Part shown: piece by piece, positions 1 through 64,000 of the stretch
Layout: each line of letters starts with the position of its first letter
Position numbering within the stretch: position 1 is the stretch's first letter
DNA from: Streptomyces sp. NBC_00440
GTDB lineage: Bacteria; Actinomycetota; Actinomycetes; Streptomycetales; Streptomycetaceae
DNA: 64,000 bases
Direction of reading: 5' to 3'
NCBI RefSeq assembly: GCF_036014215.1
Contig: NZ_CP107921.1
Coordinates: forward strand, 1,349,501 to 1,413,500
The notes under the pieces: generated by a model
The model's database searches: none
Told to the model about the DNA's origin: nothing
The model's input: only the letters and a program-made list of their open reading frames with translations
Made by a program: the position numbers and the translations under genes

Positions 1-87
1 GATCCGGATCAGGTCACGACAGAGGTCCACGACCTCGTCCTCACCGGAGACGACCCGTCCGGCGTCTGTCCTGCTGGGCTCGCTCAC
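1..87 (-). CDS. M20-family metallopeptidase, N-terminal fragment
   Basis: Only the first 29 codons are present; the gene runs off the left edge. It starts at GTG (base 87) with a good ribosome site, GGGAGG, about nine bases upstream. The peptide contains GEDEVVDLCRDLIRI, which resembles the opening helix of M20/M25/M40 zinc peptidases annotated in Streptomyces (before the usual DTSN segment). Catalytic residues lie outside the window. The gene is read away from the tRNA. The call rests on recall of the family N-terminus, so it is tentative. Confidence 0.6.
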   Translation of the reverse strand, partial: MSEPSRTDAGRVVSGEDEVVDLCRDLIRI

Positions 88-275
88 GCTGTTTCCTCCC
101 GCTGTCGCTGCTGGTGGTCCCCTGCCCCATCCTCGCCCGCGCCACCCCCCGGACCCAAGCGCCGGGACCGGTCGTCATACACGGTTCACAGACTCCGGCT
201 CGTGATCGAGCACCTCCCAATGTTTGCTATGGTTTTCCACGTCGGAACGGCCCGGGGCCGCGAGACAGACACCTT

Positions 276-363
276 GTCCGGGTGGCGGAATGGCAGACGC
301 GCTAGCTTGAGGTGCTAGTGCCCTTTATCGGGCGTGGGGGTTCAAGTCCCCCCTCGGACACCA
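276..363 (+). tRNA. tRNA-Leu (anticodon GAG)
   Basis: A full cloverleaf can be folded. The acceptor stem pairs GTCCGGG with CTCGGAC. The anticodon stem pairs CTAGC (302-306) with GCTAG (314-318) around the loop TTGAGGT, giving anticodon GAG at 309-311. A long variable arm (GCCC/GGGC) marks a class II tRNA, and the T arm contains GTTCAAGTC. The 3' CCA is encoded. It should read CUC and CUU leucine codons. Confidence 0.97.
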
Positions 364-371
364 GATCGGAT

Positions 372-405
372 CAGAAGAACCCCAGCTGCTGCTGGGGTTC
401 TTCTG
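372..405 (+). terminator. Perfect 15-bp hairpin terminator after tRNA-Leu
   Basis: Bases 372-386 and 391-405 are exact reverse complements around a TGCT loop. The hairpin begins eight bases after the encoded CCA, and is followed by a short T-run (GTTT). It most likely ends the tRNA transcript. Confidence 0.85.
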
Positions 406-530
406 CGTTTACGGGACCGCCGCCGGCCGTGCGTGCGGGCCATACCTGCGGGCCGCCACGCCTCGCAGGCAATACATCGGATGTCACAGCACCGCCGAAC
501 CTCCCCCGAGCGCGAAAACCGCCCAGAACA

Positions 531-559
531 TTGACACACCCCCGTAGACATCGTACGTT
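531..559 (+). promoter_or_regulatory. Putative sigma-70-type promoter of the GH95-like gene
   Basis: TTGACA at 531-536 is followed after 17 bases by TACGTT at 554-559, which fits the actinomycete TAnnnT -10 pattern. It lies 54 bases before the ATG at 613. This is pattern reading only. Confidence 0.5.
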
Positions 560-612
560 TCCGTCGCTTCCTGAGGTGCCGTCATGGCACACCACGTCGA
601 AGGGACCGGTAG

Positions 613-3018
613 ATGCCCCAAGCCCCGGAACAACCCGCACCGTCGCGTCGAAGCGTTCTGGGGGCAGCCGGCGGGACCCTCGCCGCGAGCCTCGCGCTCG
701 GTGGGCTCCGGCCCTTCACCGCTGCCGCCGACGTGCCGCGCCGGGGAGGCCAGGGAGCCCGCCGCGTACCCGAATCGGCCGCCACCGAGCTGTGTTACCC
801 GGCGCCCGCGAGCGAGAGCCTGATCATCCAGCAGGGGCTGCCGGTCGGGAACGGCCGCATGGGAGCCCTGCTGACCGGCGACCCCGCGCACGACGTGCTC
901 TATCTCACCGATGCCACCCTGTGGACCGGCGGCCTCAACGACACCCTCCAGAGCGACGGTCAGTTCCCTTACGGAGCCGACGACTTCGGCAGCTTCACGC
1001 TGCTCGCGAAGGCCTCGGTCGACCTCCCGGGCCATGAACTGTCCGCCGTGACCGGCTACCGCCGGACCCTCGACCTCAGCAACGGGCTCAGCACGGTCAC
1101 CTACCGGCTGGGCCAGGTGACCTACCGCCGTGAGGTGTACGCCAGCCACCCCGACGAGGTCGTCGTCGTCCGCCTCACCCAGAGCGGCGGCGGCACCTAC
1201 ACCGGCTCGCTCTCCCTCGCCGGATGGCACGGTGAGACGGCCGCGGCGGACGGCGCCACCCGTACCGCCTCGTTCACGGGCGCGTTCCCCAACGGACTGA
1301 CGTACGCGGCGGCGGCCGGTGTCACCGGCCGCACCGGCACCGTGGCCGTCAAGGGCGCCGACGTCACCTTCGCCGGGTGCTCCGAAGTCCTGGTGGTCAT
1401 AGCCGGCGGTACGAACTACGCGCCGGACCCCTCGACCGGCTACCGGAACCCCGGCGCGGACCCGCACGCCATCGCGGCCGGCCGGCTGCGCGCCGCGGCG
1501 GAAGCGGGCGGCCCCGCGCTGCTCAGCACCCATCTCGCCGACTACCGGCCGCTGTACGAGCGGATGACGGTCGAGCTCGGGACGTCGACCGACGCGCAGC
1601 GGTCCATGGACACCTGGTCCCGGCTCACCGCGCTGGGCGCGGCCGGCGCGCCGCCGGACCCCGAACTGGAGGCCGCCTACCTCCAGTTCGGCCGCTACCT
1701 GATGATCAGCGGTTCGCGCGACAGTGTGCCGCTCAACCTCCAGGGCCTGTGGATCGACCGTACGGACCCGGACTGGATGGGCGACTACCACACGGACATC
1801 AACGTCCAGATGAACTACTGGCTGGCCGACCGGGCCGGACTCTCCGACTGTTTCGGCGCCTTCCTGGACTACTGCCTCGCCCAGGTGCCGTCCTGGACCC
1901 GTACCACCGCCAAGCGCTTCAACGACCCGCGCAACGGATTCCGCAACTCCAGCGGGAAGGTCGCCGGCTGGACGACCGCCATCTCCACCAACGTCCATGG
2001 CGGGATGGGCTGGTGGTGGCACCCGGCCGGGAACGCCTGGCTCTGCAACTCGCTCTGGCAGCACTACGAGTACACCCAGGACCGCACCGAGCTGAAGAAG
2101 ATCTACCCGCTGCTCAAGGGTGCCTGCGAGTTCTGGGAGGCGCGGCTGATCACCACGACCGTCACCGACCCGGCCACCGGCGCGTCCCGGCAGGTCCTGA
2201 TCGACGACAGCGACTGGTCGCCCGAGCAGGGGCCGACCGACGCCAAGGGCATCACCTACGCGCAGGAACTCGTACGGGACCTCTTCGCCTCGTACCGCAC
2301 GGCGGCCGCCCTGCTCGCCAGGGACGCCGGATACGCCAAGACTGTCGCCGGGCTCCAGGCCCGCCTCTACCTCCCTCAGGTCAGCCCGGAGACCGGCTGG
2401 CTGGAGGAGTGGATGACCCCGGAGAACCTGGGCGAGACCACCCACCGGCACCTGTCACCGCTGATCGGCCTCTTCCCCGGCGACCGGATCACCCCCGAGG
2501 ACAGCCCGGCGGCGCTGGTCACCGGGGCGCGCAATCTGCTCACGGCGCGCGGTATGTCGAGCTTCGGCTGGGGCTGCGCCTGGCGCGCGGCGAGCTGGGC
2601 ACGGCTCAAGGACGCCGAGAAGGCCTACCAGTTGGTCCGTACGGTCATGGCTCCGTCCACCGGCACCAGTAACGGCACCTCGCAGAACCTCTTCGACATG
2701 TACGACCTGGGGTCACGGGCCACCCTGCAGATCGACGCCAACTTCGGTGCCCCGACCGCGATGATCGAGATGCTGGTCTACTCAAGACCGGGCGTGATCG
2801 AGCTGCTTCCGGCGCTGCCCGGCGCCTGGGCGGCCGCGGGCCGGATCACGGGTGTCGGCGCGCGCGGCGGTATCACCGTCGATCTGGAGTGGCGCGCCGG
2901 GAAGGTCACCGGTGCGGTGCTGCGCTCCACGGTGAGTACGACGACCGAGGTACGGGCCGGGGACTGGCACCGGACGGTACGGCTGAGGCCGGGCCGGGCG
3001 GTCACGCTCCGGCCGTAG
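613..3018 (+). CDS. Secreted GH95-like glycoside hydrolase (alpha-L-fucosidase family)
   Basis: An 801-residue protein. The N-terminus has a twin-arginine type signal (SRRSVLGAAGG, then an Ala-rich stretch), so export by Tat is likely. After residue 60 the order is that of GH95 enzymes: an N-terminal beta-sandwich, a linker, an (alpha/alpha)6 catalytic barrel and a small C-terminal beta domain. Recognisable signatures are TDINVQMNYW (residues 394-403), SDWSPEQGP with Glu538, and QIDANFGAP with Asp708, matching the positions of the water-activating pair, general acid and base of Bifidobacterium AfcA. Members remove alpha-1,2-linked L-fucose or L-galactose from glycans. The first of the two asparagines expected in N-I-N is Asp395 here. 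Specificity cannot be read from sequence. It appears monocistronic behind its own promoter. Confidence 0.85.
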   Translation: MPQAPEQPAPSRRSVLGAAGGTLAASLALGGLRPFTAAADVPRRGGQGARRVPESAATELCYPAPASESLIIQQGLPVGNGRMGALLTGDPAHDVLYLTDATLWTGGLNDTLQSDGQFPYGADDFGSFTLLAKASVDLPGHELSAVTGYRRTLDLSNGLSTVTYRLGQVTYRREVYASHPDEVVVVRLTQSGGGTYTGSLSLAGWHGETAAADGATRTASFTGAFPNGLTYAAAAGVTGRTGTVAVKGADVTFAGCSEVLVVIAGGTNYAPDPSTGYRNPGADPHAIAAGRLRAAAEAGGPALLSTHLADYRPLYERMTVELGTSTDAQRSMDTWSRLTALGAAGAPPDPELEAAYLQFGRYLMISGSRDSVPLNLQGLWIDRTDPDWMGDYHTDINVQMNYWLADRAGLSDCFGAFLDYCLAQVPSWTRTTAKRFNDPRNGFRNSSGKVAGWTTAISTNVHGGMGWWWHPAGNAWLCNSLWQHYEYTQDRTELKKIYPLLKGACEFWEARLITTTVTDPATGASRQVLIDDSDWSPEQGPTDAKGITYAQELVRDLFASYRTAAALLARDAGYAKTVAGLQARLYLPQVSPETGWLEEWMTPENLGETTHRHLSPLIGLFPGDRITPEDSPAALVTGARNLLTARGMSSFGWGCAWRAASWARLKDAEKAYQLVRTVMAPSTGTSNGTSQNLFDMYDLGSRATLQIDANFGAPTAMIEMLVYSRPGVIELLPALPGAWAAAGRITGVGARGGITVDLEWRAGKVTGAVLRSTVSTTTEVRAGDWHRTVRLRPGRAVTLRP

Positions 3019-3092
3019 GGTCTTTCGTGCGGGTCGGGGAGGGCGGTGCGGGTGTCCGCGGCGCCCTCCCTGACCGATCCGAACGGAAGGCG

Positions 3093-3431
3093 CTACGCCC
3101 ACTCCGGCACTTCGCCCATGAGCTGGCACACCATGAGGTAGAGCGGGATCGGCGGGGTGTAGGGCAGGGAGTCCTGCGGCCAGTGGAGCAGCCGGGGGCG
3201 GGCCGTCGGCACATACGCGCCGGGGGCGTAGCGCACCCGGTCCGGCCAGGCGAGTTCGTGGTCCGATCCGGCGGGGACGATCCACCACCACCAGTCGTCG
3301 TCCACGAAGACGCAGCCGGGCTTGGGCAGTCTGGCCAGCAGCCGGAAGCCGTGGTGTTCGGGCACACCCACCGCGTCGCAGCCGAGCGGTGTCGAGAGAG
3401 CGGGGACGCGCGCGAGCGCGTTCCTCAGCAC
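3093..3431 (-). CDS. Conserved small hypothetical protein coupled to the ATPase gene
   Basis: A 112-residue protein of unknown function. The GTG start at 3431 overlaps the stop of the upstream ATPase gene by seven bases (GTGCTGA), so the two are probably translated together. The sequence is rich in aromatic residues, with a run of four Trp in DDDWWWWIVPAGSDHE and the pattern LLHWPQDSLPYTPPIPLY near the C-terminus. No signal peptide or membrane helix is evident. Similar small proteins sit beside HATPase genes in Streptomyces; the role is not known to me. The reading frame is open far upstream, but that part is the antisense-like shadow of the ATPase gene. Confidence 0.6.
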   Translation of the reverse strand: MLRNALARVPALSTPLGCDAVGVPEHHGFRLLARLPKPGCVFVDDDWWWWIVPAGSDHELAWPDRVRYAPGAYVPTARPRLLHWPQDSLPYTPPIPLYLMVCQLMGEVPEWA

Positions 3432-3898
3432 GGCCGCCCCGCGTCGCGCTCCAGCTCCGCCCAGACCAGCCGCCCTGGCCCGTGCGTCGCTTCGCGGACG
3501 CCCCAGGCACTGCTGACGGCGTCGACGAGCAGCAGTCCGCGGCCGTGCTCCCCCTGCGGGGAACGGCAGAGCTGCGGGCCCGCGGCCGCGTGCCCCTGGT
3601 CCTGTATCGCTATGCGCAACTGACCCCGGTCGTCCCGCAGTTCGCAGGCGATGTGGTCGCCTGCCGTATGGACGACCGCGTTGGTGAAGAGTTCCGAGAC
3701 GATCAGGAGGGCGGTGTCGCAGATGTCCTCCGAGAAGTCCCAGCAGGCGAGCCGGTTCCGGGTCAGGCGGCGGGCGCGGGCCACGGAATCGGTGCGTGCC
3801 GGTAATTCGAATGCGTACCGCCGGACATTGCTGCCGGGACACTGATCGATGAGCTGGGGGATGAGCGCGGTGCCTGGAGCCACAGCCGAAATCCTCAC
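3425..3898 (-). CDS. Anti-sigma-factor-like ATP-binding protein (HATPase_c_2)
   Basis: With the GTG at 3898 as start the protein has 157 residues, the usual size of Streptomyces RsbW/SpoIIAB-like ATPases. The Bergerat-fold boxes are visible: SELFTNAVVHT (N box), IQDQG (G1) and GRGLLLVDAVSSAWG (G2). Such proteins act as free-standing ATP-binding regulators and often partner XRE/DUF397 proteins. The frame is open upstream to an ATG at 4048, but that extension is poorly protein-like and would run into the divergent promoter, so the internal GTG is preferred; its ribosome site is weak. It faces away from the XRE gene. Confidence 0.82.
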   Translation of the reverse strand: MRISAVAPGTALIPQLIDQCPGSNVRRYAFELPARTDSVARARRLTRNRLACWDFSEDICDTALLIVSELFTNAVVHTAGDHIACELRDDRGQLRIAIQDQGHAAAGPQLCRSPQGEHGRGLLLVDAVSSAWGVREATHGPGRLVWAELERDAGRPC

Positions 3899-3949
3899 GG
3901 TGGGGGTACCGCGACTGCCGCACCATCCCCCACGGGTATGCGCCAGTCG

Positions 3950-3965
3950 CGTGAACTGGTTCACG
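3950..3965. promoter_or_regulatory. Palindrome in the divergent ATPase/XRE promoter region
   Basis: CGTGAAC and GTTCACG form a 7-bp inverted repeat around TG. It sits about 50 bases upstream of the ATPase GTG and 120 bases before the XRE start, a natural place for an operator. Confidence 0.4.
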
Positions 3966-4004
3966 TGTCTACTGTCCTCCGTAACGGACACCTTGGCAAG
4001 AGGC

Positions 4005-4016
4005 ACTTTGTAAAGT
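4005..4016. promoter_or_regulatory. ACTTT-GT-AAAGT palindrome upstream of the XRE gene
   Basis: ACTTTGTAAAGT is an inverted repeat with 5-bp arms, AT-rich compared with its surroundings, 71 bases before the TTG start of the XRE regulator. It may be the binding site of that regulator; this is inference from position and symmetry. Confidence 0.4.
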
Positions 4017-4086
4017 TCAGAGTGGCGTTTCACCGATGGGGCGGGCATGGCACACTGCTGGACAACTGCCCAAGTGGAGGTCTCAG

Positions 4087-4947
4087 TTGAGTGAGCCGCG
4101 GTCCGCCCCGACCGTTGGCCAGGTCGTACTCGGTAAGCGCTTGCAGGAACTGCGCGAGCGAGCCGGCCTGAGTCGCGAACAGGCTGCCAAGGTACTCAGG
4201 GTCGCCCAGGCCACCATCCGCCGGATGGAGACCGCCGAGGTGGCGCTGAAGATCCCCTATGTGCAGCTGCTGCTGAAGGCGTACGGAATCACCGAGGCCG
4301 AGAACGACGCCTTCGTCGAACTCACCGAGGAGGCCAACCAGCCGGGCTGGTGGCAGCGGTTCCACGGGATCCTGCCCGACTGGTTCAGCATGTACGTCAG
4401 CCTGGAGGGCGCCGCCTCGCTCATCAGGCAGTACGAGCCGCACTTCGTGCCCGGCGTGCTCCAGACCGAGGAGTACGCGCGCGCGATCATGATGAGCGGC
4501 GCCGTCGGCGAGACCAGCCCCGAGGACATCGAGCGGCACGTCGCGCTGCGGATGGAGCGGCAGTCCCTGCTGACCCGGCCCGACGCCCCGACGCTCTGGG
4601 TCGTGATGGACGAGACGGTGCTGCGGCGGCACGCGGGCGGCCGCGACGTCATGCGGGGCCAGATCGACCGGCTGCTGCGGGCCGCCGATCTGCCGCATGT
4701 CACGCTACAGATCGCGGAGTTCTCCAGCGGTCACCACCCGGGGACCTACGGTCCCTTCGTCCTCTTCCGTTTTGCGATGCCCGAACTGCCCGACATGGTC
4801 TACAGCGAGTACCTGACCGGCGCGGTCTATCTTGACGCGCGCCCCGAGGTGGCCGCGCACCTCGAAGTCATGGACCGCATGGCGGCTCAGGCCGCAACTG
4901 CACAACGCACGAAGGAGATCCTCAAGGATTTCCGCAAGGAGCTGTAA
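4087..4947 (+). CDS. XRE-family regulator with DUF5753/Scr1 domain (WhiJ-like)
   Basis: A 286-residue protein from a TTG start at 4087, chosen because GGAGG stands seven bases before it; the ATG at 4036 has no ribosome site. Residues 10-70 form an XRE helix-turn-helix (LGKRLQELRERAGLSREQAA, then VAQATIRRMETAEVALK). The rest is the DUF5753 domain seen in Scr1/WhiJ proteins, with EPHFVPGVLQTEEYARA and TLQIAEFSSGHHPGTYGPF. Streptomyces encode dozens of these paired with a small DUF397 protein and often a HATPase; WhiJ and BldB belong to the developmental network. The next gene begins directly after the stop codon. Confidence 0.88.
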   Translation: MSEPRSAPTVGQVVLGKRLQELRERAGLSREQAAKVLRVAQATIRRMETAEVALKIPYVQLLLKAYGITEAENDAFVELTEEANQPGWWQRFHGILPDWFSMYVSLEGAASLIRQYEPHFVPGVLQTEEYARAIMMSGAVGETSPEDIERHVALRMERQSLLTRPDAPTLWVVMDETVLRRHAGGRDVMRGQIDRLLRAADLPHVTLQIAEFSSGHHPGTYGPFVLFRFAMPELPDMVYSEYLTGAVYLDARPEVAAHLEVMDRMAAQAATAQRTKEILKDFRKEL

Positions 4948-5184
4948 ATGGATCGCATATACAACGGCATGCCTGCCGCGGACCTCGGCGCCGAGGGCTG
5001 GCACAAGCCGTGGAGCGGCGGCAACGGCGGCAACTGCATCGAGGCCATGAAGCTGGCCGACGGCAGGGTCGCCGTACGCCAGTCCGCAGACCCTGACGGC
5101 CCCGCACTCATTTACTCCACCGGCGAGATCGCCGCTTTCATCCAGGGGGCGAAGTCCGGCCAGGCGGACTTCCTCCTCACCTGA
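4948..5184 (+). CDS. DUF397 small regulatory partner protein
   Basis: A 78-residue protein whose ATG follows the XRE stop without a gap; AAGGAG at the end of the XRE gene serves as ribosome site. The sequence shows the DUF397 pattern: W-(x)n-SGGNGGNCIE, VAVRQSADPDGPALIY, and an FIQGAKSGQADFLL end. DUF397 proteins are thought to bind or modulate the cognate XRE regulator. No DNA-binding motif is visible. Confidence 0.88.
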   Translation: MDRIYNGMPAADLGAEGWHKPWSGGNGGNCIEAMKLADGRVAVRQSADPDGPALIYSTGEIAAFIQGAKSGQADFLLT

Positions 5185-5275
5185 ACAGCACTGTTGCCGT
5201 CAGTCATTGCCGTTGCCCGTTGTCATCGCGTCGTTGTCATTGCCGTCGTTGTCGACCTACCAACTGGAGCGTCCC

Positions 5276-6082
5276 ATGACCGGAGTAGACCCCGCGCACA
5301 TCCAGATCGACACCAGTAAGCCGCATCCCGCCCGGATGTACGACTGGTTCCTGGGCGGCAAGGACAACTATCCGGTCGACCAGGAGATGGCCGAGCAGCT
5401 GCTCGCCCTCGATTCGCGGGGCCGGGAGATGGCCCGGGTCAACCGGGCGTTCATGCACCGCGCGACCCGCTGTCTGGCGGAGAGCGGCATCCGCCAGTTC
5501 CTGGACGTCGGCACGGGCATACCGACCGAACCCAATCTGCACCAGATCGCCCAGCGGTCGGCGCCGGACTCCCGTGTCGTCTACTGCGACAACGACCCGA
5601 TCGTGCTGGCGCACGCCGCGGCGCTGCTGCGGTCGACGCCCGAGGGCGCGACCGACTACATCCAGGCGGACGCGCGGGAGCCCTCCACCATTCTGGAGGC
5701 GGCCGGGAAGCTCCTGGACTTCGGCCGGCCGGTCGCGCTCTCGCTGGTGGCCCTGCTGCACTTCGTCGCCGACGAGGACGCGTACGAGCTGGTGAACCGG
5801 CTGATGGAGCCACTGGCGCCGGGAAGCTGCCTCGTCCTCTCGCATGTCACCGGGGATTTCGACCCGGAGGGGTCGGCGAGGGCCGTCGAGATGTACCGGG
5901 CCCGGGGTCTGACCCTGCGGCCCCGTTCACGCGCGGAGACCGCCCGGTTCTTCGACGGCTTCGAACTCCTCGACCCCGAGGTCTCGCTGGCCGCCGAGTG
6001 GCGGCCCGAGCTCGGTGAGCGGGTGCCGGTCCCCGGTGACGATCCGATCCCCGGCTGGGTGGGCGTCGCCCGCAAGCAGTGA
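5276..6082 (+). CDS. SAM-dependent methyltransferase (Methyltransf_19/DUF574)
   Basis: A 268-residue protein beginning at the ATG at 5276, preceded by CTGGAGC. The frame is open to 5207 but that part is low-complexity Val/Ser/Leu. The N-terminal IDTSKPHPARMYDWFLGGKDN is the hallmark of the actinomycete DUF574 methyltransferases. The SAM site is FLDVGTGIPTEPN (motif I), with YCDNDPIVLAHA following. Substrates of this large Streptomyces family are mostly unknown. It lies 91 bases after the DUF397 gene on the same strand and may be part of that transcript. Confidence 0.88.
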   Translation: MTGVDPAHIQIDTSKPHPARMYDWFLGGKDNYPVDQEMAEQLLALDSRGREMARVNRAFMHRATRCLAESGIRQFLDVGTGIPTEPNLHQIAQRSAPDSRVVYCDNDPIVLAHAAALLRSTPEGATDYIQADAREPSTILEAAGKLLDFGRPVALSLVALLHFVADEDAYELVNRLMEPLAPGSCLVLSHVTGDFDPEGSARAVEMYRARGLTLRPRSRAETARFFDGFELLDPEVSLAAEWRPELGERVPVPGDDPIPGWVGVARKQ

Positions 6083-6092
6083 GCCCGGGAGT

Positions 6093-6130
6093 GCTCCGGA
6101 GGGACGCCTGTCCGGCTTCCCCTCCGGAGC
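6093..6130. terminator. Hairpin between convergent methyltransferase and MBL genes
   Basis: GCTCCGGAGGG at 6093-6103 pairs exactly with CCCTCCGGAGC at 6120-6130. It lies between two converging genes and can serve both. The loop is 16 bases and no T-run follows. Confidence 0.6.
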
Positions 6131-6144
6131 GGCCCCGCGGCGGT

Positions 6145-6774
6145 TCAGCCGTCCTGTGCCAGCCACTCCGGCAGGCCGGGGGCCTCGGCGCCGATCGTGG
6201 TGGAGTCGCCGTGGCCGGTTCGGACCAGGGTCTCCGGGGCCAGTGTCAGCAGCCGGTCCCGGATGGACGCGACGATCGTCGGGTGGTCCGAGAAGGACCG
6301 GCCGGTCGCACCGGGGCCGCCCTGGAACAGCGTGTCGCCGGTGAACACCGTGGCCAGGTCCGGCGCGTACAGGCAGACCGCACCCGGCGCATGGCCCGGT
6401 GTGTGCAGCACCGTCAGCGCGGTCCCCGCCACCGTCAGGGTCTGCCCGTCCTTGAGTTCGCCGTCCGGGAGGCGGCCGGGGTGGGTCATCCGCCAGAGCG
6501 GCAGATCGTCCGGGTGCAGCAGGATGGGCGCCCCGGTCGCCGCGGCCAGTGCGGGCGCCGCGCCGATGTGGTCGTTGTGCGCGTGCGTGCAGACGATGGC
6601 GCGCAGCGTACGGCCACCGAGGGCGGCCTCGATCGCGGTGGCGTCATGGGCGGCGTCGATGACGATCGCCTCACTGTCGTCGCCGACGATCCAGACGTTG
6701 TTGTCGACGTCCCAGCTGCCGCCGTCGAGCGAGAACGTGCCGGAGGTGACGAGATGGTCGATACGGGCCGCCAT
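6145..6774 (-). CDS. MBL-fold metallo-hydrolase paired with mscR
   Basis: A 209-residue metallo-beta-lactamase-fold enzyme. The metal-binding motif is THAHNDHIG (HxHxDH), followed by the HTPGHAPGAVCLY histidine, FTGDTLFQGG aspartate and a C-terminal RTGHGDSTT histidine, as in glyoxalase II-type thioesterases. Its start overlaps the stop of the mycothiol dehydrogenase gene by one base (TGATG), which implies a joint role. The likely job is hydrolysis of the S-formylmycothiol made by MscR, or another mycothiol thioester; the substrate is inferred from context only. Confidence 0.85.
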   Translation of the reverse strand: MAARIDHLVTSGTFSLDGGSWDVDNNVWIVGDDSEAIVIDAAHDATAIEAALGGRTLRAIVCTHAHNDHIGAAPALAAATGAPILLHPDDLPLWRMTHPGRLPDGELKDGQTLTVAGTALTVLHTPGHAPGAVCLYAPDLATVFTGDTLFQGGPGATGRSFSDHPTIVASIRDRLLTLAPETLVRTGHGDSTTIGAEAPGLPEWLAQDG

Positions 6775-7859
6775 CAGAACTCCACCACCGAGCGCAGCAC
6801 ATCGCCGTCGGCCATCCGCTCGAAGGCCTTCTCGACCTCGTCGACCCTGATCGTCTCGGTGACGAACGCGCCGAGGTCGATCCGGCCCTGCTGGTGCAGA
6901 TCGACGAGCATCGGGAAGTCGCGGGAGGGCAGACAGTCCCCGTACCAGGAGGACTTGAGCGCCCCGCCGCGGCCGAAGACGTCCAGGAGCGGGAGTTCCA
7001 GCTGCATCTCCGGCGTGGGGACGCCCACCAGGACGACCGTGCCCGCCAGGTCGCGGGCGTAGAAGGCCTGTTTGTACGTCTCGGGGCGGCCGACCGCCTC
7101 GATCACCACATCGGCGCCGAAGCCGCCGGTGAGCTCCCGAATCGCCTCTACCGGGTCCGATGTACGCGAGTTGACGGTGTGGGTGGCGCCCATCCGCTGT
7201 GCGGTGGCGAGCTTCTTGTCGTCGATGTCGACGGCGATGATCTTCGCGGCCCCGGCGAGCCGGGCCCCGACGACCGCGGCGTCACCGACACCGCCGCAGC
7301 CGATGACCGCGACCGAGTCGCCGCGGCCGACCTGTCCGGTGTTGATGGCCGCGCCGATCCCCGCCATCACTCCGCAGCCGAGCAGACCGGCGACGGCCGG
7401 GGAGACGGCCGGGTCGACCTTGGTGCACTGGCCGGAGGCGACCAGGGTCTTCTCGGCGAAGGCGCCGATGCCGAGCGCCGGGGAGAGCCCCGTACCGTCG
7501 CTCAATGTCATCTTCTGCTTCGCGTTGTGCGTGTCGAAGCAGTACTGCGGCCTGCCACGCAGACAGGCCCGGCACTGCCCGCACACGGCACGCCAGTTGA
7601 GGATCACGAAGTCGCCGGGGGCGACGTCGGTGACGCCGTCGCCGACCGACTCCACGATGCCCGCGGCCTCATGGCCGAGCAGGAACGGGAAGTCGTCGTT
7701 GATCCCGCCCTGCTTGTAGTGGAGGTCCGTGTGGCAGACCCCGCAGGCCTGGATCTTCACCACAGCCTCGCCCGGCCCCGGGTCCGGGACCAGGATCGTC
7801 TCCACGCGTAGGGGTTGGTTCTTGCCGGGGGCCACGACCCCTTGGACCTGCTGCGTCAT
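6774..7859 (-). CDS. mscR: S-(hydroxymethyl)mycothiol dehydrogenase
   Basis: A 361-residue zinc-dependent medium-chain dehydrogenase. Catalytic zinc ligands appear in [10 protein letters not shown] and [12 protein letters not shown]; the structural zinc lobe is [15 protein letters not shown]. The NAD site is [20 protein letters not shown], and VDIDDKK supplies the acidic residue that favours NAD. The overall sequence agrees with MscR/AdhE2, which oxidises the adduct of formaldehyde and mycothiol and also reduces S-nitrosomycothiol. AGGAAGG precedes the ATG. Translationally coupled to the downstream MBL hydrolase. The 162-bp palindromic element lies 57 bases upstream. Confidence 0.93.
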
Positions 7860-7915
7860 GCCGTCAACAGCCTTCCTGTAACCGAGCGGTACGTGGGCTC
7901 AGTCTTCCAGGCCCC

Positions 7916-8077
7916 AGGACCTTTCGGTCGGGACAGGCCGGACCAGGGAGCGGGGTCTGGTGCGTGCATCTGCAAGGCGGAGGATTGAATCATGGCGGAG
8001 CCATGGTGATTGACGACAACGCCGCAGATGTGCGTGCCAGACCCCGCGAGCCCGGCCCGTCCCGACCGAAAGGTCCT
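7916..8077. repeat. 162-bp nested palindromic element (MITE-like or long RNA hairpin)
   Basis: The outer 19 bases (7916-7934 and 8059-8077) are perfect inverted repeats, AGGACCTTTCGGTCGGGAC. The symmetry continues imperfectly inward to 7973 and 8024, with GCGGGGTCTGG and CATCTGC matching their partners, giving arms of about 58 and 54 bases. The 50-base centre holds a second hairpin, CATGGC-GGA-GCCATG (7991-8005). The right end includes two bases of the permease stop codon. It lies between two genes read in the same direction. It could end permease transcription, but it is far longer than an ordinary terminator. No transposase is present and no clear target duplication was found. Confidence 0.75.
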
Positions 8078-9503
8078 AGCGCTCGGCGGCGATGGACGCG
8101 ACGCGGCCGCGCACCACGAACCAGCCGCCGACGAGTGCGGCGGCGATCAGCGGCAGGCACTCCACGGTGGTACGGCCCACTCCCCCGCCCCACCACATCA
8201 GGAACGCGACGGAGACCAGGAAGCAGAGGGTGACGATCTGGGTGTACGGCGCCCACGGCAGCCGGTAGGAGGGGCGGGTGACCCGGCCCTCCGTCGACCG
8301 CCGCCAGAAGAGCAGCGAGCAGAGCATGACCATGCCCCAGGTGCCGAGGATGCCGATGGAGGCGAAGTTGAGGACGATCTCGAAGGCCTTGCCCGGGACC
8401 AGGTAGTTGAGCACGACGCCCAGCACCCCGAAGGCCGCGGTGAGCAGGATGCCGCCGTAGGGCACCTGGCCCTTGTTCATCCGGCCGGTGAAGCGCGGGG
8501 CGGACCCGGCGAGCGCCATCGAGCGCAGGATGCGGCCGGTGGAGTACAGGCCGGAGTTGAGGCTGGAGAGCGCGGCGGTCAGGACGACCAGGTTCATCAC
8601 GCCGGCGGCGCCCGGGACACCGATCTTCGAGAGCACCGTGACGAAGGGGCTCTCGCCGTCGGAGTACGCGGTGTACGGGAGGAGCAGCGCGAGCAGCACC
8701 ACGGAGCCGACGTAGAAGATGCCGACCCGCCACATGATCGAGTTGATCGCCTTGGGGATGATCTTCCCGGGGTTCTTGGTCTCGCCGGCCGCGACACCGC
8801 ACAGCTCGACGGAGGCGTACGCGAAGACGACGCCCTGGATGACCAGCAGCATGGGCATCACGCCCTTGGGGAAGAAGCCCCCGTTGGCGCTGATGGTGCT
8901 GATCCCGGGGGTGTGCCCGGCGACCGAGTGCTGGGTGACCACCAGATAGATGCCGATGCACATGAAGGCCACCAGTGCGGTGACCTTGATGATCGAGAAC
9001 CAGAACTCGGTCTCGCCGAAGTACTTCACCGAGATCAGGTTGGCGGCCAGGACGACGGCCAGGGCGACGAGCGCGCAGACCCACTGCGGGACCGAGCTGA
9101 ACATCGACCAGAAGTGGGCGTAGGTGGCGGCGGCCGTGATGTCGGCGACGGCCGTGGTCGACCAGTTGAGGAAGTACAGCCAGCCCGCCGTGTAGGCGCC
9201 CTTCTCGCCCATGAACTCACGGGCGTAGCTGACGAAGGCGCCGGACGAGGGGCGGTAGAGGACGAGTTCGCCCAGGGCCCGTACGACGAAGAAGGCGAAG
9301 GCTCCGCAGACGGCGTAGGCGATGGCGAGTGAGGGGCCCGCACCTGCCATCCGGCCGCCGGCGCCGAGGAAGAGGCCGGTACCGATGGCCCCGCCGATGG
9401 CGATCATGTTGATGTGGCGGGACTTCAGGTCTTTGCTGTAGCCCTCGTCACCAGCATCGACGTGCGGTGTCGGTTCTGCCGCAGTGAGGGTGCGGTTGCT
9501 CAT
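8076..9503 (-). CDS. Amino-acid permease (APC family, AnsP/GabP-like)
   Basis: A 475-residue membrane protein with about twelve hydrophobic segments. It opens with the APC signature KDLKSRHINMIAIGGAIGTG, followed by GLFLGAGGRMAGAGPS, and carries the conserved ELCGVAAGETKNPGK loop and ALSSLNSGLYSTGRILRSMA. These are features of the amino acid transporter (AAT) subgroup that includes L-asparagine, aromatic and GABA permeases; proton symport of an amino acid across the cell membrane is expected. The exact substrate cannot be read. It is apparently monocistronic and its stop codon touches the palindromic element. Confidence 0.88.
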   Translation of the reverse strand: MSNRTLTAAEPTPHVDAGDEGYSKDLKSRHINMIAIGGAIGTGLFLGAGGRMAGAGPSLAIAYAVCGAFAFFVVRALGELVLYRPSSGAFVSYAREFMGEKGAYTAGWLYFLNWSTTAVADITAAATYAHFWSMFSSVPQWVCALVALAVVLAANLISVKYFGETEFWFSIIKVTALVAFMCIGIYLVVTQHSVAGHTPGISTISANGGFFPKGVMPMLLVIQGVVFAYASVELCGVAAGETKNPGKIIPKAINSIMWRVGIFYVGSVVLLALLLPYTAYSDGESPFVTVLSKIGVPGAAGVMNLVVLTAALSSLNSGLYSTGRILRSMALAGSAPRFTGRMNKGQVPYGGILLTAAFGVLGVVLNYLVPGKAFEIVLNFASIGILGTWGMVMLCSLLFWRRSTEGRVTRPSYRLPWAPYTQIVTLCFLVSVAFLMWWGGGVGRTTVECLPLIAAALVGGWFVVRGRVASIAAER

Positions 9504-9623
9504 GGAGTGCGTCGCCTTACGTGGGGGAGGTGGCGGCCGATCAAGGCGTCAGCGTAAAGGGGACACGTCGGGCACGAGAACGGAATGAAATCTATGTCAC
9601 AAAAACGTTTGGAACGGCACCGG

Positions 9624-10325
9624 TCAGGGCGCCAGGACATCGAGCTCCTTCAGGGCGCCGACCGCGATCTCTCTGGTGAGTTCCTCCGCCCGGTCCGCAT
9701 CGCCTTCCCGTACGGCCTCCGCCACCTGGACATGCAAGGTCACGGCGGCCGGGTCGGGGTCGTCGAACATCACCTGGTGCTCCGTACGTCCGGCGAGCAC
9801 CTCGGCGACCACGTCGCCGAGCCGGGCGAACATCTCGTTCCCCGAGCCGCGCAGGACGAGGCGGTGGAAGGCGATGTCGTGCACCAGGTACGCGGGGAGC
9901 TGGTGGCCGCGGGACGTGGCGACCATGCCGAGCGCCTGCTCGGTGAGGGCGGCGCACTGCTCGGCGGTGGCGTGCCGGGCCGCGAGCCCGGCGGCCACCG
10001 GCTCCACGGAGTACCGCAGGACGGTCAGTGAGCGGAGCTGACGGGACCGGTCGGCGCCGGCCAGTCGCCACCGGATGACCTGCGGGTCGTAGACGTTCCA
10101 CTCCTCGGTGGGGCGGACGGTCACGCCGACCCGGCGCCGCGACTCCACCAGGTGCATCGACTCCAGGACGCGGACGGCCTCGCGGATCACGGTGCGCGAG
10201 ACGTCGAAGCGCTGGGCGAGTTCGTCGGTGCGCAGCACACTGCCCGGCGGGTACTCCCCCGAGGTGATCGAGGGACCGAGGTTTTCCAGCACGTGGGCGT
10301 GGAGCCCCGGGCCCTGAGTGGTCAT
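9624..10325 (-). CDS. gntR: GntR/FadR-type repressor of the gluconate operon
   Basis: A 233-residue protein. Residues 5-75 form a winged helix-turn-helix (LRTDELAQRFDVSRTVIREA, then VRVLESMHLVESRRRVG), and the C-terminal half is an all-helical FCD ligand domain with VHDIAFHRLVLRGSGN and TLHVQVAEAVREGD, whose Asp/His residues usually bind a metal and a carboxylate. It is divergent from gntK, with an imperfect inverted repeat between them, so it very likely represses the gluconate/idonate genes and itself, with gluconate or its phosphate as inducer. Confidence 0.88.
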   Translation of the reverse strand: MTTQGPGLHAHVLENLGPSITSGEYPPGSVLRTDELAQRFDVSRTVIREAVRVLESMHLVESRRRVGVTVRPTEEWNVYDPQVIRWRLAGADRSRQLRSLTVLRYSVEPVAAGLAARHATAEQCAALTEQALGMVATSRGHQLPAYLVHDIAFHRLVLRGSGNEMFARLGDVVAEVLAGRTEHQVMFDDPDPAAVTLHVQVAEAVREGDADRAEELTREIAVGALKELDVLAP

Positions 10326-10356
10326 GGCTTCACCCTACGGGGCATCTGCCCGACCT

Positions 10357-10405
10357 ATTACGTATGACTTTTAGGTCACAGCCTCTTGAATAAGTCGTAC
10401 CTAAT
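10357..10405. promoter_or_regulatory. Two-arm operator between gntR and gntK
   Basis: The 17-base arm at 10357-10373 (ATTACGTATGACTTTTA) is the inverted copy of 10389-10405 at 13 of 17 positions. Each arm contains a GTnnnAC core (GTATGAC at 10362, GTCGTAC at 10394), the heart of FadR-subfamily GntR sites. Centre-to-centre distance is 32 bases, three helical turns. It is noticeably AT-rich. Confidence 0.65.
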
Positions 10406-10479
10406 GGGTTTCAGTAGCGCGACGGATCCATGTCGGCCCCCGTCGAAGTCATGTCGAAGAAGACAGCGAGGCACCACCG

Positions 10480-10989
10480 ATGAGCACCCCCCGAGTCGTA
10501 GTCCTGATGGGCGTGGCAGGGACCAGCAAGACCACGATCGGTCCGCTGCTCTCCGCCGCACTGGGCGTCCCGTACGCCGAGGGGGACGACTTCCATCCCG
10601 CCGCGAACATCGCCAAGATGTCGGCCGGGACGCCTCTTGAGGACGCCGACCGGTGGCCCTGGCTGGACGCGATCGGCCGGTGGGCGCACGAGCGCGCCGA
10701 CCGGGGCGGGGTGGTCAGCTGCTCCGCGCTCAAGCGCTCCTACCGCGACCGGCTGCGGGCCGAGGCGCCCGGCGTCGTCTTCGTGCATCTGACGGGCGAC
10801 CGGGAGCTGATCGAGAAGCGGATGGCGGAGCGCAAGGGGCACTTCATGCCCACCGCGCTCCTCGATTCGCAGTTCGCCGCGCTCCAGCCGCTGGGCCCGG
10901 ACGAGGCGGGTGCGGCCGTCGACATCTCCGGAACCCCCGAGGACATCACCGGGCGGGCCGTGGCCGCACTGCGCGGCATCGGTCAGTAG
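10480..10989 (+). CDS. gntK: Gluconokinase with altered P-loop
   Basis: A 169-residue protein of the normal length for GntK, which phosphorylates D-gluconate to 6-phosphogluconate. Family marks are PYAEGDDFHPAANIAKMSAG, WPWLDAIGRW, SCSALKRSYRDRLR and KGHFMPTALLDSQF. The nucleotide-binding loop reads GVAGTSKTT, where family members have G-x-G-K-T/S; Ser16 replaces the glycine just before the catalytic lysine, a change explained by one base (AGC for GGC at 10525). Activity may be reduced. First gene of the operon and divergent from gntR. Confidence 0.92.
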   Translation: MSTPRVVVLMGVAGTSKTTIGPLLSAALGVPYAEGDDFHPAANIAKMSAGTPLEDADRWPWLDAIGRWAHERADRGGVVSCSALKRSYRDRLRAEAPGVVFVHLTGDRELIEKRMAERKGHFMPTALLDSQFAALQPLGPDEAGAAVDISGTPEDITGRAVAALRGIGQ

Positions 10990-11071
10990 CAACACCGTCA
11001 CGCCCGGCCTCTCACCTCTCACCGCTTTACCGCCTGACGCACCACTTCCTCACGAACCGAAGGAATCCACC

Positions 11072-12466
11072 GTGTCCAGTCTCAGTGTCGAGATGCTGGC
11101 AGCGGACGCAGCGCCGATATCGTCGGCCGGCCACGCCCAACTGGGGATAGCCGTCCTCGCGGGCATCGCCGTCATCGTCCTGCTCATCACGAAGACCAAG
11201 CTCCACGCGTTCCTGTCCCTGACCATCGGATCGCTCGTCCTGGGAGCGGTCGCGGGTGCTCCGCTCGACAAGGTCATCACCAGCTTCACCACGGGCCTCG
11301 GTTCCACCACCGCGAGCGTGGGTGTCCTGATCGCGCTCGGTGCCATCCTCGGCAAGCTCCTCGCGGACTCCGGCGGCGCCGACCAGATCGTCGACACCAT
11401 CCTCGCGAAGGCGAGCCGGCGCGGGATGCCATGGGCGATGGTGCTGATCGCGGCGATCGTGGGACTGCCGCTCTTCTTCGAGATCGGCATCGTGCTGCTG
11501 ATCCCGGTGGTCCTGCTGGTCGCCAAGCGCGGCAACTTCTCGCTGATGCGGATCGGTATCCCGGCGCTGGCCGGCCTGTCCGTGATGCACGGTCTGATTC
11601 CGCCGCACCCCGGTCCGCTGGTGGCCATCGCCGCCGTGCACGCCAACCTCGGTGTGACGCTCGCACTGGGTGTCCTGGTGGCCATCCCGACCGTGATCAT
11701 CGCCGGTCCGGTCTTCTCCCGGTACGCGGCCCGCTGGGTGGACATCCAGGCACCCGACCGGATGGTGCCGCAGCGCCCGTCGGAGGACCTGGAGAAGCGG
11801 CCCGGTTTCGGTGCCACCGTGGCGACCGTGCTGCTGCCTGTCGTGCTGATGCTGGCCAAGGCGCTCGTCGACATCGTGATCGACGACCCCGCGGACACGG
11901 TCCAGCGTGCGTTCGACGTCATCGGCTCGCCCCTGATCGCCCTGCTGGCCGCGGTGCTCGTCGCCATGTTCACGCTGGGCCGGGCCGCCGGATTCAGCAA
12001 GGGACGGATGTCGGCGACCGTCGAGAAGTCGCTCGCCCCGATCGCGAGTGTGCTGCTCATCGTCGGCGCGGGCGGCGGCTTCAAGCAGACCCTGATCGAC
12101 TCCGGTGTGGGTCAGATGGTGCTGGACATCTCCAAGGACTGGTCGATCCCGGCGCTGCTGCTGGCCTGGCTGATCGCCGTGGTGATGCGCCTGGCGACCG
12201 GCTCCGCCACGGTGGCGACGGTCTCCGCCGCCGGTCTGGTCGCGCCGCTCGCCGCGGACATGTCGACGGCGCACGTGGCACTGCTGGTGCTCGCCATCGG
12301 CGCGGGCTCGCTCTTCTTCAGCCATGTGAACGATGCGGGGTTCTGGCTGGTGAAGGAGTACTTCGGGATGGACGTCGGCCAGACGATCAAGACGTGGTCG
12401 GTGATGGAGACCATCATCTCGGTGGTCTCACTGATCTTCATCCTGCTGCTCTCGCTGGTTGTCTAG
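11072..12466 (+). CDS. gntP: Gluconate:proton symporter, GntP family
   Basis: A 464-residue transporter with a dozen or more hydrophobic segments. Family signatures are GLPLFFEIGIVLLIPVV, HGLIPPHPGPLVA and GSLFFSHVNDAGFWLVKEYF, all typical of GntP/GntT. The GTG at 11072 is taken as start because AAGGAA stands nine bases before it; the frame is open further upstream but overlaps gntK. It imports gluconate, and probably idonate, for the flanking enzymes. Confidence 0.94.
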   Translation: MSSLSVEMLAADAAPISSAGHAQLGIAVLAGIAVIVLLITKTKLHAFLSLTIGSLVLGAVAGAPLDKVITSFTTGLGSTTASVGVLIALGAILGKLLADSGGADQIVDTILAKASRRGMPWAMVLIAAIVGLPLFFEIGIVLLIPVVLLVAKRGNFSLMRIGIPALAGLSVMHGLIPPHPGPLVAIAAVHANLGVTLALGVLVAIPTVIIAGPVFSRYAARWVDIQAPDRMVPQRPSEDLEKRPGFGATVATVLLPVVLMLAKALVDIVIDDPADTVQRAFDVIGSPLIALLAAVLVAMFTLGRAAGFSKGRMSATVEKSLAPIASVLLIVGAGGGFKQTLIDSGVGQMVLDISKDWSIPALLLAWLIAVVMRLATGSATVATVSAAGLVAPLAADMSTAHVALLVLAIGAGSLFFSHVNDAGFWLVKEYFGMDVGQTIKTWSVMETIISVVSLIFILLLSLVV

Positions 12467-12506
12467 GGCCGTTCGTTCGGATCAGGCCGGATCGAGGACA
12501 CATCTC

Positions 12507-13274
12507 ATGGCACATCCACTGTTCGAGATCGGCGGCCGTACGGCGCTGGTCACCGGAGCCAGCCGCGGCATCGGGCACGCGCTCGCCCGCGGTCTGCTGG
12601 AGGCGGGCTGCACCGTCGTCATCAACGGGCGGGACGAGGGCCGGCTGAAGGCGGCCGCCGCCGGACTCGCCGATGCCGGGGGCACGGTGCTCACCGCCGC
12701 CTTCGACGTCACCGACGGGCCCTCGGTCGCCGCCGGGATCGCCGCGGCCGAGGAGCAGGCGGGCCCGCTGGACATCCTGGTCAACAACGCCGGGATGCAG
12801 TTGCGCGCCCCGCTGCTCGACTTCGCCGACGACGACTGGCACCGGATCGTCGACACCAACCTCACCAGCGCCTTTCTGGTGGGCCGCGAGGCCGCCCGGC
12901 GGATGGTCCCCCGCGGCCACGGGAAGATCATCAACATCTGTTCGCTGCAGAGCGAGGTGGTGCGCCCCGGTATCGCTCCGTACGCGGCCACCAAGGGCGC
13001 CCTGAAGATGCTCACCAAGGGCATGTGCGCCGACTGGGGGCAGTACGGCATCCAGGTCAACGGCCTGGGCCCCGGCTACATCGAGACCGAGCTGACCCGG
13101 CCGCTGGTGGCCGACGAGGAGTTCAGCTCCTGGGTGCGCCGCCGTACCCCGGCCGGGCGCTGGGGGCGCACCGACGACCTGGTGGGCGGCGTGCTCTACC
13201 TCGCCTCACCGGCCGCGGACTTCGTGAGCGGCCAGATCCTGTACGTCGACGGCGGAATGACGAGTGTGCTGTGA
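12507..13274 (+). CDS. idnO: Gluconate 5-dehydrogenase (SDR)
   Basis: A 255-residue classical short-chain dehydrogenase. It shows TGASRGIGHALARG (cofactor loop), NNAGMQLRAP, the catalytic Ser in ICSLQSEVVRPGIAPYAATK with YAATK, and a C-terminal YVDGGMTSVL. The sequence order and the length match IdnO, which interconverts 5-keto-D-gluconate and D-gluconate. GAGGA precedes the ATG at 12507. Its stop overlaps the start of idnD by one base, indicating coupled translation. Confidence 0.9.
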   Translation: MAHPLFEIGGRTALVTGASRGIGHALARGLLEAGCTVVINGRDEGRLKAAAAGLADAGGTVLTAAFDVTDGPSVAAGIAAAEEQAGPLDILVNNAGMQLRAPLLDFADDDWHRIVDTNLTSAFLVGREAARRMVPRGHGKIINICSLQSEVVRPGIAPYAATKGALKMLTKGMCADWGQYGIQVNGLGPGYIETELTRPLVADEEFSSWVRRRTPAGRWGRTDDLVGGVLYLASPAADFVSGQILYVDGGMTSVL

Positions 13275-14299
13275 TGCGCGGATGTGTGATCCACGGAGTG
13301 GACGACCTGCGGGTCGATGAGCTGCCCGAGCCGGTGGCCGGACCCGGCCAGGCCGTCGTCGCGGTGCGGTACGGCGGAGTGTGCGGCTCGGATCTGCACT
13401 ACTGGCGGCACGGCGGGGTCGGTGACTTCCTGCTGCGCGAGCCGATGGTGCTGGGCCATGAGGTCGTCGGCACCGTGGCCGCGTACGGCGAAGGGGCGGA
13501 CGGCCCCGCGCCCGGCACCCCGGTCGCCGTGCACCCGGCGACGCCGTGCGGCGCCTGCCGGGAGTGCCTGGACGGGCGGGCCAACGTCTGCCGGGACACC
13601 CGCTATCTGGGCAGCGCGGCCCGTACCCCGCATGTGCAGGGCGGGTTCGCGGCCCGGATCGCGGTGCCGGCCGGCCAGCTGAGGGCGCTTCCGGCGGGCC
13701 TCGGGCTGCGCAGGGCCGCACTGGCCGAACCGCTGTCGGTCGCACTGCACGCGGTGCGCAGGGCCGGTCCCGTCGACGGCAAGCACGTCCTGGTCACGGG
13801 TGCGGGGCCGATCGGCTCCCTGGTGGTGGCGGCGCTGCGGGCCGCGGGCGCCGCGGCCGTCACGGTCACCGATCTGCTGCCGAAGGCGCTGGAGTTCGCG
13901 GCCGCCGCGGGCGCGACGACGCTCGTACCGGTGGGCGACCCGGCCGGTCCCGGACTGCCGGACGAGGTCGACACCGCGATCGAGGCGTCCGGGTCGGCAG
14001 CCGGTCTGGACACATGTCTGCGGTCGGTGCGGCGGGGCGGGGCCGTCGTACAGCTGGGGATGCTGCCACCGGGGATGAGCCCGTTCGCCGGGAATCTGGT
14101 GGTGAGCCGGGAGATCGAGCTGCGCGGGGCGCTCCGCTTCGACGTGGAGTTCGACGCGGCGATCGAGCTGCTGGCCGGGGACGACTCCTTCGACGCGCTG
14201 GTCAGTGCGGTGGTGCCGGTGGAGCGGGCCGCTGAGGCCTTCGCTCTCGCGGCGGACCGGTCGCAGTCCTGCAAGGTGCTGCTGGACTTCGGCGGCTGA
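13274..14299 (+). CDS. idnD: L-idonate 5-dehydrogenase
   Basis: A 341-residue zinc-dependent medium-chain dehydrogenase. Zinc ligands appear in YGGVCGSDLHYWRHGGVGDF and LGHEVVGTVAAYG; the structural lobe is CGACRECLDGRANVC. The cofactor loop is VTGAGPIGSLVV. The DLHYWRHG segment and operon setting point to IdnD, which oxidises L-idonate to 5-keto-D-gluconate, the substrate of IdnO. Last gene of the gntK-gntP-idnO-idnD operon, so the cell can feed both idonate and gluconate into the pentose phosphate pathway. Confidence 0.88.
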   Translation: MRGCVIHGVDDLRVDELPEPVAGPGQAVVAVRYGGVCGSDLHYWRHGGVGDFLLREPMVLGHEVVGTVAAYGEGADGPAPGTPVAVHPATPCGACRECLDGRANVCRDTRYLGSAARTPHVQGGFAARIAVPAGQLRALPAGLGLRRAALAEPLSVALHAVRRAGPVDGKHVLVTGAGPIGSLVVAALRAAGAAAVTVTDLLPKALEFAAAAGATTLVPVGDPAGPGLPDEVDTAIEASGSAAGLDTCLRSVRRGGAVVQLGMLPPGMSPFAGNLVVSREIELRGALRFDVEFDAAIELLAGDDSFDALVSAVVPVERAAEAFALAADRSQSCKVLLDFGG

Positions 14300-14429
14300 G
14301 GGCCCGCACGGTCCCGGGCCGGGCCGGCAGGGCCCGCCCGGATCCAACGGTCCCGGGCCCGGTCCGCAACGCCGCCCGGAGCCAGCCGGGAGCCGGATCC
14401 GCGGGGCCGCCTCCGCGCACCGGGATGCC

Positions 14430-14468
14430 GGAGCCGGGCCGCGACCTCGCGGATCCCGGCCCGGCTCC
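14430..14468. terminator. 12-bp hairpin between convergent idnD and cytochrome b genes
   Basis: GGAGCCGGGCCG (14430-14441) pairs exactly with CGGCCCGGCTCC (14457-14468), just before the stop codon of the gene on the other strand. The preceding 130 bases are GC-rich, hold a 13-base direct repeat (14308-14320 and 14347-14359), and show no gene. Confidence 0.65.
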
Positions 14469-15113
14469 TCACTCCTCGTCCAGCCACAGCGGGTGCTCCC
14501 GCCGCGCCCATCCGCGCCCGACCCGGCCGGTCCGCATCCCCCGCCGGGCCTCCGGGTCGCCGAGCGCCATCCCGATGTGCCCGGCGACCACGATGCCGAC
14601 GGCCAGCGCCAGCCAGTCGTGGATGAAGGTGGCGCTCGTCCGCCAGACCAGCGGTGTCAGATGCGTGAACCACATCAGCAGCCCGGTGCCGAGCATCACC
14701 AGCGCGGCGCCGGCGATCCACCCCGCGTAGACCTTCTGGCCGCCGTTGAACTTGCCGGCCGTGCGCGGTGATCCGTCCCTGCGCAGCGCCGACCGGAGCC
14801 AGGCGCGGTCGTACGGCGCGAAGCGGTTGAGGCGGCCCAGGTCCGCCCGCAGCGCACGCGAGACGAGGCCGAGCAGGACCGGCACTGGCAGCAGCAGCCC
14901 GGACCATTCGTGGACGGTCACGACCAGATAGCGCTGCCCGACCAGCTCCGCGAGCTGCGGGATGTACAGGCAGCCCGCCGACGCGATGCACACCAGCATC
15001 AGGGCCGACGTCGTGCGGTGCACCCACCGCACGGGGCGGGTGAAGCGGCGCAGCTCAGACCGTGGGGTGGTCGTCGCGTCCGTTGGACTTGCCGACCCAG
15101 GCGTCGATGTCAT
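14469..15113 (-). CDS. Cytochrome b/b6-domain membrane protein
   Basis: A 214-residue membrane protein with four hydrophobic helices. Histidines suited to heme binding occur in RWVHRTTSALM, VVTVHEWSG, ATFIHDWLALAV and VVAGHIGMALG. It probably carries electrons for the adjacent molybdopterin enzyme, as YedZ-like or formate-dehydrogenase-gamma-like subunits do. The ATG at 15113 is chosen because GGGAGGAG stands eight bases before it, although this makes the gene overlap the end of the upstream oxidoreductase gene by 59 bases. An ATG upstream in frame has no such site. Confidence 0.82.
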   Translation of the reverse strand: MTSTPGSASPTDATTTPRSELRRFTRPVRWVHRTTSALMLVCIASAGCLYIPQLAELVGQRYLVVTVHEWSGLLLPVPVLLGLVSRALRADLGRLNRFAPYDRAWLRSALRRDGSPRTAGKFNGGQKVYAGWIAGAALVMLGTGLLMWFTHLTPLVWRTSATFIHDWLALAVGIVVAGHIGMALGDPEARRGMRTGRVGRGWARREHPLWLDEE

Positions 15114-15780
15114 AGCCGCGCTCCTCCCAGTAACCCTGTCGCACGTCACTGGTGACGGTGATCCCGGACAGCCATTTCGCCGACTTGTAGAAGTACATGG
15201 GCGCGACATAGAGGCGGACGGGTCCGCCGTGGTTGTGGCTCACCGGCTCGTCCTGCATCCGCAGCGCCACCAGGACGTCCGCACGGCGCGCCTGGTCCAG
15301 GGTGAGGCTCTCGCTGTACGCGCCGTCGAAGCAGGTGAAGCGGACCGCGCCGGCCCCGGGCCGCACCCCCGCCGCGTCGAGCAGCCGGGAGAGCCGGACG
15401 CCTTCGAAGGGGGTGCCGGGCACCCGCCAGCCGGTGACGCACTGCACATCGCGCACCAGCCTGGTCTGCGGCAGCCGGCGCAGCGAGCCGAGGGTGTACG
15501 AGGTGGGCCGCTCGACCATGCCGTCCACGGTGAGCCGGTAGTTCCCGGCGTCCTTGTGGGGCACCGATGAGGTGACCGAGTAGTAGCGGAATCCGCCGCC
15601 GTTGGGCAGCAGACCGGTCAGGCCGGTGGGGTCCTTGCCCGAGACCGCCCCCAGCGCGGAGTCGACCCCGCGCTGGACGTAGGGCGCGGTGACAAGACCC
15701 GCCGCGCCCAGGCCGAGCATCCCGAGGACGAGGCGGCGGCCGACCGGCGCGCCGCCCTGGTCCGATGGTTCTGGTTTCAC
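15055..15780 (-). CDS. Molybdopterin-dependent oxidoreductase (sulfite-oxidase fold)
   Basis: A 241-residue protein. It starts with a hydrophobic anchor or export segment (RRLVLGMLGLGAAGLVTAPY), then shows the sulfite-oxidase/YedY molybdopterin fold: YRLTVDGMVERPTSYTLGSL, the Mo-ligand cysteine in VQCVTGWRVPGTPFEGVRL, and GGPVRLYVAPMYFYKSAKW. Such enzymes reduce or oxidise small substrates at the cell surface; in YedY the task is repair of oxidised methionine in proteins. It is read together with the cytochrome b gene, its likely electron partner. The substrate is unknown. Confidence 0.86.
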   Translation of the reverse strand: MKPEPSDQGGAPVGRRLVLGMLGLGAAGLVTAPYVQRGVDSALGAVSGKDPTGLTGLLPNGGGFRYYSVTSSVPHKDAGNYRLTVDGMVERPTSYTLGSLRRLPQTRLVRDVQCVTGWRVPGTPFEGVRLSRLLDAAGVRPGAGAVRFTCFDGAYSESLTLDQARRADVLVALRMQDEPVSHNHGGPVRLYVAPMYFYKSAKWLSGITVTSDVRQGYWEERGYDIDAWVGKSNGRDDHPTV

Positions 15781-15842
15781 CCAACGATTCGAACACCCGC
15801 GGGCGCCAGAAGCCAGCGACCGCGGGTGACGTCAGGATTCCG

Positions 15843-17396
15843 TCATATGTCCGCGGCGGCTCCGGCCCGCGCCTCGGCGGCCTTGTCGAGCTGGAACGCC
15901 TCGTTGCCGAGCCCGATCCGGGCGTGCACCTCGGGCCTGCCCGAGCGCAGCACCAGTCCGTAGACCAGACCGCCGAGCAGGGCGAGGCCGATGATCCCGG
16001 GCAGCAGCCAGCTCAGGACGGACCCGGGGCCCGCTCCGACCAGCACGTCGAAGTCCTTGACCGTCATGAAGGCGATGGTGAGCAGGGCGAGGCAGGCGAG
16101 GCCCGACGCGGTCAGCCGCCAGATCTGCGCACGGGCCGCCCCGCGCTGTACGAAGAAGGCGATCACCGCGACCGATGCGGCGGCCATCAGCAGGATGATG
16201 CCGAGGGCGCCGATGTTCCCCATCCAGGTGAAGAGGTGCAGGACGGGCGCCGTCGGGTCACCGTGCGGCTTGCTGTCGGTCACCGCGAAGGCGATGACGA
16301 CGACGAGGGAGATGACGGTCTGGAGCAGCGAGCCGGTGCCGGGTGCGCCGCTGGACCTGTTGGTACGGCCGAAGGCGGCGGGCAGCAGTCCCTCGCGGCC
16401 CATCGCGAAGGCGTAGCGGGCGACCACGTTGTGGAAGCTGAGCATCGCGGCGAACATTCCGGTGACGAAGAGGACGTGGAGCACATCGGTGAAGGACTTG
16501 CCGAGTACGCCCTCGCTGAGCCCGAAGAGCAGTCCGGGGCCGAGTTTGGTGGCCTGGGCGCTGATCGCCGAAGGCCCGGCGGCCACGGTCAGCGCCCAGG
16601 AGCTGACGGCGAAGAACAACGCGACGAAGCCGACGGCGAGGAACATCACCCGGCGGACCACCACCTGCGGCCTGCTGGTCTCCTCGGCGTACACGGGGGC
16701 CTGTTCGAAGCCGACGAAGGCGGCGATGCAGAAGCAGAGCGCGGTGCCGAAGCCCGCACCGGTGAGGGTGCCGGGGTTGAATGCGTGCAGCGAGAGCCCT
16801 TCCTTGGCGGGGCTCGCGACCGAGGCGATGTCGAAGATCACCACGAGGGCGCACTCGATGAGCAGCAGCACACCGAGGACCTTCGCGTTGAGGTCGATCT
16901 TCAGCCAGGACAGCACCCCGACGACCGCGACGGCCACCAACGCCGGGATCCACCAGGCCAGTTCGGTGCTCAGATAGGTGTCGAAGAGGCCGGAGACCTC
17001 GAAGCCGAAGATGCCGTAGATGCCGACCTGCATGGCGCTGTAGGCGACCAGGGCGACGAAGGAGGCGCCGGCTCCGGCGGTGGAGCCGAGGCCGCGGGCG
17101 ATGTACGCGTAGAAGGCCCCGGCGTTGTGGACATGCCGGCTCATCTCCGCATAACCGACGCTGAACAGCGCCAGGACGACCGCCAGGATGACGTAGAGGA
17201 TCGGCTGTCCCACGATTCCCATCAGGCCGAAGATCGTGGGCATGACTCCCGCGACGACCATCAGAGGAGCGCTGGCCGCGAGCACGGAGAGCAGCAGCCC
17301 CGCCGTCCCCAGACGGCCGGCGCGCAGCGCCTGGTCCTGGCCCTTGAACGTGCTGATCTCGTTGATCTCGCTCGTGCTCGAACTGCCCGGCGGCAT
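15843..17396 (-). CDS. APC-superfamily amino-acid permease
   Basis: A 517-residue transporter with about twelve to fourteen hydrophobic segments. The segments APLMVVAGVMPTIFGLMG, HVHNAGAFYAYIARGLGSTA, AAFVGFEQAPVYAEETSRPQ and SFHNVVARYAFAMGREGLLP match the APC amino acid/polyamine/organocation permeases common in actinomycetes. The ATG at 17396 is preferred; the frame stays open upstream but that is a shadow of the neighbouring gene. GAAGGGA lies upstream. It sits 26 bases after the gene at 17423-18418 and may share its transcript. The substrate is not evident. Confidence 0.87.
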   Translation of the reverse strand: MPPGSSSTSEINEISTFKGQDQALRAGRLGTAGLLLSVLAASAPLMVVAGVMPTIFGLMGIVGQPILYVILAVVLALFSVGYAEMSRHVHNAGAFYAYIARGLGSTAGAGASFVALVAYSAMQVGIYGIFGFEVSGLFDTYLSTELAWWIPALVAVAVVGVLSWLKIDLNAKVLGVLLLIECALVVIFDIASVASPAKEGLSLHAFNPGTLTGAGFGTALCFCIAAFVGFEQAPVYAEETSRPQVVVRRVMFLAVGFVALFFAVSSWALTVAAGPSAISAQATKLGPGLLFGLSEGVLGKSFTDVLHVLFVTGMFAAMLSFHNVVARYAFAMGREGLLPAAFGRTNRSSGAPGTGSLLQTVISLVVVIAFAVTDSKPHGDPTAPVLHLFTWMGNIGALGIILLMAAASVAVIAFFVQRGAARAQIWRLTASGLACLALLTIAFMTVKDFDVLVGAGPGSVLSWLLPGIIGLALLGGLVYGLVLRSGRPEVHARIGLGNEAFQLDKAAEARAGAAADI

Positions 17397-17422
17397 GGCG
17401 GGTCGGTCCCTTCGGTGAGGAG

Positions 17423-18418
17423 TTAGACGGAGCCGAGCGCGGCACCGCGCGCGGCGCTGAACGCCTGGTACGCGTCCCGGTCGGGGTAGGCCCAGGGGGC
17501 CGGCGTGAAGTGCTCTCCAATGCGGTGGAACAGCGCGGCGGCCTCCGCGGGCCGGCCCTCGCAGAACTTCGCGTGGGCCAGGAAGTTGAGGTCGACGCGG
17601 TTGCGCGGATGGTCCTCGCGCTCCCACTCCAGCCACCAGTCGAAGGCGGCCTTCATCACCTGACGGGCCCGCCGGCCCGTCCAGTGCGCGGAGCGTGCGG
17701 GGTCGTCCGGTTCGCTGCCCGCGGTGGCGAGCACCCGGTAGCGCTCCGCGTGGGCGACCACCGGCAGCACCGCGAGCGGCGAGTCGGCGGGCGCCTGTTC
17801 GGCCGCCCAGGCCGCGAAGTCGTACACCTCGTGCAGCGGGTCCTGGCCGGCCCCCGGATGGCGCTCGGCGAGCCGCGCCGCCATCAGATGGTGGGCGTGG
17901 TGGTGCTCGGGGTGGCGTGAGCGCACCTCGTCGAAGAGGCGGCTGACCTCCTCCTCGGTGCCGCGGCTGCGGGCCAGGATCAGCAGCCCGAGCCAGGGGG
18001 TCGGGTCCGACGGCGCCAGCCGGGCAGCGGCCCGGCAGGCCTCGCGGGCCGCGTCCTCCTCTTCCTTGGCTGCCTTGCCCACCCTGCCCACCTTGTCCGC
18101 CCGGCCTCCCCTGCCGTCCTTGCCGCGCAGCGACCGCAGGACCATGGCGCAGGCCAGCAGGGCGGCGGCGTCCGCGCTCTCCGGCTCGGCGAGCAGCCAG
18201 TCCTCGGCCCAGGCCGCCGATCCCGACCCCTCCGCGAGTACGACGAGACGGTGGCCCCGGCGGTCCCAGTCGTCGGCGGTCGCGGTGAGCAGGGAACTGA
18301 CGCTGCCCCAGCGGCCCTGGGCCAACTGGGTTCGCACTTCTGTGAGTTCGACGTCGTCGAGAGCCGGGTCGGCGAGCTGGCCGGCCCGTCTTCGGGAGCG
18401 GCCGAGGAGTGGGGGCAT
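17423..18418 (-). CDS. TPR-like hypothetical protein
   Basis: A 331-residue soluble protein of unknown function. Helix-rich stretches such as AAWAEDWLLAEPESADAAAL, LARSRGTEEEVSRLF and FLAHAKFCEGRPAEAAALFH look like tetratricopeptide-type repeats. Between residues 95 and 122 is a charged low-complexity insert rich in Gly, Lys, Arg and Glu (GRGGRADKVGRVGKAAKEEE). No export signal is seen. Similar proteins occur across Streptomyces without assigned function. It precedes the permease gene on the same strand. Confidence 0.7.
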   Translation of the reverse strand: MPPLLGRSRRRAGQLADPALDDVELTEVRTQLAQGRWGSVSSLLTATADDWDRRGHRLVVLAEGSGSAAWAEDWLLAEPESADAAALLACAMVLRSLRGKDGRGGRADKVGRVGKAAKEEEDAAREACRAAARLAPSDPTPWLGLLILARSRGTEEEVSRLFDEVRSRHPEHHHAHHLMAARLAERHPGAGQDPLHEVYDFAAWAAEQAPADSPLAVLPVVAHAERYRVLATAGSEPDDPARSAHWTGRRARQVMKAAFDWWLEWEREDHPRNRVDLNFLAHAKFCEGRPAEAAALFHRIGEHFTPAPWAYPDRDAYQAFSAARGAALGSV

Positions 18419-18563
18419 CCGCGGGGGTCCTCAGGGCGCCGGGGGCAATGATCACGCACAGCAAACCGGTATTGATGGCTCCACGTCAAGGCCGCACAGG
18501 CGTCACATCCTCCTCAACTCCCTTTACAACGCCATGCTTTGCCCGGGTGCGTACGCTGGTTCC

Positions 18564-18995
18564 ATGACCGGTCCCGAACACCTCAAGCCCCTGTTGTTCG
18601 CCTTTCCCGGCCCGCTCCGCGATCAGCTCGTCGACGCCGTGCTGCGCGGGGAGAAGGTCTCGACCAGCGGACTGCTCGCCGAGTACGAGGCGGAGCGGGA
18701 GGAACTGCCCCCCGTCGGCGAGCGCTCCGCGCTGATCGACTCGGACGGCCGTGAGGTCGCGGTGGTCGAGCTGACCGAGGTACGGGTGCTGCGGCTGGGC
18801 GATGTCGGCCTCCAGCACGCGCTGGACGAGGGCGAGGGTCACACATCGGTCGCCGAGTGGCGCGCGGGGCACGAGCGGTTCTGGCACGGCGACGAGATGC
18901 GGGAGGCGCTGCGGAACCCGGAGTTCACCGTGGACGACGACACGATGATCGTGGCCGAGCGGTTCCGGGTGGTGGAGCGGCTCCAGGAAGGGTGA
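18564..18995 (+). CDS. ASCH-domain protein
   Basis: A 143-residue protein made up of an ASCH domain: FPGPLRDQLVDAVLRGEKVS (with the typical GxKxxT/S motif), then GERSALIDSDGREVAVVELT and a HTSVAEWRAGHERFW segment. ASCH domains resemble PUA/EVE RNA-binding folds; characterised members are an N4-acetylcytidine amidohydrolase (YqfB) and a ribonuclease. The frame is open upstream to 17958, but the ATG at 18564 begins the conserved part. It appears monocistronic. Confidence 0.85.
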   Translation: MTGPEHLKPLLFAFPGPLRDQLVDAVLRGEKVSTSGLLAEYEAEREELPPVGERSALIDSDGREVAVVELTEVRVLRLGDVGLQHALDEGEGHTSVAEWRAGHERFWHGDEMREALRNPEFTVDDDTMIVAERFRVVERLQEG

Positions 18996-18998
18996 GCC

Positions 18999-19014
18999 GG
19001 GGCCGGCCGGCCCC
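18999..19014. terminator. Short all-GC palindrome between convergent genes
   Basis: GGGGCCGGCCGGCCCC is perfectly self-complementary and lies four bases after the stop of the ASCH gene and before the end of the FAD dehydrogenase gene. It may act as a weak terminator for both. Confidence 0.4.
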
Positions 19015-19048
19015 TCGCACCCCACCGCCCGCTGCCCCGCCGCCCCCG

Positions 19049-20731
19049 CTACCCCACCGCCCGGGCCGCAGCCCGCCCGGCGGTCCGCCCGGAGTAGATG
19101 CAGCCGCCCAGGAACGTGCCCTCCAGCGACCGGTAGCCGTGCACCCCGCCACCGCCGAACCCGGCCGCCTCCCCCGCCGCGTACAGACCGGGCACGGGCG
19201 CGCCCCTGTCCGTACCGCCGGCCGGCTCCGCGAGGACCCGGGACGACAGGTCCGTCTCCAGGCCGCCCAGCGACTTGCGCGTCAGGATGTGCAGTTTCAC
19301 CGCGATCAGCGGGCCCGCCGCGGGATCCAGGATGCGGTGCGGCGCGGCCGTGCGGATGAGCCTGTCGCCCAGATACTTCCGGGCGCCGCGGACCGCCATC
19401 ACCTGGAGGTCCTTCGTGAAGGGATTGCCGATCTCGCGGTCGCGGGCGACGATCTCCCGGCGCAGCCCGGCCTCGTCGATCAGCGGCTCCCCGGTGAGCT
19501 TGTTCATCCCGCGCACCAGCGACGCCAGGTCCTTCTCGACGACGAAGTCCGCGCCGTTGTCCATGAACGCCTTCACCGGCGCGGGTACGTCGGCGCGCGC
19601 CCTCCCGATGACGTCACGGACGGACTTCCCCGTCAGGTCTGGGTTCTGCTCGGAGCCCGAGAGGGCGAACTCCTTGCCGATGATGCGCTGGTCGAGGACG
19701 AACCAGGTGTAGTCGTGGCCCGACTTCATGATGTGGTCGAGGGTGCCCAGGGTGTCGAAGCCGGGAAAGAGCGGCACCGGCAGGCGTTTGCCGCGCGCGT
19801 CGAACCAGAGCGACGAGGGCCCCGGCAGGATGCGGATGCCGTGCTTCGCCCAGATCGGGTTCCAGTTCTGGATGCCCTCGGTGTAGTGCCACATCCGGTC
19901 CCGGTTGATCTGGCTGCCGCCCGCGGCCTCCGCGATTCCCAGCATCAGCCCGTCCACGTGGGCGGGCACCCCCGACAGCATGTGCGCGGGCGGGGTGCCG
20001 AGCCGCTCCGGCCACTGGGCCCGTACGAGGTCGTGGTTGCCGCCGATCCCGCCCGAGGTGACGATGACCGCCTGTGCCCGGTAGGTGAACTCGCCGGTGA
20101 CCGCGCGGCTGCTGGCGGTGCCCCGCTCGGCCCCGCTCGCCTCCAGCACCTCACCGGTCACCGTGTCCACCGCACCGGCGCTGCGGGCGAGGCCGGTGAC
20201 CCGGTGGCGGAACCTGAGCTGCACCAGGCCGCGCGCCACACCCTCCCGCACCCGGCGCTCGAAGGGCGCGACGACGCCGGGCCCGGTCCCCCAGGTGATG
20301 TGGAAGCGCGGTACGGAGTTGCCGTGGCCGGTCGCGTCGTACCCGCCGCGCTCCGCCCAGCCGACGACCGGGAAGAAGCGCATCCCCTGGGCGTGCAGCC
20401 AGGCCCGCTTCTCGCCCGCCGCGAAGTCCACGTACGCCTCGGCCCACTGCCGCGGCCAGTGGTCCTCGGGCCGGTCGAAACCGGCGGTGCCCAGCCAGTC
20501 CTGCATCGCCAGCTCGCGGCTGTCCTTGACCCGGAAGCGCCGCTGTTCGGGCGAGTCGACGAAGAACAGACCGCCGAAGGACCAGTGCGCCTGACCGCCC
20601 ATCGACTGCTCGGGTTCCTGGTCGAGGAGGATCACCTTCTTCCCCGCGTCCACCAGCTCGGCGGTGGCCACCAGACCGGCGAGCCCGGCCCCGATCACGA
20701 TCACGTCAGCGTCGTCCGCCATGAGCCCCAT
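19049..20731 (-). CDS. FAD-binding dehydrogenase (KstD/fumarate-reductase-like flavoprotein)
   Basis: A 560-residue flavoprotein. The N-terminal Rossmann motif is VIVIGAGLAGLVATAELVDA, followed by the acidic residue in LLDQEPEQSMGGQAHWSFGG. A second FAD contact is the C-terminal GLYAAGEAAGFGGGGVHGYR, then LEGTFLGGCIYSGRTAGRA. This layout is that of the FAD_binding_2 family, which includes 3-ketosteroid-1-dehydrogenases and fumarate reductases; many actinomycete members are annotated only as FAD-binding dehydrogenase. No steroid genes surround it, so the substrate is unknown. An in-frame ATG nine bases downstream is an equally good start. Confidence 0.86.
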   Translation of the reverse strand: MGLMADDADVIVIGAGLAGLVATAELVDAGKKVILLDQEPEQSMGGQAHWSFGGLFFVDSPEQRRFRVKDSRELAMQDWLGTAGFDRPEDHWPRQWAEAYVDFAAGEKRAWLHAQGMRFFPVVGWAERGGYDATGHGNSVPRFHITWGTGPGVVAPFERRVREGVARGLVQLRFRHRVTGLARSAGAVDTVTGEVLEASGAERGTASSRAVTGEFTYRAQAVIVTSGGIGGNHDLVRAQWPERLGTPPAHMLSGVPAHVDGLMLGIAEAAGGSQINRDRMWHYTEGIQNWNPIWAKHGIRILPGPSSLWFDARGKRLPVPLFPGFDTLGTLDHIMKSGHDYTWFVLDQRIIGKEFALSGSEQNPDLTGKSVRDVIGRARADVPAPVKAFMDNGADFVVEKDLASLVRGMNKLTGEPLIDEAGLRREIVARDREIGNPFTKDLQVMAVRGARKYLGDRLIRTAAPHRILDPAAGPLIAVKLHILTRKSLGGLETDLSSRVLAEPAGGTDRGAPVPGLYAAGEAAGFGGGGVHGYRSLEGTFLGGCIYSGRTAGRAAARAVG

Positions 20732-20881
20732 CCCTGCCAGGTTACTTGTGGGTCACATCTTCAGTTCGTCCCGAAGCTGCGTCAACCGTCCCGTTCGGTG
20801 CACTCAACGGGTACAGGTGCACCCGCAGGCGCTATCGTCGCCAGAACCCCGCCCCTTCTGGCCGGTCTTGAGGTTGATCAC

Positions 20882-21769
20882 GTGTCGGTACTCGTCGTCG
20901 CGCTCTCGGTGGCCGCGGCCTGCTGTCTCGGATTCGGATTCGTGCTCCAGCAGAGAGCGGCCAGGCACGCCCCCATGAAGGACTTCCTCTCCTTCCGGCT
21001 GCTGCTCGACCTGGTGCGGGTGCCGCTCTGGCTGGGCGGCATCGCGCTGATGGTCTGCGGCATGGTGCTGGGGGCCCTGGCGCTCGGCCACGGCGAGATC
21101 TCGCTGGTCGAACCGCTGCTCGCGACGAACCTGCTCTTCGCCATGGCGCTCTCCCGGCACCAGACCGGACAGCCGCTGGGGCGGCAGGGCTGGGGCGGTC
21201 TCGCGCTGCTGGCGGGCGGGGTCGCGGCCTTCATCCTGGCGGGCCAGCCGAAGCCCGGCGCCGCGTCGGTGAACGAGCTGCGGCACTGGCTGATCATCGG
21301 CGTGGTGGCCGGCACCGCCATGGTCCTGACGGTCTGCGCCAAACGGACCCGGCTGACCGTGGGCCCCGCACTCCTCGCACTCGGCGCCGGTCTGCTGTAC
21401 GGGCTCCAGGACGCCCTGACCCGGGTCAGCGGGCAGCTTCTGGAGCACGGCGGCTGGGCGGCGCTGACGACGGGCTGGGAGCCGTACGCGGTGATCGTGC
21501 TGGGGGTGACCGGGCTGATCCTGGTGCAGAGCGCGTTCGAGGCAGCGCCGCTGCGCAGTTCGCTGCCCGCGCTCACCGCGGCCCAGCCGCTCGCGGGCAT
21601 CGTCTGCGGTGTGGGGTTCCTCGGCGACCAGCTGCGCACCGACACCGGAGCCCTGGCCTGGGAGTCGGCCGGGCTCGCGGCGATCGTCGTGGGGATCGTC
21701 CTGCTGGGACGGCATCCGGCGATGCCCCCCGGCTCGGCGCGGGCGCCGCGCGAGAAGATGGCGGCATGA
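20882..21769 (+). CDS. DMT-family (EamA/NIPA-like) membrane transporter
   Basis: A 295-residue protein with about nine to ten hydrophobic helices. LSVAAACCLGFGFVLQQRAA, GEISLVEPLLATNLLFAMAL and LVQSAFEAAPLRSSLPALTA are typical of actinomycete DMT proteins distantly like the eukaryotic NIPA magnesium transporters. The GTG at 20882 is chosen: it starts the first helix and a GAGG lies nine bases upstream. The last four bases overlap the Nudix gene start (ATGA), so the two are co-translated. The cargo is unknown. Confidence 0.82.
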   Translation: MSVLVVALSVAAACCLGFGFVLQQRAARHAPMKDFLSFRLLLDLVRVPLWLGGIALMVCGMVLGALALGHGEISLVEPLLATNLLFAMALSRHQTGQPLGRQGWGGLALLAGGVAAFILAGQPKPGAASVNELRHWLIIGVVAGTAMVLTVCAKRTRLTVGPALLALGAGLLYGLQDALTRVSGQLLEHGGWAALTTGWEPYAVIVLGVTGLILVQSAFEAAPLRSSLPALTAAQPLAGIVCGVGFLGDQLRTDTGALAWESAGLAAIVVGIVLLGRHPAMPPGSARAPREKMAA

Positions 21770-22302
21770 CCGCTGCGAACCCCGTACCCCCCGCCTCCCC
21801 CGCCGACGAGATCCTCGATGTGGTCGACGCGTCCGACCAGGTGACCGGGCAGGCCCCGCGGGGCGAGGTGTACGCGAAGGGGCTGCTGCACCGCTGTGTC
21901 TTCGTCCTCGCCCGGGACGCCGACGACCGGATCTTCGTCCACCGCCGGACACCGGTGAAGCTGGTCTTCCCCTCGCTGTACGACATGTTCGTCGGCGGCG
22001 TGGTCGGCGCGGGCAAGTCCTACGACGCGGCGGCGCTGCGTGAGGCCGAGGAGGAGCTGGGCGTGTCCGGGCTGCCCGCGCCCGTACCGCTCTTCAAGTT
22101 CCTGTACGAGGGTGCCGGGCAGGGCTGGTGGTCCTGGGTGTACGAGGTGCGCTGCACGCTTCCGGTGAACCCCCAGGTGGAGGAGGTCGCCTGGCACGGC
22201 TTCCTCTCCGACGAGGAACTGGCGCTCCGTATCGGCACCTGGGAGTGGGTGCCCGACGGCCTCGCCGCGTACCGCCGGCTGACCGATCGGCAACCACGCT
22301 GA
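21766..22302 (+). CDS. Nudix hydrolase (YfcD-like)
   Basis: A 178-residue protein with a Nudix box, GVVGAGKSYDAAALREAEEE followed by LGV. The REAEEELG core that binds the metal is intact, but the glutamate normally found before the seven-residue spacer is a lysine (GAGKSY rather than GAGES). The flanking DEILDVVDASDQVTGQAPRGEV and VFVHRRTPVKLVFPSLYD parts match the IDI-like/YfcD subgroup, which removes phosphate-linked groups from an unknown substrate. ATGA overlap with the upstream transporter gene. Confidence 0.88.
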   Translation: MTAANPVPPASPADEILDVVDASDQVTGQAPRGEVYAKGLLHRCVFVLARDADDRIFVHRRTPVKLVFPSLYDMFVGGVVGAGKSYDAAALREAEEELGVSGLPAPVPLFKFLYEGAGQGWWSWVYEVRCTLPVNPQVEEVAWHGFLSDEELALRIGTWEWVPDGLAAYRRLTDRQPR

Positions 22303-22316
22303 CGGCGGCGGCCCGG

Positions 22317-22381
22317 CGCAGGCATCCGGTGCGTCTCCCGGCCGGCCGCGAAGCGGACCGGCCACGCAGGCATCCGGTGCG
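22317..22381. repeat. Direct repeat of 17 bases, two copies
   Basis: CGCAGGCATCCGGTGCG occurs at 22317-22333 and again at 22365-22381, exact in both. It lies between the converging Nudix and oxidoreductase genes. The stretch between copies contains CCGGCCGGC and GGACCGGCC, so the unit may form alternative hairpins and act in termination. Confidence 0.7.
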
Positions 22382-22389
22382 CGGCCGGA

Positions 22390-23328
22390 TCAGGCCGCCG
22401 CGTCCCAGTCGACCGTGACGACGATCTTGCCGCGGGTGTGGCCCTCCGAGTTGAGCCGCTGCGCCTCGGCCGTCTGCTCCAGCGGGAGGACCCGGTCGAC
22501 GTGGACCGTGATCTCTCCCTGGTCGGCCAGTTCGCCCAGGACATGCAGGTCGAGAGGGTCGGGCCGTACGAAGACATAGCGGCCGCCGAACTCGACGACG
22601 TCGCCGTCCACGATGGACGCGAGCCGGCCTTCCGGGGCGAGCAGGTTCGCCGACAGCCTGAGGGTGTCGCCGCCGACCGTGTCGAGGACCGCGTCCACCC
22701 CGTCGGGCGCCAGGGCCCGCACCCGGTCGGCGAGCCCCTCGCCGTAGGCCACCGGCTCCGCGCCCAGCGTGCGCAGATGGTCGTGATTGTGGGTGCTCGC
22801 GGTGCCGATGACCCGTGCTCCCGAGTGCAGGGCGAGCTGTACGGCCATCGAGCCGACGCCGCCCGCCGCCGCGTGCACGAGGACGGTGTCGTCGGAACGG
22901 ATTTCGAGCGCGCGAAGGGCCTGGTAGGCGGTGAGTCCGGTCAGCGGCAGCCCGGCGGCCTCCTCGAAACTCAGCCGCAGCGGCTTGCGGGCCAGGGTGC
23001 GCACCGGGGCCGCCACGTACTCGGCGAAGGTTCCGCGTGACAGGAAGTCCTCCCGTACGTACCCGATGACCTCGTCCCCGACGGCGAACTCGGTCACGGC
23101 CGCCCCCGGCTGCACCACCACACCGGAGACGTCCCAGCCCGGCACGACCGGGAAGACGGCGTCGAGCCGCGCGGCGAGGTGCCCCTCGCGGGCGTGCACA
23201 TCGACCGGGTTGACGGCTGCCGCGCGTACTTTCACCAGCACGGAGTCGGGCCCGACCGTGGGCTCGGGGCGCTCGCCGTACTCCAGGACCTCGGGGCCGC
23301 CGTAACGGCTGTAGCTGATCGCCTTCAT
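22390..23328 (-). CDS. NADP-dependent quinone-oxidoreductase-like enzyme (MDR family)
   Basis: A 312-residue zinc-free medium-chain oxidoreductase. Conserved stretches are RAAAVNPVDVHAREGHLAA, VFPVVPGWDVSGVV, LPLTGLTAYQALRAL and the NADP loop VHAAAGGVGSMAVQLALHSG, with a C-terminal GHTRGKIVVTV. These define the QOR/zeta-crystallin branch that reduces quinones or enones with NADPH. The frame is open upstream through the neighbouring operon as a shadow; the ATG at 23328 begins the family sequence. Divergent from the phosphotransferase operon. Confidence 0.88.
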   Translation of the reverse strand: MKAISYSRYGGPEVLEYGERPEPTVGPDSVLVKVRAAAVNPVDVHAREGHLAARLDAVFPVVPGWDVSGVVVQPGAAVTEFAVGDEVIGYVREDFLSRGTFAEYVAAPVRTLARKPLRLSFEEAAGLPLTGLTAYQALRALEIRSDDTVLVHAAAGGVGSMAVQLALHSGARVIGTASTHNHDHLRTLGAEPVAYGEGLADRVRALAPDGVDAVLDTVGGDTLRLSANLLAPEGRLASIVDGDVVEFGGRYVFVRPDPLDLHVLGELADQGEITVHVDRVLPLEQTAEAQRLNSEGHTRGKIVVTVDWDAAA

Positions 23329-23488
23329 GCCTATGAGCCTCTGGTCAGGCCCCGCCTCGCGCAACCGGACCCCGTGCAAACGGGAGCGCCGGCGGTGCGG
23401 GCCCGGCGGGAACCGGAAGCGGCCGGGCGGTGTATCAGAGATGTGACGACCGCGCACCGGCTGCCGGAAACGGGCCGGGGGTGGACGC

Positions 23489-23508
23489 CATACCGACTGG
23501 TCGGCATG
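23489..23508. promoter_or_regulatory. TetR-type operator upstream of the phosphotransferase operon
   Basis: CATACCGACTGGTCGGCATG is an inverted repeat with 8 of 10 base pairs symmetric. It lies 103 bases before the phosphotransferase ATG. The first 13 bases recur exactly, in the sense direction of that gene, upstream of the SDR gene at 29081-29093, so the same regulator probably binds both. Confidence 0.65.
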
Positions 23509-23610
23509 ATGAGCACAGACGTTCACCGCGAGCGTGCCGGCAGACAGTTCCAGCAGACATCGGCGCGATGGTCCACCCGGACGGTCCGCCGCTACACACG
23601 GAGGTGCCCC

Positions 23611-24633
23611 ATGAGCACAGTCCACCCACCGGGAATCGACCCCGAGGCGCTGCGCGGTCATCTCGACCGGGTGCGGCCCGGCCTGGTGAGCGGACCGCTC
23701 AGCGCGCGGTTGATCGAGGGCGGCCGGTCGAATCTGACGTACACGGTGAGCGACGGGACCGGCCGCTGGGTCGTCCGCAGGCCTCCGCTGGGCCATGTCC
23801 TTGCCACCGCGCACGACATGAAGCGCGAGCACCGGGTGATCAGCGCGCTGCACCCGACGGGGGTTCCGGTGCCGGCCACAGTGCTGCTGTGCGAGGACGA
23901 GTCGGTCATCGGATCGCCGTTCTACGTCATGGAGTTCGTCGAAGGCACCCCGTACCGCACCGCCGCCCAGCTGGCGGCCATCGGTGCCGAGCGGACCCGT
24001 GCGGCGGTGCTCGGGCTGGTCGACACGCTCGTGGATCTGCATGCCGTGGACCAGGAGGCGGCGGGCCTCGCGGACTTCGGGCGCCCCGAGGGCTTCCTCG
24101 ACCGGCAGCTGCGCCGCTGGGGCAAGCAGCTCGACGCCTCGCGCAACCGCGAACTGGCCGGCATCGACGAACTGCACGCCACTCTCGGACGTGATCTGCC
24201 CCGCTCCCCGGCTCCCACCGTCGTGCACGGCGACTACCGCCTGGACAACGTCCTGCTCGGTGACGACGACAGGATCAACGCGATCCTGGACTGGGAGATG
24301 TCGACGCTCGGCGATCCGCTGACCGACCTCGGTCTGCTCGTGATGTACAGCTCGGACCTGGGGATCCCCGATTCGCCGGTCTCCACCACCAGCGGTGCGG
24401 CGGGCCATCCCTCCCCCGCCGAGCTGGTCGAGCGCTATGGGGCCCGCTCGGGCCGGGACACCTCCGCCATCGCCTGGTACACGGCGTTCGCCTGGTTCAA
24501 GCTCGCCGTGATCCTCGAAGGAATCCACTACCGCTACACCCTCGGCCAGACCGTCGGAGCCGGCTTCGACCAGATCGGCTCGCTGGTCCCCGTCTTCATC
24601 GAGCACGGTCTCACCACCCTCAAGGAAGGCTGA
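23611..24633 (+). CDS. Phosphotransferase family protein (APH fold, LvaA/ACAD11-N-like)
   Basis: A 340-residue kinase-fold protein. Catalytic features are VVHGDYRLDNVLLG (Brenner-type HxDxxxxN loop) and ILDWEMSTLGDPLTDLGLLV (DxE metal motif, DPxxDL). This is the subgroup found fused to the acyl-CoA dehydrogenase part in human ACAD10/ACAD11 and as LvaA in Pseudomonas putida, where it phosphorylates 4-hydroxyacyl-CoA. The ATG at 23611 has GGAGG nine bases before it. Nine bases separate its stop from the acyl-CoA dehydrogenase gene, reproducing as an operon the order of the human fusion. Confidence 0.9.
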   Translation: MSTVHPPGIDPEALRGHLDRVRPGLVSGPLSARLIEGGRSNLTYTVSDGTGRWVVRRPPLGHVLATAHDMKREHRVISALHPTGVPVPATVLLCEDESVIGSPFYVMEFVEGTPYRTAAQLAAIGAERTRAAVLGLVDTLVDLHAVDQEAAGLADFGRPEGFLDRQLRRWGKQLDASRNRELAGIDELHATLGRDLPRSPAPTVVHGDYRLDNVLLGDDDRINAILDWEMSTLGDPLTDLGLLVMYSSDLGIPDSPVSTTSGAAGHPSPAELVERYGARSGRDTSAIAWYTAFAWFKLAVILEGIHYRYTLGQTVGAGFDQIGSLVPVFIEHGLTTLKEG

Positions 24634-24642
24634 AACACCCCC

Positions 24643-25857
24643 ATGGACTTCGCATTCGACGCGCGCACCGAAGAGCTGCGCGACAAGCTCCACGCCTTCA
24701 TGGACGAGCATGTCCTCCCGGCCGAGGCCGTCGTCCACGAGCAGCGTGCCCGGCTCGCCTCCCCCTGGGAGACCCCGGCGGTGGTCGAGGAGCTGAAGGC
24801 CGAGGCGCGCCGCCAGGGCCTGTGGAACCTCTTCCTCCCGGACGCGGAGTACGGCGCGGGGCTGACCAACCTTCAGTACGCGCCGCTCGCCGAGATCACC
24901 GGGCGCTCACCGCAGTTGGCACCCACCGCGCTGAACTGCGCGGCCCCCGACACGGGCAATATGGAGGTGCTGTTCCAGTTCGCCACCGAGCAGCAGAAGA
25001 AGCAGTGGCTGGAGCCGCTGCTCGCCGGTGAGATCCGGTCGGCCTTCGCCATGACGGAGCCCGAGGTCGCCTCGTCCGACGCGACGAACATCGAGACGCG
25101 TATCACGCGCGAGGGCGACGAGTACGTCATCAACGGCCGCAAGTGGTACATCTCCGGGGCGATGAACCCCGACTGCAAGATCTTCATCGTGATGGGGAAG
25201 ACCGACCCGGACGGCGCCGACGCCCGCCGCCAGCAGTCGATGATCCTGGTCCCGCGCGACACCCCGGGACTCGAAGTCCGCCGTGCCATGCAGGTGTACG
25301 GCTACGAGGACCACTACCACGGCGGCCACGCCGAGGTGGTCCTCGACAACGTCCGGGTCCCCGCGTCGAACCTGATCGGTGAGGAGGGCGGCGGCTTCGC
25401 CATCGCCCAGGCCCGTCTCGGACCGGGCCGGATCCACCACTGCATGAGGCTGATCGGGATGGCGGAGCGCGCCATCGAGCTGATGTGCCGCCGCGCGGTC
25501 TCCCGTACCGCGTTCGGCAAGCAACTGGCCCAGCAGGGCGTCGTACAGAACTGGATCGCGGACGCCCGGGTCACCGTGGAGCAACTGCGGCTGCTGGTCC
25601 TCAAGACCGCCTGGCTGATGGACGCCGTGGGCAACCGAGGGGCGCACACGGAGATCCAGTCCATCAAGATCGCCACGCCGCGCGCTGTCATCGACATCAT
25701 CGACAAGGCGGTGCAGCTGTACGGCGCCGGCGGGGTGAGCCAGGACTTCCCACTGGCCGAACTCTGGGCCGGAGCGCGGACGCTGAGGCTCGCGGACGGG
25801 CCGGACGAGGTGCATCAGCGGTCGCTGGCGCGGCGCGAGCTGAAGAAGTACCTGTAG
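24643..25857 (+). CDS. Acyl-CoA dehydrogenase (ACAD11/LvaC-like)
   Basis: A 404-residue flavoprotein. It shows AFAMTEPEVASSDATNIETR (FAD/substrate loop), INGRKWYISGAMNPDCKIF, VYGYEDHYHGGHAEVVLDNV and SRTAFGKQLAQQGVVQNWIA, ending in RLADGPDEVHQRSLARREL. These mark the ACAD10/11-like clade rather than straight beta-oxidation enzymes. In the lva pathway the corresponding protein removes phosphate from 4-phosphoacyl-CoA on the way to 3-hydroxyacyl-CoA. It follows the phosphotransferase in one operon. A double hairpin follows the gene. Confidence 0.9.
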   Translation: MDFAFDARTEELRDKLHAFMDEHVLPAEAVVHEQRARLASPWETPAVVEELKAEARRQGLWNLFLPDAEYGAGLTNLQYAPLAEITGRSPQLAPTALNCAAPDTGNMEVLFQFATEQQKKQWLEPLLAGEIRSAFAMTEPEVASSDATNIETRITREGDEYVINGRKWYISGAMNPDCKIFIVMGKTDPDGADARRQQSMILVPRDTPGLEVRRAMQVYGYEDHYHGGHAEVVLDNVRVPASNLIGEEGGGFAIAQARLGPGRIHHCMRLIGMAERAIELMCRRAVSRTAFGKQLAQQGVVQNWIADARVTVEQLRLLVLKTAWLMDAVGNRGAHTEIQSIKIATPRAVIDIIDKAVQLYGAGGVSQDFPLAELWAGARTLRLADGPDEVHQRSLARRELKKYL

Positions 25858-25890
25858 CGGAAGGACGGCTGCCTGGTCACATCACCGGTG

Positions 25891-25953
25891 TGGCCACGAC
25901 CGTCGCTGCGGTCGTGGCCATGACCGTCACCACCGGACCGGCTGCGGCCGGTC
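25891..25953. terminator. Two hairpins between convergent acyl-CoA dehydrogenase and TetR genes
   Basis: TGGCCACGACCG (25891-25902) pairs exactly with CGGTCGTGGCCA (25909-25920). A second stem, GACCGGC (25936-25942) with GCCGGTC (25947-25953), follows. They stand between the two stop codons and can end transcription both ways. Confidence 0.75.
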
Positions 25954-25957
25954 ATGG

Positions 25958-26554
25958 CTACGGCCGCAGCGCCCTCAGCAGCAGATCGGCCAGCTGCTCG
26001 GCCAGTTCGCGTGGGGTCAGCGGGCCGTCCGGGCGGTACCACGTCGACAGATGGTGCACGGACCCGAAGTGGTAGTCGACCACCAGATCCGCGGAGACGG
26101 CCTTCGAGAACACCCCGATCCGCTGGCCCTCCTCCACCAGCGCCCGGAAGCGCTCGTGGTAGCGGCGCCGTTCCAGCCGTACCTGCTTGTTCTTCTCCGG
26201 GCTCAGCTGGTGCATGGAGCGGAAGAAGATCGACGCGTCGTCCAGATTCTCGATGGTCGTGACGACGACGTCGGCCGCGGCCTCCCGCAGGCGCTGCTCG
26301 ACGGGCGCGTCGGAGTCCGCGAACGCGTCGAGCCGCTCCTGCTGGAGCCGCAGCAGCCGGGAGTAGACCTCCTGGAGCAGGTCCTCCTTGGAGCCGAAGT
26401 AGTGGTAGAGGGCGCCCTTGGTGACCCCCGCCGCTTCGACGATCTCCTGGACGGAGGTCCGGTCGTAGCCGCGTTCGGCGAAGAGCCGGGTCGCGGCGGC
26501 CAGCAGCCTCTGCGGGACGGGGACACCGCTCCCGTCGGTCGTTCTGGCTGCCAT
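25958..26554 (-). CDS. TetR-family regulator of the lva-like cluster
   Basis: A 198-residue protein with an N-terminal TetR helix-turn-helix: LLAAATRLFAERGYDRTSVQ, then EIVEAAGVTKGALYHYFGSK. The C-terminal half is helical and resembles the TetR_C_17/KstR2-like ligand domain that senses acyl-CoA (FRSMHQLSPEKNKQVRLERR). The ATG at 26554 is preferred over the one at 26578 because GGAAGGTGG stands before it. It is the last gene of the SDR and acyl-CoA synthetase operon and is the best candidate to bind the shared CATACCGACTGGT site. Confidence 0.87.
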   Translation of the reverse strand: MAARTTDGSGVPVPQRLLAAATRLFAERGYDRTSVQEIVEAAGVTKGALYHYFGSKEDLLQEVYSRLLRLQQERLDAFADSDAPVEQRLREAAADVVVTTIENLDDASIFFRSMHQLSPEKNKQVRLERRRYHERFRALVEEGQRIGVFSKAVSADLVVDYHFGSVHHLSTWYRPDGPLTPRELAEQLADLLLRALRP

Positions 26555-26611
26555 CGCCGCCACCTTCCGTCCGTCCATGAGCTCGTCACATGTGCTCGTC
26601 GCCTGCGCCCG

Positions 26612-28285
26612 TCACCGCGGGGAACGCAGTTCCCGCCTCAGGATCTTCCCACTGGTTGTCTTCGGCAGCTCGGGCAGGATCTCGACCTCGCGCGGGTACT
26701 TGTACGCCGCGAGCCGCTCCTTGCAGTAGCCGGCCAGCTCCTCCGGCGTCACAGCGGCCCCGGACTCCGTGGGCCGCAGGCTCACATAGGCCTTGACCGA
26801 CTCTCCCCGGTAGGCATCGGGGATCCCGACCACGGCGGCCTCCCGTACGGCGGGATGGGTGTAGAGGACGTCCTCGACCTCGCGCGGCCACACCTTGAAA
26901 CCGGAGGCGTTGATCATGTCCTTCATCCGGTCCACGACATAGAGCCAGCCGTACCGGTCCATGAAGCCGATGTCCCCGGTGCGCAGTTCGCCGCCGGGGA
27001 ACGTCTCGGCAGTGGCCTCCGGGCGCTCCCAGTACCCGGAAACCACCTGCGGCCCGCTCACCACGATCTCGCCCTGCTCCCCGAAGGGCACCTCGGCGCC
27101 GCCTGCGTCCACGATCCTCACCACGGTGTCCGGTCCCGGCACCCCGACCGAGAGTGTGCCCGACACCGGGTCGACCGGGGCCTCCCGCTCGGGCGGGACC
27201 GAAGCGCACGGGGCGGTGCACTCGGTGAGCCCGTATCCGTTGCGGATGTACGGGCCGAACCGCTCGCGGAAGCCCTCCACCAGCGCGGGCGGCAGCGGTG
27301 CGCCGCCCGACGAGATCACCTTGAAGGAGGCGAAGTGGTCCGGGGTGACCGACGGGTCGGCCGCGAGCGCCATGAAGGCCGTGGAGGGGCCGACCGTGTA
27401 CGCGGGACGGTGCTCGGTGAACGCGTCGAGCACCACCCCGGGGTGGAACCGGTAAGCGAGGACGAGGGTCCCGGCGTTGGCGACGCACGCGGCGAGTTCG
27501 CAGACCATCCCGGTGATGTGGAAGAGAGGCGCGAGCGCGAAGTACGCCGAGCCCTCCGGGACGGGGTGGCCGGTGCGCTGGCGCTCGGCGTTCACCATGA
27601 TGTTGGCGTGCGCGTTCATCGCGCCCTTGGGAGTCCCGCTGGTCCCCGACGTATAGCTGATCAGCGCCACATCGGAGGCGAGCGGATCGCGGTCGGCCGG
27701 GGCCGGGAGCCCCTGCCGGGCGACCGCCAGCAGATCGTCGGTGTCGGCGGGGCACGGGAGCCGCTCGAAGCCGAGGACCCGTTCGTCGTCGCGGCTCTGC
27801 AGATCGCGTTCGCAGGCGGTGAGCGCGAACCGGACCAGGGAGCCGGCGGTGCCGGCGGCGGTCTCCCGCAGATACGCCTCCCAGGCACGGTCGGAGCAGA
27901 CCAGCGCCGTGACACCGGCGTCCCGCAGGGCATGGCCGACCTCCGCCGATTTGTACATCGGATTGAGCGGTACGACCGTGGCACCCGCCTTCCAGGCGCC
28001 GAGGAGCGCCAGCACGAAGTGCGGCGAGTTCTGCAGCATGACCGCGACCCGGTCGCCGCGGCCCACCCCTCTGGCGGCCAGGTGTCCGGCGACCGAGTCG
28101 GAGAGCGTGTCGGTCTCGCGGTAGGTGAGCCGCCCGTCGAAGTAGGCGAGGGCGGGGTGTTCCGGTGCGCGGGCCACGGCGTCGCGGAAGGCGTGGACCA
28201 CGCTCGGCTGCGGGTGTACGGGCCTGCGCTGGGCCTCACTGAGCTGTCCGAGCCAGGGCTTCGCCGCGTAGATCGAGGTGCTCAC
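26612..28285 (-). CDS. Acyl-CoA synthetase (AMP-dependent)
   Basis: A 557-residue ANL-superfamily ligase. Motifs in order: LISYTSGTSGTPKGAMNAHA (AMP-binding P-loop), NGYGLTECTAPC, RTGDIGFMDRYGWLYVVDRM with DMINASGFKVWPREVEDVLY, and the catalytic lysine in LPKTTSGKILRREL. It activates a carboxylic acid to its CoA thioester; an LvaE-like role on a keto- or hydroxyacid fits the context. The GTG at 28285 overlaps the SDR stop by four bases (GTGA), so the two are translated together. The upstream extension of the frame is not used. Confidence 0.9.
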   Translation of the reverse strand: MSTSIYAAKPWLGQLSEAQRRPVHPQPSVVHAFRDAVARAPEHPALAYFDGRLTYRETDTLSDSVAGHLAARGVGRGDRVAVMLQNSPHFVLALLGAWKAGATVVPLNPMYKSAEVGHALRDAGVTALVCSDRAWEAYLRETAAGTAGSLVRFALTACERDLQSRDDERVLGFERLPCPADTDDLLAVARQGLPAPADRDPLASDVALISYTSGTSGTPKGAMNAHANIMVNAERQRTGHPVPEGSAYFALAPLFHITGMVCELAACVANAGTLVLAYRFHPGVVLDAFTEHRPAYTVGPSTAFMALAADPSVTPDHFASFKVISSGGAPLPPALVEGFRERFGPYIRNGYGLTECTAPCASVPPEREAPVDPVSGTLSVGVPGPDTVVRIVDAGGAEVPFGEQGEIVVSGPQVVSGYWERPEATAETFPGGELRTGDIGFMDRYGWLYVVDRMKDMINASGFKVWPREVEDVLYTHPAVREAAVVGIPDAYRGESVKAYVSLRPTESGAAVTPEELAGYCKERLAAYKYPREVEILPELPKTTSGKILRRELRSPR

Positions 28286-29043
28286 CGCCCGGCCTCCCAT
28301 TTCTGCTGAAGGCGGTTCATCCCGCCGATCCACCGGTCGGGCTCGGCGGCCCGCGCCTGGTAGTACTCGGCGACCTCGGGGTGCGGCAGCACCAGGAACC
28401 GGTCATCGGCGATGGCGTCGAAGAGCGCGTCCGCGACATCGTCGGGCTCGATCGCCGTCGGGGCGAGCACCAGTTCACCCGCGGAGCCCGTAGCGGCGAG
28501 CATGTCGGTCCGTACGCCCTGCGGGCAGATCGCGTGGACCTTCAGCCCGCGGTGGCGGTAGGTGAGCGAGAGCCACTCGGCGAAGGCCAGCGCGCCGTGC
28601 TTGGTGACGCTGTACGGGGCCGCGCCGATCATGGTGAGCAGCCCGGCGGCCGACACGGTGGAGACGAACCGGCCCTCGCCGCGCTCCAGCCAGTCGGGCA
28701 GCAGCGCACGGGCGGCGCGCACATGGGCCATCACGTTGACGTCCCAGGCGGCGGCCCAGACCGCCTCGTCGGAGAAGGGGTCGCCGCCGGAGCCCAGACC
28801 GGCGTTGGCGCAGTAGACGTCGACACGTCCGCCGAGCGCTTCGCGGGCGGCGTCCACGATGGCCGAGGCATCGCCGGGCACCGCGGTGGCGCCGATACCG
28901 TCGGCCACCGCACGGGCCTTGTCGCCGTCCAGGTCGTTGACGACGACACGGGCTCCCTCGGCGGCGAACCTCCGGGCCAGTGCCGCGCCGATACCGCCGC
29001 CCGCCCCTGTGACCACTACACCCGCGCCTTCGACGGTACCCAT
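28282..29043 (-). CDS. Short-chain dehydrogenase/reductase (LvaD-like position)
   Basis: A 253-residue classical SDR with TGAGGGIGAALARRFAAEGA, the NDLDGDKA segment that suggests NAD(H), CANAGLGSGG, and the catalytic set VSTVSAAGLLTMIGAAPYSV followed by TKHG (Ser, Tyr, Lys). First gene of the SDR-ligase-TetR operon. In levulinate catabolism the matching enzyme reduces the 4-keto group of levulinyl-CoA. Start ATG at 29043; the TetR-type half-site lies 38 bases upstream, close to where the promoter must be. Confidence 0.88.
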   Translation of the reverse strand: MGTVEGAGVVVTGAGGGIGAALARRFAAEGARVVVNDLDGDKARAVADGIGATAVPGDASAIVDAAREALGGRVDVYCANAGLGSGGDPFSDEAVWAAAWDVNVMAHVRAARALLPDWLERGEGRFVSTVSAAGLLTMIGAAPYSVTKHGALAFAEWLSLTYRHRGLKVHAICPQGVRTDMLAATGSAGELVLAPTAIEPDDVADALFDAIADDRFLVLPHPEVAEYYQARAAEPDRWIGGMNRLQQKWEAGR

Positions 29044-29080
29044 CAGGACCTGCCTCTCCGTTGAATTCACCCGCAGACTA

Positions 29081-29093
29081 ACCAGTCGGTATG
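29081..29093 (-). promoter_or_regulatory. Copy of the CATACCGACTGGT regulator site upstream of the SDR operon
   Basis: Read on the minus strand, 29093 to 29081 is CATACCGACTGGT, identical over 13 bases to the left part of the palindrome at 23489-23508. The right half is degenerate. It is 38 bases before the SDR start, where a bound repressor would block transcription. Confidence 0.6.
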
Positions 29094-29129
29094 CGGCAGG
29101 GGAAGGGGCGAGAGTTAGCCTGCGTGGCC

Positions 29130-29165
29130 ATGACACTCGGCGAGATCATGGAGGTAGCCCGATGA
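29130..29165 (+). other. Possible 11-codon leader ORF overlapping the namZ start
   Basis: An ATG at 29130 opens a short frame, MTLGEIMEVAR, whose TGA stop is part of the ATGA that contains the namZ start codon. The GGAGG for namZ lies inside it. It has no obvious ribosome site of its own. It could be chance, or a coupling peptide that brings ribosomes to namZ. Confidence 0.25.
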
Positions 29166-30412
29166 ACCTGTCCAGGCGGGGTCTGCTGGCCGCGAGCGGA
29201 GCCGTGGGTGCGCTGGGAGCCGTGGGCGGGGCGGCCCAGCCGGCCGCCGCGCACGGGAAGCGCGCCCGGGTGAGTACCGGGTTCGACCGGCTGGCCGCCG
29301 ACGGCTACGGCCTGCTCGACGGGGAGCGCGTCGGGATCGTCACCAACCCGACCGGGGTCACCCAGGACGTCCGGCACATCGTCGATGTCATGCACGCCGA
29401 CCGGAGGGTGAACCTCACCGCCGTCTTCGGCCCGGAGCACGGGTTCCGCGGCACGGCGCAGGCGGGCGGTTCGGAGGGGCGGTACGACGACCCGGCGACC
29501 GGGCTTCCGGTGTACGACACGTACACCAGGAGCGGGCAGCCCCTCGCGGACATCTTCACCACGTCCGGCGTGGACACGGTGGTCTTCGACATCCAGGACG
29601 TGGGGGCCCGCTTCTACACGTACATCTGGACGCTGTACGACTGCATGGAGGCGGCGGCGCTGGCGGGCCTGCGCTTCGTGGTGCTGGACCGGCCGAATCC
29701 GGTCACGGGGCGGGCCGCGCTCGGTCCTGTGCTGCACAAGGAGTTCGCGACCTTCGTCGGGCGGCAGCCCGTCTCCCAGGCGCACGGGATGACCGTGACG
29801 GAGCTCGCCCGGCTCTTCAACGGTGAATTCCTCCCGAAGCCGGTCGAGTTGGAGACCGTGCGGATGTCCGGCTGGCGGCGCGGCGACTTCTTCGACGCGA
29901 CGGGCCTGCCATGGGTGCCGCCGAGCCCGAACATGCCGACACCGGACACCGCTCTCGTCTACTCGGGGACCTGTCTGTTCGAGGGGACGAACCTCTCCGA
30001 GGGACGGGGCACCACCAGGCCGTTCGAGCTGCTGGGGGCCGAGGGGATCGACCGGCGGTGGGCCGAGGCGGCCAACGCGCTGGAGCTGCCGGGGGTCGCC
30101 TTCCGCGAGGCGTACTTCGCGCCGGTGTTCTCCAAGTTCGAGGGGAAGACCGCGGGCGGTGTGCAGCTCCATGTCCAGGACCGTGCGGCGTTCGACCCGG
30201 TGCGGACCGCGATCGGGCTGCTGGTGACGGCCAAGAAGGTCTGGTCCGGGTTCGCCTGGCGTTCCGACGACTGGATCGACAAGCTGACCGGGTCCGCGCA
30301 GGTCCGCACCATGATCGACAAGGGTGCGGACACCGATGAGGTGGTGGCGGCCTGGCAGGGCGAACTCGCCGCCTTCCGGTCCGTCCGCGAGCGGTATCTG
30401 ACGTACCGCTGA
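29162..30412 (+). CDS. namZ: Secreted exo-beta-N-acetylmuramidase NamZ-like (DUF1343, GH171)
   Basis: A 416-residue protein with a Tat-type signal (MNLSRRGLLAASGAVGALGA, then an AQPAAAHG cleavage region). The mature part shows the DUF1343 signatures: GERVGIVTNPTGVTQD, AVFGPEHGFRG, VVFDIQDVGARFYTYIWTLY, VLDRPNPV, PSPNMPTPDTALVYSGTCLF and EGTNLSEGRGTTRPFEL. Bacillus NamZ with this domain removes terminal N-acetylmuramic acid from peptidoglycan fragments. The usual length agrees. GGAGG precedes the ATG. A near-perfect terminator follows, so it is likely monocistronic. Confidence 0.9.
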   Translation: MNLSRRGLLAASGAVGALGAVGGAAQPAAAHGKRARVSTGFDRLAADGYGLLDGERVGIVTNPTGVTQDVRHIVDVMHADRRVNLTAVFGPEHGFRGTAQAGGSEGRYDDPATGLPVYDTYTRSGQPLADIFTTSGVDTVVFDIQDVGARFYTYIWTLYDCMEAAALAGLRFVVLDRPNPVTGRAALGPVLHKEFATFVGRQPVSQAHGMTVTELARLFNGEFLPKPVELETVRMSGWRRGDFFDATGLPWVPPSPNMPTPDTALVYSGTCLFEGTNLSEGRGTTRPFELLGAEGIDRRWAEAANALELPGVAFREAYFAPVFSKFEGKTAGGVQLHVQDRAAFDPVRTAIGLLVTAKKVWSGFAWRSDDWIDKLTGSAQVRTMIDKGADTDEVVAAWQGELAAFRSVRERYLTYR

Positions 30413-30422
30413 GCGACAACCG

Positions 30423-30460
30423 CCGCGGGCCGGACCGGAGTTGTCCGGTCCGGCCCGCGG
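30423..30460. terminator. Perfect 17-bp hairpin between convergent namZ and acylase genes
   Basis: Bases 30423-30439 and 30444-30460 are exact reverse complements around the loop GTTG. It stands between the two convergent stop codons and probably ends both transcripts. Confidence 0.85.
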
Positions 30461-30478
30461 CCCCGTACCCCGGTATCG

Positions 30479-33256
30479 CTACCGGTGCGAGGGGAACTCC
30501 ACGACCTGCTGGTACGTGGGCCGGTTCTGCCACTGGATGGGCCAGAACTGCAGCCCGCCCAGCGGACGGTGGATGATCGCGTCCGAGCACCACTGGTCAC
30601 CGGCGGCGCAGCTGTCGTCGCCGGGGTAGACCTGCGCCGGGGTCTTGGCCGCGGCCTGGCCCAGGGTCGAGAGCAGCACGTCGCGGCAGGAGCTCAGGTC
30701 TCCCCCACCGCAGTACGTCTTGCCCAGCTTGCCCTTCACCGGGCGTCCCAGGACCGTACGGATGTCCTTGTCGACATAGCTCCACCAGCCGTACTGGAAG
30801 GCGGATCCGGCGTGGGCCCCGGTGGGTCCGTGGGCCGCCGACGGCGACTCGTCGATGGCGAGGTTGTTGGTGAGCGCCGTGTAGAGGTCGTCACCGAGCC
30901 CCGGTTTGAACTCGGACTCCACCAGCAGCGGCCACCAGGCGTCCATGATCCGCACGGCGTCCGGGTGGGTGTAGACGTGCGAGCTCTGGGCGTTCTCCTT
31001 GCGCTGGGCGCCGTCGGCCACCCAGGCCTCCAGCTGCTCGACGGCCTTTGCCTCCGCCGGGTCGGTGACCGGCTTGCTCCGTACGACGTCGAGCAGTTCG
31101 GGCAGGACGTCCTCGCCGCGCAGGTCGGTGACGGCCGCCTCGGCCATGGCACGGGTCAGCGCGGCACGGGTGACACCGCCCTTGGCGACGAGCTTGGCCA
31201 CCCGGTCACCGAGCAGGTCGACCCGGTACACCGAGCCGTTGCCGAACCCGGCCGAGGAGTAGTCCTTGGCCTGCTTGTTGTTCCAGGAGACGTAGTAGTC
31301 CTGGCCCACGGACTGCGGGTGCTGGGCGGGCGGGGTGACGTCGGTGGCGTACTGGTCAGGGTCGAAGCCCTTCCACTCGTAGGCCTGTTCGGCCTTGACG
31401 GGCAGCGAGGCGTCCACCCCGTCCGCACGCACCGGGTTCCTGCCGCTGTTGAAGTAGGCGGCCTGACGGGAGTCCGCGTAGAACCAGTTGAAGGTGAAGC
31501 CGATGTGGCTGGCCGCCTCCTGGAAGGTCTTGGCGTCCTTCACGTACCCCGGGTCGTTCATCATCTGGAAGCCGACTATCGAGTCGGCCTCATGGCCGTA
31601 CGTACTGCGCAGCGAGGTGTAGGCGACGGGTTTGCCGCCGACGGTCGCGCGGTGCGTCACAATGCCGTACTTGGTGCGGTAGACCTGCATCCGGTAGGAG
31701 CCGGCCGCCGTGGAGTCGGCGACGGTGGGCGTCCAGGAGTTGGTCCGCTCCATCTTCTCCATCGGGGTGCAGACGCCCCGGAAGAGGTAGTGGGTGTCGT
31801 CCTGGCAGAGCTCCACCGCGTAGGTGTCGGTGATGTCCTGGCCCGCGGATGTGGCGCTCCACGCGTAGTCCTGGCCGCGGCCCAGCTGGATGTACATGCC
31901 GACACCGGCGAAGGAGACACCGCGGGCGCTGATGCCGGGCCCCTGGAGTTCCTGGAGCATCAGCAGCTGGGGCAGGAAGTACCCGGTCTGCGGGCCGAAC
32001 ACGGCGACGGGGTTTCCGCTCGCGGTGTGCTGCCCCGAGACGACGAGGGCGTTGGACATGCCCTTCTTGCTGCTGAACAGGTCGGCGGGCAGCACCCCGT
32101 TGTCGTACATCCCCTGCATGGGCTTGAGTTTCTTCGGAGCCTTGACCGGGGTCTTCGCCTCGGTCTTGGCGCCGCCCGTCCGGTCGTAGACCAGCGGTTC
32201 GGCCTTCACGGAGCCCGGGTCGGGCATCGCGGTGCCCTTGGGGTCCGCGGGCTTGTCCGCGTACGGGAAGCTGGTGCCGTCATGGACGGTGAGGGTCGCC
32301 TCCGGGTCGTTGCGCTCCCGGAACGACTCCCAGACCTTGCTGCCCTCGGTGACGCCGTACTTCTGCTGGGCCGAGAGCAGCGACAGCGCGTCCTGCACCT
32401 CGCCGCCACCGCCGCTGCCGAAGAGGCTGCCGACGACCGAGGCGAGCGCGATCATGTCCGTGATCTTGAACGGTGCGATCTCACCGGCGTTGGTGATCGC
32501 GTTGATCTTCCCGGTGAGGACGTACTCGCCGGGGAAGTAGCGGCCGTCCTTCGACTTCTGCCGGTAGGCGTTGATGCCGTCGATGTACGCCTGCGCGTCG
32601 TCCATGGCCTGCTTGCCGCGCGCACCCTGGGCCGCTATCCGGTCGGCCTGGTCCTGGAGGTCCTGCTCGGTGTACGGGGCCTGCGGCCAGAACTCCTGCT
32701 CCAGGCCCTGGTTGGCGAGTGCGCCGCCGGCGAAGGAGGTGAGCTCGCCGCGGCCGATGTGCCGGAAGAGGTCCATCAGCCAGAGCCGGTCCTGGCCCGC
32801 CGCGTATCCGGCACCGAACTCGGTTCCGTAGCGCGTCGTCCCCTTGATGTGGGGTACGCCGGTCTTCTTGTCCCGGGTGATGCTGACGTCGTCGCGCGGC
32901 TTGGTGACCGAGGCGACCTGGTCGTCGGGGACGCCGAACGAGGCGTCGTTGAAGAAGTTGTTCAGGGTGGAGTCGGTGAGCGACGGAGCCCCGGCGGGCA
33001 GCGCGTCGTACGGTCCGAGCTGGTCGGCGCTGTGTTCGGGGCGGGTGCCCAGCGCACGGTGGGCGAGGATCTGGGCGAGGGTGGCGTTGCCGTTCTCACC
33101 CGGCGGCATGATGTCGTTGCACTGGCTCTTGCAGTAGTCGGTGACGGGGTCCGCGGCCGCGGCGGTCGCCTGCGGCAGTGGTGTCATCAGGCCGGCGCCG
33201 AGTGCGAACACCGCCATGGCGATGGCGGTTCTGAACTTTCCGGTGCGTCGTCGCAT
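30479..33256 (-). CDS. Secreted penicillin-acylase-family amidase
   Basis: A 925-residue precursor. A Sec signal is clear (KFRTAIAMAVFALGAGLMTP, then an Ala-rich site). The alpha chain carries VSITRDKKTGVPHIKGTTRY and GYAAGQDRLWLMDLFRHIGR. After a Lys-rich spacer, the beta chain should start at Ser401 in KKGMSNALVVSGQHTASGNP; this serine would be the N-terminal nucleophile exposed by self-cleavage. Relatives hydrolyse penicillins, acyl-homoserine lactones or cyclic lipopeptides such as echinocandin. The length is larger than E. coli penicillin G acylase. Substrate unknown. A TTACTG-type repeat lies upstream. Confidence 0.9.
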   Translation of the reverse strand: MRRRTGKFRTAIAMAVFALGAGLMTPLPQATAAAADPVTDYCKSQCNDIMPPGENGNATLAQILAHRALGTRPEHSADQLGPYDALPAGAPSLTDSTLNNFFNDASFGVPDDQVASVTKPRDDVSITRDKKTGVPHIKGTTRYGTEFGAGYAAGQDRLWLMDLFRHIGRGELTSFAGGALANQGLEQEFWPQAPYTEQDLQDQADRIAAQGARGKQAMDDAQAYIDGINAYRQKSKDGRYFPGEYVLTGKINAITNAGEIAPFKITDMIALASVVGSLFGSGGGGEVQDALSLLSAQQKYGVTEGSKVWESFRERNDPEATLTVHDGTSFPYADKPADPKGTAMPDPGSVKAEPLVYDRTGGAKTEAKTPVKAPKKLKPMQGMYDNGVLPADLFSSKKGMSNALVVSGQHTASGNPVAVFGPQTGYFLPQLLMLQELQGPGISARGVSFAGVGMYIQLGRGQDYAWSATSAGQDITDTYAVELCQDDTHYLFRGVCTPMEKMERTNSWTPTVADSTAAGSYRMQVYRTKYGIVTHRATVGGKPVAYTSLRSTYGHEADSIVGFQMMNDPGYVKDAKTFQEAASHIGFTFNWFYADSRQAAYFNSGRNPVRADGVDASLPVKAEQAYEWKGFDPDQYATDVTPPAQHPQSVGQDYYVSWNNKQAKDYSSAGFGNGSVYRVDLLGDRVAKLVAKGGVTRAALTRAMAEAAVTDLRGEDVLPELLDVVRSKPVTDPAEAKAVEQLEAWVADGAQRKENAQSSHVYTHPDAVRIMDAWWPLLVESEFKPGLGDDLYTALTNNLAIDESPSAAHGPTGAHAGSAFQYGWWSYVDKDIRTVLGRPVKGKLGKTYCGGGDLSSCRDVLLSTLGQAAAKTPAQVYPGDDSCAAGDQWCSDAIIHRPLGGLQFWPIQWQNRPTYQQVVEFPSHR

Positions 33257-33290
33257 GAATGCTCCTGAGGGGGAAGCCGTGGAGACGGAC

Positions 33291-33319
33291 GTTACTGGCG
33301 AGGTAACCCGTCAGTAAGG
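33291..33319 (-). promoter_or_regulatory. TTACTG/CAGTAA repeat upstream of the acylase gene
   Basis: On the minus strand the stretch reads CTTACTGACGGGTTAC followed by CTCGCCAGTAAC, giving TTACTGACG and a CAGTAA in inverted order with a central GTTACC. A near-identical TTACTGACGCGTAA stands upstream of the secreted lipase at 54316-55176. It is 35-63 bases before the acylase start. Confidence 0.45.
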
Positions 33320-33470
33320 TGAACATGCGTCACCTTTTCCGAATCACCACACAGGTGCGGGAGCGGCCGGATCGGTGATGGCAGCCATCGGGAATTCGAT
33401 GGAGCCGAACCGGGTAGCCGTACGTCCATTCACTGACACAGGAGTATTCAGCGACGGAGGTGGCAGTGCG

Positions 33471-34082
33471 ATGGCCGGTTTCCGGAGTCTCGCGAGACAG
33501 GTGCGCGATCCCCACCACGACCTTGCCCTGCGGCGGTATTCGCTGCGCAAGTGTCTGGAGAGGTTTGCCCCGTACGGACACAGGGCGACCTGGGATCATC
33601 TGTGTGCCAGGCATCACATCGGGCCCGAGGACCGGGCCCCGGATCCGGCGCGGCTGGTGGCCGCGCTCGACGAACTTGAAGAGGCGCGAACCGTCTGGCT
33701 CGCCTACGAGGCGGAGTTCGCGGAGCGGCGCAAGCGTGAGAAACACGACGGGATACGGCGTCCCGGCACCTTCGACGACTGGCACCGGCGCACCTGGGGC
33801 GGCTGCGGTGTGGCCTGGTGCGGCGACCCCGCCGTGCACCCGTCCCGCCCTCTGGCGGAGGTTCTGCAGCGGCTGATTTCCGCCCTCAGGGCCGATCCGG
33901 CCGGCGCCTGCCCGGTATGTACCGAGAAGACCATGACCTGGACCTCGCGAGGCGGCCGGGAGCCGTGGTCGGGGCCGGTCTGCAGCCACTGCGGGATCCT
34001 CGTACCGCAGCCGGTCCTCACCCCCACCGCGCTGGCCCGCGCGAGGAGCGCCCGGCACTCACCCCTGGCATCGGCGGCCTGA
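33471..34082 (+). CDS. Hypothetical protein with cysteine-pair C-terminus
   Basis: A 203-residue protein I do not recognise. The start at 33471 has GGAGG eleven bases before it. The N-terminal half is charged and helical (DLALRRYSLRKCLERFAPYG). The C-terminal part contains CPVC (in DPAGACPVCTEK) and CSHC (in GPVCSHCGIL) spaced like a zinc ribbon, plus CGVAWCGDP. No signal peptide or membrane helix. It stands alone between the acylase promoter and the soxR gene. A DNA- or RNA-binding role is possible but unproven. Confidence 0.6.
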   Translation: MAGFRSLARQVRDPHHDLALRRYSLRKCLERFAPYGHRATWDHLCARHHIGPEDRAPDPARLVAALDELEEARTVWLAYEAEFAERRKREKHDGIRRPGTFDDWHRRTWGGCGVAWCGDPAVHPSRPLAEVLQRLISALRADPAGACPVCTEKTMTWTSRGGREPWSGPVCSHCGILVPQPVLTPTALARARSARHSPLASAA

Positions 34083-34112
34083 GAACCGGGCCCGATACAG
34101 CCTGCGTGACCG

Positions 34113-34598
34113 TCAGCCGGTCCCGCTCTCCGGAGCCGGACCGGGAGGACCGGGGAGCAGCCTCGAACCGGTCATGCGGTCGCCGAACATGTCGTCCGGG
34201 TTGGACAGGACGCAGTTCTCCAGCGACAGGCAGCCGCAGCCGATGCAGTCGGTGAGATGGTCGCGCAGGCGGGCGAGCTGGGCGATGCGCCCGTCCAGCT
34301 CGGAGCGCCAGGCGGCGGAGAGGCGCGCCCAGTCCTCGCGGTTGGGCGTGCGCTCGTCGGGCAGTTCGGCGAGCGCGCCCCTGATCGTGGCGAGCGGGAT
34401 GCCGACCCGCTGCGCCGCGCGGACGAAGGCGACGCGGCGCAGCGCGTCCCGGGTGTAGCGGCGCTGATTCCCGCTCGTCCTGCGGCTGCTGATCAGCCCC
34501 TTGCTCTCGTAGAAGTGCAGGGCGGAGACGGCGGCCCCGCTCCGTGCGGAGAGCTGGCCGACCGTGAGCTCATGGATCTTCTCTGGAATGTGCGGCAC
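34113..34598 (-). CDS. soxR: Redox-sensing regulator SoxR
   Basis: A 161-residue MerR-family protein. The helix-turn-helix is [20 protein letters not shown], followed by the coiled-coil dimer region, and the [2Fe-2S] cluster ligands are [12 protein letters not shown] (C-x2-C-x-C-x5-C), diagnostic of SoxR. The GTG at 34598 ([11 protein letters not shown]) agrees with other SoxR proteins; a TTG at 34628 in frame is less likely. In Streptomyces SoxR responds to redox-active antibiotics rather than to superoxide and activates a few export and oxidoreductase genes. No clear SoxR box was found nearby. Confidence 0.94.
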
Positions 34599-34680
34599 TC
34601 CGCGAAGCCTACTGCCCGCCTCCGTCAACGGCCGGTGGTGCGGCCGGTCGTTGACAGGGACGGGCGCGCCCTACGATGCT

Positions 34681-34695
34681 GAGCAAGCGCTTGGA
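34681..34695. promoter_or_regulatory. CAAGCGCTTG operator upstream of the MaoC gene
   Basis: GAGCAAGCGCTTGGA contains the perfect 10-bp palindrome CAAGCGCTTG, 65 bases before the MaoC ATG. A TTGACA (34651) and TACGAT (34672) with 15-bp spacing stand just upstream, so the site would overlap the transcription start. The same motif precedes the TetR gene at 35285-35908. It resembles the AnCAAGnnCTTGnT pattern of KstR2. Confidence 0.65.
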
Positions 34696-34759
34696 CACTT
34701 CGCTGGGGCCGCCGGAGCGCCGCCGGCCGCCGGGACTGTTGGGAAAGGCAGGATCACGC

Positions 34760-35221
34760 ATGGCAGAGCCGAGGATCTTCACATCCGCCGATGAGCTGCG
34801 CGCCGGGATCGGTGAGCAGCTGGGGCCGAGCGACTGGCTGGAGATCGACCAGAAGCGGATCGACCTCTTCGCGGACGCCACGGGTGACCACCAGTGGATC
34901 CATGTCGACCCGGAGAAGGCCGCGGCGGGCCCGTTCGGCACGACCATCGCTCACGGCTATCTGACCCTGTCGCTGCTGCCCACGCTGGTCCCGCAGGTCA
35001 TGCGGGTCGAGGGGATGAAGATGGGCATCAACTACGGCACCAACAAGGTGCGTTTCCCCGCCACGGTGCCGGTCGGCTCCCGGCTGCGGGCCACGGCGGT
35101 CCTCACGGACGTGTCCGAGGCGGGCGGGGGCGTCCAGGTGACGGCCGCCGTCACGGTGGAGCGCGAGGGCGGCGACAAGCCGGTGTGCGTGGCGGAGTCG
35201 GTCTCCCGCTACTACTTCTGA
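34760..35221 (+). CDS. MaoC-family hydratase
   Basis: A 153-residue hot-dog-fold protein. The hydratase motif is FADATGDHQWIHVDPEKA (Asp and His of the R-specific enoyl-CoA hydratase site), followed by AHGYLTLSLLP and NKVRFPATVPVGSRL. It is expected to hydrate enoyl-CoA thioesters. The ATG at 34760 is favoured by AGGA before it; the frame opens upstream at 34676 but that part is not conserved-looking. It probably belongs to the TetR regulon marked by the shared CAAGCGCTT site. Confidence 0.9.
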   Translation: MAEPRIFTSADELRAGIGEQLGPSDWLEIDQKRIDLFADATGDHQWIHVDPEKAAAGPFGTTIAHGYLTLSLLPTLVPQVMRVEGMKMGINYGTNKVRFPATVPVGSRLRATAVLTDVSEAGGGVQVTAAVTVEREGGDKPVCVAESVSRYYF

Positions 35222-35284
35222 CACCGGCCGCGGGACTGCCGCACCGCTGGACCACCGCGGCGCCGGGCCGCCGCTGAGCCCGCG

Positions 35285-35908
35285 CTACTTGCGGGCGGAG
35301 ACCATCCGCAGGACGAGGTCGGCGTAGAACACGCCGACCTCGTCGGGCGTGCTCCGCCCCTCCACGTTGAACCAGCGCGACACGTCGATGCAGAGCGACA
35401 GCACGGCCAGCGCTGTCCCGGCGACGTACGGGACGTCGAACTCCCCTGCCAGCACACCGTCGTTGATGATGCGGCGCACGGCGGCGTCGCTGCGCTTGCG
35501 GAGTTCGACGATCTCGGTGCGGTGTTCGGCGGCGAGCGCGTCGAGTTCGTACTGGACGACACGGGCCGTCATGTGGTGCCCGGCGTGCCAGCGGACGAAG
35601 GCGCGGACGGCCGCCGCGAGCCTGTCGGCGGGTGTGCCCGGGCCGTCGGCCGCCGTCTCCAGGATCTCCAGGGCCTTCTCGTGGCCGATCCGGCTGATCC
35701 GGTGGAGCAGCTCTTCCTTGGTCTTGTAGTGGATGTAGAGCGCGGCCGGGCTCATTCCGGCGCGGCCCGCGATGTCGCGGGTCGTCGTCGCGTGGTAGCC
35801 GCGTTCGGCGAAGGCCTCGACCGCGGCGACGAGCAGCCGCCTGGCTGCCTCGGGGCCGACCTCCGCCCACGGCTCCTCGCCGCCCGCCGTCTCCTCCGCC
35901 GTGCTCAT
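35285..35908 (-). CDS. TetR-family regulator (KstR2-like operator)
   Basis: A 207-residue protein. The DNA-binding part is LLVAAVEAFAERGYHATTTR followed by DIAGRAGMSPAALYIHYKTK, and the C-terminal half shows the TetR_C_17-like pattern (ARVVQYELDALAAEHRTEIV, then ELRKRSDA). Start ATG at 35908 has AAGGGG before it. Its own promoter carries GAGCAAGCGCTTAGA and the MaoC promoter carries GAGCAAGCGCTTGGA, so it most likely represses both, with an acyl-CoA as inducer. It converges on the MaoC gene. Confidence 0.88.
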   Translation of the reverse strand: MSTAEETAGGEEPWAEVGPEAARRLLVAAVEAFAERGYHATTTRDIAGRAGMSPAALYIHYKTKEELLHRISRIGHEKALEILETAADGPGTPADRLAAAVRAFVRWHAGHHMTARVVQYELDALAAEHRTEIVELRKRSDAAVRRIINDGVLAGEFDVPYVAGTALAVLSLCIDVSRWFNVEGRSTPDEVGVFYADLVLRMVSARK

Positions 35909-35969
35909 TGCTCGCCCCTTCCGCCCATGACGCAGCGCTGCTGCAGGACGCACACCATACCCCGAAGGT

Positions 35970-35984
35970 GAGCAAGCGCTTAGA
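35970..35984. promoter_or_regulatory. CAAGCGCTTA operator upstream of the TetR gene
   Basis: GAGCAAGCGCTTAGA matches the MaoC-promoter site at 34681-34695 in 14 of 15 bases, with one mismatch in the inner palindrome. It lies 62 bases before the TetR start codon and suggests autoregulation. Confidence 0.6.
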
Positions 35985-36000
35985 ACGATGGCAGCGGCTG

Positions 36001-36288
36001 TCAGAGCTTCTGGAACGGGTCGTGCTCGGCGAGCAGTTTCTCCAGCCGGGCCTGGTCGACCCGGGTCACGATCTGGCCGGCCTCCTGCCGGTCCCTGATG
36101 ACCTTGGCGAGGGTGAAGGCGGATGTCGTGAGGTAGAGGAGCCCGAGCCCGAGGAAGGCCCGCACCCAGACGTTGACGTCCAGGTTGAGGATGCCCAGCG
36201 CCATGGCCGCCAGTGCGACGGCGAAGGAGGCGACGGCCTGGCCGTAGTAGGCGGCGGTGTTCTGCTGTCTGACCGGTGTGTCACTCAT
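36001..36288 (-). CDS. YiaA/YiaB-type two-helix membrane protein
   Basis: A 95-residue protein with two hydrophobic helices, AVASFAVALAAMALGILNLD and WVRAFLGLGLLYLTTSAFTL, followed by a charged tail KVIRDRQEAGQI. The pattern and the YYGQAVASFAVAL start match the YiaA/YiaB family of small inner-membrane proteins of unknown function. The ATG at 36288 is chosen over 36330 because the extra residues are unlike the family. No strong ribosome site is visible. Confidence 0.78.
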   Translation of the reverse strand: MSDTPVRQQNTAAYYGQAVASFAVALAAMALGILNLDVNVWVRAFLGLGLLYLTTSAFTLAKVIRDRQEAGQIVTRVDQARLEKLLAEHDPFQKL

Positions 36289-36419
36289 GGGGACAGCATC
36301 GTGCGGATGTGGCACCGGCCACATCCGCACAGCTACTCAGCGCGGGTACTCAGAGCGGGCGCCCGGCGCGGGTGCCCGTCCGGTGCGGCCACGAGCGGGC
36401 CGGAAGGCGGGCCCCGGTG

Positions 36420-37577
36420 TCAGAAGGCGGAAACCCCGGTGAGCGCGCGGCCGATGACCAGCTTCTGGATCTGGCTGGTGCCCTCGTACAGCGTCATCAC
36501 GCGGGCGTCGCGCAGCAGCTTCCCCGCCGGGTACTCGTCGATGTATCCGTAACCGCCGAAGACCTGGAGTGCGTTGTTCGCGGCCCGTACGGCGGCCTCC
36601 GACGCGAAGAGCTTCGCCTTGGACGACTCGGTGGCGAAGGGCTGGCCGCGGTCGATCAGATCGGCGACCCGCCAGGTGAGCAGCCGGGCCGCGTCCACGT
36701 CCACCGAGATGTCGGTGATCAGTTCCTGGATGAGCTGGTGGTGGGCGATCGTTCTGCCGAACTGCTCGCGCTCGGTCGCGTACTTCACGGCGCAGTCGAG
36801 CGCCGCCTGCGCGATGCCCACACAGCCCGCGGCGACCGACATCCGCCCCTTGGCCAGCGCCGACATGGCGACCGAGAACCCCTTGCCCTCGGGCGCCAGC
36901 ATCGCCGAAGCCGGGACCCGTACGTCCTCGAAGACCAGCTCGGCCGTCGCCTGGCCGCGCAGCCCGAGCTTGCCGTGGACGGTACGGCGGGTGAGTCCCG
37001 GGGTGTCGGTGGGGACCAGGAACGCCGAGATCCCCCGGTGACCCGGGGCATCGGTGGAGCGGGCGAAGAGGAGCACCACATCGGCCCAGGTGCCGTTGGT
37101 GATGAACATCTTGGAGCCGTTGACGACGTAGTCACCGGTGGCGCCGTCCCGGACGGCCTTCGTCGTGAGGTTGCCCGCGTCGGATCCGGTGCCGGGCTCC
37201 GTGAGGCCGAAACAGCCGATGTACTCGCCGGAGGTGAGGCCGGGCAGCCAGCGCTGCTTCTGCTCCTCGTCGCCCCAGTGCGCGACGGTCTTGGCCACCA
37301 GGCCGAGCGAGACCGAGACGATGCCGCGCACCGACGAGTCCCCGCGGCCCAGCTCCTCGGTGACCAGGCAGTACGAGAGGTGGTCACCGCCGGAGCCGCC
37401 GTACTCCTCGGGCACGGTCAGTCCGAGGAAGCCCAGCGCGCCGAGCTTGCGCACCACGGAGCGGTCGACGCTCTCCGCCCGGTCCCACTCGACGACGTGC
37501 GGTGTGATCTCCCGGGCGACGAAGTCCTCGGCGAGCCGCCGTACCGCGGACTGCTCCTCACTGAGCTCCAGATTCAT
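36420..37577 (-). CDS. Acyl-CoA dehydrogenase
   Basis: A 385-residue flavoprotein with all family landmarks: CFGLTEPGTGSDAGNLTTKA, GSKMFITNGTWADVVLLFA, GLRGQATAELVFEDVRVPAS, a catalytic-region YGGYGYIDEYPAGKLLRDA-type end (VFGGYGYIDEYPAGKLLRDA) and YEGTSQIQKLVIGRAL. This is the short/branched-chain type that desaturates acyl-CoA and passes electrons to ETF. AAGAGG precedes the ATG at 37577. It is divergent from the TetR gene at 37712, and the intervening palindrome should control both. Confidence 0.92.
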   Translation of the reverse strand: MNLELSEEQSAVRRLAEDFVAREITPHVVEWDRAESVDRSVVRKLGALGFLGLTVPEEYGGSGGDHLSYCLVTEELGRGDSSVRGIVSVSLGLVAKTVAHWGDEEQKQRWLPGLTSGEYIGCFGLTEPGTGSDAGNLTTKAVRDGATGDYVVNGSKMFITNGTWADVVLLFARSTDAPGHRGISAFLVPTDTPGLTRRTVHGKLGLRGQATAELVFEDVRVPASAMLAPEGKGFSVAMSALAKGRMSVAAGCVGIAQAALDCAVKYATEREQFGRTIAHHQLIQELITDISVDVDAARLLTWRVADLIDRGQPFATESSKAKLFASEAAVRAANNALQVFGGYGYIDEYPAGKLLRDARVMTLYEGTSQIQKLVIGRALTGVSAF

Positions 37578-37664
37578 GGGGCACCTCTTTTTGATCAGCC
37601 GGATCATCCGGAACGGCCGGGCGGCCGGACAGCCCGACGGCCGGGCCGCCGGGCCGGATCCGTT

Positions 37665-37683
37665 AAATTAGCACTGCTAGTTT
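37665..37683. promoter_or_regulatory. TetR operator between acyl-CoA dehydrogenase and TetR genes
   Basis: AAATTAGCA-C-TGCTAGTTT is a 19-base inverted repeat with one mismatched pair. It lies 29 bases before the TetR start and 88 bases before the acyl-CoA dehydrogenase start. A closely similar palindrome stands upstream of the aldehyde dehydrogenase gene at 42514-42532. Confidence 0.75.
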
Positions 37684-37711
37684 CTGGGTGGCAGGCCCTA
37701 CTATGTGCGCC

Positions 37712-38368
37712 ATGGCCCGCCCACGCAAGCCCCTCCTCAGCAGGGAGCGCATCGTCACCACCGCGAGCGCGCTCGTGGACTCCGAGGGGCTCGCCGCTGT
37801 CTCCACCCGCCGGCTCGCCGCCGAACTGGGGGTCAGCGGGCCCTCGCTGTACAACCACTTCCGTACCAAGGACGAGATCCTCGAAGCGGTCGCCGACGCC
37901 GTCTCGGCGCAGGTCGACCTGTCGATGTTCGACGAGACGGATGGCCGGGACTGGCGCACCGCGCTGCACGACTGGGCCGTCTCCTACCGGGCGGCCCTCA
38001 GCGACCACCCCAACATCGTCCCGGTGCTGGCCCACGGTCCCGGAAGGCGCCCGGCGGGGCTGCGGGTGGCCGACGCGGTCTTCGGCGCGATGGTCCGCGC
38101 GGGATGGCCGCCCGCCCAGGCGACGTACATCGGGGCGCTGATGCGGTACTTCATCACCGGCTCGGCGCTCGGCTCGTTCGCGCGCGGCTTCGTCGACGAC
38201 GAGACGGCCTACGACCCCGCCGACTATCCGCACCTCGGACAGGCGCATCTGCTCGCCGACCGCCGGCAGAAGGTCGACAACGGCGCCTTCGAGACCGGGC
38301 TCAGGGCCCTGGTGGACGGCCTGGCTCTGCAGTTCGCGGACGGCCGGCCGCCCGCGGACGGTGGCTGA
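37712..38368 (+). CDS. TetR-family regulator
   Basis: A 218-residue protein. The helix-turn-helix is RIVTTASALVDSEGLAAVST followed by RRLAAELGVSGPSLYNHFRT. The C-terminal region (DWRTALHDWAVSYRAALSDH, YIGALMRYFITGSALGSFAR) resembles the TetR_C ligand domain. The ATG at 37712 begins the conserved MARPRKPLLSRERI segment; eight further codons are open upstream. The palindrome in front of it recurs before the aldehyde dehydrogenase operon, so this protein likely controls itself, the divergent acyl-CoA dehydrogenase and that operon. Confidence 0.88.
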   Translation: MARPRKPLLSRERIVTTASALVDSEGLAAVSTRRLAAELGVSGPSLYNHFRTKDEILEAVADAVSAQVDLSMFDETDGRDWRTALHDWAVSYRAALSDHPNIVPVLAHGPGRRPAGLRVADAVFGAMVRAGWPPAQATYIGALMRYFITGSALGSFARGFVDDETAYDPADYPHLGQAHLLADRRQKVDNGAFETGLRALVDGLALQFADGRPPADGG

Positions 38369-38398
38369 CGCACGCGGTGCGCGCGTCAGCCGTCCGCG
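38353..38398. terminator. Long hairpin between convergent TetR and SUMF1-like genes
   Basis: CGCGGAC and GGCTGACGC on the left pair with GCGTCAGCC and GTCCGCG on the right, a 16-bp stem with one three-base bulge and an 11-13 base loop. It starts within the last codons of the TetR gene. Confidence 0.7.
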
Positions 38399-38431
38399 AG
38401 CGCCCGGAACACCGCCACGGCCGGCCGGGAG

Positions 38432-39736
38432 TCAGCCCCGCGGGGCGCCGGTCCGCAGGGTGCCGATGACGCCGACCCGGATGCCGAGCCACGGATAGAC
38501 GTGGTCGAAGAACGGATTGTCCTGCGGCTGGAGTCCGACGGCCGACGGCCACATCTGGTAGGCGGGGGCGCCGGCGGTCCCGCCGTGCAGCCGCCGCCAG
38601 ACGCGGCTGGAGTCCTGCCCGGCCGGGGCCGGTGCGATGGTGTCGGTCCACTCGACTGCGTTGCCGCCCTGGTCGAACGTGCCCCACGGCGAGGTGCTCC
38701 GCGCCTGGCCGACCGTACTGAGGCTGCCCTGGTAGACGCGGGCGTAGAGCGTGGGGTCCAGGCCGAACGGGTTGACGCTGGAGCAGACATCCGGCCGCAC
38801 CTGTCCCGGGCACCAGGCCGGCGCCGGCTGACCCGAAGCGTGGTAGGTGGCCAGCGGCTGGTTCGCGGAGTTGGTGACGTCGCCGGTCGAGGGGTTCAGG
38901 GCCGTCGGAGCGGGTGCGGTCGCGTCACCGTCACCGAAGACCCCGGGGTTGGTCGGGTACTTCCAGTAGGAGTCGGTGCCGCCGCCCTTCGGGTCGTAGT
39001 AGGCGGCCTTGATCCATTCGTCCTGGCTCGGCAGGACGAAGCCCGACGCGTGGGAGCGGGTGGCTTTCGGCCGTGCGAGGTCGTACATGCCCCGCTCGGT
39101 GCGCGCCGACAGCCGGACCTTGTACGTCCGTGACGTGAAGCCGCCACCGTTCCCGGACTTCTCGGAGATCAGCCGGCCGTTGTAGAGCGAGTTGACGAAG
39201 CGCGCCGACCGCAGGAAGTTCGCGAAGCCGTACGGTTTGTCCGCCCACTGCGGATAGGCCACCGTGTAGTGGTGGCCGCTGCGGGCCCGCGCGGAGAAGT
39301 TGATCTGGCCGAACCTGGGCCAGGCGGTGGAGCTCTCGGTGCTGTCGTAGAGGTTGTGGGGGTCCCGGCCCGTCGGGTCCGCCGTGTTCAGGAACGCCAC
39401 CCACTCGTCGACGGTGACTTCGAGCTGCCCGATCTCGTACGGATGCCGGACACCGCCGACCATCAGGCATCCCTTGGAGGTGTCGGGGGCGTCGGCGCAG
39501 GACCGGTAGACGGCATCCGTGAAGGGCACGACACCGATCGCCCGGTTGCCGGGCCTGCCCACCTCGACGGTCGTCACGGTGATGACCGATCCGCCGCCGC
39601 GTGCCGCGCTGCCGGGAAGCGGCGTTCCGGCCGCCGGGCCGGCCCCGGCCAGCGCGAGCGGTGTGAGCAGCGCCGGAATCCCGCACGCGACGAGCGCGGC
39701 TCTGCTGAGGCGGGCACGGCTGAGAAGGCGAGGCAT
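38432..39736 (-). CDS. Secreted SUMF1/FGE-like domain protein without the catalytic cysteines
   Basis: A 434-residue exported protein; a Sec-type signal (RAALVACGIPALLTPLALAG) is followed by a Gly/Ala-rich linker. The body has the C-type-lectin-like SUMF1 fold marks: YEIGQLEVTVDEWVAFLNTA, PSQDEWIKAAYYDPKGGGTD, GTFDQGGNAVEWTDTI and a C-terminal YPWLGIRVGV. True formylglycine-generating enzymes have two cysteines near the C-terminus that convert sulfatase cysteine; none is present after GNAVEWTD here, so it is not expected to be an FGE. GAAGGG precedes the ATG. Function unknown. Confidence 0.82.
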   Translation of the reverse strand: MPRLLSRARLSRAALVACGIPALLTPLALAGAGPAAGTPLPGSAARGGGSVITVTTVEVGRPGNRAIGVVPFTDAVYRSCADAPDTSKGCLMVGGVRHPYEIGQLEVTVDEWVAFLNTADPTGRDPHNLYDSTESSTAWPRFGQINFSARARSGHHYTVAYPQWADKPYGFANFLRSARFVNSLYNGRLISEKSGNGGGFTSRTYKVRLSARTERGMYDLARPKATRSHASGFVLPSQDEWIKAAYYDPKGGGTDSYWKYPTNPGVFGDGDATAPAPTALNPSTGDVTNSANQPLATYHASGQPAPAWCPGQVRPDVCSSVNPFGLDPTLYARVYQGSLSTVGQARSTSPWGTFDQGGNAVEWTDTIAPAPAGQDSSRVWRRLHGGTAGAPAYQMWPSAVGLQPQDNPFFDHVYPWLGIRVGVIGTLRTGAPRG

Positions 39737-39937
39737 GGGCAGACCCTTCGGCGGTGGGAGCCCCGCGTCCGGAAGCGGCAGGGGCGGTGCGGCCGGAGAG
39801 GCCGGCGGCGCGACCCTACGCAGCGGTCACCCACGGCACCCGGTGCCGCGCTCCCCGGCCGGGAAGTTCACCGGGATGCCGGGCCCGCGCACCCTGCGAA
39901 CCTCTCGCCCCACCCCCTGGAGGCCCTGCCCAGGGGC

Positions 39938-41020
39938 CTATTCGAAGACCACCAGCGCCCGTCCGCCCTTGCCCGCCAGCATGTTCTCGAACGCCCCGGG
40001 GATCCCCTCAAGGCCGATCCGCTCCGTCACCATCGCGCCGACGTCGAGCCGCCCCGCCCTGATGTGCCCGGCGAGCACCGGCAGGTCCTGCGCCGGGTCG
40101 GAGTTGCCGTAGACGCAGCCGGAGAGCGTGCGGCCCCAGTGGAAGAGCTCCAGGGCGTTGAAGGTGACCTGCTGGTCCTTGCCGCCGATGCCGACCACCG
40201 TGGTGCGGCCGCCGCGCCGGGTCGACTCCCAGGCCGTACGGATCGTCACCGCGCGGCCCACGCACTCGACCGCGGCGTCCACGCCGTGGCCGCCCGTCAG
40301 CCGGCGGATGTCCTTGGCCGTGGTCCCGGACGCCACCACGAACTCGGTGGCACCGGCGGCCCGCGCCAGCTCCTCCTTCGCCGGGGAGACGTCCACCGCG
40401 ATGATCGCCGACGCACCCGCGATCCGCGCGGACTGCAGTGTCGCGAGGCCGACACCACCCGCCCCGAACACCGCCACCGTCTCGCCCGCGCGGACCCGCG
40501 CCGAGTGGTGCACCGCGCCGTACCCGGTGAGGACAGCACAGCCCAGCAGCGCCGCGTCGGTGAGCGGGATGCCGTCGGGCACCGGCAGGACGCAGTTCGC
40601 GGCGACGACCGTCTCCTCGGCGAACGCCGCGACGTTCAGGCCGGGATGCAGCTCGGTGCCGTCGGCGGTACGGGCATGGACGCGGCCGGCCCCGGACAAC
40701 GCGTCGGCGCAGAGCCACACCTCCCCGAGCGAGCAGGCATGGCATGTCCCGCAGGACGGGGCCCAGTTGAGGACGACGCCGTCACCCGGGGCGACATGGG
40801 TGACGCCCTCGCCCACCGAGACGACGGTGCCCGCGCCCTCGTGGCCGAGGACCGCGGGAACCGGCACCCGCATGGTGCCGTTCGCCAGCGAGAGGTCGGA
40901 GTGGCAGACCCCGGCTGCGGCGAGACGGACCCGGACCTGGCCGGGGCCGGGTCCGGGCAGTTCGATGCCGGTGATCTCCAGGGGGGAACCGACGGCGGAC
41001 AGGACAGCTGCGCGGACCAT
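39938..41020 (-). CDS. Zinc-dependent alcohol dehydrogenase
   Basis: A 360-residue medium-chain dehydrogenase. Zinc-binding parts are AAGVCHSDLSLANGT, LGHEGAGTVVSVG and the structural lobe CGTCHACSLGEVWLC; the NAD loop is VFGAGGVGLATLQSARIAGA with VDVSPAK. It is closest in style to class III-like/AdhD enzymes acting on primary alcohols. It is transcribed with the aldehyde dehydrogenase gene 17 bases upstream; GGGAGCA precedes the ATG. Together they would take an alcohol to an acid via the aldehyde. Confidence 0.9.
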   Translation of the reverse strand: MVRAAVLSAVGSPLEITGIELPGPGPGQVRVRLAAAGVCHSDLSLANGTMRVPVPAVLGHEGAGTVVSVGEGVTHVAPGDGVVLNWAPSCGTCHACSLGEVWLCADALSGAGRVHARTADGTELHPGLNVAAFAEETVVAANCVLPVPDGIPLTDAALLGCAVLTGYGAVHHSARVRAGETVAVFGAGGVGLATLQSARIAGASAIIAVDVSPAKEELARAAGATEFVVASGTTAKDIRRLTGGHGVDAAVECVGRAVTIRTAWESTRRGGRTTVVGIGGKDQQVTFNALELFHWGRTLSGCVYGNSDPAQDLPVLAGHIRAGRLDVGAMVTERIGLEGIPGAFENMLAGKGGRALVVFE

Positions 41021-41037
41021 GTGCGGTGCTCCCGGGC

Positions 41038-42432
41038 TCAGAACTGCAGGGACTTGGTCTGGAGGTACTCGGCGAGGCCGTGCGAGCCGAGCTCGCGGCC
41101 GACGCCGGACTGCTTGTAACCGCCGAAGGGTGCGAGCGGGTTGAAGCGGCCGCCGTTGATGTCGACCTGGCCGGTGTCCATCCGCCGTGCGAAGGCCACC
41201 GCCTCGCTCTCCTCACCGGCCCAGACGGCGCCCGCGAGGCCGTAGACGGTGCCGTTGGCGATCCGCAGGGCGTCCTCCTCGTCCTCGTAGGCGATGACCG
41301 AGACGACCGGGCCGAAGATCTCCTCCTGCGCGATGGTCATGTCGGGGGTGACATCGGCGAAGACGGTCGGGCTGACGTAGTACCCCCGCTCCAGCGGCGC
41401 TCCGGGCCCGCCCGCGACCAGCCTGGCGCCCTCCTCGACGCCCTTCTCGATGTAGCCGCGGACGCGGTCCAGCTGCTTGGCGTTGACCAGCGGGCCCATC
41501 CGCTCACCCGGGGCGTACTTGGCGGCGGCCGCCGCCGCGAGCGTGACCGCCTCGTCGTACTGGTCGCGATGGACCAGCATCCGGGTCCAGGCGCTGCACG
41601 TCTGGCCGGAGTTGCCCATGACGTTGGCAACACCGACACCCACAGCCTTGGCCAGGTCGGCGCTCGGCAGGATCACGTTGGCGGACTTCCCGCCGAGCTC
41701 CAGCGCGACGCGCTTGACCGCGGCGCCGGCGACCGCGCCGATCTGGCGGCCGACCGCGGTGGAGCCGGTGAAGGAGACCAGGTCGACGCCGTCGTGCCCG
41801 GCCAGCGCCTGGCCCGCGACCGATCCGACGCCGGTGACCAGGTTGAAGACCCCCGCGGGCAGCCCCGCTTCCGCGGTCGCCTCGGCGAACAGCTGCGCCG
41901 TCAGCGGGGTGTCCTCGGCCGGCTTCAGGACGACCGTGCAGCCCGCGGCGAGCGCCGGGGCCACCTTGGCGACGATCTGGTGCAGCGGGTAGTTCCAGGG
42001 GGTGATCGCACCGACGACGCCGACCGGTTCGGAGAGGACGGTCGAGTTGCCGACCTTCTCCTCGAAGGGGTGGCTGGCGGCCAGTTCCGCGTACGAACCG
42101 GCGACCAGCGCGGGCACGCCCGCGTGCACGGCCCGGGAGAACTGCAGGGGTGCGCCCAGCTCGGCGGTGACGGTCTCCGCGATCTCGTCCCGGCGCGCGA
42201 CCAGCACATCGCGCAGGGCCCCGATCCTGGCGGCACGCTCGGCGGGCGCCGTCGCCGCCCAGCCCGGGAAGGCCGCACGGGCCGCCCGTACCGCGGCGTC
42301 GACGTCCTCCGGGGTACCGGCCGGGACATGGCCGATGACCTGCTCGTCGGCCGGATTCACCACCGCGATCGTGTCCGGGCCGGCCGCGGGCCGCCACTCA
42401 CCGCCGATGTACATGCCGTCGTGGGCCTTCAT
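41038..42432 (-). CDS. Aldehyde dehydrogenase
   Basis: A 464-residue NAD(P)-dependent enzyme. Landmarks are ITPWNYPLHQIVAKVAPALA, FTGSTAVGRQIG, the general base in RVALELGGKSANVIL, the catalytic cysteine in MGNSGQTCSAWTRML, and EEIFGPVVSVIAYEDEEDAL. It is the first gene of a two-gene operon with the alcohol dehydrogenase. GGAGGAG precedes the ATG. The AAACTA...TAGTTT palindrome 82 bases upstream ties it to the TetR at 37712. The aldehyde is not known. Confidence 0.93.
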   Translation of the reverse strand: MKAHDGMYIGGEWRPAAGPDTIAVVNPADEQVIGHVPAGTPEDVDAAVRAARAAFPGWAATAPAERAARIGALRDVLVARRDEIAETVTAELGAPLQFSRAVHAGVPALVAGSYAELAASHPFEEKVGNSTVLSEPVGVVGAITPWNYPLHQIVAKVAPALAAGCTVVLKPAEDTPLTAQLFAEATAEAGLPAGVFNLVTGVGSVAGQALAGHDGVDLVSFTGSTAVGRQIGAVAGAAVKRVALELGGKSANVILPSADLAKAVGVGVANVMGNSGQTCSAWTRMLVHRDQYDEAVTLAAAAAAKYAPGERMGPLVNAKQLDRVRGYIEKGVEEGARLVAGGPGAPLERGYYVSPTVFADVTPDMTIAQEEIFGPVVSVIAYEDEEDALRIANGTVYGLAGAVWAGEESEAVAFARRMDTGQVDINGGRFNPLAPFGGYKQSGVGRELGSHGLAEYLQTKSLQF

Positions 42433-42513
42433 CGCACTCCTCCAGAACCTGCCGGATGTCGCTGCGCCGCCCGGCCCGGCGCCGTGCGGGGCCGGGCGGT
42501 GACGTCACCGCCC

Positions 42514-42532
42514 AAACTAGCGATGTTAGTTT
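42514..42532. promoter_or_regulatory. Operator upstream of the aldehyde dehydrogenase operon
   Basis: AAACTAGCGATGTTAGTTT has 6-bp inverted arms (AAACTA/TAGTTT) and agrees with the palindrome at 37665-37683 at 15 of 19 positions. The two sites are nearly 5 kb apart, on either side of unrelated genes. Confidence 0.7.
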
Positions 42533-42590
42533 TCCGGCGCCAGGGCCCCCCGACGGCGATGCCGCGACAGACGTGCCGGAACAGGCACGG

Positions 42591-42661
42591 CAGACCGGAT
42601 GCGTCAGAGCGGGCGCCTCAGAGCGGGGCGGGGCAGATCGGTGTGTCAGAGCGGGGGGGGG
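42591..42661. repeat. Five imperfect 14-bp tandem repeats ending in a G-run
   Basis: Units beginning CAGA-n-CGG start at 42591, 42605, 42619, 42634 and 42647, so the period is 13-15 bases. The last runs into nine consecutive G (42653-42661). It lies between the end of the TetR gene and the promoter of the aldehyde dehydrogenase operon. No gene is present from 42533 to 42729. Confidence 0.6.
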
Positions 42662-42729
42662 CTCATCCCCGGTGGACGGAGCGCCGCACCCCTGGTGGGG
42701 CGAATGGCGGGGCGAACAGCCCGGGCGCC

Positions 42730-43326
42730 TCAGTCCAGTACGGGTCCGAGATACGCGTGCAGCAGCTCCCGGACCTCCCCGATCAGCCCCGTGTCCCCGG
42801 ACGGCTCGCCGCGGAAGGCGAGTTGGAGCAGCGCGTCGGTCGCCTCGACACCGACGAGCACCTTGCGTCGCAGCGTGCCGTCGGCGGCCCTGCCGAGGTG
42901 GGACGCGAGCAGTTCGGTGAGGCGGTCGGCGACCTTCGGGTTGGGGTCGTCCAGTGCCGCCGGACCGCCGAAGTCGACGAAGGCGAATCCGGGGACGGTC
43001 CGCCGCATGGCGAGGTACTCGTCCAGCACGGCATCGATCACCCCGCGCCAGTCCGCCGCGGGGAGCCCGGTGAGCCGCTCGGTGATCCGGGTCGCGTAGC
43101 CGTCCAGATTGCGCTGCGCCAGGGCGTCCACCATCGCGCGCTTGTTTCCGAAGAAGCGGTAGACGGAGCCGATGGGAACGGCCGCCCGCGCGGCGACGGC
43201 ACGGGTGGTCAGCTGCTCGTAACCGTCCTCATCGAGGATTTCCGCGCAGGCGTCGAGTATCCGGGTCAGCCGCTCGGCGCTGCGCTGTTGTACGGGGACG
43301 CGCCGGAGCGCGTTCGGATCGGCCAT
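42730..43326 (-). CDS. TetR-family regulator next to hmgA
   Basis: A 198-residue protein. DNA-binding part: ERLTRILDACAEILDEDGYE followed by LTTRAVAARAAVPIGSVYRF. The C-terminal domain is helical (VIDAVLDEYLAMRRTVPGFA, VLVGVEATDALLQLAFRG). The ATG at 43326 is used; another in-frame ATG is nine bases upstream. It is divergent from hmgA, and a perfect AATCCTA-TAGGATT palindrome lies between them over the hmgA promoter, so it is a good candidate repressor of homogentisate breakdown and of itself. Confidence 0.87.
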   Translation of the reverse strand: MADPNALRRVPVQQRSAERLTRILDACAEILDEDGYEQLTTRAVAARAAVPIGSVYRFFGNKRAMVDALAQRNLDGYATRITERLTGLPAADWRGVIDAVLDEYLAMRRTVPGFAFVDFGGPAALDDPNPKVADRLTELLASHLGRAADGTLRRKVLVGVEATDALLQLAFRGEPSGDTGLIGEVRELLHAYLGPVLD

Positions 43327-43372
43327 GCGTTCCATGATGCCCCGGCGCGGTGTCGCCCCCGGTTTCCCCCCG

Positions 43373-43414
43373 TTGACGCGCGGTAAGCGCAATCCTACTG
43401 TTGAGCATAGGATT
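43373..43414 (+). promoter_or_regulatory. hmgA promoter with overlapping operator
   Basis: TTGACG (43373-43378), 17 bases, then TACTGT (43396-43401) form a likely promoter. AATCCTA (43391-43397) and TAGGATT (43408-43414) are perfect inverted arms around ten bases and cover the -10 element. The ATG of hmgA is 24 bases beyond. Confidence 0.65.
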
Positions 43415-43437
43415 CTTTCGGCACCCGGGAGCGAGCG

Positions 43438-44811
43438 ATGACGACCACCGAGCAGGCCAGAGAGATCGAGCAGGCCGGCGCAGTCGAGCAGGCCAGAGAG
43501 ACGGCCGGGGCGCTGACGTACTCGTCGGGTTTCGGCAACGAGCACAGCACGGAGGCGGTGTCCGGCGCCCTGCCGCACGGCCGGAACTCGCCGCAGCGCG
43601 CCCCGCTCGGGCTGTACGCGGAACAGCTCAGCGGCACCGCCTTCACCGAGCCACGCGCGCACAACCGCCGCTCCTGGCTCTACCGGATCAGGCCGTCGGC
43701 CGCCCACCCGCCCTTCGTACGGATCGACAACGGCGCGGTGCGCGGTGCGCCGTTCACCGAGAAGGTCCCCGACCCCAACCGGCTGCGCTGGGACCCGCTG
43801 CCCGAGCCCGCCCCGGGCACGGACTTCCTGGCCGGCCTGTGGACGCTGGGCGGCAACGGCGACGCGAGCAGCCGCTCCGGGATGGCGGTGCACCTCTACC
43901 ACGCCAACTCCCCCATGAAGGACCGGGTGTTCAGCGACGCCGACGGCGAGCTGCTGATCGTCCCGGAGAGCGGCGGGCTCCTCATCCGCACCGAGCTGGG
44001 GCTGCTGAGCGCGCGGCCCGGTGAGGTCGCGCTGATCCCGCGCGGGGTCCGGTTCCGCGTCGAGCTGCTCGACGGAGTGGTCCGCGGCTATGTCTGCGAG
44101 AACTACGGCCGCCCCTTCCAGCTCCCCGACCTCGGCCCGATCGGCGCCAACGGCCTGGCCAACGCACGGGACTTCCTGGCCCCCGTGGCCGCCTACGAGG
44201 ACGACGGGGGCGACGGGCGCCCGGTCCAGGTGGTCAACAAGTACTGCGGCAATCTCTGGGCCGCGGAGTACGACCACTCGCCGCTGGACGTCGTGGCCTG
44301 GCACGGCAACCACGCGCCGTACGTCTACGACCTGCACCGGTTCAATGTGATGGGGTCCATCAGCTACGACCACCCTGACCCGTCGATCTTCACGGTGCTG
44401 ACGTCCCCGTCCGACACCGAGGGTCTCGCCGGTGTCGACTTCGTGGTCTTCGCGCCGCGCTGGCTGGTCGGCGAGGACACGTTCCGGCCGCCCTACTTCC
44501 ACCGCAATGTGATGAGCGAGTACATGGGGCTGATCGAGGGCGCGTACGACGCGAAGACGGCGGGCAAGGGCGGATTCGTCCCGGGTGGCGGCTCCCTGCA
44601 CAACATGATGTCCGCGCACGGTCCGGACCGGGAGACCTTCGAGCGGGCCGGCGTCGCCGAGCTCAAACCGCAGAAGATCGACGACGGGCTCGCCTTCATG
44701 TTCGAGACGCGCTGGCCGGTGACGACGACCGCGCAGGCGGCGGAGGCCGGTCATCTGCAGACCGGGTACGACAACGTGTGGCGGGGGCTGGCCAGGCACT
44801 GGGAGGGCTGA
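43438..44811 (+). CDS. hmgA: Homogentisate 1,2-dioxygenase
   Basis: A 457-residue protein matching HmgA throughout: [58 protein letters not shown], NFxNYGRPF-like [40 protein letters not shown] (iron ligands His and Glu) and [15 protein letters not shown] (His). It opens the ring of homogentisate to maleylacetoacetate in tyrosine and phenylalanine breakdown. The first 25 residues contain three six-residue repeats ([18 protein letters not shown]) not part of the family core. The following pathway genes are not in the window. Confidence 0.97.
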
Positions 44812-44871
44812 GGGATACTCGGACAGCACGGTCGAAGATCACCGGCTGTCCGGTGCCGCCACGGCCGACCG

Positions 44872-44885
44872 TCCGTACGTACGGA
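44872..44885. promoter_or_regulatory. 14-bp perfect palindrome before the GntR gene
   Basis: TCCGTACGTACGGA is fully self-complementary and ends eight bases before the GTG start at 44893. It may be an autoregulatory site, though it also contains the ribosome site GGAG. Confidence 0.4.
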
Positions 44886-44892
44886 GACCCAC

Positions 44893-45642
44893 GTGACCGC
44901 CTTCGCGCCCGACTCGCTGGTCCTGAACCGCAGACTGCCCCTCTGGTATCAGGTCTCGCAGTCGCTGCGGGCCTCGATACTGGGCCGCCGTCCGCAGGAT
45001 CCGCTGCGGCTGCCGACCGAGGAGCAGCTGGCCGGGCACTACCGCGTCAGCGTGCTCACCATGCGCCAGGCCCTCAAGGAGCTGGAGACGGAGGGCCTGA
45101 TCACCCGGCACCGGCGGCGCGGCACCTTCATCGATCCCGGCGCACGGCCGAGCGCTCCGCGCCGTCTGCTGGGGTCGATCGACGCGATCGTCGCCCAGCA
45201 GTCGGGCGAGCGGACGACCGTACTCAGCCACGGCCCGGTCCCGGTGCCGGGTGAGCTCGCCGAGCACTTCCCCGGGCTGGACGAGATAGTCGACTACACC
45301 CGGCTGCGCTGCGACAGCGAGAGCGGTGAGCCGACCAACTGGGCGGAGAACGCGCTCCGTCCGGAGATCGCCGCCGCCGTCCGGATCAGCGACCTGGAGC
45401 GCTGGCCGATGACCAAGGTCCTGCGCGACGGGGTCGGGGTGCGGATCAGCCGGATCACCGACACGGTCGAGGCCCGGCTGGCGGACCCGGTGACGGCCGA
45501 ACTGCTCCAGGTTCCGCTGCTCTCGCCGATCCTGCACTACACGGGCGTGACGTACGACGAGGCGGGCCAGGTCGTCGATGTGGCCCGGATCCGGTACCGG
45601 GGTGACAAGTTCTCCTTCTCGGTGACGGTGGAAGCGCCCTGA
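44893..45642 (+). CDS. GntR-family regulator with UTRA domain
   Basis: A 249-residue protein. The winged helix is LPTEEQLAGHYRVSVLTMRQ followed by ALKELETEGLITRHRRRGTF; the C-terminal UTRA domain shows DYTRLRCDSESGEPTNWAEN, VEARLADPVTAELLQVPLLS and YTGVTYDEAGQVVDVARIRY. Such HutC-type proteins sense small metabolites. GTG start with GGAG upstream. It follows hmgA in the same direction at 81 bases, so it may respond to an aromatic-pathway compound, but the link is only positional. Confidence 0.88.
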   Translation: MTAFAPDSLVLNRRLPLWYQVSQSLRASILGRRPQDPLRLPTEEQLAGHYRVSVLTMRQALKELETEGLITRHRRRGTFIDPGARPSAPRRLLGSIDAIVAQQSGERTTVLSHGPVPVPGELAEHFPGLDEIVDYTRLRCDSESGEPTNWAENALRPEIAAAVRISDLERWPMTKVLRDGVGVRISRITDTVEARLADPVTAELLQVPLLSPILHYTGVTYDEAGQVVDVARIRYRGDKFSFSVTVEAP

Positions 45643-45795
45643 CCTGTCGAGCGCTCCGACCTGTTACAGGCGGGTGTTCCGGGCCTCCGGCCTGCGCGCC
45701 CGTGCCGGTGGACGGCCCGACCGGGTGTCCGAACCGGTTGCTATCGTTCCCGGGCGGGTCGGGAAAGGCGCGCGAACGAGAGAGGGGGAGGTTCC

Positions 45796-46929
45796 ATGGG
45801 GCTGTTCGACAGCATCCGCGGAGAATTCATTGACATCGTCGAGTGGACCGACGACAGCCGGGACACCATCGTGTGGCGATTCCCGCGTCATGACAACGAG
45901 ATCAAGATGGGTGCCAGGCTCGTCGTGCGCGAGTCGCAGACGGCGGTCTTCGTCAACGAGGGCCGGATCGCGGACGTCTTCCAGCCCGGCACGTACACGC
46001 TGGAAACGCAGAACCTGCCGCTGCTCGCCACGCTGAAGGGCTGGAAGTACGGGTTCAACTCGCCGTTCAAGGCCGAGGTGTACTTCGTCACCACCCGTCA
46101 GTTCACCGACATGAAATGGGGCACGCAGAACCCCGTCATCGTCCGCGACCCCGAGTTCGGCATGGTGCGGCTCCGGGCCTTCGGCGCCTTCGCCGCGCGG
46201 GTGGTGGATCCGGCCGCGCTGCTGCGCGAACTGGCGGGCACCGACCCGCAGTTCCGCACCGAGGAGGTGCAGGAGTACCTGCGCCAGCTGATCGTCGGCA
46301 AGCTGGGCAGCGCGCTGGCCAACTCGGGTGTACCGATGCTGGATCTGGCGACCCAGCAGGACGCCATCGGCGTGAAGCTGGCGGGTGTGCTCACCCAGGA
46401 GCTGACGCCGGTCGGTATCGCGGTGCCCAAGTTCATCATCGAGAACATCTCGCTGCCGCCGGAGGTGGAGCAGGCCATCGACACCCGCTCCCGGATGGGC
46501 ATCGCGGGCAATCTCGACCAGTACACCCAGTTCCAGGCGGCCGACGCGCTCGGCGCCGGTGCGCGGACCCCCGGCAGCGGTGTCGGCGAGGGCATGGGTC
46601 TGGGCCTCGGCATGGCCGCAGGTCAGCGGATGGCCGCAGGGCTCGCCCCGCAGCAGGCCGCTGCGGCGACCGCCCCTGCCGCGGCGCCCGCACCGGCGGC
46701 AGGTCCGCCGCCGCTGCCCGCGCAGGAGCAGTGGTTCGTCGGTGTCAACGGCGCCCAGCAGGGACCGTACGACAGCGCCGCGCTCAGCGGCCTGGTGGGC
46801 GCGGGCACCCTGACGCGCGAGACGCTCGTCTGGAAGGACGGGATGGCGGGCTGGCTCCCGGCCGACCAGGTGCCGGGGATCAGCAGACTCCTCGGGTCCG
46901 TTCCGCCGCCGTTCCCGCAGCAGGGCTGA
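45796..46929 (+). CDS. SPFH-domain protein with C-terminal GYF_2 domain (YdjI-like)
   Basis: A 377-residue protein. Residues 1-240 form an SPFH (stomatin/flotillin-like) domain of the virion-core/YdjI branch: IRGEFIDIVEWTDDSRDTIV, VNEGRIADVFQPGTYTLETQ, YFVTTRQFTDMKWGTQNPVI and FGAFAARVVDPAALLRELAG. A Gly/Ala/Pro linker leads to a GYF_2 domain (QWFVGVNGAQQGPYDSAALS then WKDGMAGWLPADQVP), which binds proline-rich partners. It is 13 bases from the zinc-ribbon gene. In Bacillus the counterparts (ydjFGHI) belong to a PspA-type membrane-stress operon. GGGGGAGG precedes the ATG. Confidence 0.88.
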   Translation: MGLFDSIRGEFIDIVEWTDDSRDTIVWRFPRHDNEIKMGARLVVRESQTAVFVNEGRIADVFQPGTYTLETQNLPLLATLKGWKYGFNSPFKAEVYFVTTRQFTDMKWGTQNPVIVRDPEFGMVRLRAFGAFAARVVDPAALLRELAGTDPQFRTEEVQEYLRQLIVGKLGSALANSGVPMLDLATQQDAIGVKLAGVLTQELTPVGIAVPKFIIENISLPPEVEQAIDTRSRMGIAGNLDQYTQFQAADALGAGARTPGSGVGEGMGLGLGMAAGQRMAAGLAPQQAAAATAPAAAPAPAAGPPPLPAQEQWFVGVNGAQQGPYDSAALSGLVGAGTLTRETLVWKDGMAGWLPADQVPGISRLLGSVPPPFPQQG

Positions 46930-46942
46930 GGCAGGGACGACG

Positions 46943-48103
46943 ATGACCAGCAACGATCAGCCCTACGGCGCACCCACCGGACCGGCCGCGGATCCGTACG
47001 CCGGGGCCGCCGTGCCCGGGGCCGCTTCCCTCTCCTATCCGTGCCAGGCGTGCGGCGCCACCGTGGAGTTCGCTCCCGGCTCGGATGCGATGCGCTGCCC
47101 GTACTGCGGTCAGGAGCAGGCTGTCACCTCCGTGCCCCGCCAGGTGCGCGAGCACAGCTGGGACGAGCTGGCCACGCTCCCCGCCAAGCCGCGGGGCTCC
47201 GTGCCCGCCGGCGTGCGGGCGTATGTCTGCCCCGGCTGCGCCGCCCACACCGAGACCGACGACCTCTCCGCCCGCTGCCAGTTCTGTGCGACGGCGCTGG
47301 TCGCGGAGCCGGACGCCACCGAACGTGTGGCACCGGAGGCGGTGGTCCCGTTCGGTCTGGACCGCAACAACGCCCGTGAGGCGCTGCGCAAGTGGACGTC
47401 GTCCCGCTGGTTCGCCCCCTCCAGCCTGAAGAAGGTCAGCGAGGCGGAGACGTTCAAGGGCAGCTATCTGCCGCACTGGACGTATGACGCGGAGACGGTC
47501 TCCCACTACCGGGGCCAGCGTGGTCAGTACTACTACGTGACCGAGACGTACACCACGACGGAGAACGGTGAGAGTGTCACCAAGACCCGTGAGGTGCGGC
47601 ACACCCGCTGGTTCGCGGCCTCCGGGACGGTCAGCCGGGACTTCGACGATGTGCTGGTCGCGGGGACCAACCACGTGGCCACGAAGCAGCTGGACAAGCT
47701 GACGCCCTGGCCGCTGGAGGAGGCCAAGCCCTTCCAGCCGGAGTACCTGGCCGGTTTCCAGACCGTGCGGTACGACGTGGAGCCCGAGGACGGGCTGGTG
47801 ACGGCCAAGGAGCGGATGGCCGACGTCATCACGCGCGACTGCCGGTCCGACATCGGCGGGGACGAGCAGCGGGTGCACTCGGTGGACACCCGGTACTCCG
47901 GGCTCACCTTCAAGCTGATGCTGCTGCCCGTCTGGTTCCTGACCTATCTCTACGCGGGCAAGAGCTGGCAGGTCATGGTCAACGCACGGACCGCCGAGGT
48001 CATCGGCGAACGCCCGTACAGCAAGGGCAAGATCACCGCAGCGGTGGTGGCCGCTCTGGTCGTAATCGCGGCGATCGTCCTGGTGGTGGTCAGACAGCGG
48101 TGA
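46943..48103 (+). CDS. Zinc-ribbon membrane protein (YdjG-like)
   Basis: A 386-residue protein. Two four-cysteine zinc ribbons are near the N-terminus: CQACGATVEF...CPYCGQ (residues 34-56) and CPGCAAH...CQFCATAL (residues 96-117). The middle is a beta-rich domain with GSYLPHWTYDAETVSHYRGQ and SRDFDDVLVAGTN. A hydrophobic helix near residue 310 (LLPVWFLTYLYA) and a C-terminal anchor (ITAAVVAALVVIAAIVLVVV) place it in the membrane. It pairs with the SPFH protein as YdjG does with YdjI. Some databases label such proteins TFIIB-type zinc ribbon; the function is unknown. Confidence 0.82.
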   Translation: MTSNDQPYGAPTGPAADPYAGAAVPGAASLSYPCQACGATVEFAPGSDAMRCPYCGQEQAVTSVPRQVREHSWDELATLPAKPRGSVPAGVRAYVCPGCAAHTETDDLSARCQFCATALVAEPDATERVAPEAVVPFGLDRNNAREALRKWTSSRWFAPSSLKKVSEAETFKGSYLPHWTYDAETVSHYRGQRGQYYYVTETYTTTENGESVTKTREVRHTRWFAASGTVSRDFDDVLVAGTNHVATKQLDKLTPWPLEEAKPFQPEYLAGFQTVRYDVEPEDGLVTAKERMADVITRDCRSDIGGDEQRVHSVDTRYSGLTFKLMLLPVWFLTYLYAGKSWQVMVNARTAEVIGERPYSKGKITAAVVAALVVIAAIVLVVVRQR

Positions 48104-48120
48104 TCGTCCTGCTGGAGAGT

Positions 48121-48146
48121 GCTTGCCCCGTCGGGACGGGGCAAGC
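48121..48146 (+). terminator. Perfect 12-bp hairpin after the zinc-ribbon gene
   Basis: GCTTGCCCCGTC (48121-48132) is the exact reverse complement of GACGGGGCAAGC (48135-48146). It stands 18 bases after the stop codon. It is followed by CTTG, not a T-run. Confidence 0.75.
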
Positions 48147-48177
48147 CTTGCCCGCCGCAGCACTAGCATTGCGGACC

Positions 48178-49422
48178 GTGACGGATGACGCTCCCCTGCT
48201 CGACGATCTGATGCCCTGGTCGGTGGGGTCCCCGCGGCTGGGGCGCGACTGGGTGGTGGCGCCCGACGCCCGTTCGCTGAGGGCACGCTGGGACACCCTG
48301 GTACGGGCCGACGGGCCGGAACGGGAGCGGCTGTTCCGCCCCACCAGGGCCAGGACGCCGGAGAGTTCCGTACCCGCGCTGCCGGGACAGCCCACCGGGA
48401 CGGGCCGCTTCAGCCGTGAGTCGGGACCGTGTCCCGCACCGGTACGGCTCGGATGCGGCCCGTTCGACGAGCAGTGGCTGATCCCGGACCACCGGCTGCT
48501 GGACGCCGCCCGCCCGGAGCTGTGGCGGGTCGCCGACGAGCACCAGTTCTTCGCCGTCGAACAGGCCGGCGCCGCGGCAGACAGAGCGGCGCGGAGCAGC
48601 ACGGCGGGAGACAGCACGGCCCAGGACGGCGGCCCGGCACTGCTGGTCTCCGCCGTGCTCCCGGACGGCCGTTCCCCGGCGGGCCGGGCCGGCCGGATCA
48701 GGCCGCTGCACCGCAGGCCCGGCGGGGCCGAGCCCAACATCGCGCCGGGGCTGGCGGATCTGCTCGCCTCGCGGTACGGGCAGGAGGTGACCGCCGAGCA
48801 GATACTCGCCTGGGCGGTGGCCGCCGCCGGTACGGCGCCCGGCGGGTGCGCCGTACCGCTGACCGCCGACCCGGAACTCTGGTCGTCCGGGACCGAACTG
48901 GGGCGGCGGTTGCTGCGGATCCAGTTGCGCGGGGCGCGCGGCGGCGACCGGCCCCGGCTGCCCGGTGGCCGCCGGCCCTATGTGCGGGCCGCCGTCCCGC
49001 CCCGGCCCGACGTTCTCACGTACGACCCCGGCGAGGAGGCCCTGCTGCTCGGCACCGGGCGTATCTCGCCGGTGCCCGCCGAGGCATGGGACTTCACCGT
49101 GGGCGGTGTGCGGGTGCTCGACCTCTGGTTCGGACGCAGGACCGCTGCGGCGCAGCCCGGCACCCTGGAGGCGCTGCGGCCGGCCGGCTGGCCCCCGGAG
49201 TGGAACTCCGAACTGCTGGAGCTGATCACCGTGCTGGCGCTGCTGGCCGGGCTCCGGTCCGGGCAGGGCGAGTTGCGGCGGAAGCTGGCGTCGGGCCCGC
49301 GCATCGGACGGGCCGAACTGGAAGCGGCAGGCGTCCTTCCGATACCTGCGGCGGCCCGCCGCCCCGCGTCGGTGCTCGATCACCACGAGGAGGGCCCGGA
49401 AGGCCAGTTCGCTCTGGTGTGA
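48178..49422 (+). CDS. Stand-alone type ISP restriction-modification C-terminal-like protein
   Basis: A 414-residue protein from a GTG at 48178. Patterns such as FDEQWLIPDHRLLDAARPEL, RPLHRRPGGAEPNIAPGLAD, LTADPELWSSGTELGRRLLR, LPGGRRPYVRAAVP, TYDPGEEALLLGTGRISPVP and AWDFTVGGVRVLDLWFGRRT correspond to the C-terminal target-recognition part of type ISP (LlaBIII-like) enzymes as annotated in Streptomyces. No helicase, nuclease or SAM-methyltransferase motif is present, and no neighbour supplies one. It may be a lone specificity-like domain with another role. A Ser/Ala/Gly-rich insert occurs around residues 135-150. Confidence 0.65.
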   Translation: MTDDAPLLDDLMPWSVGSPRLGRDWVVAPDARSLRARWDTLVRADGPERERLFRPTRARTPESSVPALPGQPTGTGRFSRESGPCPAPVRLGCGPFDEQWLIPDHRLLDAARPELWRVADEHQFFAVEQAGAAADRAARSSTAGDSTAQDGGPALLVSAVLPDGRSPAGRAGRIRPLHRRPGGAEPNIAPGLADLLASRYGQEVTAEQILAWAVAAAGTAPGGCAVPLTADPELWSSGTELGRRLLRIQLRGARGGDRPRLPGGRRPYVRAAVPPRPDVLTYDPGEEALLLGTGRISPVPAEAWDFTVGGVRVLDLWFGRRTAAAQPGTLEALRPAGWPPEWNSELLELITVLALLAGLRSGQGELRRKLASGPRIGRAELEAAGVLPIPAAARRPASVLDHHEEGPEGQFALV

Positions 49423-49431
49423 CACCGCCGG

Positions 49432-49481
49432 GTGGGTCCGGAGCCCGGAGCAGACCGGCCTGCGGGCTGGGGAGGACCCAC
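49432..49481 (+). terminator. Two-step hairpin after the type ISP-like gene
   Basis: GTGGGTCC (49432-49439) pairs with GGACCCAC (49474-49481), with an inner AGCCCG/CGGGCT stem. It lies nine bases after the stop codon. The remaining 200 bases to 49682 show no gene. Confidence 0.5.
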
Positions 49482-49682
49482 GGACGGGCCGGGCCTGCTG
49501 GGCAGGGTTGTGGAGACTCGGAGTTACGGAAGCTCAGGGTGCCGGGAAGTCAGGAGTGCGGAACCGGCGAACACACCGGCGCGCCACTGTGCGCCCCGGG
49601 AATGACGGGCGGGACGTGAGCAGCGCCGCACCGGGACGGTGTGGTCGCCCGGTCGTGGACCGGTCGTTCCTGTTCGGAGGTT

Positions 49683-49946
49683 TCAGCCGCGGCTGCCGAA
49701 GAGCGAGCGGCGCAGGCGTCGCAGCGGCGCGAAGAGCTTCACCCGTGCACCCCTGCCCGTCCTGGAGTGTGCGACGTCACGCGAGGTGAGCTCACGCATC
49801 AGGGACGTCGCTTCTGCCGACTCGCGCTGCGGGACCACAGGGCCGCCGAGCACCGAGAGATGGCGGTCGAGGCGCGAACTGGTCGCACCGCTTCCGCACG
49901 TAATCGCAGGCACTCGTGGCCTGCTGCGCACTGTTATCTGTTCCAT
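49683..49946 (-). CDS. Small conserved Streptomyces hypothetical protein
   Basis: An 87-residue basic protein. The ATG at 49946 has GGGGAG four bases before it. The sequence includes ITCGSGATSSRLDRHLSVLG, VPQRESAEATSLMRELTSRD and ends LRRLRRSLFGSRG. I recall near-identical small proteins from other streptomycetes, but no function. It has many serines and a strongly basic tail; no signal peptide or membrane helix. The frame is open upstream but that part is unlikely to be translated. Confidence 0.65.
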   Translation of the reverse strand: MEQITVRSRPRVPAITCGSGATSSRLDRHLSVLGGPVVPQRESAEATSLMRELTSRDVAHSRTGRGARVKLFAPLRRLRRSLFGSRG

Positions 49947-50108
49947 GTCACTCCCCACCCGTACGAGGGCACCCGGCCCGGGGCACAGTAACCCTATCGC
50001 CCCTCGGAGGCACCCGTGTATCCCGGGCGCCGGATTCACCTCTGCCATACGGAGGTTGACGGTAACTCTCCGAATATATCTGGTTCCAGGGTGAGTTGAC
50101 CGATCACG

Positions 50109-50166
50109 CTCCGTCCTGCCGGCAGGCGGACGGAGCCGGACGGAGGCCCTGGGACACAGGGCCTCC
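50109..50166 (-). terminator. Tandem hairpins after the SGNH hydrolase gene
   Basis: CTCCGTCC (50109-50116) pairs with GGACGGAG (50128-50135), and GGAGGCCCTG (50142-50151) pairs exactly with CAGGGCCTCC (50157-50166). On the minus strand they follow the stop codon at 50185 by about 20 bases. Confidence 0.65.
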
Positions 50167-50184
50167 TCCCCCGTAAGGCGAGCT

Positions 50185-50994
50185 TCAGTCCTGCGCGGTG
50201 AGCACGGGCAGATAGCCGCCGGACTGGCCGGCTGCCGTGGGGTGGTAGGACTCGGTCAAATCGAGGATGTTCACGCTGTGCAGCCAGCTGTCGGACGAGC
50301 AGATCTCGTGTCCGGAGAAGGCGGAGGTGACATCACCGAACGCGAAGCCGTGGTCGGCGGCGCGCTTGGCGGTCACCGCGTTGAGGTGGTCGGACGCGGA
50401 GTTTATGGCGCCGCGCTCCTTCTCGCTCAGCCCGGCGATGCAGCTGCCGTTCAGCTGGTAGAAGCGCGGATAGCCGAGCACGACCACATGCGCGGAGGGG
50501 GACTTGGCGGAGATCGCCGAGTAGACCTTGTCCAGCAGGCCGGGCAGCGTCGAGTCGATGTACGTGTTGGCTGTCGCGAGAGCCGCGAGACAGGTCGCCT
50601 CGGACTTCAGCACACAGGTGGTCATGGTGTCGGCGAATCCCGCGTCGTTGCCGCCGATGGTGAGGGAGACCAGGCCGGTCGAGGAGTTCAGCGCGGAGAG
50701 CTGGCTGGAGAGAACGTCACTCGTACGAGCGCCCGAGCAGGCGACGAAGGCGAACGACGAGGGCGAGTGGGCCGCCGCCCACAGTTTCGGGTACGCGAGA
50801 CTGCTGCGTTTGCAGTCCCCGCTCGAACTGTCATAGCTGCCGGATCCGACACCGGAGGAGTACGAGTCTCCGAGGGCCACATAGCTGGTGGATGCAGCCG
50901 GTTGGGCGGCCTGCGCCGCGCCCGCCCCGGTGAGGGCGAGTCCGACGGCGAGCAGTACAGAGGATGAGAAAGTCACAAATCTGGACAATTTCAT
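50185..50994 (-). CDS. Secreted SGNH/GDSL hydrolase
   Basis: A 269-residue exported protein. The Sec signal (FVTFSSSVLLAVGLALTGAG, cleavage near AQAAQ) is followed by block I, VALGDSYSSGVGSGSYD with Ser44, block III, LTIGGNDAGFAD, and the C-terminal DLTESYHPTAAGQSGGY that holds the catalytic His. Six cysteines suggest three disulfides, as in the Streptomyces lipase/esterase SCO1725 group. It should hydrolyse lipid or other esters outside the cell. Start at 50994 with GGAGG before it. Divergent from the AAA ATPase gene. Confidence 0.93.
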   Translation of the reverse strand: MKLSRFVTFSSSVLLAVGLALTGAGAAQAAQPAASTSYVALGDSYSSGVGSGSYDSSSGDCKRSSLAYPKLWAAAHSPSSFAFVACSGARTSDVLSSQLSALNSSTGLVSLTIGGNDAGFADTMTTCVLKSEATCLAALATANTYIDSTLPGLLDKVYSAISAKSPSAHVVVLGYPRFYQLNGSCIAGLSEKERGAINSASDHLNAVTAKRAADHGFAFGDVTSAFSGHEICSSDSWLHSVNILDLTESYHPTAAGQSGGYLPVLTAQD

Positions 50995-51292
50995 GGAACC
51001 TCCTTGAGCGGGATTTCCGCCACGTCTGTCGTACCAGCTCAGGGCCACACTCTGGAAGTGTTCATGCCAAGTATTCGGCGCGTCGACGGCGCATGGACGG
51101 CGCACCGACGGCTTACGGTCGCCCGTCGTCAGTGAAGCCCGGCACTCGGCGGTTCCGGGCGTCAACAGCCCTGATTCACCCCTTCGGTGACACGGCCTCA
51201 GTGACCCGGACGGCCGTACGGCGGTCCCGCCGGGGAAGAACGCGTGGCACAAAGGGCGTGCACCGGCCGCGCCGGTGCCGGATCATGGGCGC

Positions 51293-52387
51293 ATGTCCGC
51301 AAACCCTGAGGCATCCCTGCCGATCCGGCTCAACGTCGACGACAGCGACTCGCCGTCCGATGTCGTGGACGCGCTGTTCCTCGGCCGCTTCGCCACGGGC
51401 GAGCAGCCGTACTCGCACAGTTCCTCGATCGACCGTGTCAAGAAGGGACTCACCCTGGTGCCGCCGGGCGCGACCGTGCTGCGGGCGGCCCGGGACGACG
51501 ACCGCAGCGCGACGCTCGCCGAGGGCGAGGGGTGGACGCTGCTCGTCTCGCGCTGGAACCGCGGCGCCGATGTCACCGTCACCGCGGTCAGTGAGGAGCT
51601 GGCGGCGAAGGTACTGAAGCAGTCGACGGACGACGCGCAGGACGAGCCCGAACCGCAGCCCGAGAACGTCCCCATGGGGTTCTGGTACGTCTCCCCGCGC
51701 CGCGGTCCGCACCGCACCACCCGGCAGATCGCGGCCGGCACCTGGGAGGAGGTGCGGGCCAACTACACCGCACCGGTGGCCGATGCGCTGGACGGCCTGA
51801 TGAAGGTCACCCCGGACGACATCTCGGGCCGGCTGCTCCTGCTGCACGGCCCGCCCGGCACCGGGAAGACGTCGGCGCTGCGCACACTGGCCCGGTCCTG
51901 GCGCGACTGGTGCCAGGTGGACTGCGTGCTCGACCCGGAGCGGCTGTTCAACGACGTCGGCTATCTGATGGACATCGCCATCGGCGAGGACGACGGCTCG
52001 GCGAAGGGGCGCTGGCGGCTGCTGCTCCTCGAGGACTGCGACGAGCTGATCCGCGGCGAGGCCAAGCACACCGCGGGGCAGGCGCTGTCGCGGCTGCTGA
52101 ACCTCACGGACGGGCTGCTGGGCCAGGGCCGCAATGTCCTGGTGGGCGTCACCACCAATGAGGACCTGGAGCGTCTGCACCCCGCCGTGGTGCGTCCGGG
52201 CCGCTGCCTGGCCCGGATCGAGGTCGGCCCGCTGACCCGCAAGGAATCGGCGGCGTGGCTGGGCACGGAGGAGGGCGTCGGCCGGGACGGCACGACGCTC
52301 GCGGAGCTGTACGCGCTGCGACGGGGTACGGGACCGGCGTCCGTACCCGCGCAGGAACGGGGCGTTGACGCGGGGCTGTACCTGTAG
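51293..52387 (+). CDS. AAA-family ATPase with N-terminal DUF5925
   Basis: A 364-residue protein. The first 130 residues match the DUF5925 region (LNVDDSDSPSDVVDALFLGR, FATGEQPYSHSSSIDRVKKG). The AAA core has Walker A LLLLHGPPGTGKTSALRTLA, Walker B LLLLEDCDELI, a sensor-like VGVTTNEDLERLHPAVVRPG, and the arginine of RPGRCLARIEVGPL. Such proteins remodel protein partners; the target is unknown. The ATG at 51293 fits the start of conserved sequence; an ATG at 51275 is open in the same frame. No strong ribosome site precedes either. Confidence 0.86.
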   Translation: MSANPEASLPIRLNVDDSDSPSDVVDALFLGRFATGEQPYSHSSSIDRVKKGLTLVPPGATVLRAARDDDRSATLAEGEGWTLLVSRWNRGADVTVTAVSEELAAKVLKQSTDDAQDEPEPQPENVPMGFWYVSPRRGPHRTTRQIAAGTWEEVRANYTAPVADALDGLMKVTPDDISGRLLLLHGPPGTGKTSALRTLARSWRDWCQVDCVLDPERLFNDVGYLMDIAIGEDDGSAKGRWRLLLLEDCDELIRGEAKHTAGQALSRLLNLTDGLLGQGRNVLVGVTTNEDLERLHPAVVRPGRCLARIEVGPLTRKESAAWLGTEEGVGRDGTTLAELYALRRGTGPASVPAQERGVDAGLYL

Positions 52388-52410
52388 GGGGGCGCGCACC
52401 CCTGCCGGAG

Positions 52411-52785
52411 CTACTTCCCGTAGACCGCCCGCAGCGCGTCGTCGACCGCGGTGCGGGCCGCGTCCGGAGCGAGGCCCAGCCGCAGGACGCGCTCGGCGAA
52501 GGCCCGCGCCGCCTCCGCCGCTTCGCGTTCCGCCGCGTCACCGGCGGCCGCCACGAAGGTGCCGTTGCGTCCACGCGTCTCGATCACACCGTCCGCCTCC
52601 AGCGCCCGGTACGACTTGGCGACCGTGTTCGCAGCGAGGCCGAGCTCCTCGGCCAGCCCCCGTACCGTCGGCAGCCGGTACCCCGCGGGAAGCTTCCCCG
52701 AGCGCGCCTGTCCGGCGATCTGGGCCCTCAGCTGCTCGTACGGGGCGGTGGCGGCATCCGCGTCAATGGCGATCTTCAGAGTCAC
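52411..52785 (-). CDS. GntR-family regulator, short YtrA type
   Basis: A 124-residue protein with the winged helix YEQLRAQIAGQARSGKLPAG, YRLPTVRGLAEELGLAANTV and AKSYRALEADGVIETRGRNG. Only a short C-terminal helix pair follows, as in YtrA-subfamily GntR proteins that often control ABC transporters. The GTG at 52785 (VTLKIAID) begins the family sequence; AGAAT and a GGGG stretch precede it. No ABC transporter is adjacent, so its targets are unclear. Confidence 0.86.
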   Translation of the reverse strand: MTLKIAIDADAATAPYEQLRAQIAGQARSGKLPAGYRLPTVRGLAEELGLAANTVAKSYRALEADGVIETRGRNGTFVAAAGDAAEREAAEAARAFAERVLRLGLAPDAARTAVDDALRAVYGK

Positions 52786-52947
52786 CCCGCGATTCTCCCC
52801 CACGGAGGGCCACCGTTCCGGCGGCACCCGGCCGAAAAGGGGAGGCGGCCCGCCGGGGTCCCCACGTAATCTGCGGCGGCAGCCGGGGCCGAGCGCCGAC
52901 CGGCCGCCGTACAGTCCTGCTACGAGAGCGCTCGACGGAGGTACGGC

Positions 52948-53433
52948 ATGTCGTCAGGGAGTCCGGCCGAGGTGACGGTCGTCCTGCGGAAGGCGGGCAG
53001 TACGAAGATCAGCTATCCGGCGACGGTGCTCTCCGACGACGGCACCCGGGTGACCGTCCGGGCGGAGTGGGCGGGTGCGGGCGTACGGGACTTCGGGTTC
53101 GTTCGGTTCGAACCCGGTGACGTGTTCACCGAGCACTACTGGCGCGACCGGTGGTACGCCGTCAAGGAGGTCCGCACCGGAGCCGGGGAGCTCAAGGGCT
53201 GGTACTGCGATGTGACCCGGCCGGCCGAGCTGCGCGAAGGCGAACTGGTCGTGGAGGACCTGGATCTCGACCTGTGGGTGTCGGTGGACGGGGCCGAGAT
53301 TCTCCGGCTGGACGAGGACGAGTTCGAGGCGAGCGGTCTGGCCGGGCGCGACCCGGAGGCGGCACGGCAGGCCGTACAGGCTCTGGACGAGTTGGAACTG
53401 CTCGCCTCACGCGGCCAGTTGCCGCACGCCTGA
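52948..53433 (+). CDS. DUF402-domain protein (FomD-like)
   Basis: A 161-residue protein. The DUF402 core is visible: VFTEHYWRDRWYAVKEVRTG, LKGWYCDVTRPAELREGELV and VEDLDLDLWVSVDGAEILRL, which contain the Asp/Glu residues for metal binding, then LDEDEFEASG. Characterised DUF402 proteins hydrolyse nucleoside diphosphates or, in FomD, CMP-activated phosphonates. GGAGG precedes the ATG. It seems to stand alone, so the substrate is unknown. Confidence 0.87.
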   Translation: MSSGSPAEVTVVLRKAGSTKISYPATVLSDDGTRVTVRAEWAGAGVRDFGFVRFEPGDVFTEHYWRDRWYAVKEVRTGAGELKGWYCDVTRPAELREGELVVEDLDLDLWVSVDGAEILRLDEDEFEASGLAGRDPEAARQAVQALDELELLASRGQLPHA

Positions 53434-53449
53434 CCGGTACGGCGAAGCC

Positions 53450-53474
53450 GGGGGCCGGTGTCCGCCCGGCCCCC
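53450..53474. terminator. 9-bp all-GC hairpin between convergent genes
   Basis: GGGGGCCGG (53450-53458) pairs exactly with CCGGCCCCC (53466-53474) across a seven-base loop. It lies between the DUF402 and methyltransferase stop codons. Confidence 0.6.
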
Positions 53475-53518
53475 ACCACCGCTTCCCAGGTACCCAGGCA
53501 TCCCGGGCTGAAGGTGTC

Positions 53519-54094
53519 TCAGGTCAGCGCCACCAGGACATAGCGCTCGTCGTCGACCTCCTTGCCCCAGAGGGCCGGGTCGGCCGAGAGCAGTTCGTGG
53601 TGCACGGACTCGGTGAGCGGGTCCAGGGCCGCCATCAGCTGGCCCGCCGAGAGCCCGACGCCGCCCCAGACGCCCTCCACCAGGACCAGCCGGCCGCCCG
53701 GGTTGAGCAGGGAGCACCAGTGCTTGAGCGCCGCCTCGAAATCGGGGAGCAGCCACACCACATGGCGGGCCAGCACCACATCGAAGGTCCGCGCGCCGAC
53801 GGGTGGCAGCGCCGCGTCGCCCACCAGTACCTCGGCGTCCGCACCGGCCAGTTTGGTACGCGCCTGCTCGGCCATCCGGGGTGAGAGGTCGACCGCGGTG
53901 ACCCGGTGTCCCTGCTCGGCGGCGAGCAGGGACAGGCTGCCCGTGCCGCAGCCCACGTCGAGGACCGCGGCCCGCTCCCCCGGCAGCCATCTCTTCAGCC
54001 GTGCCGCCCATGCGTCGCGCACCCCGGGGTCGCGCAGGCCGTGGTCGGCCTCCTCGTCGAAGGTGTCGGCGGCGGCATCCCAGTTGATCGTCAT
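53519..54094 (-). CDS. Class I SAM-dependent methyltransferase
   Basis: A 191-residue protein. Motif I is AVLDVGCGTGSLSLLAAEQG, followed by VTAVDLSPRMAEQARTKLAG, the GDAALPP segment, and LARHVVWLLPDFEAALKHWC with LLNPGGRLVLVEGVW. The layout is that of the Methyltransf_11/25 group acting on small molecules. No other domain is present, and the substrate cannot be inferred from the neighbours. Confidence 0.88.
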   Translation of the reverse strand: MTINWDAAADTFDEEADHGLRDPGVRDAWAARLKRWLPGERAAVLDVGCGTGSLSLLAAEQGHRVTAVDLSPRMAEQARTKLAGADAEVLVGDAALPPVGARTFDVVLARHVVWLLPDFEAALKHWCSLLNPGGRLVLVEGVWGGVGLSAGQLMAALDPLTESVHHELLSADPALWGKEVDDERYVLVALT

Positions 54095-54241
54095 GATCCG
54101 ATGCTCTCAGCTCCCACCGACAATCCCGCTGATCACATGCCCGGCGAAACATACGTGTATCTCCGTGCGACGCTCGGGCAGTTCATGACCGTACGGCGGA
54201 CGCGGCACGTGGATCTCCCTCTTCGGCGCGTCCGTATACAA

Positions 54242-54271
54242 CTCCCCTCCAGCCCCGGGACGGGAGGGGAG
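54242..54271 (-). terminator. Hairpin after the lipase gene
   Basis: CTCCCCTCC (54242-54250) pairs with GGAGGGGAG (54263-54271). On the minus strand it follows the lipase stop at 54316 by 45 bases. Confidence 0.5.
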
Positions 54272-54315
54272 ACCGCGCCCTGCGCTCGCCGCCGTACCGG
54301 CGGGCTTGCCGGCCC

Positions 54316-55176
54316 CTAACCCACGGCGGAGGCGCAGGTGGTGGGGGTGGCGTGCGCGGGGTCGAGGGCGTTGGCGACCTCGTGGTAGGCGATCTTGTCG
54401 GTCAGGCCGATGGTGACGTGCTCGGAGAGGTCGGCCGCGCACTTGTCCTGGAGCAGCACGTTGTTGACGTCCGGGCCGCTGAGGAACTGGGTCTTGTAGG
54501 GAGTGACCACCTCGTCGTACTTGGTGGCGATGACGGTGTAGTGCACGCCGGGCACCGTGTCGGGCACCGAGTTGAGCTTGGTGACGAAGGGCGAGCCCGC
54601 GACCTGGTCGGTGAGGCCCGGTGCGCCCTTCGCGAGGATGTCGGCGGCGCCGGGGAAGTACGGCAGGAGCTTGGTGAGGCCCGACAGGGTGGTGCCGTGG
54701 TTGTCGGGGGCGATGCCGGTCATCGAGTTCACCTTGGCCGCGCCGCCGAGGAACTTGATGTAGTAGTTCGGCATCATGCCGCCCTGCGAGTGGCCGACGA
54801 TGTCGGCCTTCGGGGTGCCGGTCGCCGCGAGCACCTTGTCGACGAACGTGGAGAGCTGGGCGGCCGACTGCTCGATCGGGGCGAGCCCGTCGAAGAGGGT
54901 TTCGCCGGGGAGTTGGCCGTAGTCGAGCGAGAAGACGCAGTAGCCGCGGTTGACCAGGTACGGGGCGAGTACCAGCCAGTTGTCGGCGGCGTTCCCGAAG
55001 GTGCCGGGGACGAGGACGACCGGCCGGGGGTGAGCGGCCGACGGTTTGCAGGAGTAGTTGTTCCAGCCGCTGCTGGGGGCGGCGGCCTGCGCCGTCGTAG
55101 CGGCGGGGACCGCGGCGGCGGTGACCGCCAGCGCCAGCGCGGGGAGGGCTCCGAGCGCACGCTTCCAGGGCATCAT
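54316..55176 (-). CDS. Secreted class-2-type lipase (alpha/beta fold)
   Basis: A 286-residue exported protein. The signal peptide is PWKRALGALPALALAVTAAA up to an AQAAAP site. The mature enzyme has RPVVLVPGTFGNAADNW (oxyanion region), the nucleophile elbow IVGHSQGGMMPNYY with Ser130, YTVIATKYDEVVTPY holding the acid, and a C-terminal LTDKIAYHEVANAL histidine. Four cysteines may make two disulfides. This is the Lipase_2 (PF01674) type common in Streptomyces. Two TTAC-N6-GTAA palindromes lie upstream. Confidence 0.92.
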   Translation of the reverse strand: MMPWKRALGALPALALAVTAAAVPAATTAQAAAPSSGWNNYSCKPSAAHPRPVVLVPGTFGNAADNWLVLAPYLVNRGYCVFSLDYGQLPGETLFDGLAPIEQSAAQLSTFVDKVLAATGTPKADIVGHSQGGMMPNYYIKFLGGAAKVNSMTGIAPDNHGTTLSGLTKLLPYFPGAADILAKGAPGLTDQVAGSPFVTKLNSVPDTVPGVHYTVIATKYDEVVTPYKTQFLSGPDVNNVLLQDKCAADLSEHVTIGLTDKIAYHEVANALDPAHATPTTCASAVG

Positions 55177-55261
55177 CGAGTGATCTCCTTGCGACTCAAG
55201 GGAGTGACGACGGACGTTCGCCCTGCGGCCCGGACCACCAGAGTGTTCTGCTCACGCCAAA

Positions 55262-55303
55262 TTACGCGCGAGTAAGGTAGCGGGGGAAGTTACGCGTCAG
55301 TAA
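55262..55303 (-). promoter_or_regulatory. Two TTAC-n6-GTAA sites upstream of the lipase gene
   Basis: TTACGCGCGAGTAA (55262-55275) and TTACGCGTCAGTAA (55290-55303) are AT-capped inverted repeats 28 bases apart, start to start. On the minus strand the second reads TTACTGACGCGTAA, matching TTACTGACGGGTTA upstream of the penicillin-acylase-type gene. A shared regulator of secreted hydrolases is possible. Confidence 0.5.
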
Positions 55304-55391
55304 AGAACTGATGGAGGATCAGAAACTGATCTTCGCCGGTCACTGAACCTTCGCGGTCCGCTGATTTTCGCCGTTCGCTGATCTTCGCCGG

Positions 55392-56387
55392 TCACGGTAC
55401 AGCGGACCGCCGTACGGACCTGCCCGCACGGCGCGTGTGTCGCCGGTCCTGCACCCCGAGCGTCCCCGGCACGATCGCCCCGGGTCCGAACCGTGCCCGC
55501 GCCCGGTCGGCGACCGCCTCGATGCGGCGTGCCTTGTCGTCGGCGGGGTCGAACATCAGCTGATGGGCGGCGTGCTCGGCCGGTGTCAGCCCCTCGGCGC
55601 GCAGCGCGATCGCGCGCACCCTGGCGCGCTGGAGCCCGAGCGCGTCATGAATCGCGTACGCCGCGGCGGTGAGCGCCGCCGAGTGCGCGGTCCGCTCGTG
55701 CAAGGTGCGGCCGCGAGTGGTGGTGGACCGGTCGGCGTACCGCACGGTGAGCGTCAGCGAGCCGCACACCTGTCCCTCGCGACGCATCCGGCTGCCCAGT
55801 TCCTCAGTGAGCGAGAGCAGGGCCCCGCGCTGCCGGTCGCGGTCCAGTTCGTCGCGGGGGAAGGACCGTTCGGACGAGACCGACCGGGCAGCGGCGTTCG
55901 GCACGACCCGCGTACGGTCGATGCCGCGCGCCCGTTCCTGGAGTTCGCGCCCGGCGCGCGCTCCGGCGATCCGCTGGAGGGTGGCGAGGGGCGCGGCGGC
56001 GATCCTGTCGATGGAGTCGAGTCCGTACGAGCAGAGAATGCGGGCCAGCTTCGGCCCGACCCCCTGGAGCGCGGCGGCGGGTTTGTCCGCGAGGAACGTC
56101 CGGGCGTCACCGGCCACCAGGGTCGTTCCCGGCCGGGCCTCCCGTGCGGCCATCCGGGCCAGCAGCGGATTGGCGCCCACCCCGATCGCGCAGTCGAGAC
56201 CGTGGTGGGCGAGCGCGCGCACCCGCAGCAGCGCGGCGAGTTCGGTGGCGCTCCGCCCGAAGTACCGCTGTGCGCCGCCGACATCGATGAGCGCGGAGTC
56301 GGGCGGGAACGCCTGGACCACCGGGGTGAGGTCCTCGATCAGGCCGAGCGGCAGGGCCTCGGGCGTGAACCGTACGGAGAGGATCAT
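55392..56387 (-). CDS. imuB: Y-family DNA polymerase-like protein (ImuB-like)
   Basis: A 331-residue protein. The thumb helix-hairpin-helix is clear: KPAAALQGVGPKLARILCSY, GLDSIDRIAAAPLATLQRIA, followed by a little-finger domain (RDELDRDRQRGALLSLTEEL). The palm is degenerate: it lacks the N-terminal metal-binding Asp, and the usual D-E pair reads D35-V36 (SALIDVGGAQRYFG), so it should not polymerise DNA. That is the hallmark of ImuB, the clamp-binding scaffold of the mutasome. It is shorter than typical ImuB. The ATG overlaps the dnaE2 stop by four bases (ATGA). Confidence 0.82.
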   Translation of the reverse strand: MILSVRFTPEALPLGLIEDLTPVVQAFPPDSALIDVGGAQRYFGRSATELAALLRVRALAHHGLDCAIGVGANPLLARMAAREARPGTTLVAGDARTFLADKPAAALQGVGPKLARILCSYGLDSIDRIAAAPLATLQRIAGARAGRELQERARGIDRTRVVPNAAARSVSSERSFPRDELDRDRQRGALLSLTEELGSRMRREGQVCGSLTLTVRYADRSTTTRGRTLHERTAHSAALTAAAYAIHDALGLQRARVRAIALRAEGLTPAEHAAHQLMFDPADDKARRIEAVADRARARFGPGAIVPGTLGVQDRRHTRRAGRSVRRSAVP

Positions 56388-59300
56388 CCCGCGCTCCCCT
56401 GGCTGGAGTGCCAGAGCTTGCGCCCGGTGGCGTTCGGGTCCCCGGCGGGCCTGAGGTCCGCCCAGGGGTTCATCTCGTAGCCGGTGGAGAGCTGGATGCG
56501 CCGGCCGTTGTCGCCCGTCCCGTCCTTTCCATCCGCCCCGTCCCTTCCGTCCGGTGCGGGCGTGGCCAGGGCGGCGGCGACGGCATCGAGACCGCCGGTA
56601 CGCCGCAGTTCGACCAGATCGGCCAGGTTCCAGGCCGCCGAGCCGACCACGCTGAGGCTGCGCGGCCCGCGCCGCTGCACCACTCCGCGTACCAGCAGCA
56701 GCCAGGAGTGGAAGACGGTGTACGCGCACGTGGCATGGCTGTCGTCGAAGAAGGCGAGGTCGACCAGGCCCGTGCCGTCGTCCAGGGTGGTGAAGACGAC
56801 CCGGCGCCCGGAACGTATCGGCGGGGTCTGGGTGGCGGCCTTGGCGCCCGCGACCAGGACGCTCTGCCCGTGCTCGGCGGAGCGCAGCCGCCGGGCGGAG
56901 AGCGCGCCCAGTTCCTTCAGGAAGGCGTAGTGGTCCTCCATCAGATGGCGCGACGAGTCCATGCCGAGGATGCCGAGTTCGGCGCTGAGCCGCTCGGCGT
57001 CGCTGAGGTCGGGCAGTCCGGCCGGTGCCGTCCTCCGCCCTTCCCCCAGGGCGAGTTGGCCGCTGTGCGCGGATCCGCTGCGGCCCGCGTGCAGTTCGGA
57101 GATGTGCAGCAGCAGATCCCGGCGGTTCGCGCCGAACGCGTCCAGCGCGCCGACCTGGGCGAGCCGCTGGGCGACCGGCTTCCCCGGCCGGGCGCGCTGC
57201 CAGAAGTCCAGCAGCGAGGAGTAGGGCCGGCCCGTCTCGATCCGTGCGGCCTCGGCCTCGCTGATGCCGTGGACATCGGAGAGCGCGAGCCGGACACCGA
57301 AAGTACCGGACACCAGTTCGATACGGTGAGCGACCGCCGACCGGTTCACATCCAGCGGCAGCACCGGGACCCCGCGCCGCCGTGCGTCCGCCAGCAGCAG
57401 CCGCTTCGGATACATCCCGGGGTCGTGGGTGAGCAGCCCCGCGTAGAAGGCAGCGGGGTGGTGTGCCTTGAGCCAGGCGGACTGGTACGTCGGCACGGCG
57501 AAGGCCACCGCGTGCGCCTTGCAGAAGCCGTACGCGCCGAACGCCTCGACGATCTCCCAGGTGTGCGCGGTGACTTCGGGCGCATAACCGCGCTCCGCCG
57601 TCGCCCCGGCGAACCAGGCGCGGATCCGCCCCTGCCACTCGGGGTCGGACAGCCGGCGCCGCGCCTGGTCCGCCTCGTCCCGGCCGCAGCCCGTCATGAT
57701 CCGCAGGATCTCGATGATCTGCTCGTGGAAGACGACGACCCCGTACGTGCCGCTCAGCGCCTCCGCCAGATCGGGGTGCGGGAAGCGCACCGGCGCGCGG
57801 CCGTGCCGGGCTTCGATGAAGGGCCGCACCATGTCGGCCGCGACCGGCCCGGGCCGGAACAGCGAGATGTCGACGACCAGATCGTCGAAGGTGGCCGGCT
57901 GCAGCCGCCCCACCAGGTCGCGCTGGCCCGGCGATTCGATCTGGAAGCAGCCCAGCGTCTCGGTGGAGCGGATGAGCGCGTACGTCGCGGGGTCGCCCGC
58001 CGGCACCTGTGCGGGGTCGTCCAGGTCGAGGTGCTCCCCCGTGGCCCGGCCGATCTCGGCGACGGCGTGGGCCATCGCGGACTGCATCCGCACCCCCAGC
58101 ACATCGAGCTTGAGCAGCCCCAGGTCCTCCACGTCCTCCTTGTCGAACTGGGACATGGGAAAGCCTTCGCCGCTGGTCGGCATCACCGGCGTGCGCCGCA
58201 GCAGGGAGGCATCGGAGAGCAGCACCCCGCACGGGTGCATGGCGATTCCGCGCGGCAGCGCGTCGAGCCCCTCGACCAGCTCCCACAGCCGTCCGTACTT
58301 CCCGCCGCCCTGCTCCGACTCCTCGGCCACGGCGCGCAGTTCGGGCAGCTCCGCCAGCGCGGCGCGGGCGTCGCGGGCGCGGATGTGCGGGAAGGCCTTG
58401 GCGAGCCGGTCGGTCTCCGCCGGGTCCATGGACAGGGCGGCGCCCACGTCCCGTATCGCATGGCGCACCCGGTAGGTCTCCGGCATGGCCACGGTGGCGA
58501 CCCGCTCGGCACCGAAGCGGCCGATGATCGCGCGGTAGACGTCGAGCCTGCGGGCCGACTCGACGTCGATGTCGATGTCGGGCAGCGCGAGCCTGCGCCG
58601 GGAGAGGAAGCGCTCCATCAGCAGCCCGTGCTCGACGGGGTCCGCGTTGGCGATGCCCAGCAGATGGTTGACGAGGGACCCCGCGCCGGAGCCGCGGGCC
58701 GCGACCCGGATGCCCATCTCCTTCACGTCGTCCACGACCCGGGCGACGGTCAGGAAGTACGAGGCGTGGCCGTGGAAGGCGATGATGTCCAGCTCGTGGT
58801 GCAGCCGCTCCCAGTACTCACGTCTGCGGTCGTAGCCGCGCAGCACCATGCCGGCGGCGCTGCGGGAGGCGAGCACGCGCTGGGCGGTGCGGTGCGCGGC
58901 GCCGACGAGGCGCGGCTCGGGGAAGTGGACGGTACCCATACCGAGGTCGTCCTCGGCGTCGACGCTGCACGAGGCGGCCAGGGACTGGGTCTCGTCGATC
59001 AGCCGGTGCGCGGTGTCCCGGCGGAAGCCCGCCGCCTCGGCGATCCGCTCGGCGGTGCGGAACATCTCACCGGCGTCCTTGAGCCAGCGCTCACCGCTGT
59101 CGAGGCCCTTGCGCGGGTCGACGGGCACCAGCCTGCGGGCGGCGTCGAGGACGTCGGCGACGGGGCCCTGCCCCTGGTCGGCGTAGCGGACCGCGTTGGT
59201 CAGTACGGGGCGTACGCCCTGCTCGGCGGCGAAGCCGAGCGTGCGGGCGGCGAGTCTGAGCGAGCCGGGCCCTGTGCCGCTCAGCCCGTGGTGGACCGCT

Positions 59301-59839
59301 TCGAGGCGGAGCGCGTCGCCGTGGACCTCCCGCCAGGGTCCGAGCAGGACGGCGGCCCGGTCCGGGCGGCCTGCGGCGAGCGCCCGGCCGACGTCGGAGT
59401 CCGGGCCGAGCAGGACGGCGAGACCGTCCCCGTGGTTCTCGTCCCAGGGCAGCAGGGGCCGGTCCCCGTCCGCGTGGGCCGCGGTGACCAGCCGGCACAG
59501 GGCCGCCCAGCCCTCCGCGCCGTCCCGGGCGAGGAAGGTCGCGCGGGGCACGGACTCGTCGACGAACACCCCGCCGCGCACGGGGGCGCGCATCCGGTGC
59601 GTGGGGCCCTCGGCGCGCGCCCGCCCGCCGACCGCGAGCCGCGCCCCGAACAGCGGCCGCACCCCGGCCGCGGCGCACGCCTTGGCGAAGCGGACGGTGC
59701 CCGCGAGGGTGTCCCGGTCGGTCAGCGCGATGGCGTCCATGCCCCGCTCGGCGGCCCGCTCGGCGAGCCGTTCCGGGTGGGAGGCCCCGTACCGCAGGGA
59801 GAACCCCGAGACGGTGTGGAGATGCGTGAAACCGGGCAT
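56384..59839 (-). CDS. dnaE2: Error-prone DNA polymerase DnaE2
   Basis: An 1151-residue C-family polymerase. The N-terminal PHP domain starts FTHLHTVSGFSLRYGASHPE. Polymerase aspartates occur in ALPDIDIDVESARR (residues 416-430) and GLLKLDVLGVRMQSA (near 575); AARGSGAGSLVNHLLGI precedes them. The clamp-binding and OB-fold (VFTTLDDGTGLVDLAFFDDS) parts follow. DnaE2 lacks the proofreading partner and makes mutations during damage bypass. The ATG at 59839 has GGAGG before it and begins the MPGFTHLHT sequence. A LexA-type box lies 66 bases upstream, and imuB-like gene is co-translated. Confidence 0.94.
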   Translation of the reverse strand: MPGFTHLHTVSGFSLRYGASHPERLAERAAERGMDAIALTDRDTLAGTVRFAKACAAAGVRPLFGARLAVGGRARAEGPTHRMRAPVRGGVFVDESVPRATFLARDGAEGWAALCRLVTAAHADGDRPLLPWDENHGDGLAVLLGPDSDVGRALAAGRPDRAAVLLGPWREVHGDALRLEAVHHGLSGTGPGSLRLAARTLGFAAEQGVRPVLTNAVRYADQGQGPVADVLDAARRLVPVDPRKGLDSGERWLKDAGEMFRTAERIAEAAGFRRDTAHRLIDETQSLAASCSVDAEDDLGMGTVHFPEPRLVGAAHRTAQRVLASRSAAGMVLRGYDRRREYWERLHHELDIIAFHGHASYFLTVARVVDDVKEMGIRVAARGSGAGSLVNHLLGIANADPVEHGLLMERFLSRRRLALPDIDIDVESARRLDVYRAIIGRFGAERVATVAMPETYRVRHAIRDVGAALSMDPAETDRLAKAFPHIRARDARAALAELPELRAVAEESEQGGGKYGRLWELVEGLDALPRGIAMHPCGVLLSDASLLRRTPVMPTSGEGFPMSQFDKEDVEDLGLLKLDVLGVRMQSAMAHAVAEIGRATGEHLDLDDPAQVPAGDPATYALIRSTETLGCFQIESPGQRDLVGRLQPATFDDLVVDISLFRPGPVAADMVRPFIEARHGRAPVRFPHPDLAEALSGTYGVVVFHEQIIEILRIMTGCGRDEADQARRRLSDPEWQGRIRAWFAGATAERGYAPEVTAHTWEIVEAFGAYGFCKAHAVAFAVPTYQSAWLKAHHPAAFYAGLLTHDPGMYPKRLLLADARRRGVPVLPLDVNRSAVAHRIELVSGTFGVRLALSDVHGISEAEAARIETGRPYSSLLDFWQRARPGKPVAQRLAQVGALDAFGANRRDLLLHISELHAGRSGSAHSGQLALGEGRRTAPAGLPDLSDAERLSAELGILGMDSSRHLMEDHYAFLKELGALSARRLRSAEHGQSVLVAGAKAATQTPPIRSGRRVVFTTLDDGTGLVDLAFFDDSHATCAYTVFHSWLLLVRGVVQRRGPRSLSVVGSAAWNLADLVELRRTGGLDAVAAALATPAPDGRDGADGKDGTGDNGRRIQLSTGYEMNPWADLRPAGDPNATGRKLWHSSQGSAG

Positions 59840-59904
59840 CCGCCGCACCTCCTGCTCCGATGGTCCAGTCCGTTCCTGACCCCCTTCTCCACCATAGACC
59901 ACTT

Positions 59905-59920
59905 TCGAATACTTGTGCGA
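59905..59920 (-). promoter_or_regulatory. LexA (SOS) box upstream of dnaE2
   Basis: On the minus strand TCGCAC-AAGT-ATTCGA agrees with the actinobacterial SOS box TCGAAC-n4-GTTCGA at 10 of 12 defined positions. It is 66 to 81 bases before the dnaE2 start and 70 bases before the divergent membrane gene. This suggests DNA-damage induction of the operon. Confidence 0.65.
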
Positions 59921-59989
59921 TTAACGGCGCGTCAGCCATTCGGGCCCGCCCCACCTGCGTAAACACCGGCTCTACCGGACCGTGGGGCC

Positions 59990-61021
59990 ATGACTTTTCT
60001 GGACGAGATGAAGACCGCTGTCACTCCGCGCGCGGCGCTGCTCGTCATCGGCACGCTGGTGCTTCAGCTGCTGTTCATCGCGTCCTATGTGGGCGCTCTG
60101 CACAATCCCCGGCCGAAGGACGTCCCCTTCGGGGTCGTCGCGCCCGCGCAGGCGGGCCCGCGGCTGGTCAGTGAACTCAAGGGACTCCCCGGCGGGCCGC
60201 TGGACCCGCGTACGGTCGCCGACGCGGCCGATGCCCGGCAGAAGATCCTGAACCGTGATCTCGACGGCGCCCTGATCGTCCGCCCCGGTGGTTCGAAGGA
60301 CACGCTCCTGGTCGCGTCCGGCGGCGGGACCGTGCTGTCCTCGTCGCTCGACCGGATCATCACCGGCGTGGAGAAGACACAGCGGCGGAGCGTGCGGACC
60401 GTCGACGTGGCACCGGCGTCGGCCCAGGACTTCGACGGTCTCTCCGCGTTCTACCTGGTCGTCGGATGGTGCGTCGGCGGCTACCTCTGCGCGTCGATCC
60501 TGGCCATCAGTGCGGGCTCCCGGGCCGCCAACGGACGGCGCGCCGCGCTCAGGCTCATCACCATGGCGCTCTACTCGGTCCTGGGCGGGCTGGGGGGCGC
60601 GGTCATCGTCGGCCCGGTGCTCGGCGCCCTGCCCGGCAGCGTCCTGGCGCTCTGGGGTCTCGGCGCGCTGGTCGTCTTCGGGGTCGGCGCGATCACTCTC
60701 GCCCTGCAGGCGCTCACCGGCATCGTGGGGATCGGCCTGGCCGTCCTGCTGGTGGTGGTCGCGGGCAACCCGAGCGCGGGCGGCGCCTTCCCGCTGCCGA
60801 TGCTGCCGCCGTTCTGGCACGCGATCGGCCCCTGGCTGCCCCCGGGCGCGGGCACCTGGACGGCGCGCTCCATCGCGTACTTCAGGGGCAACTCCGTCAC
60901 CGGGCCGCTGCTGGTGCTCTCCGGCTGGGCGGTGGTGGGCACGGTGATCACGCTCTCCATGTCCACGCTCCGCAGGAGGCCGGCCGTCGCCCCGGAGCCA
61001 CGGGAGACGCCCCGGGCCTGA
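59990..61021 (+). CDS. Membrane protein of the YhgE/Pip (DUF3533) type
   Basis: A 343-residue protein. One helix near the N-terminus (AALLVIGTLVLQLLFIASYV) is followed by an outside domain of about 130 residues (DVPFGVVAPAQAGPRLVSEL, LVASGGGTVLSSSLDRIITG) and five further helices, the layout of ABC-2-like YhgE/Pip proteins. These are linked to phage infection or export, but the role here is unknown. The start at 59990 has only GGGG upstream. A 13-bp hairpin follows the gene. Confidence 0.75.
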   Translation: MTFLDEMKTAVTPRAALLVIGTLVLQLLFIASYVGALHNPRPKDVPFGVVAPAQAGPRLVSELKGLPGGPLDPRTVADAADARQKILNRDLDGALIVRPGGSKDTLLVASGGGTVLSSSLDRIITGVEKTQRRSVRTVDVAPASAQDFDGLSAFYLVVGWCVGGYLCASILAISAGSRAANGRRAALRLITMALYSVLGGLGGAVIVGPVLGALPGSVLALWGLGALVVFGVGAITLALQALTGIVGIGLAVLLVVVAGNPSAGGAFPLPMLPPFWHAIGPWLPPGAGTWTARSIAYFRGNSVTGPLLVLSGWAVVGTVITLSMSTLRRRPAVAPEPRETPRA

Positions 61022-61051
61022 GGGCGGAGCCGGGGGCGGCCCCACGGCAGA

Positions 61052-61082
61052 GGCCCGGCCCGTCACGAGGACGGGCCGGGCC
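61052..61082. terminator. 13-bp hairpin after the YhgE/Pip-like gene
   Basis: GGCCCGGCCCGTC (61052-61064) pairs exactly with GACGGGCCGGGCC (61070-61082) across ACGAG. It lies between convergent genes. Confidence 0.75.
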
Positions 61083-61106
61083 CTGTTGCTGTTCGCAGGA
61101 CATGCA

Positions 61107-61147
61107 CTTCAGGACACGCCTTCAGGAGGCACGCCTTCAGAACACGC
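61107..61147. repeat. Three tandem copies of a CTTCAG-ACACGC unit
   Basis: CTTCAGGACACGC (61107-61119), CTTCAGGAGGCACGC (61120-61134) and CTTCAGAACACGC (61135-61147) follow directly on one another. The stretch is intergenic, between the hairpin and the protease stop codon. Confidence 0.65.
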
Positions 61148-61167
61148 CCTGCGTACGGGAGGGAGCG

Positions 61168-62253
61168 TCAGCCGATCGTCGCTCCGAAGGCGGCCAGCGC
61201 CGCGGGCACCGGCTGGAAGAACGTCTCGCCGCCGGCGGAGCAGTCACCGCTGCCGCCCGAGGTCAGACCGATCGCGCTGTCGCCCGAGAAGAGCGCGCCG
61301 CCGCTGTCGCCGGGCTCGGCGCAGACATCGGTCTGGATGAGGCCGTTGACGACATCGCCGTTGCCGTAGTTGACGGTGGCGTTGAGCCCCTTCACCGTGC
61401 CGCCGTGCACCTGGGTGGTGGAACCGCTGCGCTGGACCGCCATGCCGACCGTCGCGTCGGCCGCCTTGGTGATCGGCTGCGTCTTGCCGTTGTAGAGGTC
61501 GACCTCACTCGGGTGCGGGGTGTCCGATGTGTACTTCACCAGGCCGTAGTCGTGGCCGGGGAAGTCGGAGGCCGCGTTGGTGCCGATCTCGGATCCGCCC
61601 TGCGAGTCCGACCAGCTGCTGACGGCCTGGGTGCAGTGCCCGGCGGTGATGAAGTACGGCTGGCCGTCCTTGACCACGTTGAAGCCGAGCGAGCAGCGGG
61701 CGCTGGAGCCCCAGATGGCGTCGCCGCCCGCGATGAGGGGCTTGAACTCCCCCGCGCTGCGCTTGAGTTCGGCCTTGGCGCCGAGGCCCTTGACGACGCT
61801 GTCCAGCTTCGAGAGCTTCGCCCCGGAGACGGTGCGGTCGGCGGTGACGACGATCTTGTTACTGACCGGGTCCACCGCCCATGAGGTGCCCGGCAGCGAT
61901 GCCTTGTCGGCCAGGGTCTTGCGCGCACCGGTCAGTGCGGTCATCGAGTTCTGGACGACTCTCGCTCGGCCGCCCGCCTTGCGCACACCCTGGGCCGCCG
62001 CCTCGTCGACGACGTTCACCACCAGGTGCTTGCTCTTGGCGTCGTAGTACGAACCGGCCGCGTCGGCGCCCAGTTCGTGGGTCAGCGTCGAGGCCAGGGT
62101 CCCGGCCGCGGCCACGGACAGCGTCTTCACCGGGGATGCCGGTGCTGCCTCGCTGGCGTTGGCCGTCTGGAAGGTGACGCCTGCGGCGATCAGCGCGGCG
62201 GCGCCGGTCGCTGCCGCGATCACTCGGCGCTTGGGTATGCGTCGGTGCTTCAA
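61168..62253 (-). CDS. Secreted S1-family serine protease (streptogrisin-like)
   Basis: A 361-residue precursor. The TTG at 62253 is chosen because AGGAGG stands six bases before it; upstream in-frame codons lack a site. A signal peptide ([20 protein letters not shown]) and a propeptide of the alpha-lytic type precede the mature enzyme, which begins near [18 protein letters not shown]. Catalytic residues are in FITAGHCTQ (His), [11 protein letters not shown] (Asp) and [20 protein letters not shown] (Ser). Cysteine pairs fit streptogrisin A/B/D enzymes. It should be secreted and self-processed. Confidence 0.93.
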
Positions 62254-62637
62254 CTTCGACCTCCTGTGGGGGCCGCTTCCGGCCATGTGGGGTGACCGGA
62301 AGCGGAGGATGGAGCCGCCCACTATTCCGACAGTCACAGCTCGCACACAAGGTCGACCCATGGACGGGCACACGACACCAACAAGGCACCCGCACTCCGT
62401 TCACGAATGGGCAGTCCGGCAGGGGGACTCAAGCGGAGATAAGCCCCACCGGATGACAAACAGAAGCCGTTGCCCGACGGCCGCCGTCCGCTATCCACCG
62501 CCGGAGGACCGGATTGCGACCGGATTGCAACCGTGTTGCGGGCGGATTGCGGGCGCGGCCCCGTCCGTATCCGCACTTTCCCTGCAACTCCCTCCCCCGG
62601 AAATCGCTCTGATGGGTAATCATCGGAACGAAGGGGG
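62254..62637. other. Intergenic region between protease and alpha/beta hydrolase
   Basis: 384 bases without a convincing gene. It holds the divergent promoters of the two flanking genes. The only structure I see is the four-unit 11-bp repeat at 62511-62554. No clear -10/-35 pair was recognised. Confidence 0.6.
62511..62554. repeat. Four 11-bp direct repeats (GGATTGC units) upstream of the hydrolase
   Basis: GGATTGC-GACC, GGATTGC-AACC, GTGTTGC-GGGC and GGATTGC-GGGC follow one another without gaps, so the heptamer recurs every 11 bases, about one turn of the helix. The last unit ends 83 bases before the hydrolase start. SARP/OmpR-type activators bind heptamers with this spacing. Confidence 0.7.
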
Positions 62638-63549
62638 ATGCCAGTGCACACGATGCATGCATACGGCACAGAGGGACCGGGGCTGCGCGGGCGGGTTCGC
62701 GCGCCGGACGGACGTCATCTCACAGTGGAGCGCCTCGGCGATCCGCGCGGCAGGCCGGTGTTCCTGCTGCACGGCACACCGGGCAGCAGACTGGGGCCCG
62801 CCCCGCGCGGCATGGTGCTCTATCAGCGCAGAATGCAGCTCATCGCCTTCGACCGCCCCGGCTACGGAGGCAGTGACCGGCTGCCGGGACGCAGCGTCGC
62901 CGATGTCGCCCAGGACGTCGGGGCGATCGCGGACGCGCTGGGAATCGAGAAGTTCGCCGTCGCCGGGCGGTCGGGTGGCGCACCCCACGCGCTGGCCTGT
63001 GCGGCCCTGCTGCCCGGCCGGGTCACCAGGGCGGCCGCCCTGGTGACGCTCGCCCCGCGGGACGCCGTCGGGCTCGACTGGTTCGAGGGCATGGCCGCGT
63101 CCAACGTCCGGGAGTACACCAGCGCTTCCGACGACCCCGACGGTCTGGCGGCACGGCTCATCCCGCGCTCGGCGGAGATCAGGAAGAACCCCGTCCGCCT
63201 GCTCGACCAGCTGTTCAGCGACCTCACCGACTCCGACCGCAGAGTCGTCAACGACGCGGGCGTACGGGCCATGCTGCTGCGCAACTACCAGGAGGCGCTG
63301 CGCACTTCACCGTACGGCTGGATCGACGACGCGCTGGCGTTCTCCCGCCCCTGGGGTTTCGACCCCGCCGACATCCGCAGCCCGATCATGCTGTGGCACG
63401 GGGTGAAGGACGTCTTCTCACCCGTCGGCCACTCGCGCTGGCTGGCCCGGCGCATCCCGGGCGCGACGGCCGTACTCGAACCGGCCGCCGCGCACTTCGA
63501 CGCGCTGCACGCGCTCCCCCGCATCCTCAACTGGCTGCTGGACGAGTGA
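62638..63549 (+). CDS. Alpha/beta hydrolase
   Basis: A 303-residue protein with FLLHGTPGSRLGPAPRGMVL (oxyanion region), IAFDRPGYGGSDRLPGRSVA, the nucleophile AGRSGGAPHALA with Ser112, IRSPIMLWHGVKDVFSPVGH (acid) and EPAAAHFDALHALPRILNWL (histidine). No signal peptide is evident, so it should act inside the cell on an unknown ester or related substrate. The ATG at 62638 directly abuts AAGGGGG; the GTG two codons later (62644) has better spacing and may be the real start. Confidence 0.85.
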   Translation: MPVHTMHAYGTEGPGLRGRVRAPDGRHLTVERLGDPRGRPVFLLHGTPGSRLGPAPRGMVLYQRRMQLIAFDRPGYGGSDRLPGRSVADVAQDVGAIADALGIEKFAVAGRSGGAPHALACAALLPGRVTRAAALVTLAPRDAVGLDWFEGMAASNVREYTSASDDPDGLAARLIPRSAEIRKNPVRLLDQLFSDLTDSDRRVVNDAGVRAMLLRNYQEALRTSPYGWIDDALAFSRPWGFDPADIRSPIMLWHGVKDVFSPVGHSRWLARRIPGATAVLEPAAAHFDALHALPRILNWLLDE

Positions 63550-63579
63550 GAACCGGGGCGCGCGGCGCGATCCGGACCG

Positions 63580-64000
63580 TCACACCACGAGCGGCTCCAG
63601 GTCCCGGCTGAACCGCCGCGCGTCGCCCGCGATCCCCACGTAGTCGTGGTCGTCACCGAGCTGCCGCTGCAGCTCGGTGACGGTCTCCGCCCTCAGCAGC
63701 TGCGCCTCCTCCTTGCGGCCGAGCGCGTCCAGCGTCACCGACATGTTGGACGCACAGGCCAGGGTCTCCGGATGGTGGGCGCCGACGACCTCGCGCAGCG
63801 CCGCGACCACCCGGCGCTCGATCTCCAGCGCCTTGGGGAGATCGCCCAGCTGGGCCGTGACATTGGCGAGGTTGACGGTCGCGAACAGCACATGCGGATG
63901 GCGGGGGTTCAGTACGTCGCTCATCGCCCTGATCGTGCTGGCGAGCACCGACTCCGCGGTGTCCAGCGCCCCGCAGGCCCCCTGGTAGATGCCGAGGTTG
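63580..64000 (-). CDS. FxsT-like TPR protein, C-terminal fragment
   Basis: The last 139 residues of a gene that continues beyond the right edge. It is built of about three kinesin-light-chain-type TPRs (VLNPRHPHVLFATVNLANVT, VVGAHHPETLACASNMSVTL) and ends RFSRDLEPLVV. The H-P-x-T/V repeats and the DLEP ending resemble the TPR protein of the FxSxx-COOH system in Streptomyces, but the usual cap domain and partner genes are outside the window, so the assignment is tentative. Confidence 0.6.
   Translation of the reverse strand, partial: NLGIYQGACGALDTAESVLASTIRAMSDVLNPRHPHVLFATVNLANVTAQLGDLPKALEIERRVVAALREVVGAHHPETLACASNMSVTLDALGRKEEAQLLRAETVTELQRQLGDDHDYVGIAGDARRFSRDLEPLVV

Follow-up and report, generated by a model that had tools for sequence, protein, structure and literature searches.

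A dispersed palindromic element of Streptomyces with IS5-like ends, a strand-specific folded core and an orientation bias relative to the replication fork

The window analyzed here, a 64,000-nucleotide stretch of the genome of Streptomyces sp. NBC_00440, contains a 160-bp palindromic element at positions 7917–8076. Its top (+) strand is the one that reads CAAGGCGGAGGA...CGACAACGC. The element is intergenic, lies between two genes encoded on the minus strand and holds no transposase gene. On one side is a gene for S-(hydroxymethyl)mycothiol dehydrogenase (6774–7859, minus strand; TIGR03451, 3e-206) whose start is 57 bp from the element. On the other is an amino acid permease gene (8076–9503, minus strand; best model L-asparagine permease, below the cut-off) with its TAG stop codon inside the target CTAG. 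A further ORF beside the dehydrogenase gene (6145–6774) gave a weak match to GloB hydrolase (88 bits, cut-off 201), and its product is perhaps a partner in formaldehyde removal.

A previous sequence-only reading described a gene-less 162-bp palindrome at 7916–8077, upstream of mscR, whose right end supplied two bases of the permease stop codon. The palindrome, its lack of genes and its place upstream of the dehydrogenase gene all hold. Its limits need correction: the element proper spans 7917–8076 and is flanked by CA (7915–7916) and TA (8077–8078). We read these as the two copies of a 2-bp target duplication with one base changed, the left CA presumably being derived from TA and the right TA lying inside CTAG. 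The right end does fall in the stop codon (8076–8078, read on the minus strand), but two bases of that codon come from the TA and just one from the element. The perfect 19-bp inverted repeat that had been noted (7916–7934/8059–8077) is present, as are longer imperfect arms (31 nt that are 90% complementary, 24 nt that are 83% complementary) and a central CATGGC-GGA-GCCATG hairpin at 7991–8005.

Within the corrected limits, the left terminal inverted repeat, GGACCTTTCGGTCGGGAC, occupies 7917–7934 (plus strand) and the right one 8059–8076 (minus strand). Between them, all on the plus strand, lie a left inner arm (7950–7973) that covaries and has top-strand G.T pairs, a conserved AA bulge (7974–7975; fixed by the search pattern, and also found in copies outside it), and the 5′ side of three tandem G.A mismatches (7980–7988, with the mismatches at 7980–7981, 7983–7984 and 7987–7988). 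These are followed by a covarying apical stem (7989–8007) with a GGA loop (7997–7999), the 3′ side of the mismatches together with a CAA bulge (8008–8019, bulge at 8017–8019) and the right inner arm (8024–8047). Pairing of the mismatches was assigned by eye on the fold. A covariance model, R1, built from 22 same-genus cores, matches 7949–8047 on the plus strand. As had been predicted, the RNA, if transcribed, would form a very stable rod: its minimum free energy is −120.1 kcal/mol, far below a shuffle mean of −65 (sd 4.19, n = 200; z −13.15). A scan of 7860–8120 turned up neither terminator-like nor promoter-like sites. A mir-1397 match in the window scored 25.3 bits against a threshold of 70 and was taken as chance.

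Our results show that the element is an insertion at this locus and that it belongs to a dispersed family. In one relative (G023) the joined flanks, without the element, align with those of the window's copy over 400 of 400 bases, ungapped and at 95%, and the site reads CTGG; therefore, the element inserted in the window's lineage. Streptomyces sp. NBC_01306 (L002) carries it at the same place. At least 17 core-bearing copies are present in the window's own genome, where BLASTN with the element returned 20 matches: the element itself, counted on each strand, one full copy (86%), copies that have the core but different arms, and fragments of the ends. Copies sit at unrelated loci with different flanks. 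A core pattern, CAAGGCGNNGGA followed after 14–44 bases by CGACAACGC, which fixes part of the core, gave nine matches in this genome and none in a reversed control; together with the shuffle z-score, this rules out a chance palindrome. An origin in phages was rejected, since the phage collection gave no match.

The same pattern was present in 58 of 121 Streptomyces genomes including the window's own (control: one match each in five genomes), the genus name resting on named records that carry the element (L001, L002 and plasmids). Two of these genomes, G073 and G035, have likely coding chance matches, and R1 gave no match at their loci (L035, L045). A draw of 296 genomes from 114 genera across the class gave matches in 56 genomes and 19 genera (control: one match each in two genomes). 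The genera of G166 (locus L061, no R1 match) and G182 (by eye) look like chance, as may that of G354, and about 17 genera remain. In the phylum draw five of 246 genomes matched, four of them inside the class; of the 225 genomes from elsewhere in the phylum, one (G637) matched, and this is by eye a coding chance match. Relatives of the element also occur on 30 Streptomyces plasmid records. One genome, G057, has 57 core matches, and 35 of the 49 copies read are identical to the consensus (32 in the fork-consistent orientation, three in the minority one); these copies represent a recent burst. A second small hairpin of the TGGGGG...CCCCC...GGGGGAG type is nested in some copies, in an arm (L031, L043, L148, L150, L177, L197) or at the apex (L006, L013), and looks like a second mobile palindrome. 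A literature search for the repeat found no description of it among the matches listed.

The sequence-only reading had offered a MITE-like dispersed family or a conserved RNA, to be recognized by copies with the same ends at unrelated loci and by covariation in the arms. Such copies were found by BLASTN in the own genome and in the genus and class draws, covariation was found as well (see below), and a single copy at an orthologous locus with no covariation is excluded. Both proposals are supported, by double-stranded terminal repeats on the outside and by a strand-specific fold, of RNA or single-stranded DNA, on the inside.

The ends are mostly of the form TA|GG...CC|TA, and the sites are CTAG or similar. 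Of 34 distinct end types, 14 are flanked by TA at both ends and the other 20 at one end, the end finder having demanded at least one TA. Duplication of a TA target is the rule in the IS5-family group, and the end types agree with it, with CA/TA at the window's copy. The terminal 20 bp of the 34 types gave 624 Watson-Crick pairs, 15 G.T, 16 A.C and 25 other combinations. Judged from their sequence, the outer arms look like IS5-family terminal repeats, and some IS5-type insertion sequences (DUF4096) of the same genomes have the same style of ends and the same kind of site. A further insertion sequence, on plasmid NZ_CP130719.1 (L155), has DUF4096 (9e-29) and DDE_Tnp_1 (2e-22) pieces in two separate reading frames, with TA on both sides; its left end is identical to the subfamily b end over 17 of 17 bases and its right end has two mismatches. 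This sharing of ends is seen for subfamily b only, on a plasmid of another strain, and the window's element belongs to another subfamily; of six plasmid regions examined with matching ends, one holds an insertion sequence. In the window's genome, an exact 14-base pattern for two end types, which diverged ends would escape, detected no insertion sequence with such ends: there were 20 exact end matches and no inward pairs of insertion sequence size, and the seven solo ends that were read are stubs, truncated or single ends. Likewise, G057 has no pair of that size with the same 12-base end among 100 of 108 ends listed. In one region of the window's genome (L107 509–3157, about C1:7072500–7075200), an IS5-type insertion sequence lies head to tail with a second inverted-repeat pair of insertion sequence size. 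A palindrome copy (L011) is about 0.5 kb away, and the region may be a hot spot for insertion.

Palindromes with the same ends and no core occur as well (L166 2001–2061, L162 2001–2046, L151 from about 2501, L020 from about 1501), and L166 is by eye L167 without its core, with the junction at a CGCCCG repeat. In G057 and G089, 58 elements were examined, and 40 gene ends fall at their boundaries. The CTAG targets there are at TAG stop codons, and insertion thereby keeps the stop codon.

The inner part of the element behaves differently from its ends. In the 24 pairs of the inner arm, 28 dereplicated copies passing a neutral filter gave 481 Watson-Crick pairs, 112 G.T, 11 A.C and 68 others. A second neutral filter with 30 representatives gave G.T:A.C of 118:12, and the seven of the 28 copies that come from other genera gave 24 G.T and four A.C. 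Six distinct copies outside the search pattern gave 21:0 (five duplicates and the disrupted copy L006, with two G.T and four A.C, were left out); thus, the pattern is not the source of the excess. In double-stranded DNA, a G.T read on one strand is an A.C read on the other, so the two should be equally frequent, and at the ends they are. The G.T excess inside therefore indicates that it is the folded top strand on which selection acts; a mutational strand bias of a general kind would be expected at the ends as well.

Covariation points the same way. When the 22 same-genus cores were aligned, 90.7% of cells were paired, compared with 76.7% in shuffled alignments, and both sides had changed in 117 cells compared with 36. 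None of 500 shuffles reached any of five measures, and structures slid along the alignment were 26–48% paired. Wobble columns are conserved, with U.G in 19 and G.U in 17 of the 22 cores. Among 33 distinct 50-nt cores, GA stands at bases 8–9 in all 33 and at bases 40–41 in 31, positions that are free in the pattern; read from the bottom strand, the mismatches would be T.C. The CAA-proximal G.A has become Watson-Crick (CC with GG) in most copies of subfamily b, and both bulges are kept (by eye). R1 found 19 of 20 other-genera loci at E < 1e-6, all 20 having been chosen with the pattern and the miss being L061. It also found copies outside the exact patterns (L008–L014, L153, L167, L169 and L170 below 1e-8; L006 at 2e-5), and it gave no match to the stubs or to the L155 insertion sequence. 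Folding with RNA parameters favored the top over the other strand in each of three cases (−65.5/−49.9, −74.6/−43.7 and −75.1/−46.1 kcal/mol); DNA parameters gave weaker folds (top-strand z −6.95, −2.94 and −0.65, the L173 and L077 stretches being unevenly cut). By comparison of copies, one strand of the inner ~99 nt is shown to be kept as a fold, either as RNA or as single-stranded DNA. The element has a covarying structured module in common with Rfam families, but none of them matched it at the gathering score in the 10 loci examined. At one locus of another genus (L064, 302–371, minus strand), a cobalamin riboswitch match was barely above its gathering score.

Our studies have also shown that the copies are oriented relative to the replication fork. 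With dnaA taken as the origin, the core strand lies on the leading-strand template in 123 of 154 copies (p 4e-14; copies shared by descent are not independent). Nineteen same-genus chromosomes account for 82 of 105 copies in this majority orientation (own genome, 7 of 9) and G057 for 41 of 49. In G057, copies to the left of dnaA are 26 plus and 2 minus and those to the right 6 plus and 15 minus (p 3e-6). Counted per genome without G057, 17 genomes are above half, one is equal and one below (p 1e-4); in the window's genome, inclusion of the BLAST copies gives 15 of 17. Control matches to the IS5-type transposase (DUF4096, PF13340) in G000, G057 and G089 were evenly split at 25 of 50; of 54 PF13340 matches, two on G000 C2, another on G057 C2 and an overlapping one in G089 were left out.

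Gene orientation is no explanation for the fork bias. With contexts taken from a simple codon-position gene caller, the majority:minority ratios for 58 copies in G057 and G089 were 21:6 between convergent genes, 13:2 in tandem leading, 8:3 in tandem lagging and 5:0 in divergent contexts. The genomes for the orientation counts were drawn from 40, picked by contiguity or copy number, that were queried for dnaA. The pool consists of 20 genus genomes (the 19 and G057) with a long dnaA contig and dnaA at ~0.40–0.52 of its length, several lengths being rounded genome sizes. Outside the pool are four other-genera genomes shown apart, G012, and G118, which has a single copy and dnaA where its contig starts; 14 fragmented genomes were left out, including G382 C1 (3/5) and G347 C15 (0/2), both counted by hand. 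For G057, 49 of the 57 copies were read, leaving out two left-arm and six other matches. The bias is absent in genus g37 (5/13 in three genomes), G101 (3/8) and G049 (3/6) and weak in G069 (6/10). A genome of another family, G242, shows 8/9 if the terminus is assumed to be opposite dnaA, and G012, with an off-centre dnaA, shows 8/17 by hand if linear.

Based upon these observations, we propose, with a probability of about 0.7, that the element is a MITE moved by IS5-family transposases acting on double-stranded terminal repeats, and that its inner ~99 nt form a module that folds on one strand. The MITE with IS5-type ends and a strand-specific folded module is the best-supported part. An IS5-type transposase would act on the double-stranded terminal repeats and move the element into CTAG-like sites, where TA would be duplicated, often at TAG stop codons. 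The inner module would be a separate entity, a covarying rod with tandem G.A mismatches and AA and CAA bulges, kept as a one-strand fold. As a structured RNA or a single-stranded DNA hairpin, it may help the element to spread. The folding strand would be exposed differently on the two template strands, which could give rise to the fork bias, with the element inserting, or surviving, mainly with this strand on the leading-strand template.

MITEs are common, and it might be supposed that this one is wholly passive, with the core kept by common descent and its symmetry by hairpin-templated correction. The ends do behave as double-stranded repeats, and core-less stubs with the same ends occur. Nevertheless, G.T is in roughly tenfold excess over A.C inside and not at the ends, wobble columns are conserved in the core, and the same core is found with different arms in other families; templated correction, moreover, should erase G.T and A.C alike. 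We consider a passive core unlikely. It is highly improbable that the palindrome is just an unusual terminator or an mRNA 3′-end stabilizer of the flanking genes. The gene ends at element boundaries speak for such a role, but the element was inserted at an empty site, its stem-loop has no T run, its orientation is independent of the flanking genes, and the CTAG target accounts for the stop codon. The missing T-tract site and the empty site in the relative rule out a terminator; such an origin is largely refuted, and a secondary effect on flanking mRNA is possible.

The orientation bias could also reflect survivorship, which is compatible with our proposal of a transposase-moved MITE with a folded module. 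The lagging-strand template is the one on which hairpins form more easily, and a strong hairpin there would lead to loss of the copy. The folding strand is the one with the stabler hairpin and lies mostly on the leading-strand template, and all four core-less stubs seen in G057 are in the minority orientation. These are just four stubs of two deletion types, however, among 100 of 108 ends listed, and three share one deletion and maybe one lineage; the stub in the window's genome (L020) is in the majority orientation by eye. Recent, identical copies predominate, no clear difference in age separates the two orientations, and the share of consensus-identical copies (3 of 8 in the minority, 32 of 41 in the majority orientation) is, if anything, the opposite of what rapid loss would leave. 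In a variant of the idea, precise loss may leave no stub. We judge survivorship to be a possible cause of the bias, at somewhat below even odds.

Among known systems, the element resembles IS5-family MITEs (DUF4096/DDE_Tnp_1) in being short (under ~300 bp), gene-less and mostly intergenic, with inverted-repeat ends, TA in CTAG-like sites, bursts, and a subfamily b end shared with an insertion sequence. It differs from them in its orientation relative to the fork and in a strand-specific folded core common to subfamilies with unrelated ends. Integron attC sites are imperfect palindromes in which one strand folds with extrahelical bases, features that the element shares; unlike them, it is a dispersed transposon with a target duplication and no cassette array. 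A folded single strand and replication-linked orientation are also known from REP/RAYT systems. One published source (PMC5371812) describes several bacterial transposons that follow the replication fork via the beta clamp or single-stranded DNA, and IS200/IS605 elements, whose folded single strand moves with an orientation that follows replication. The likeness lies in one folding strand and an orientation that tracks replication. In contrast to IS200/IS605, the element has both long double-stranded repeats and a target duplication, where neither would be expected, and its folding strand is mostly on the leading-strand template.

MITEs are usually viewed as passive leftovers with ends and little else. 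Here, the inner module is kept across actinomycete families while the ends vary by subfamily, which suggests that the module does something. With ends and a target that are almost symmetric, the orientation bias can be read cleanly: its cause must sense either the asymmetric core or slight differences from one arm to the other. We put forward, as a rather doubtful extension, that this family of gene-less transposons has, throughout the class, a conserved nucleic-acid device of its own: a strand-specific fold, in RNA or single-stranded DNA, which links the insertion of an otherwise nearly symmetric element by a DDE transposase to fork direction. The element family would account for many unannotated palindromes at gene ends of actinomycete genomes.
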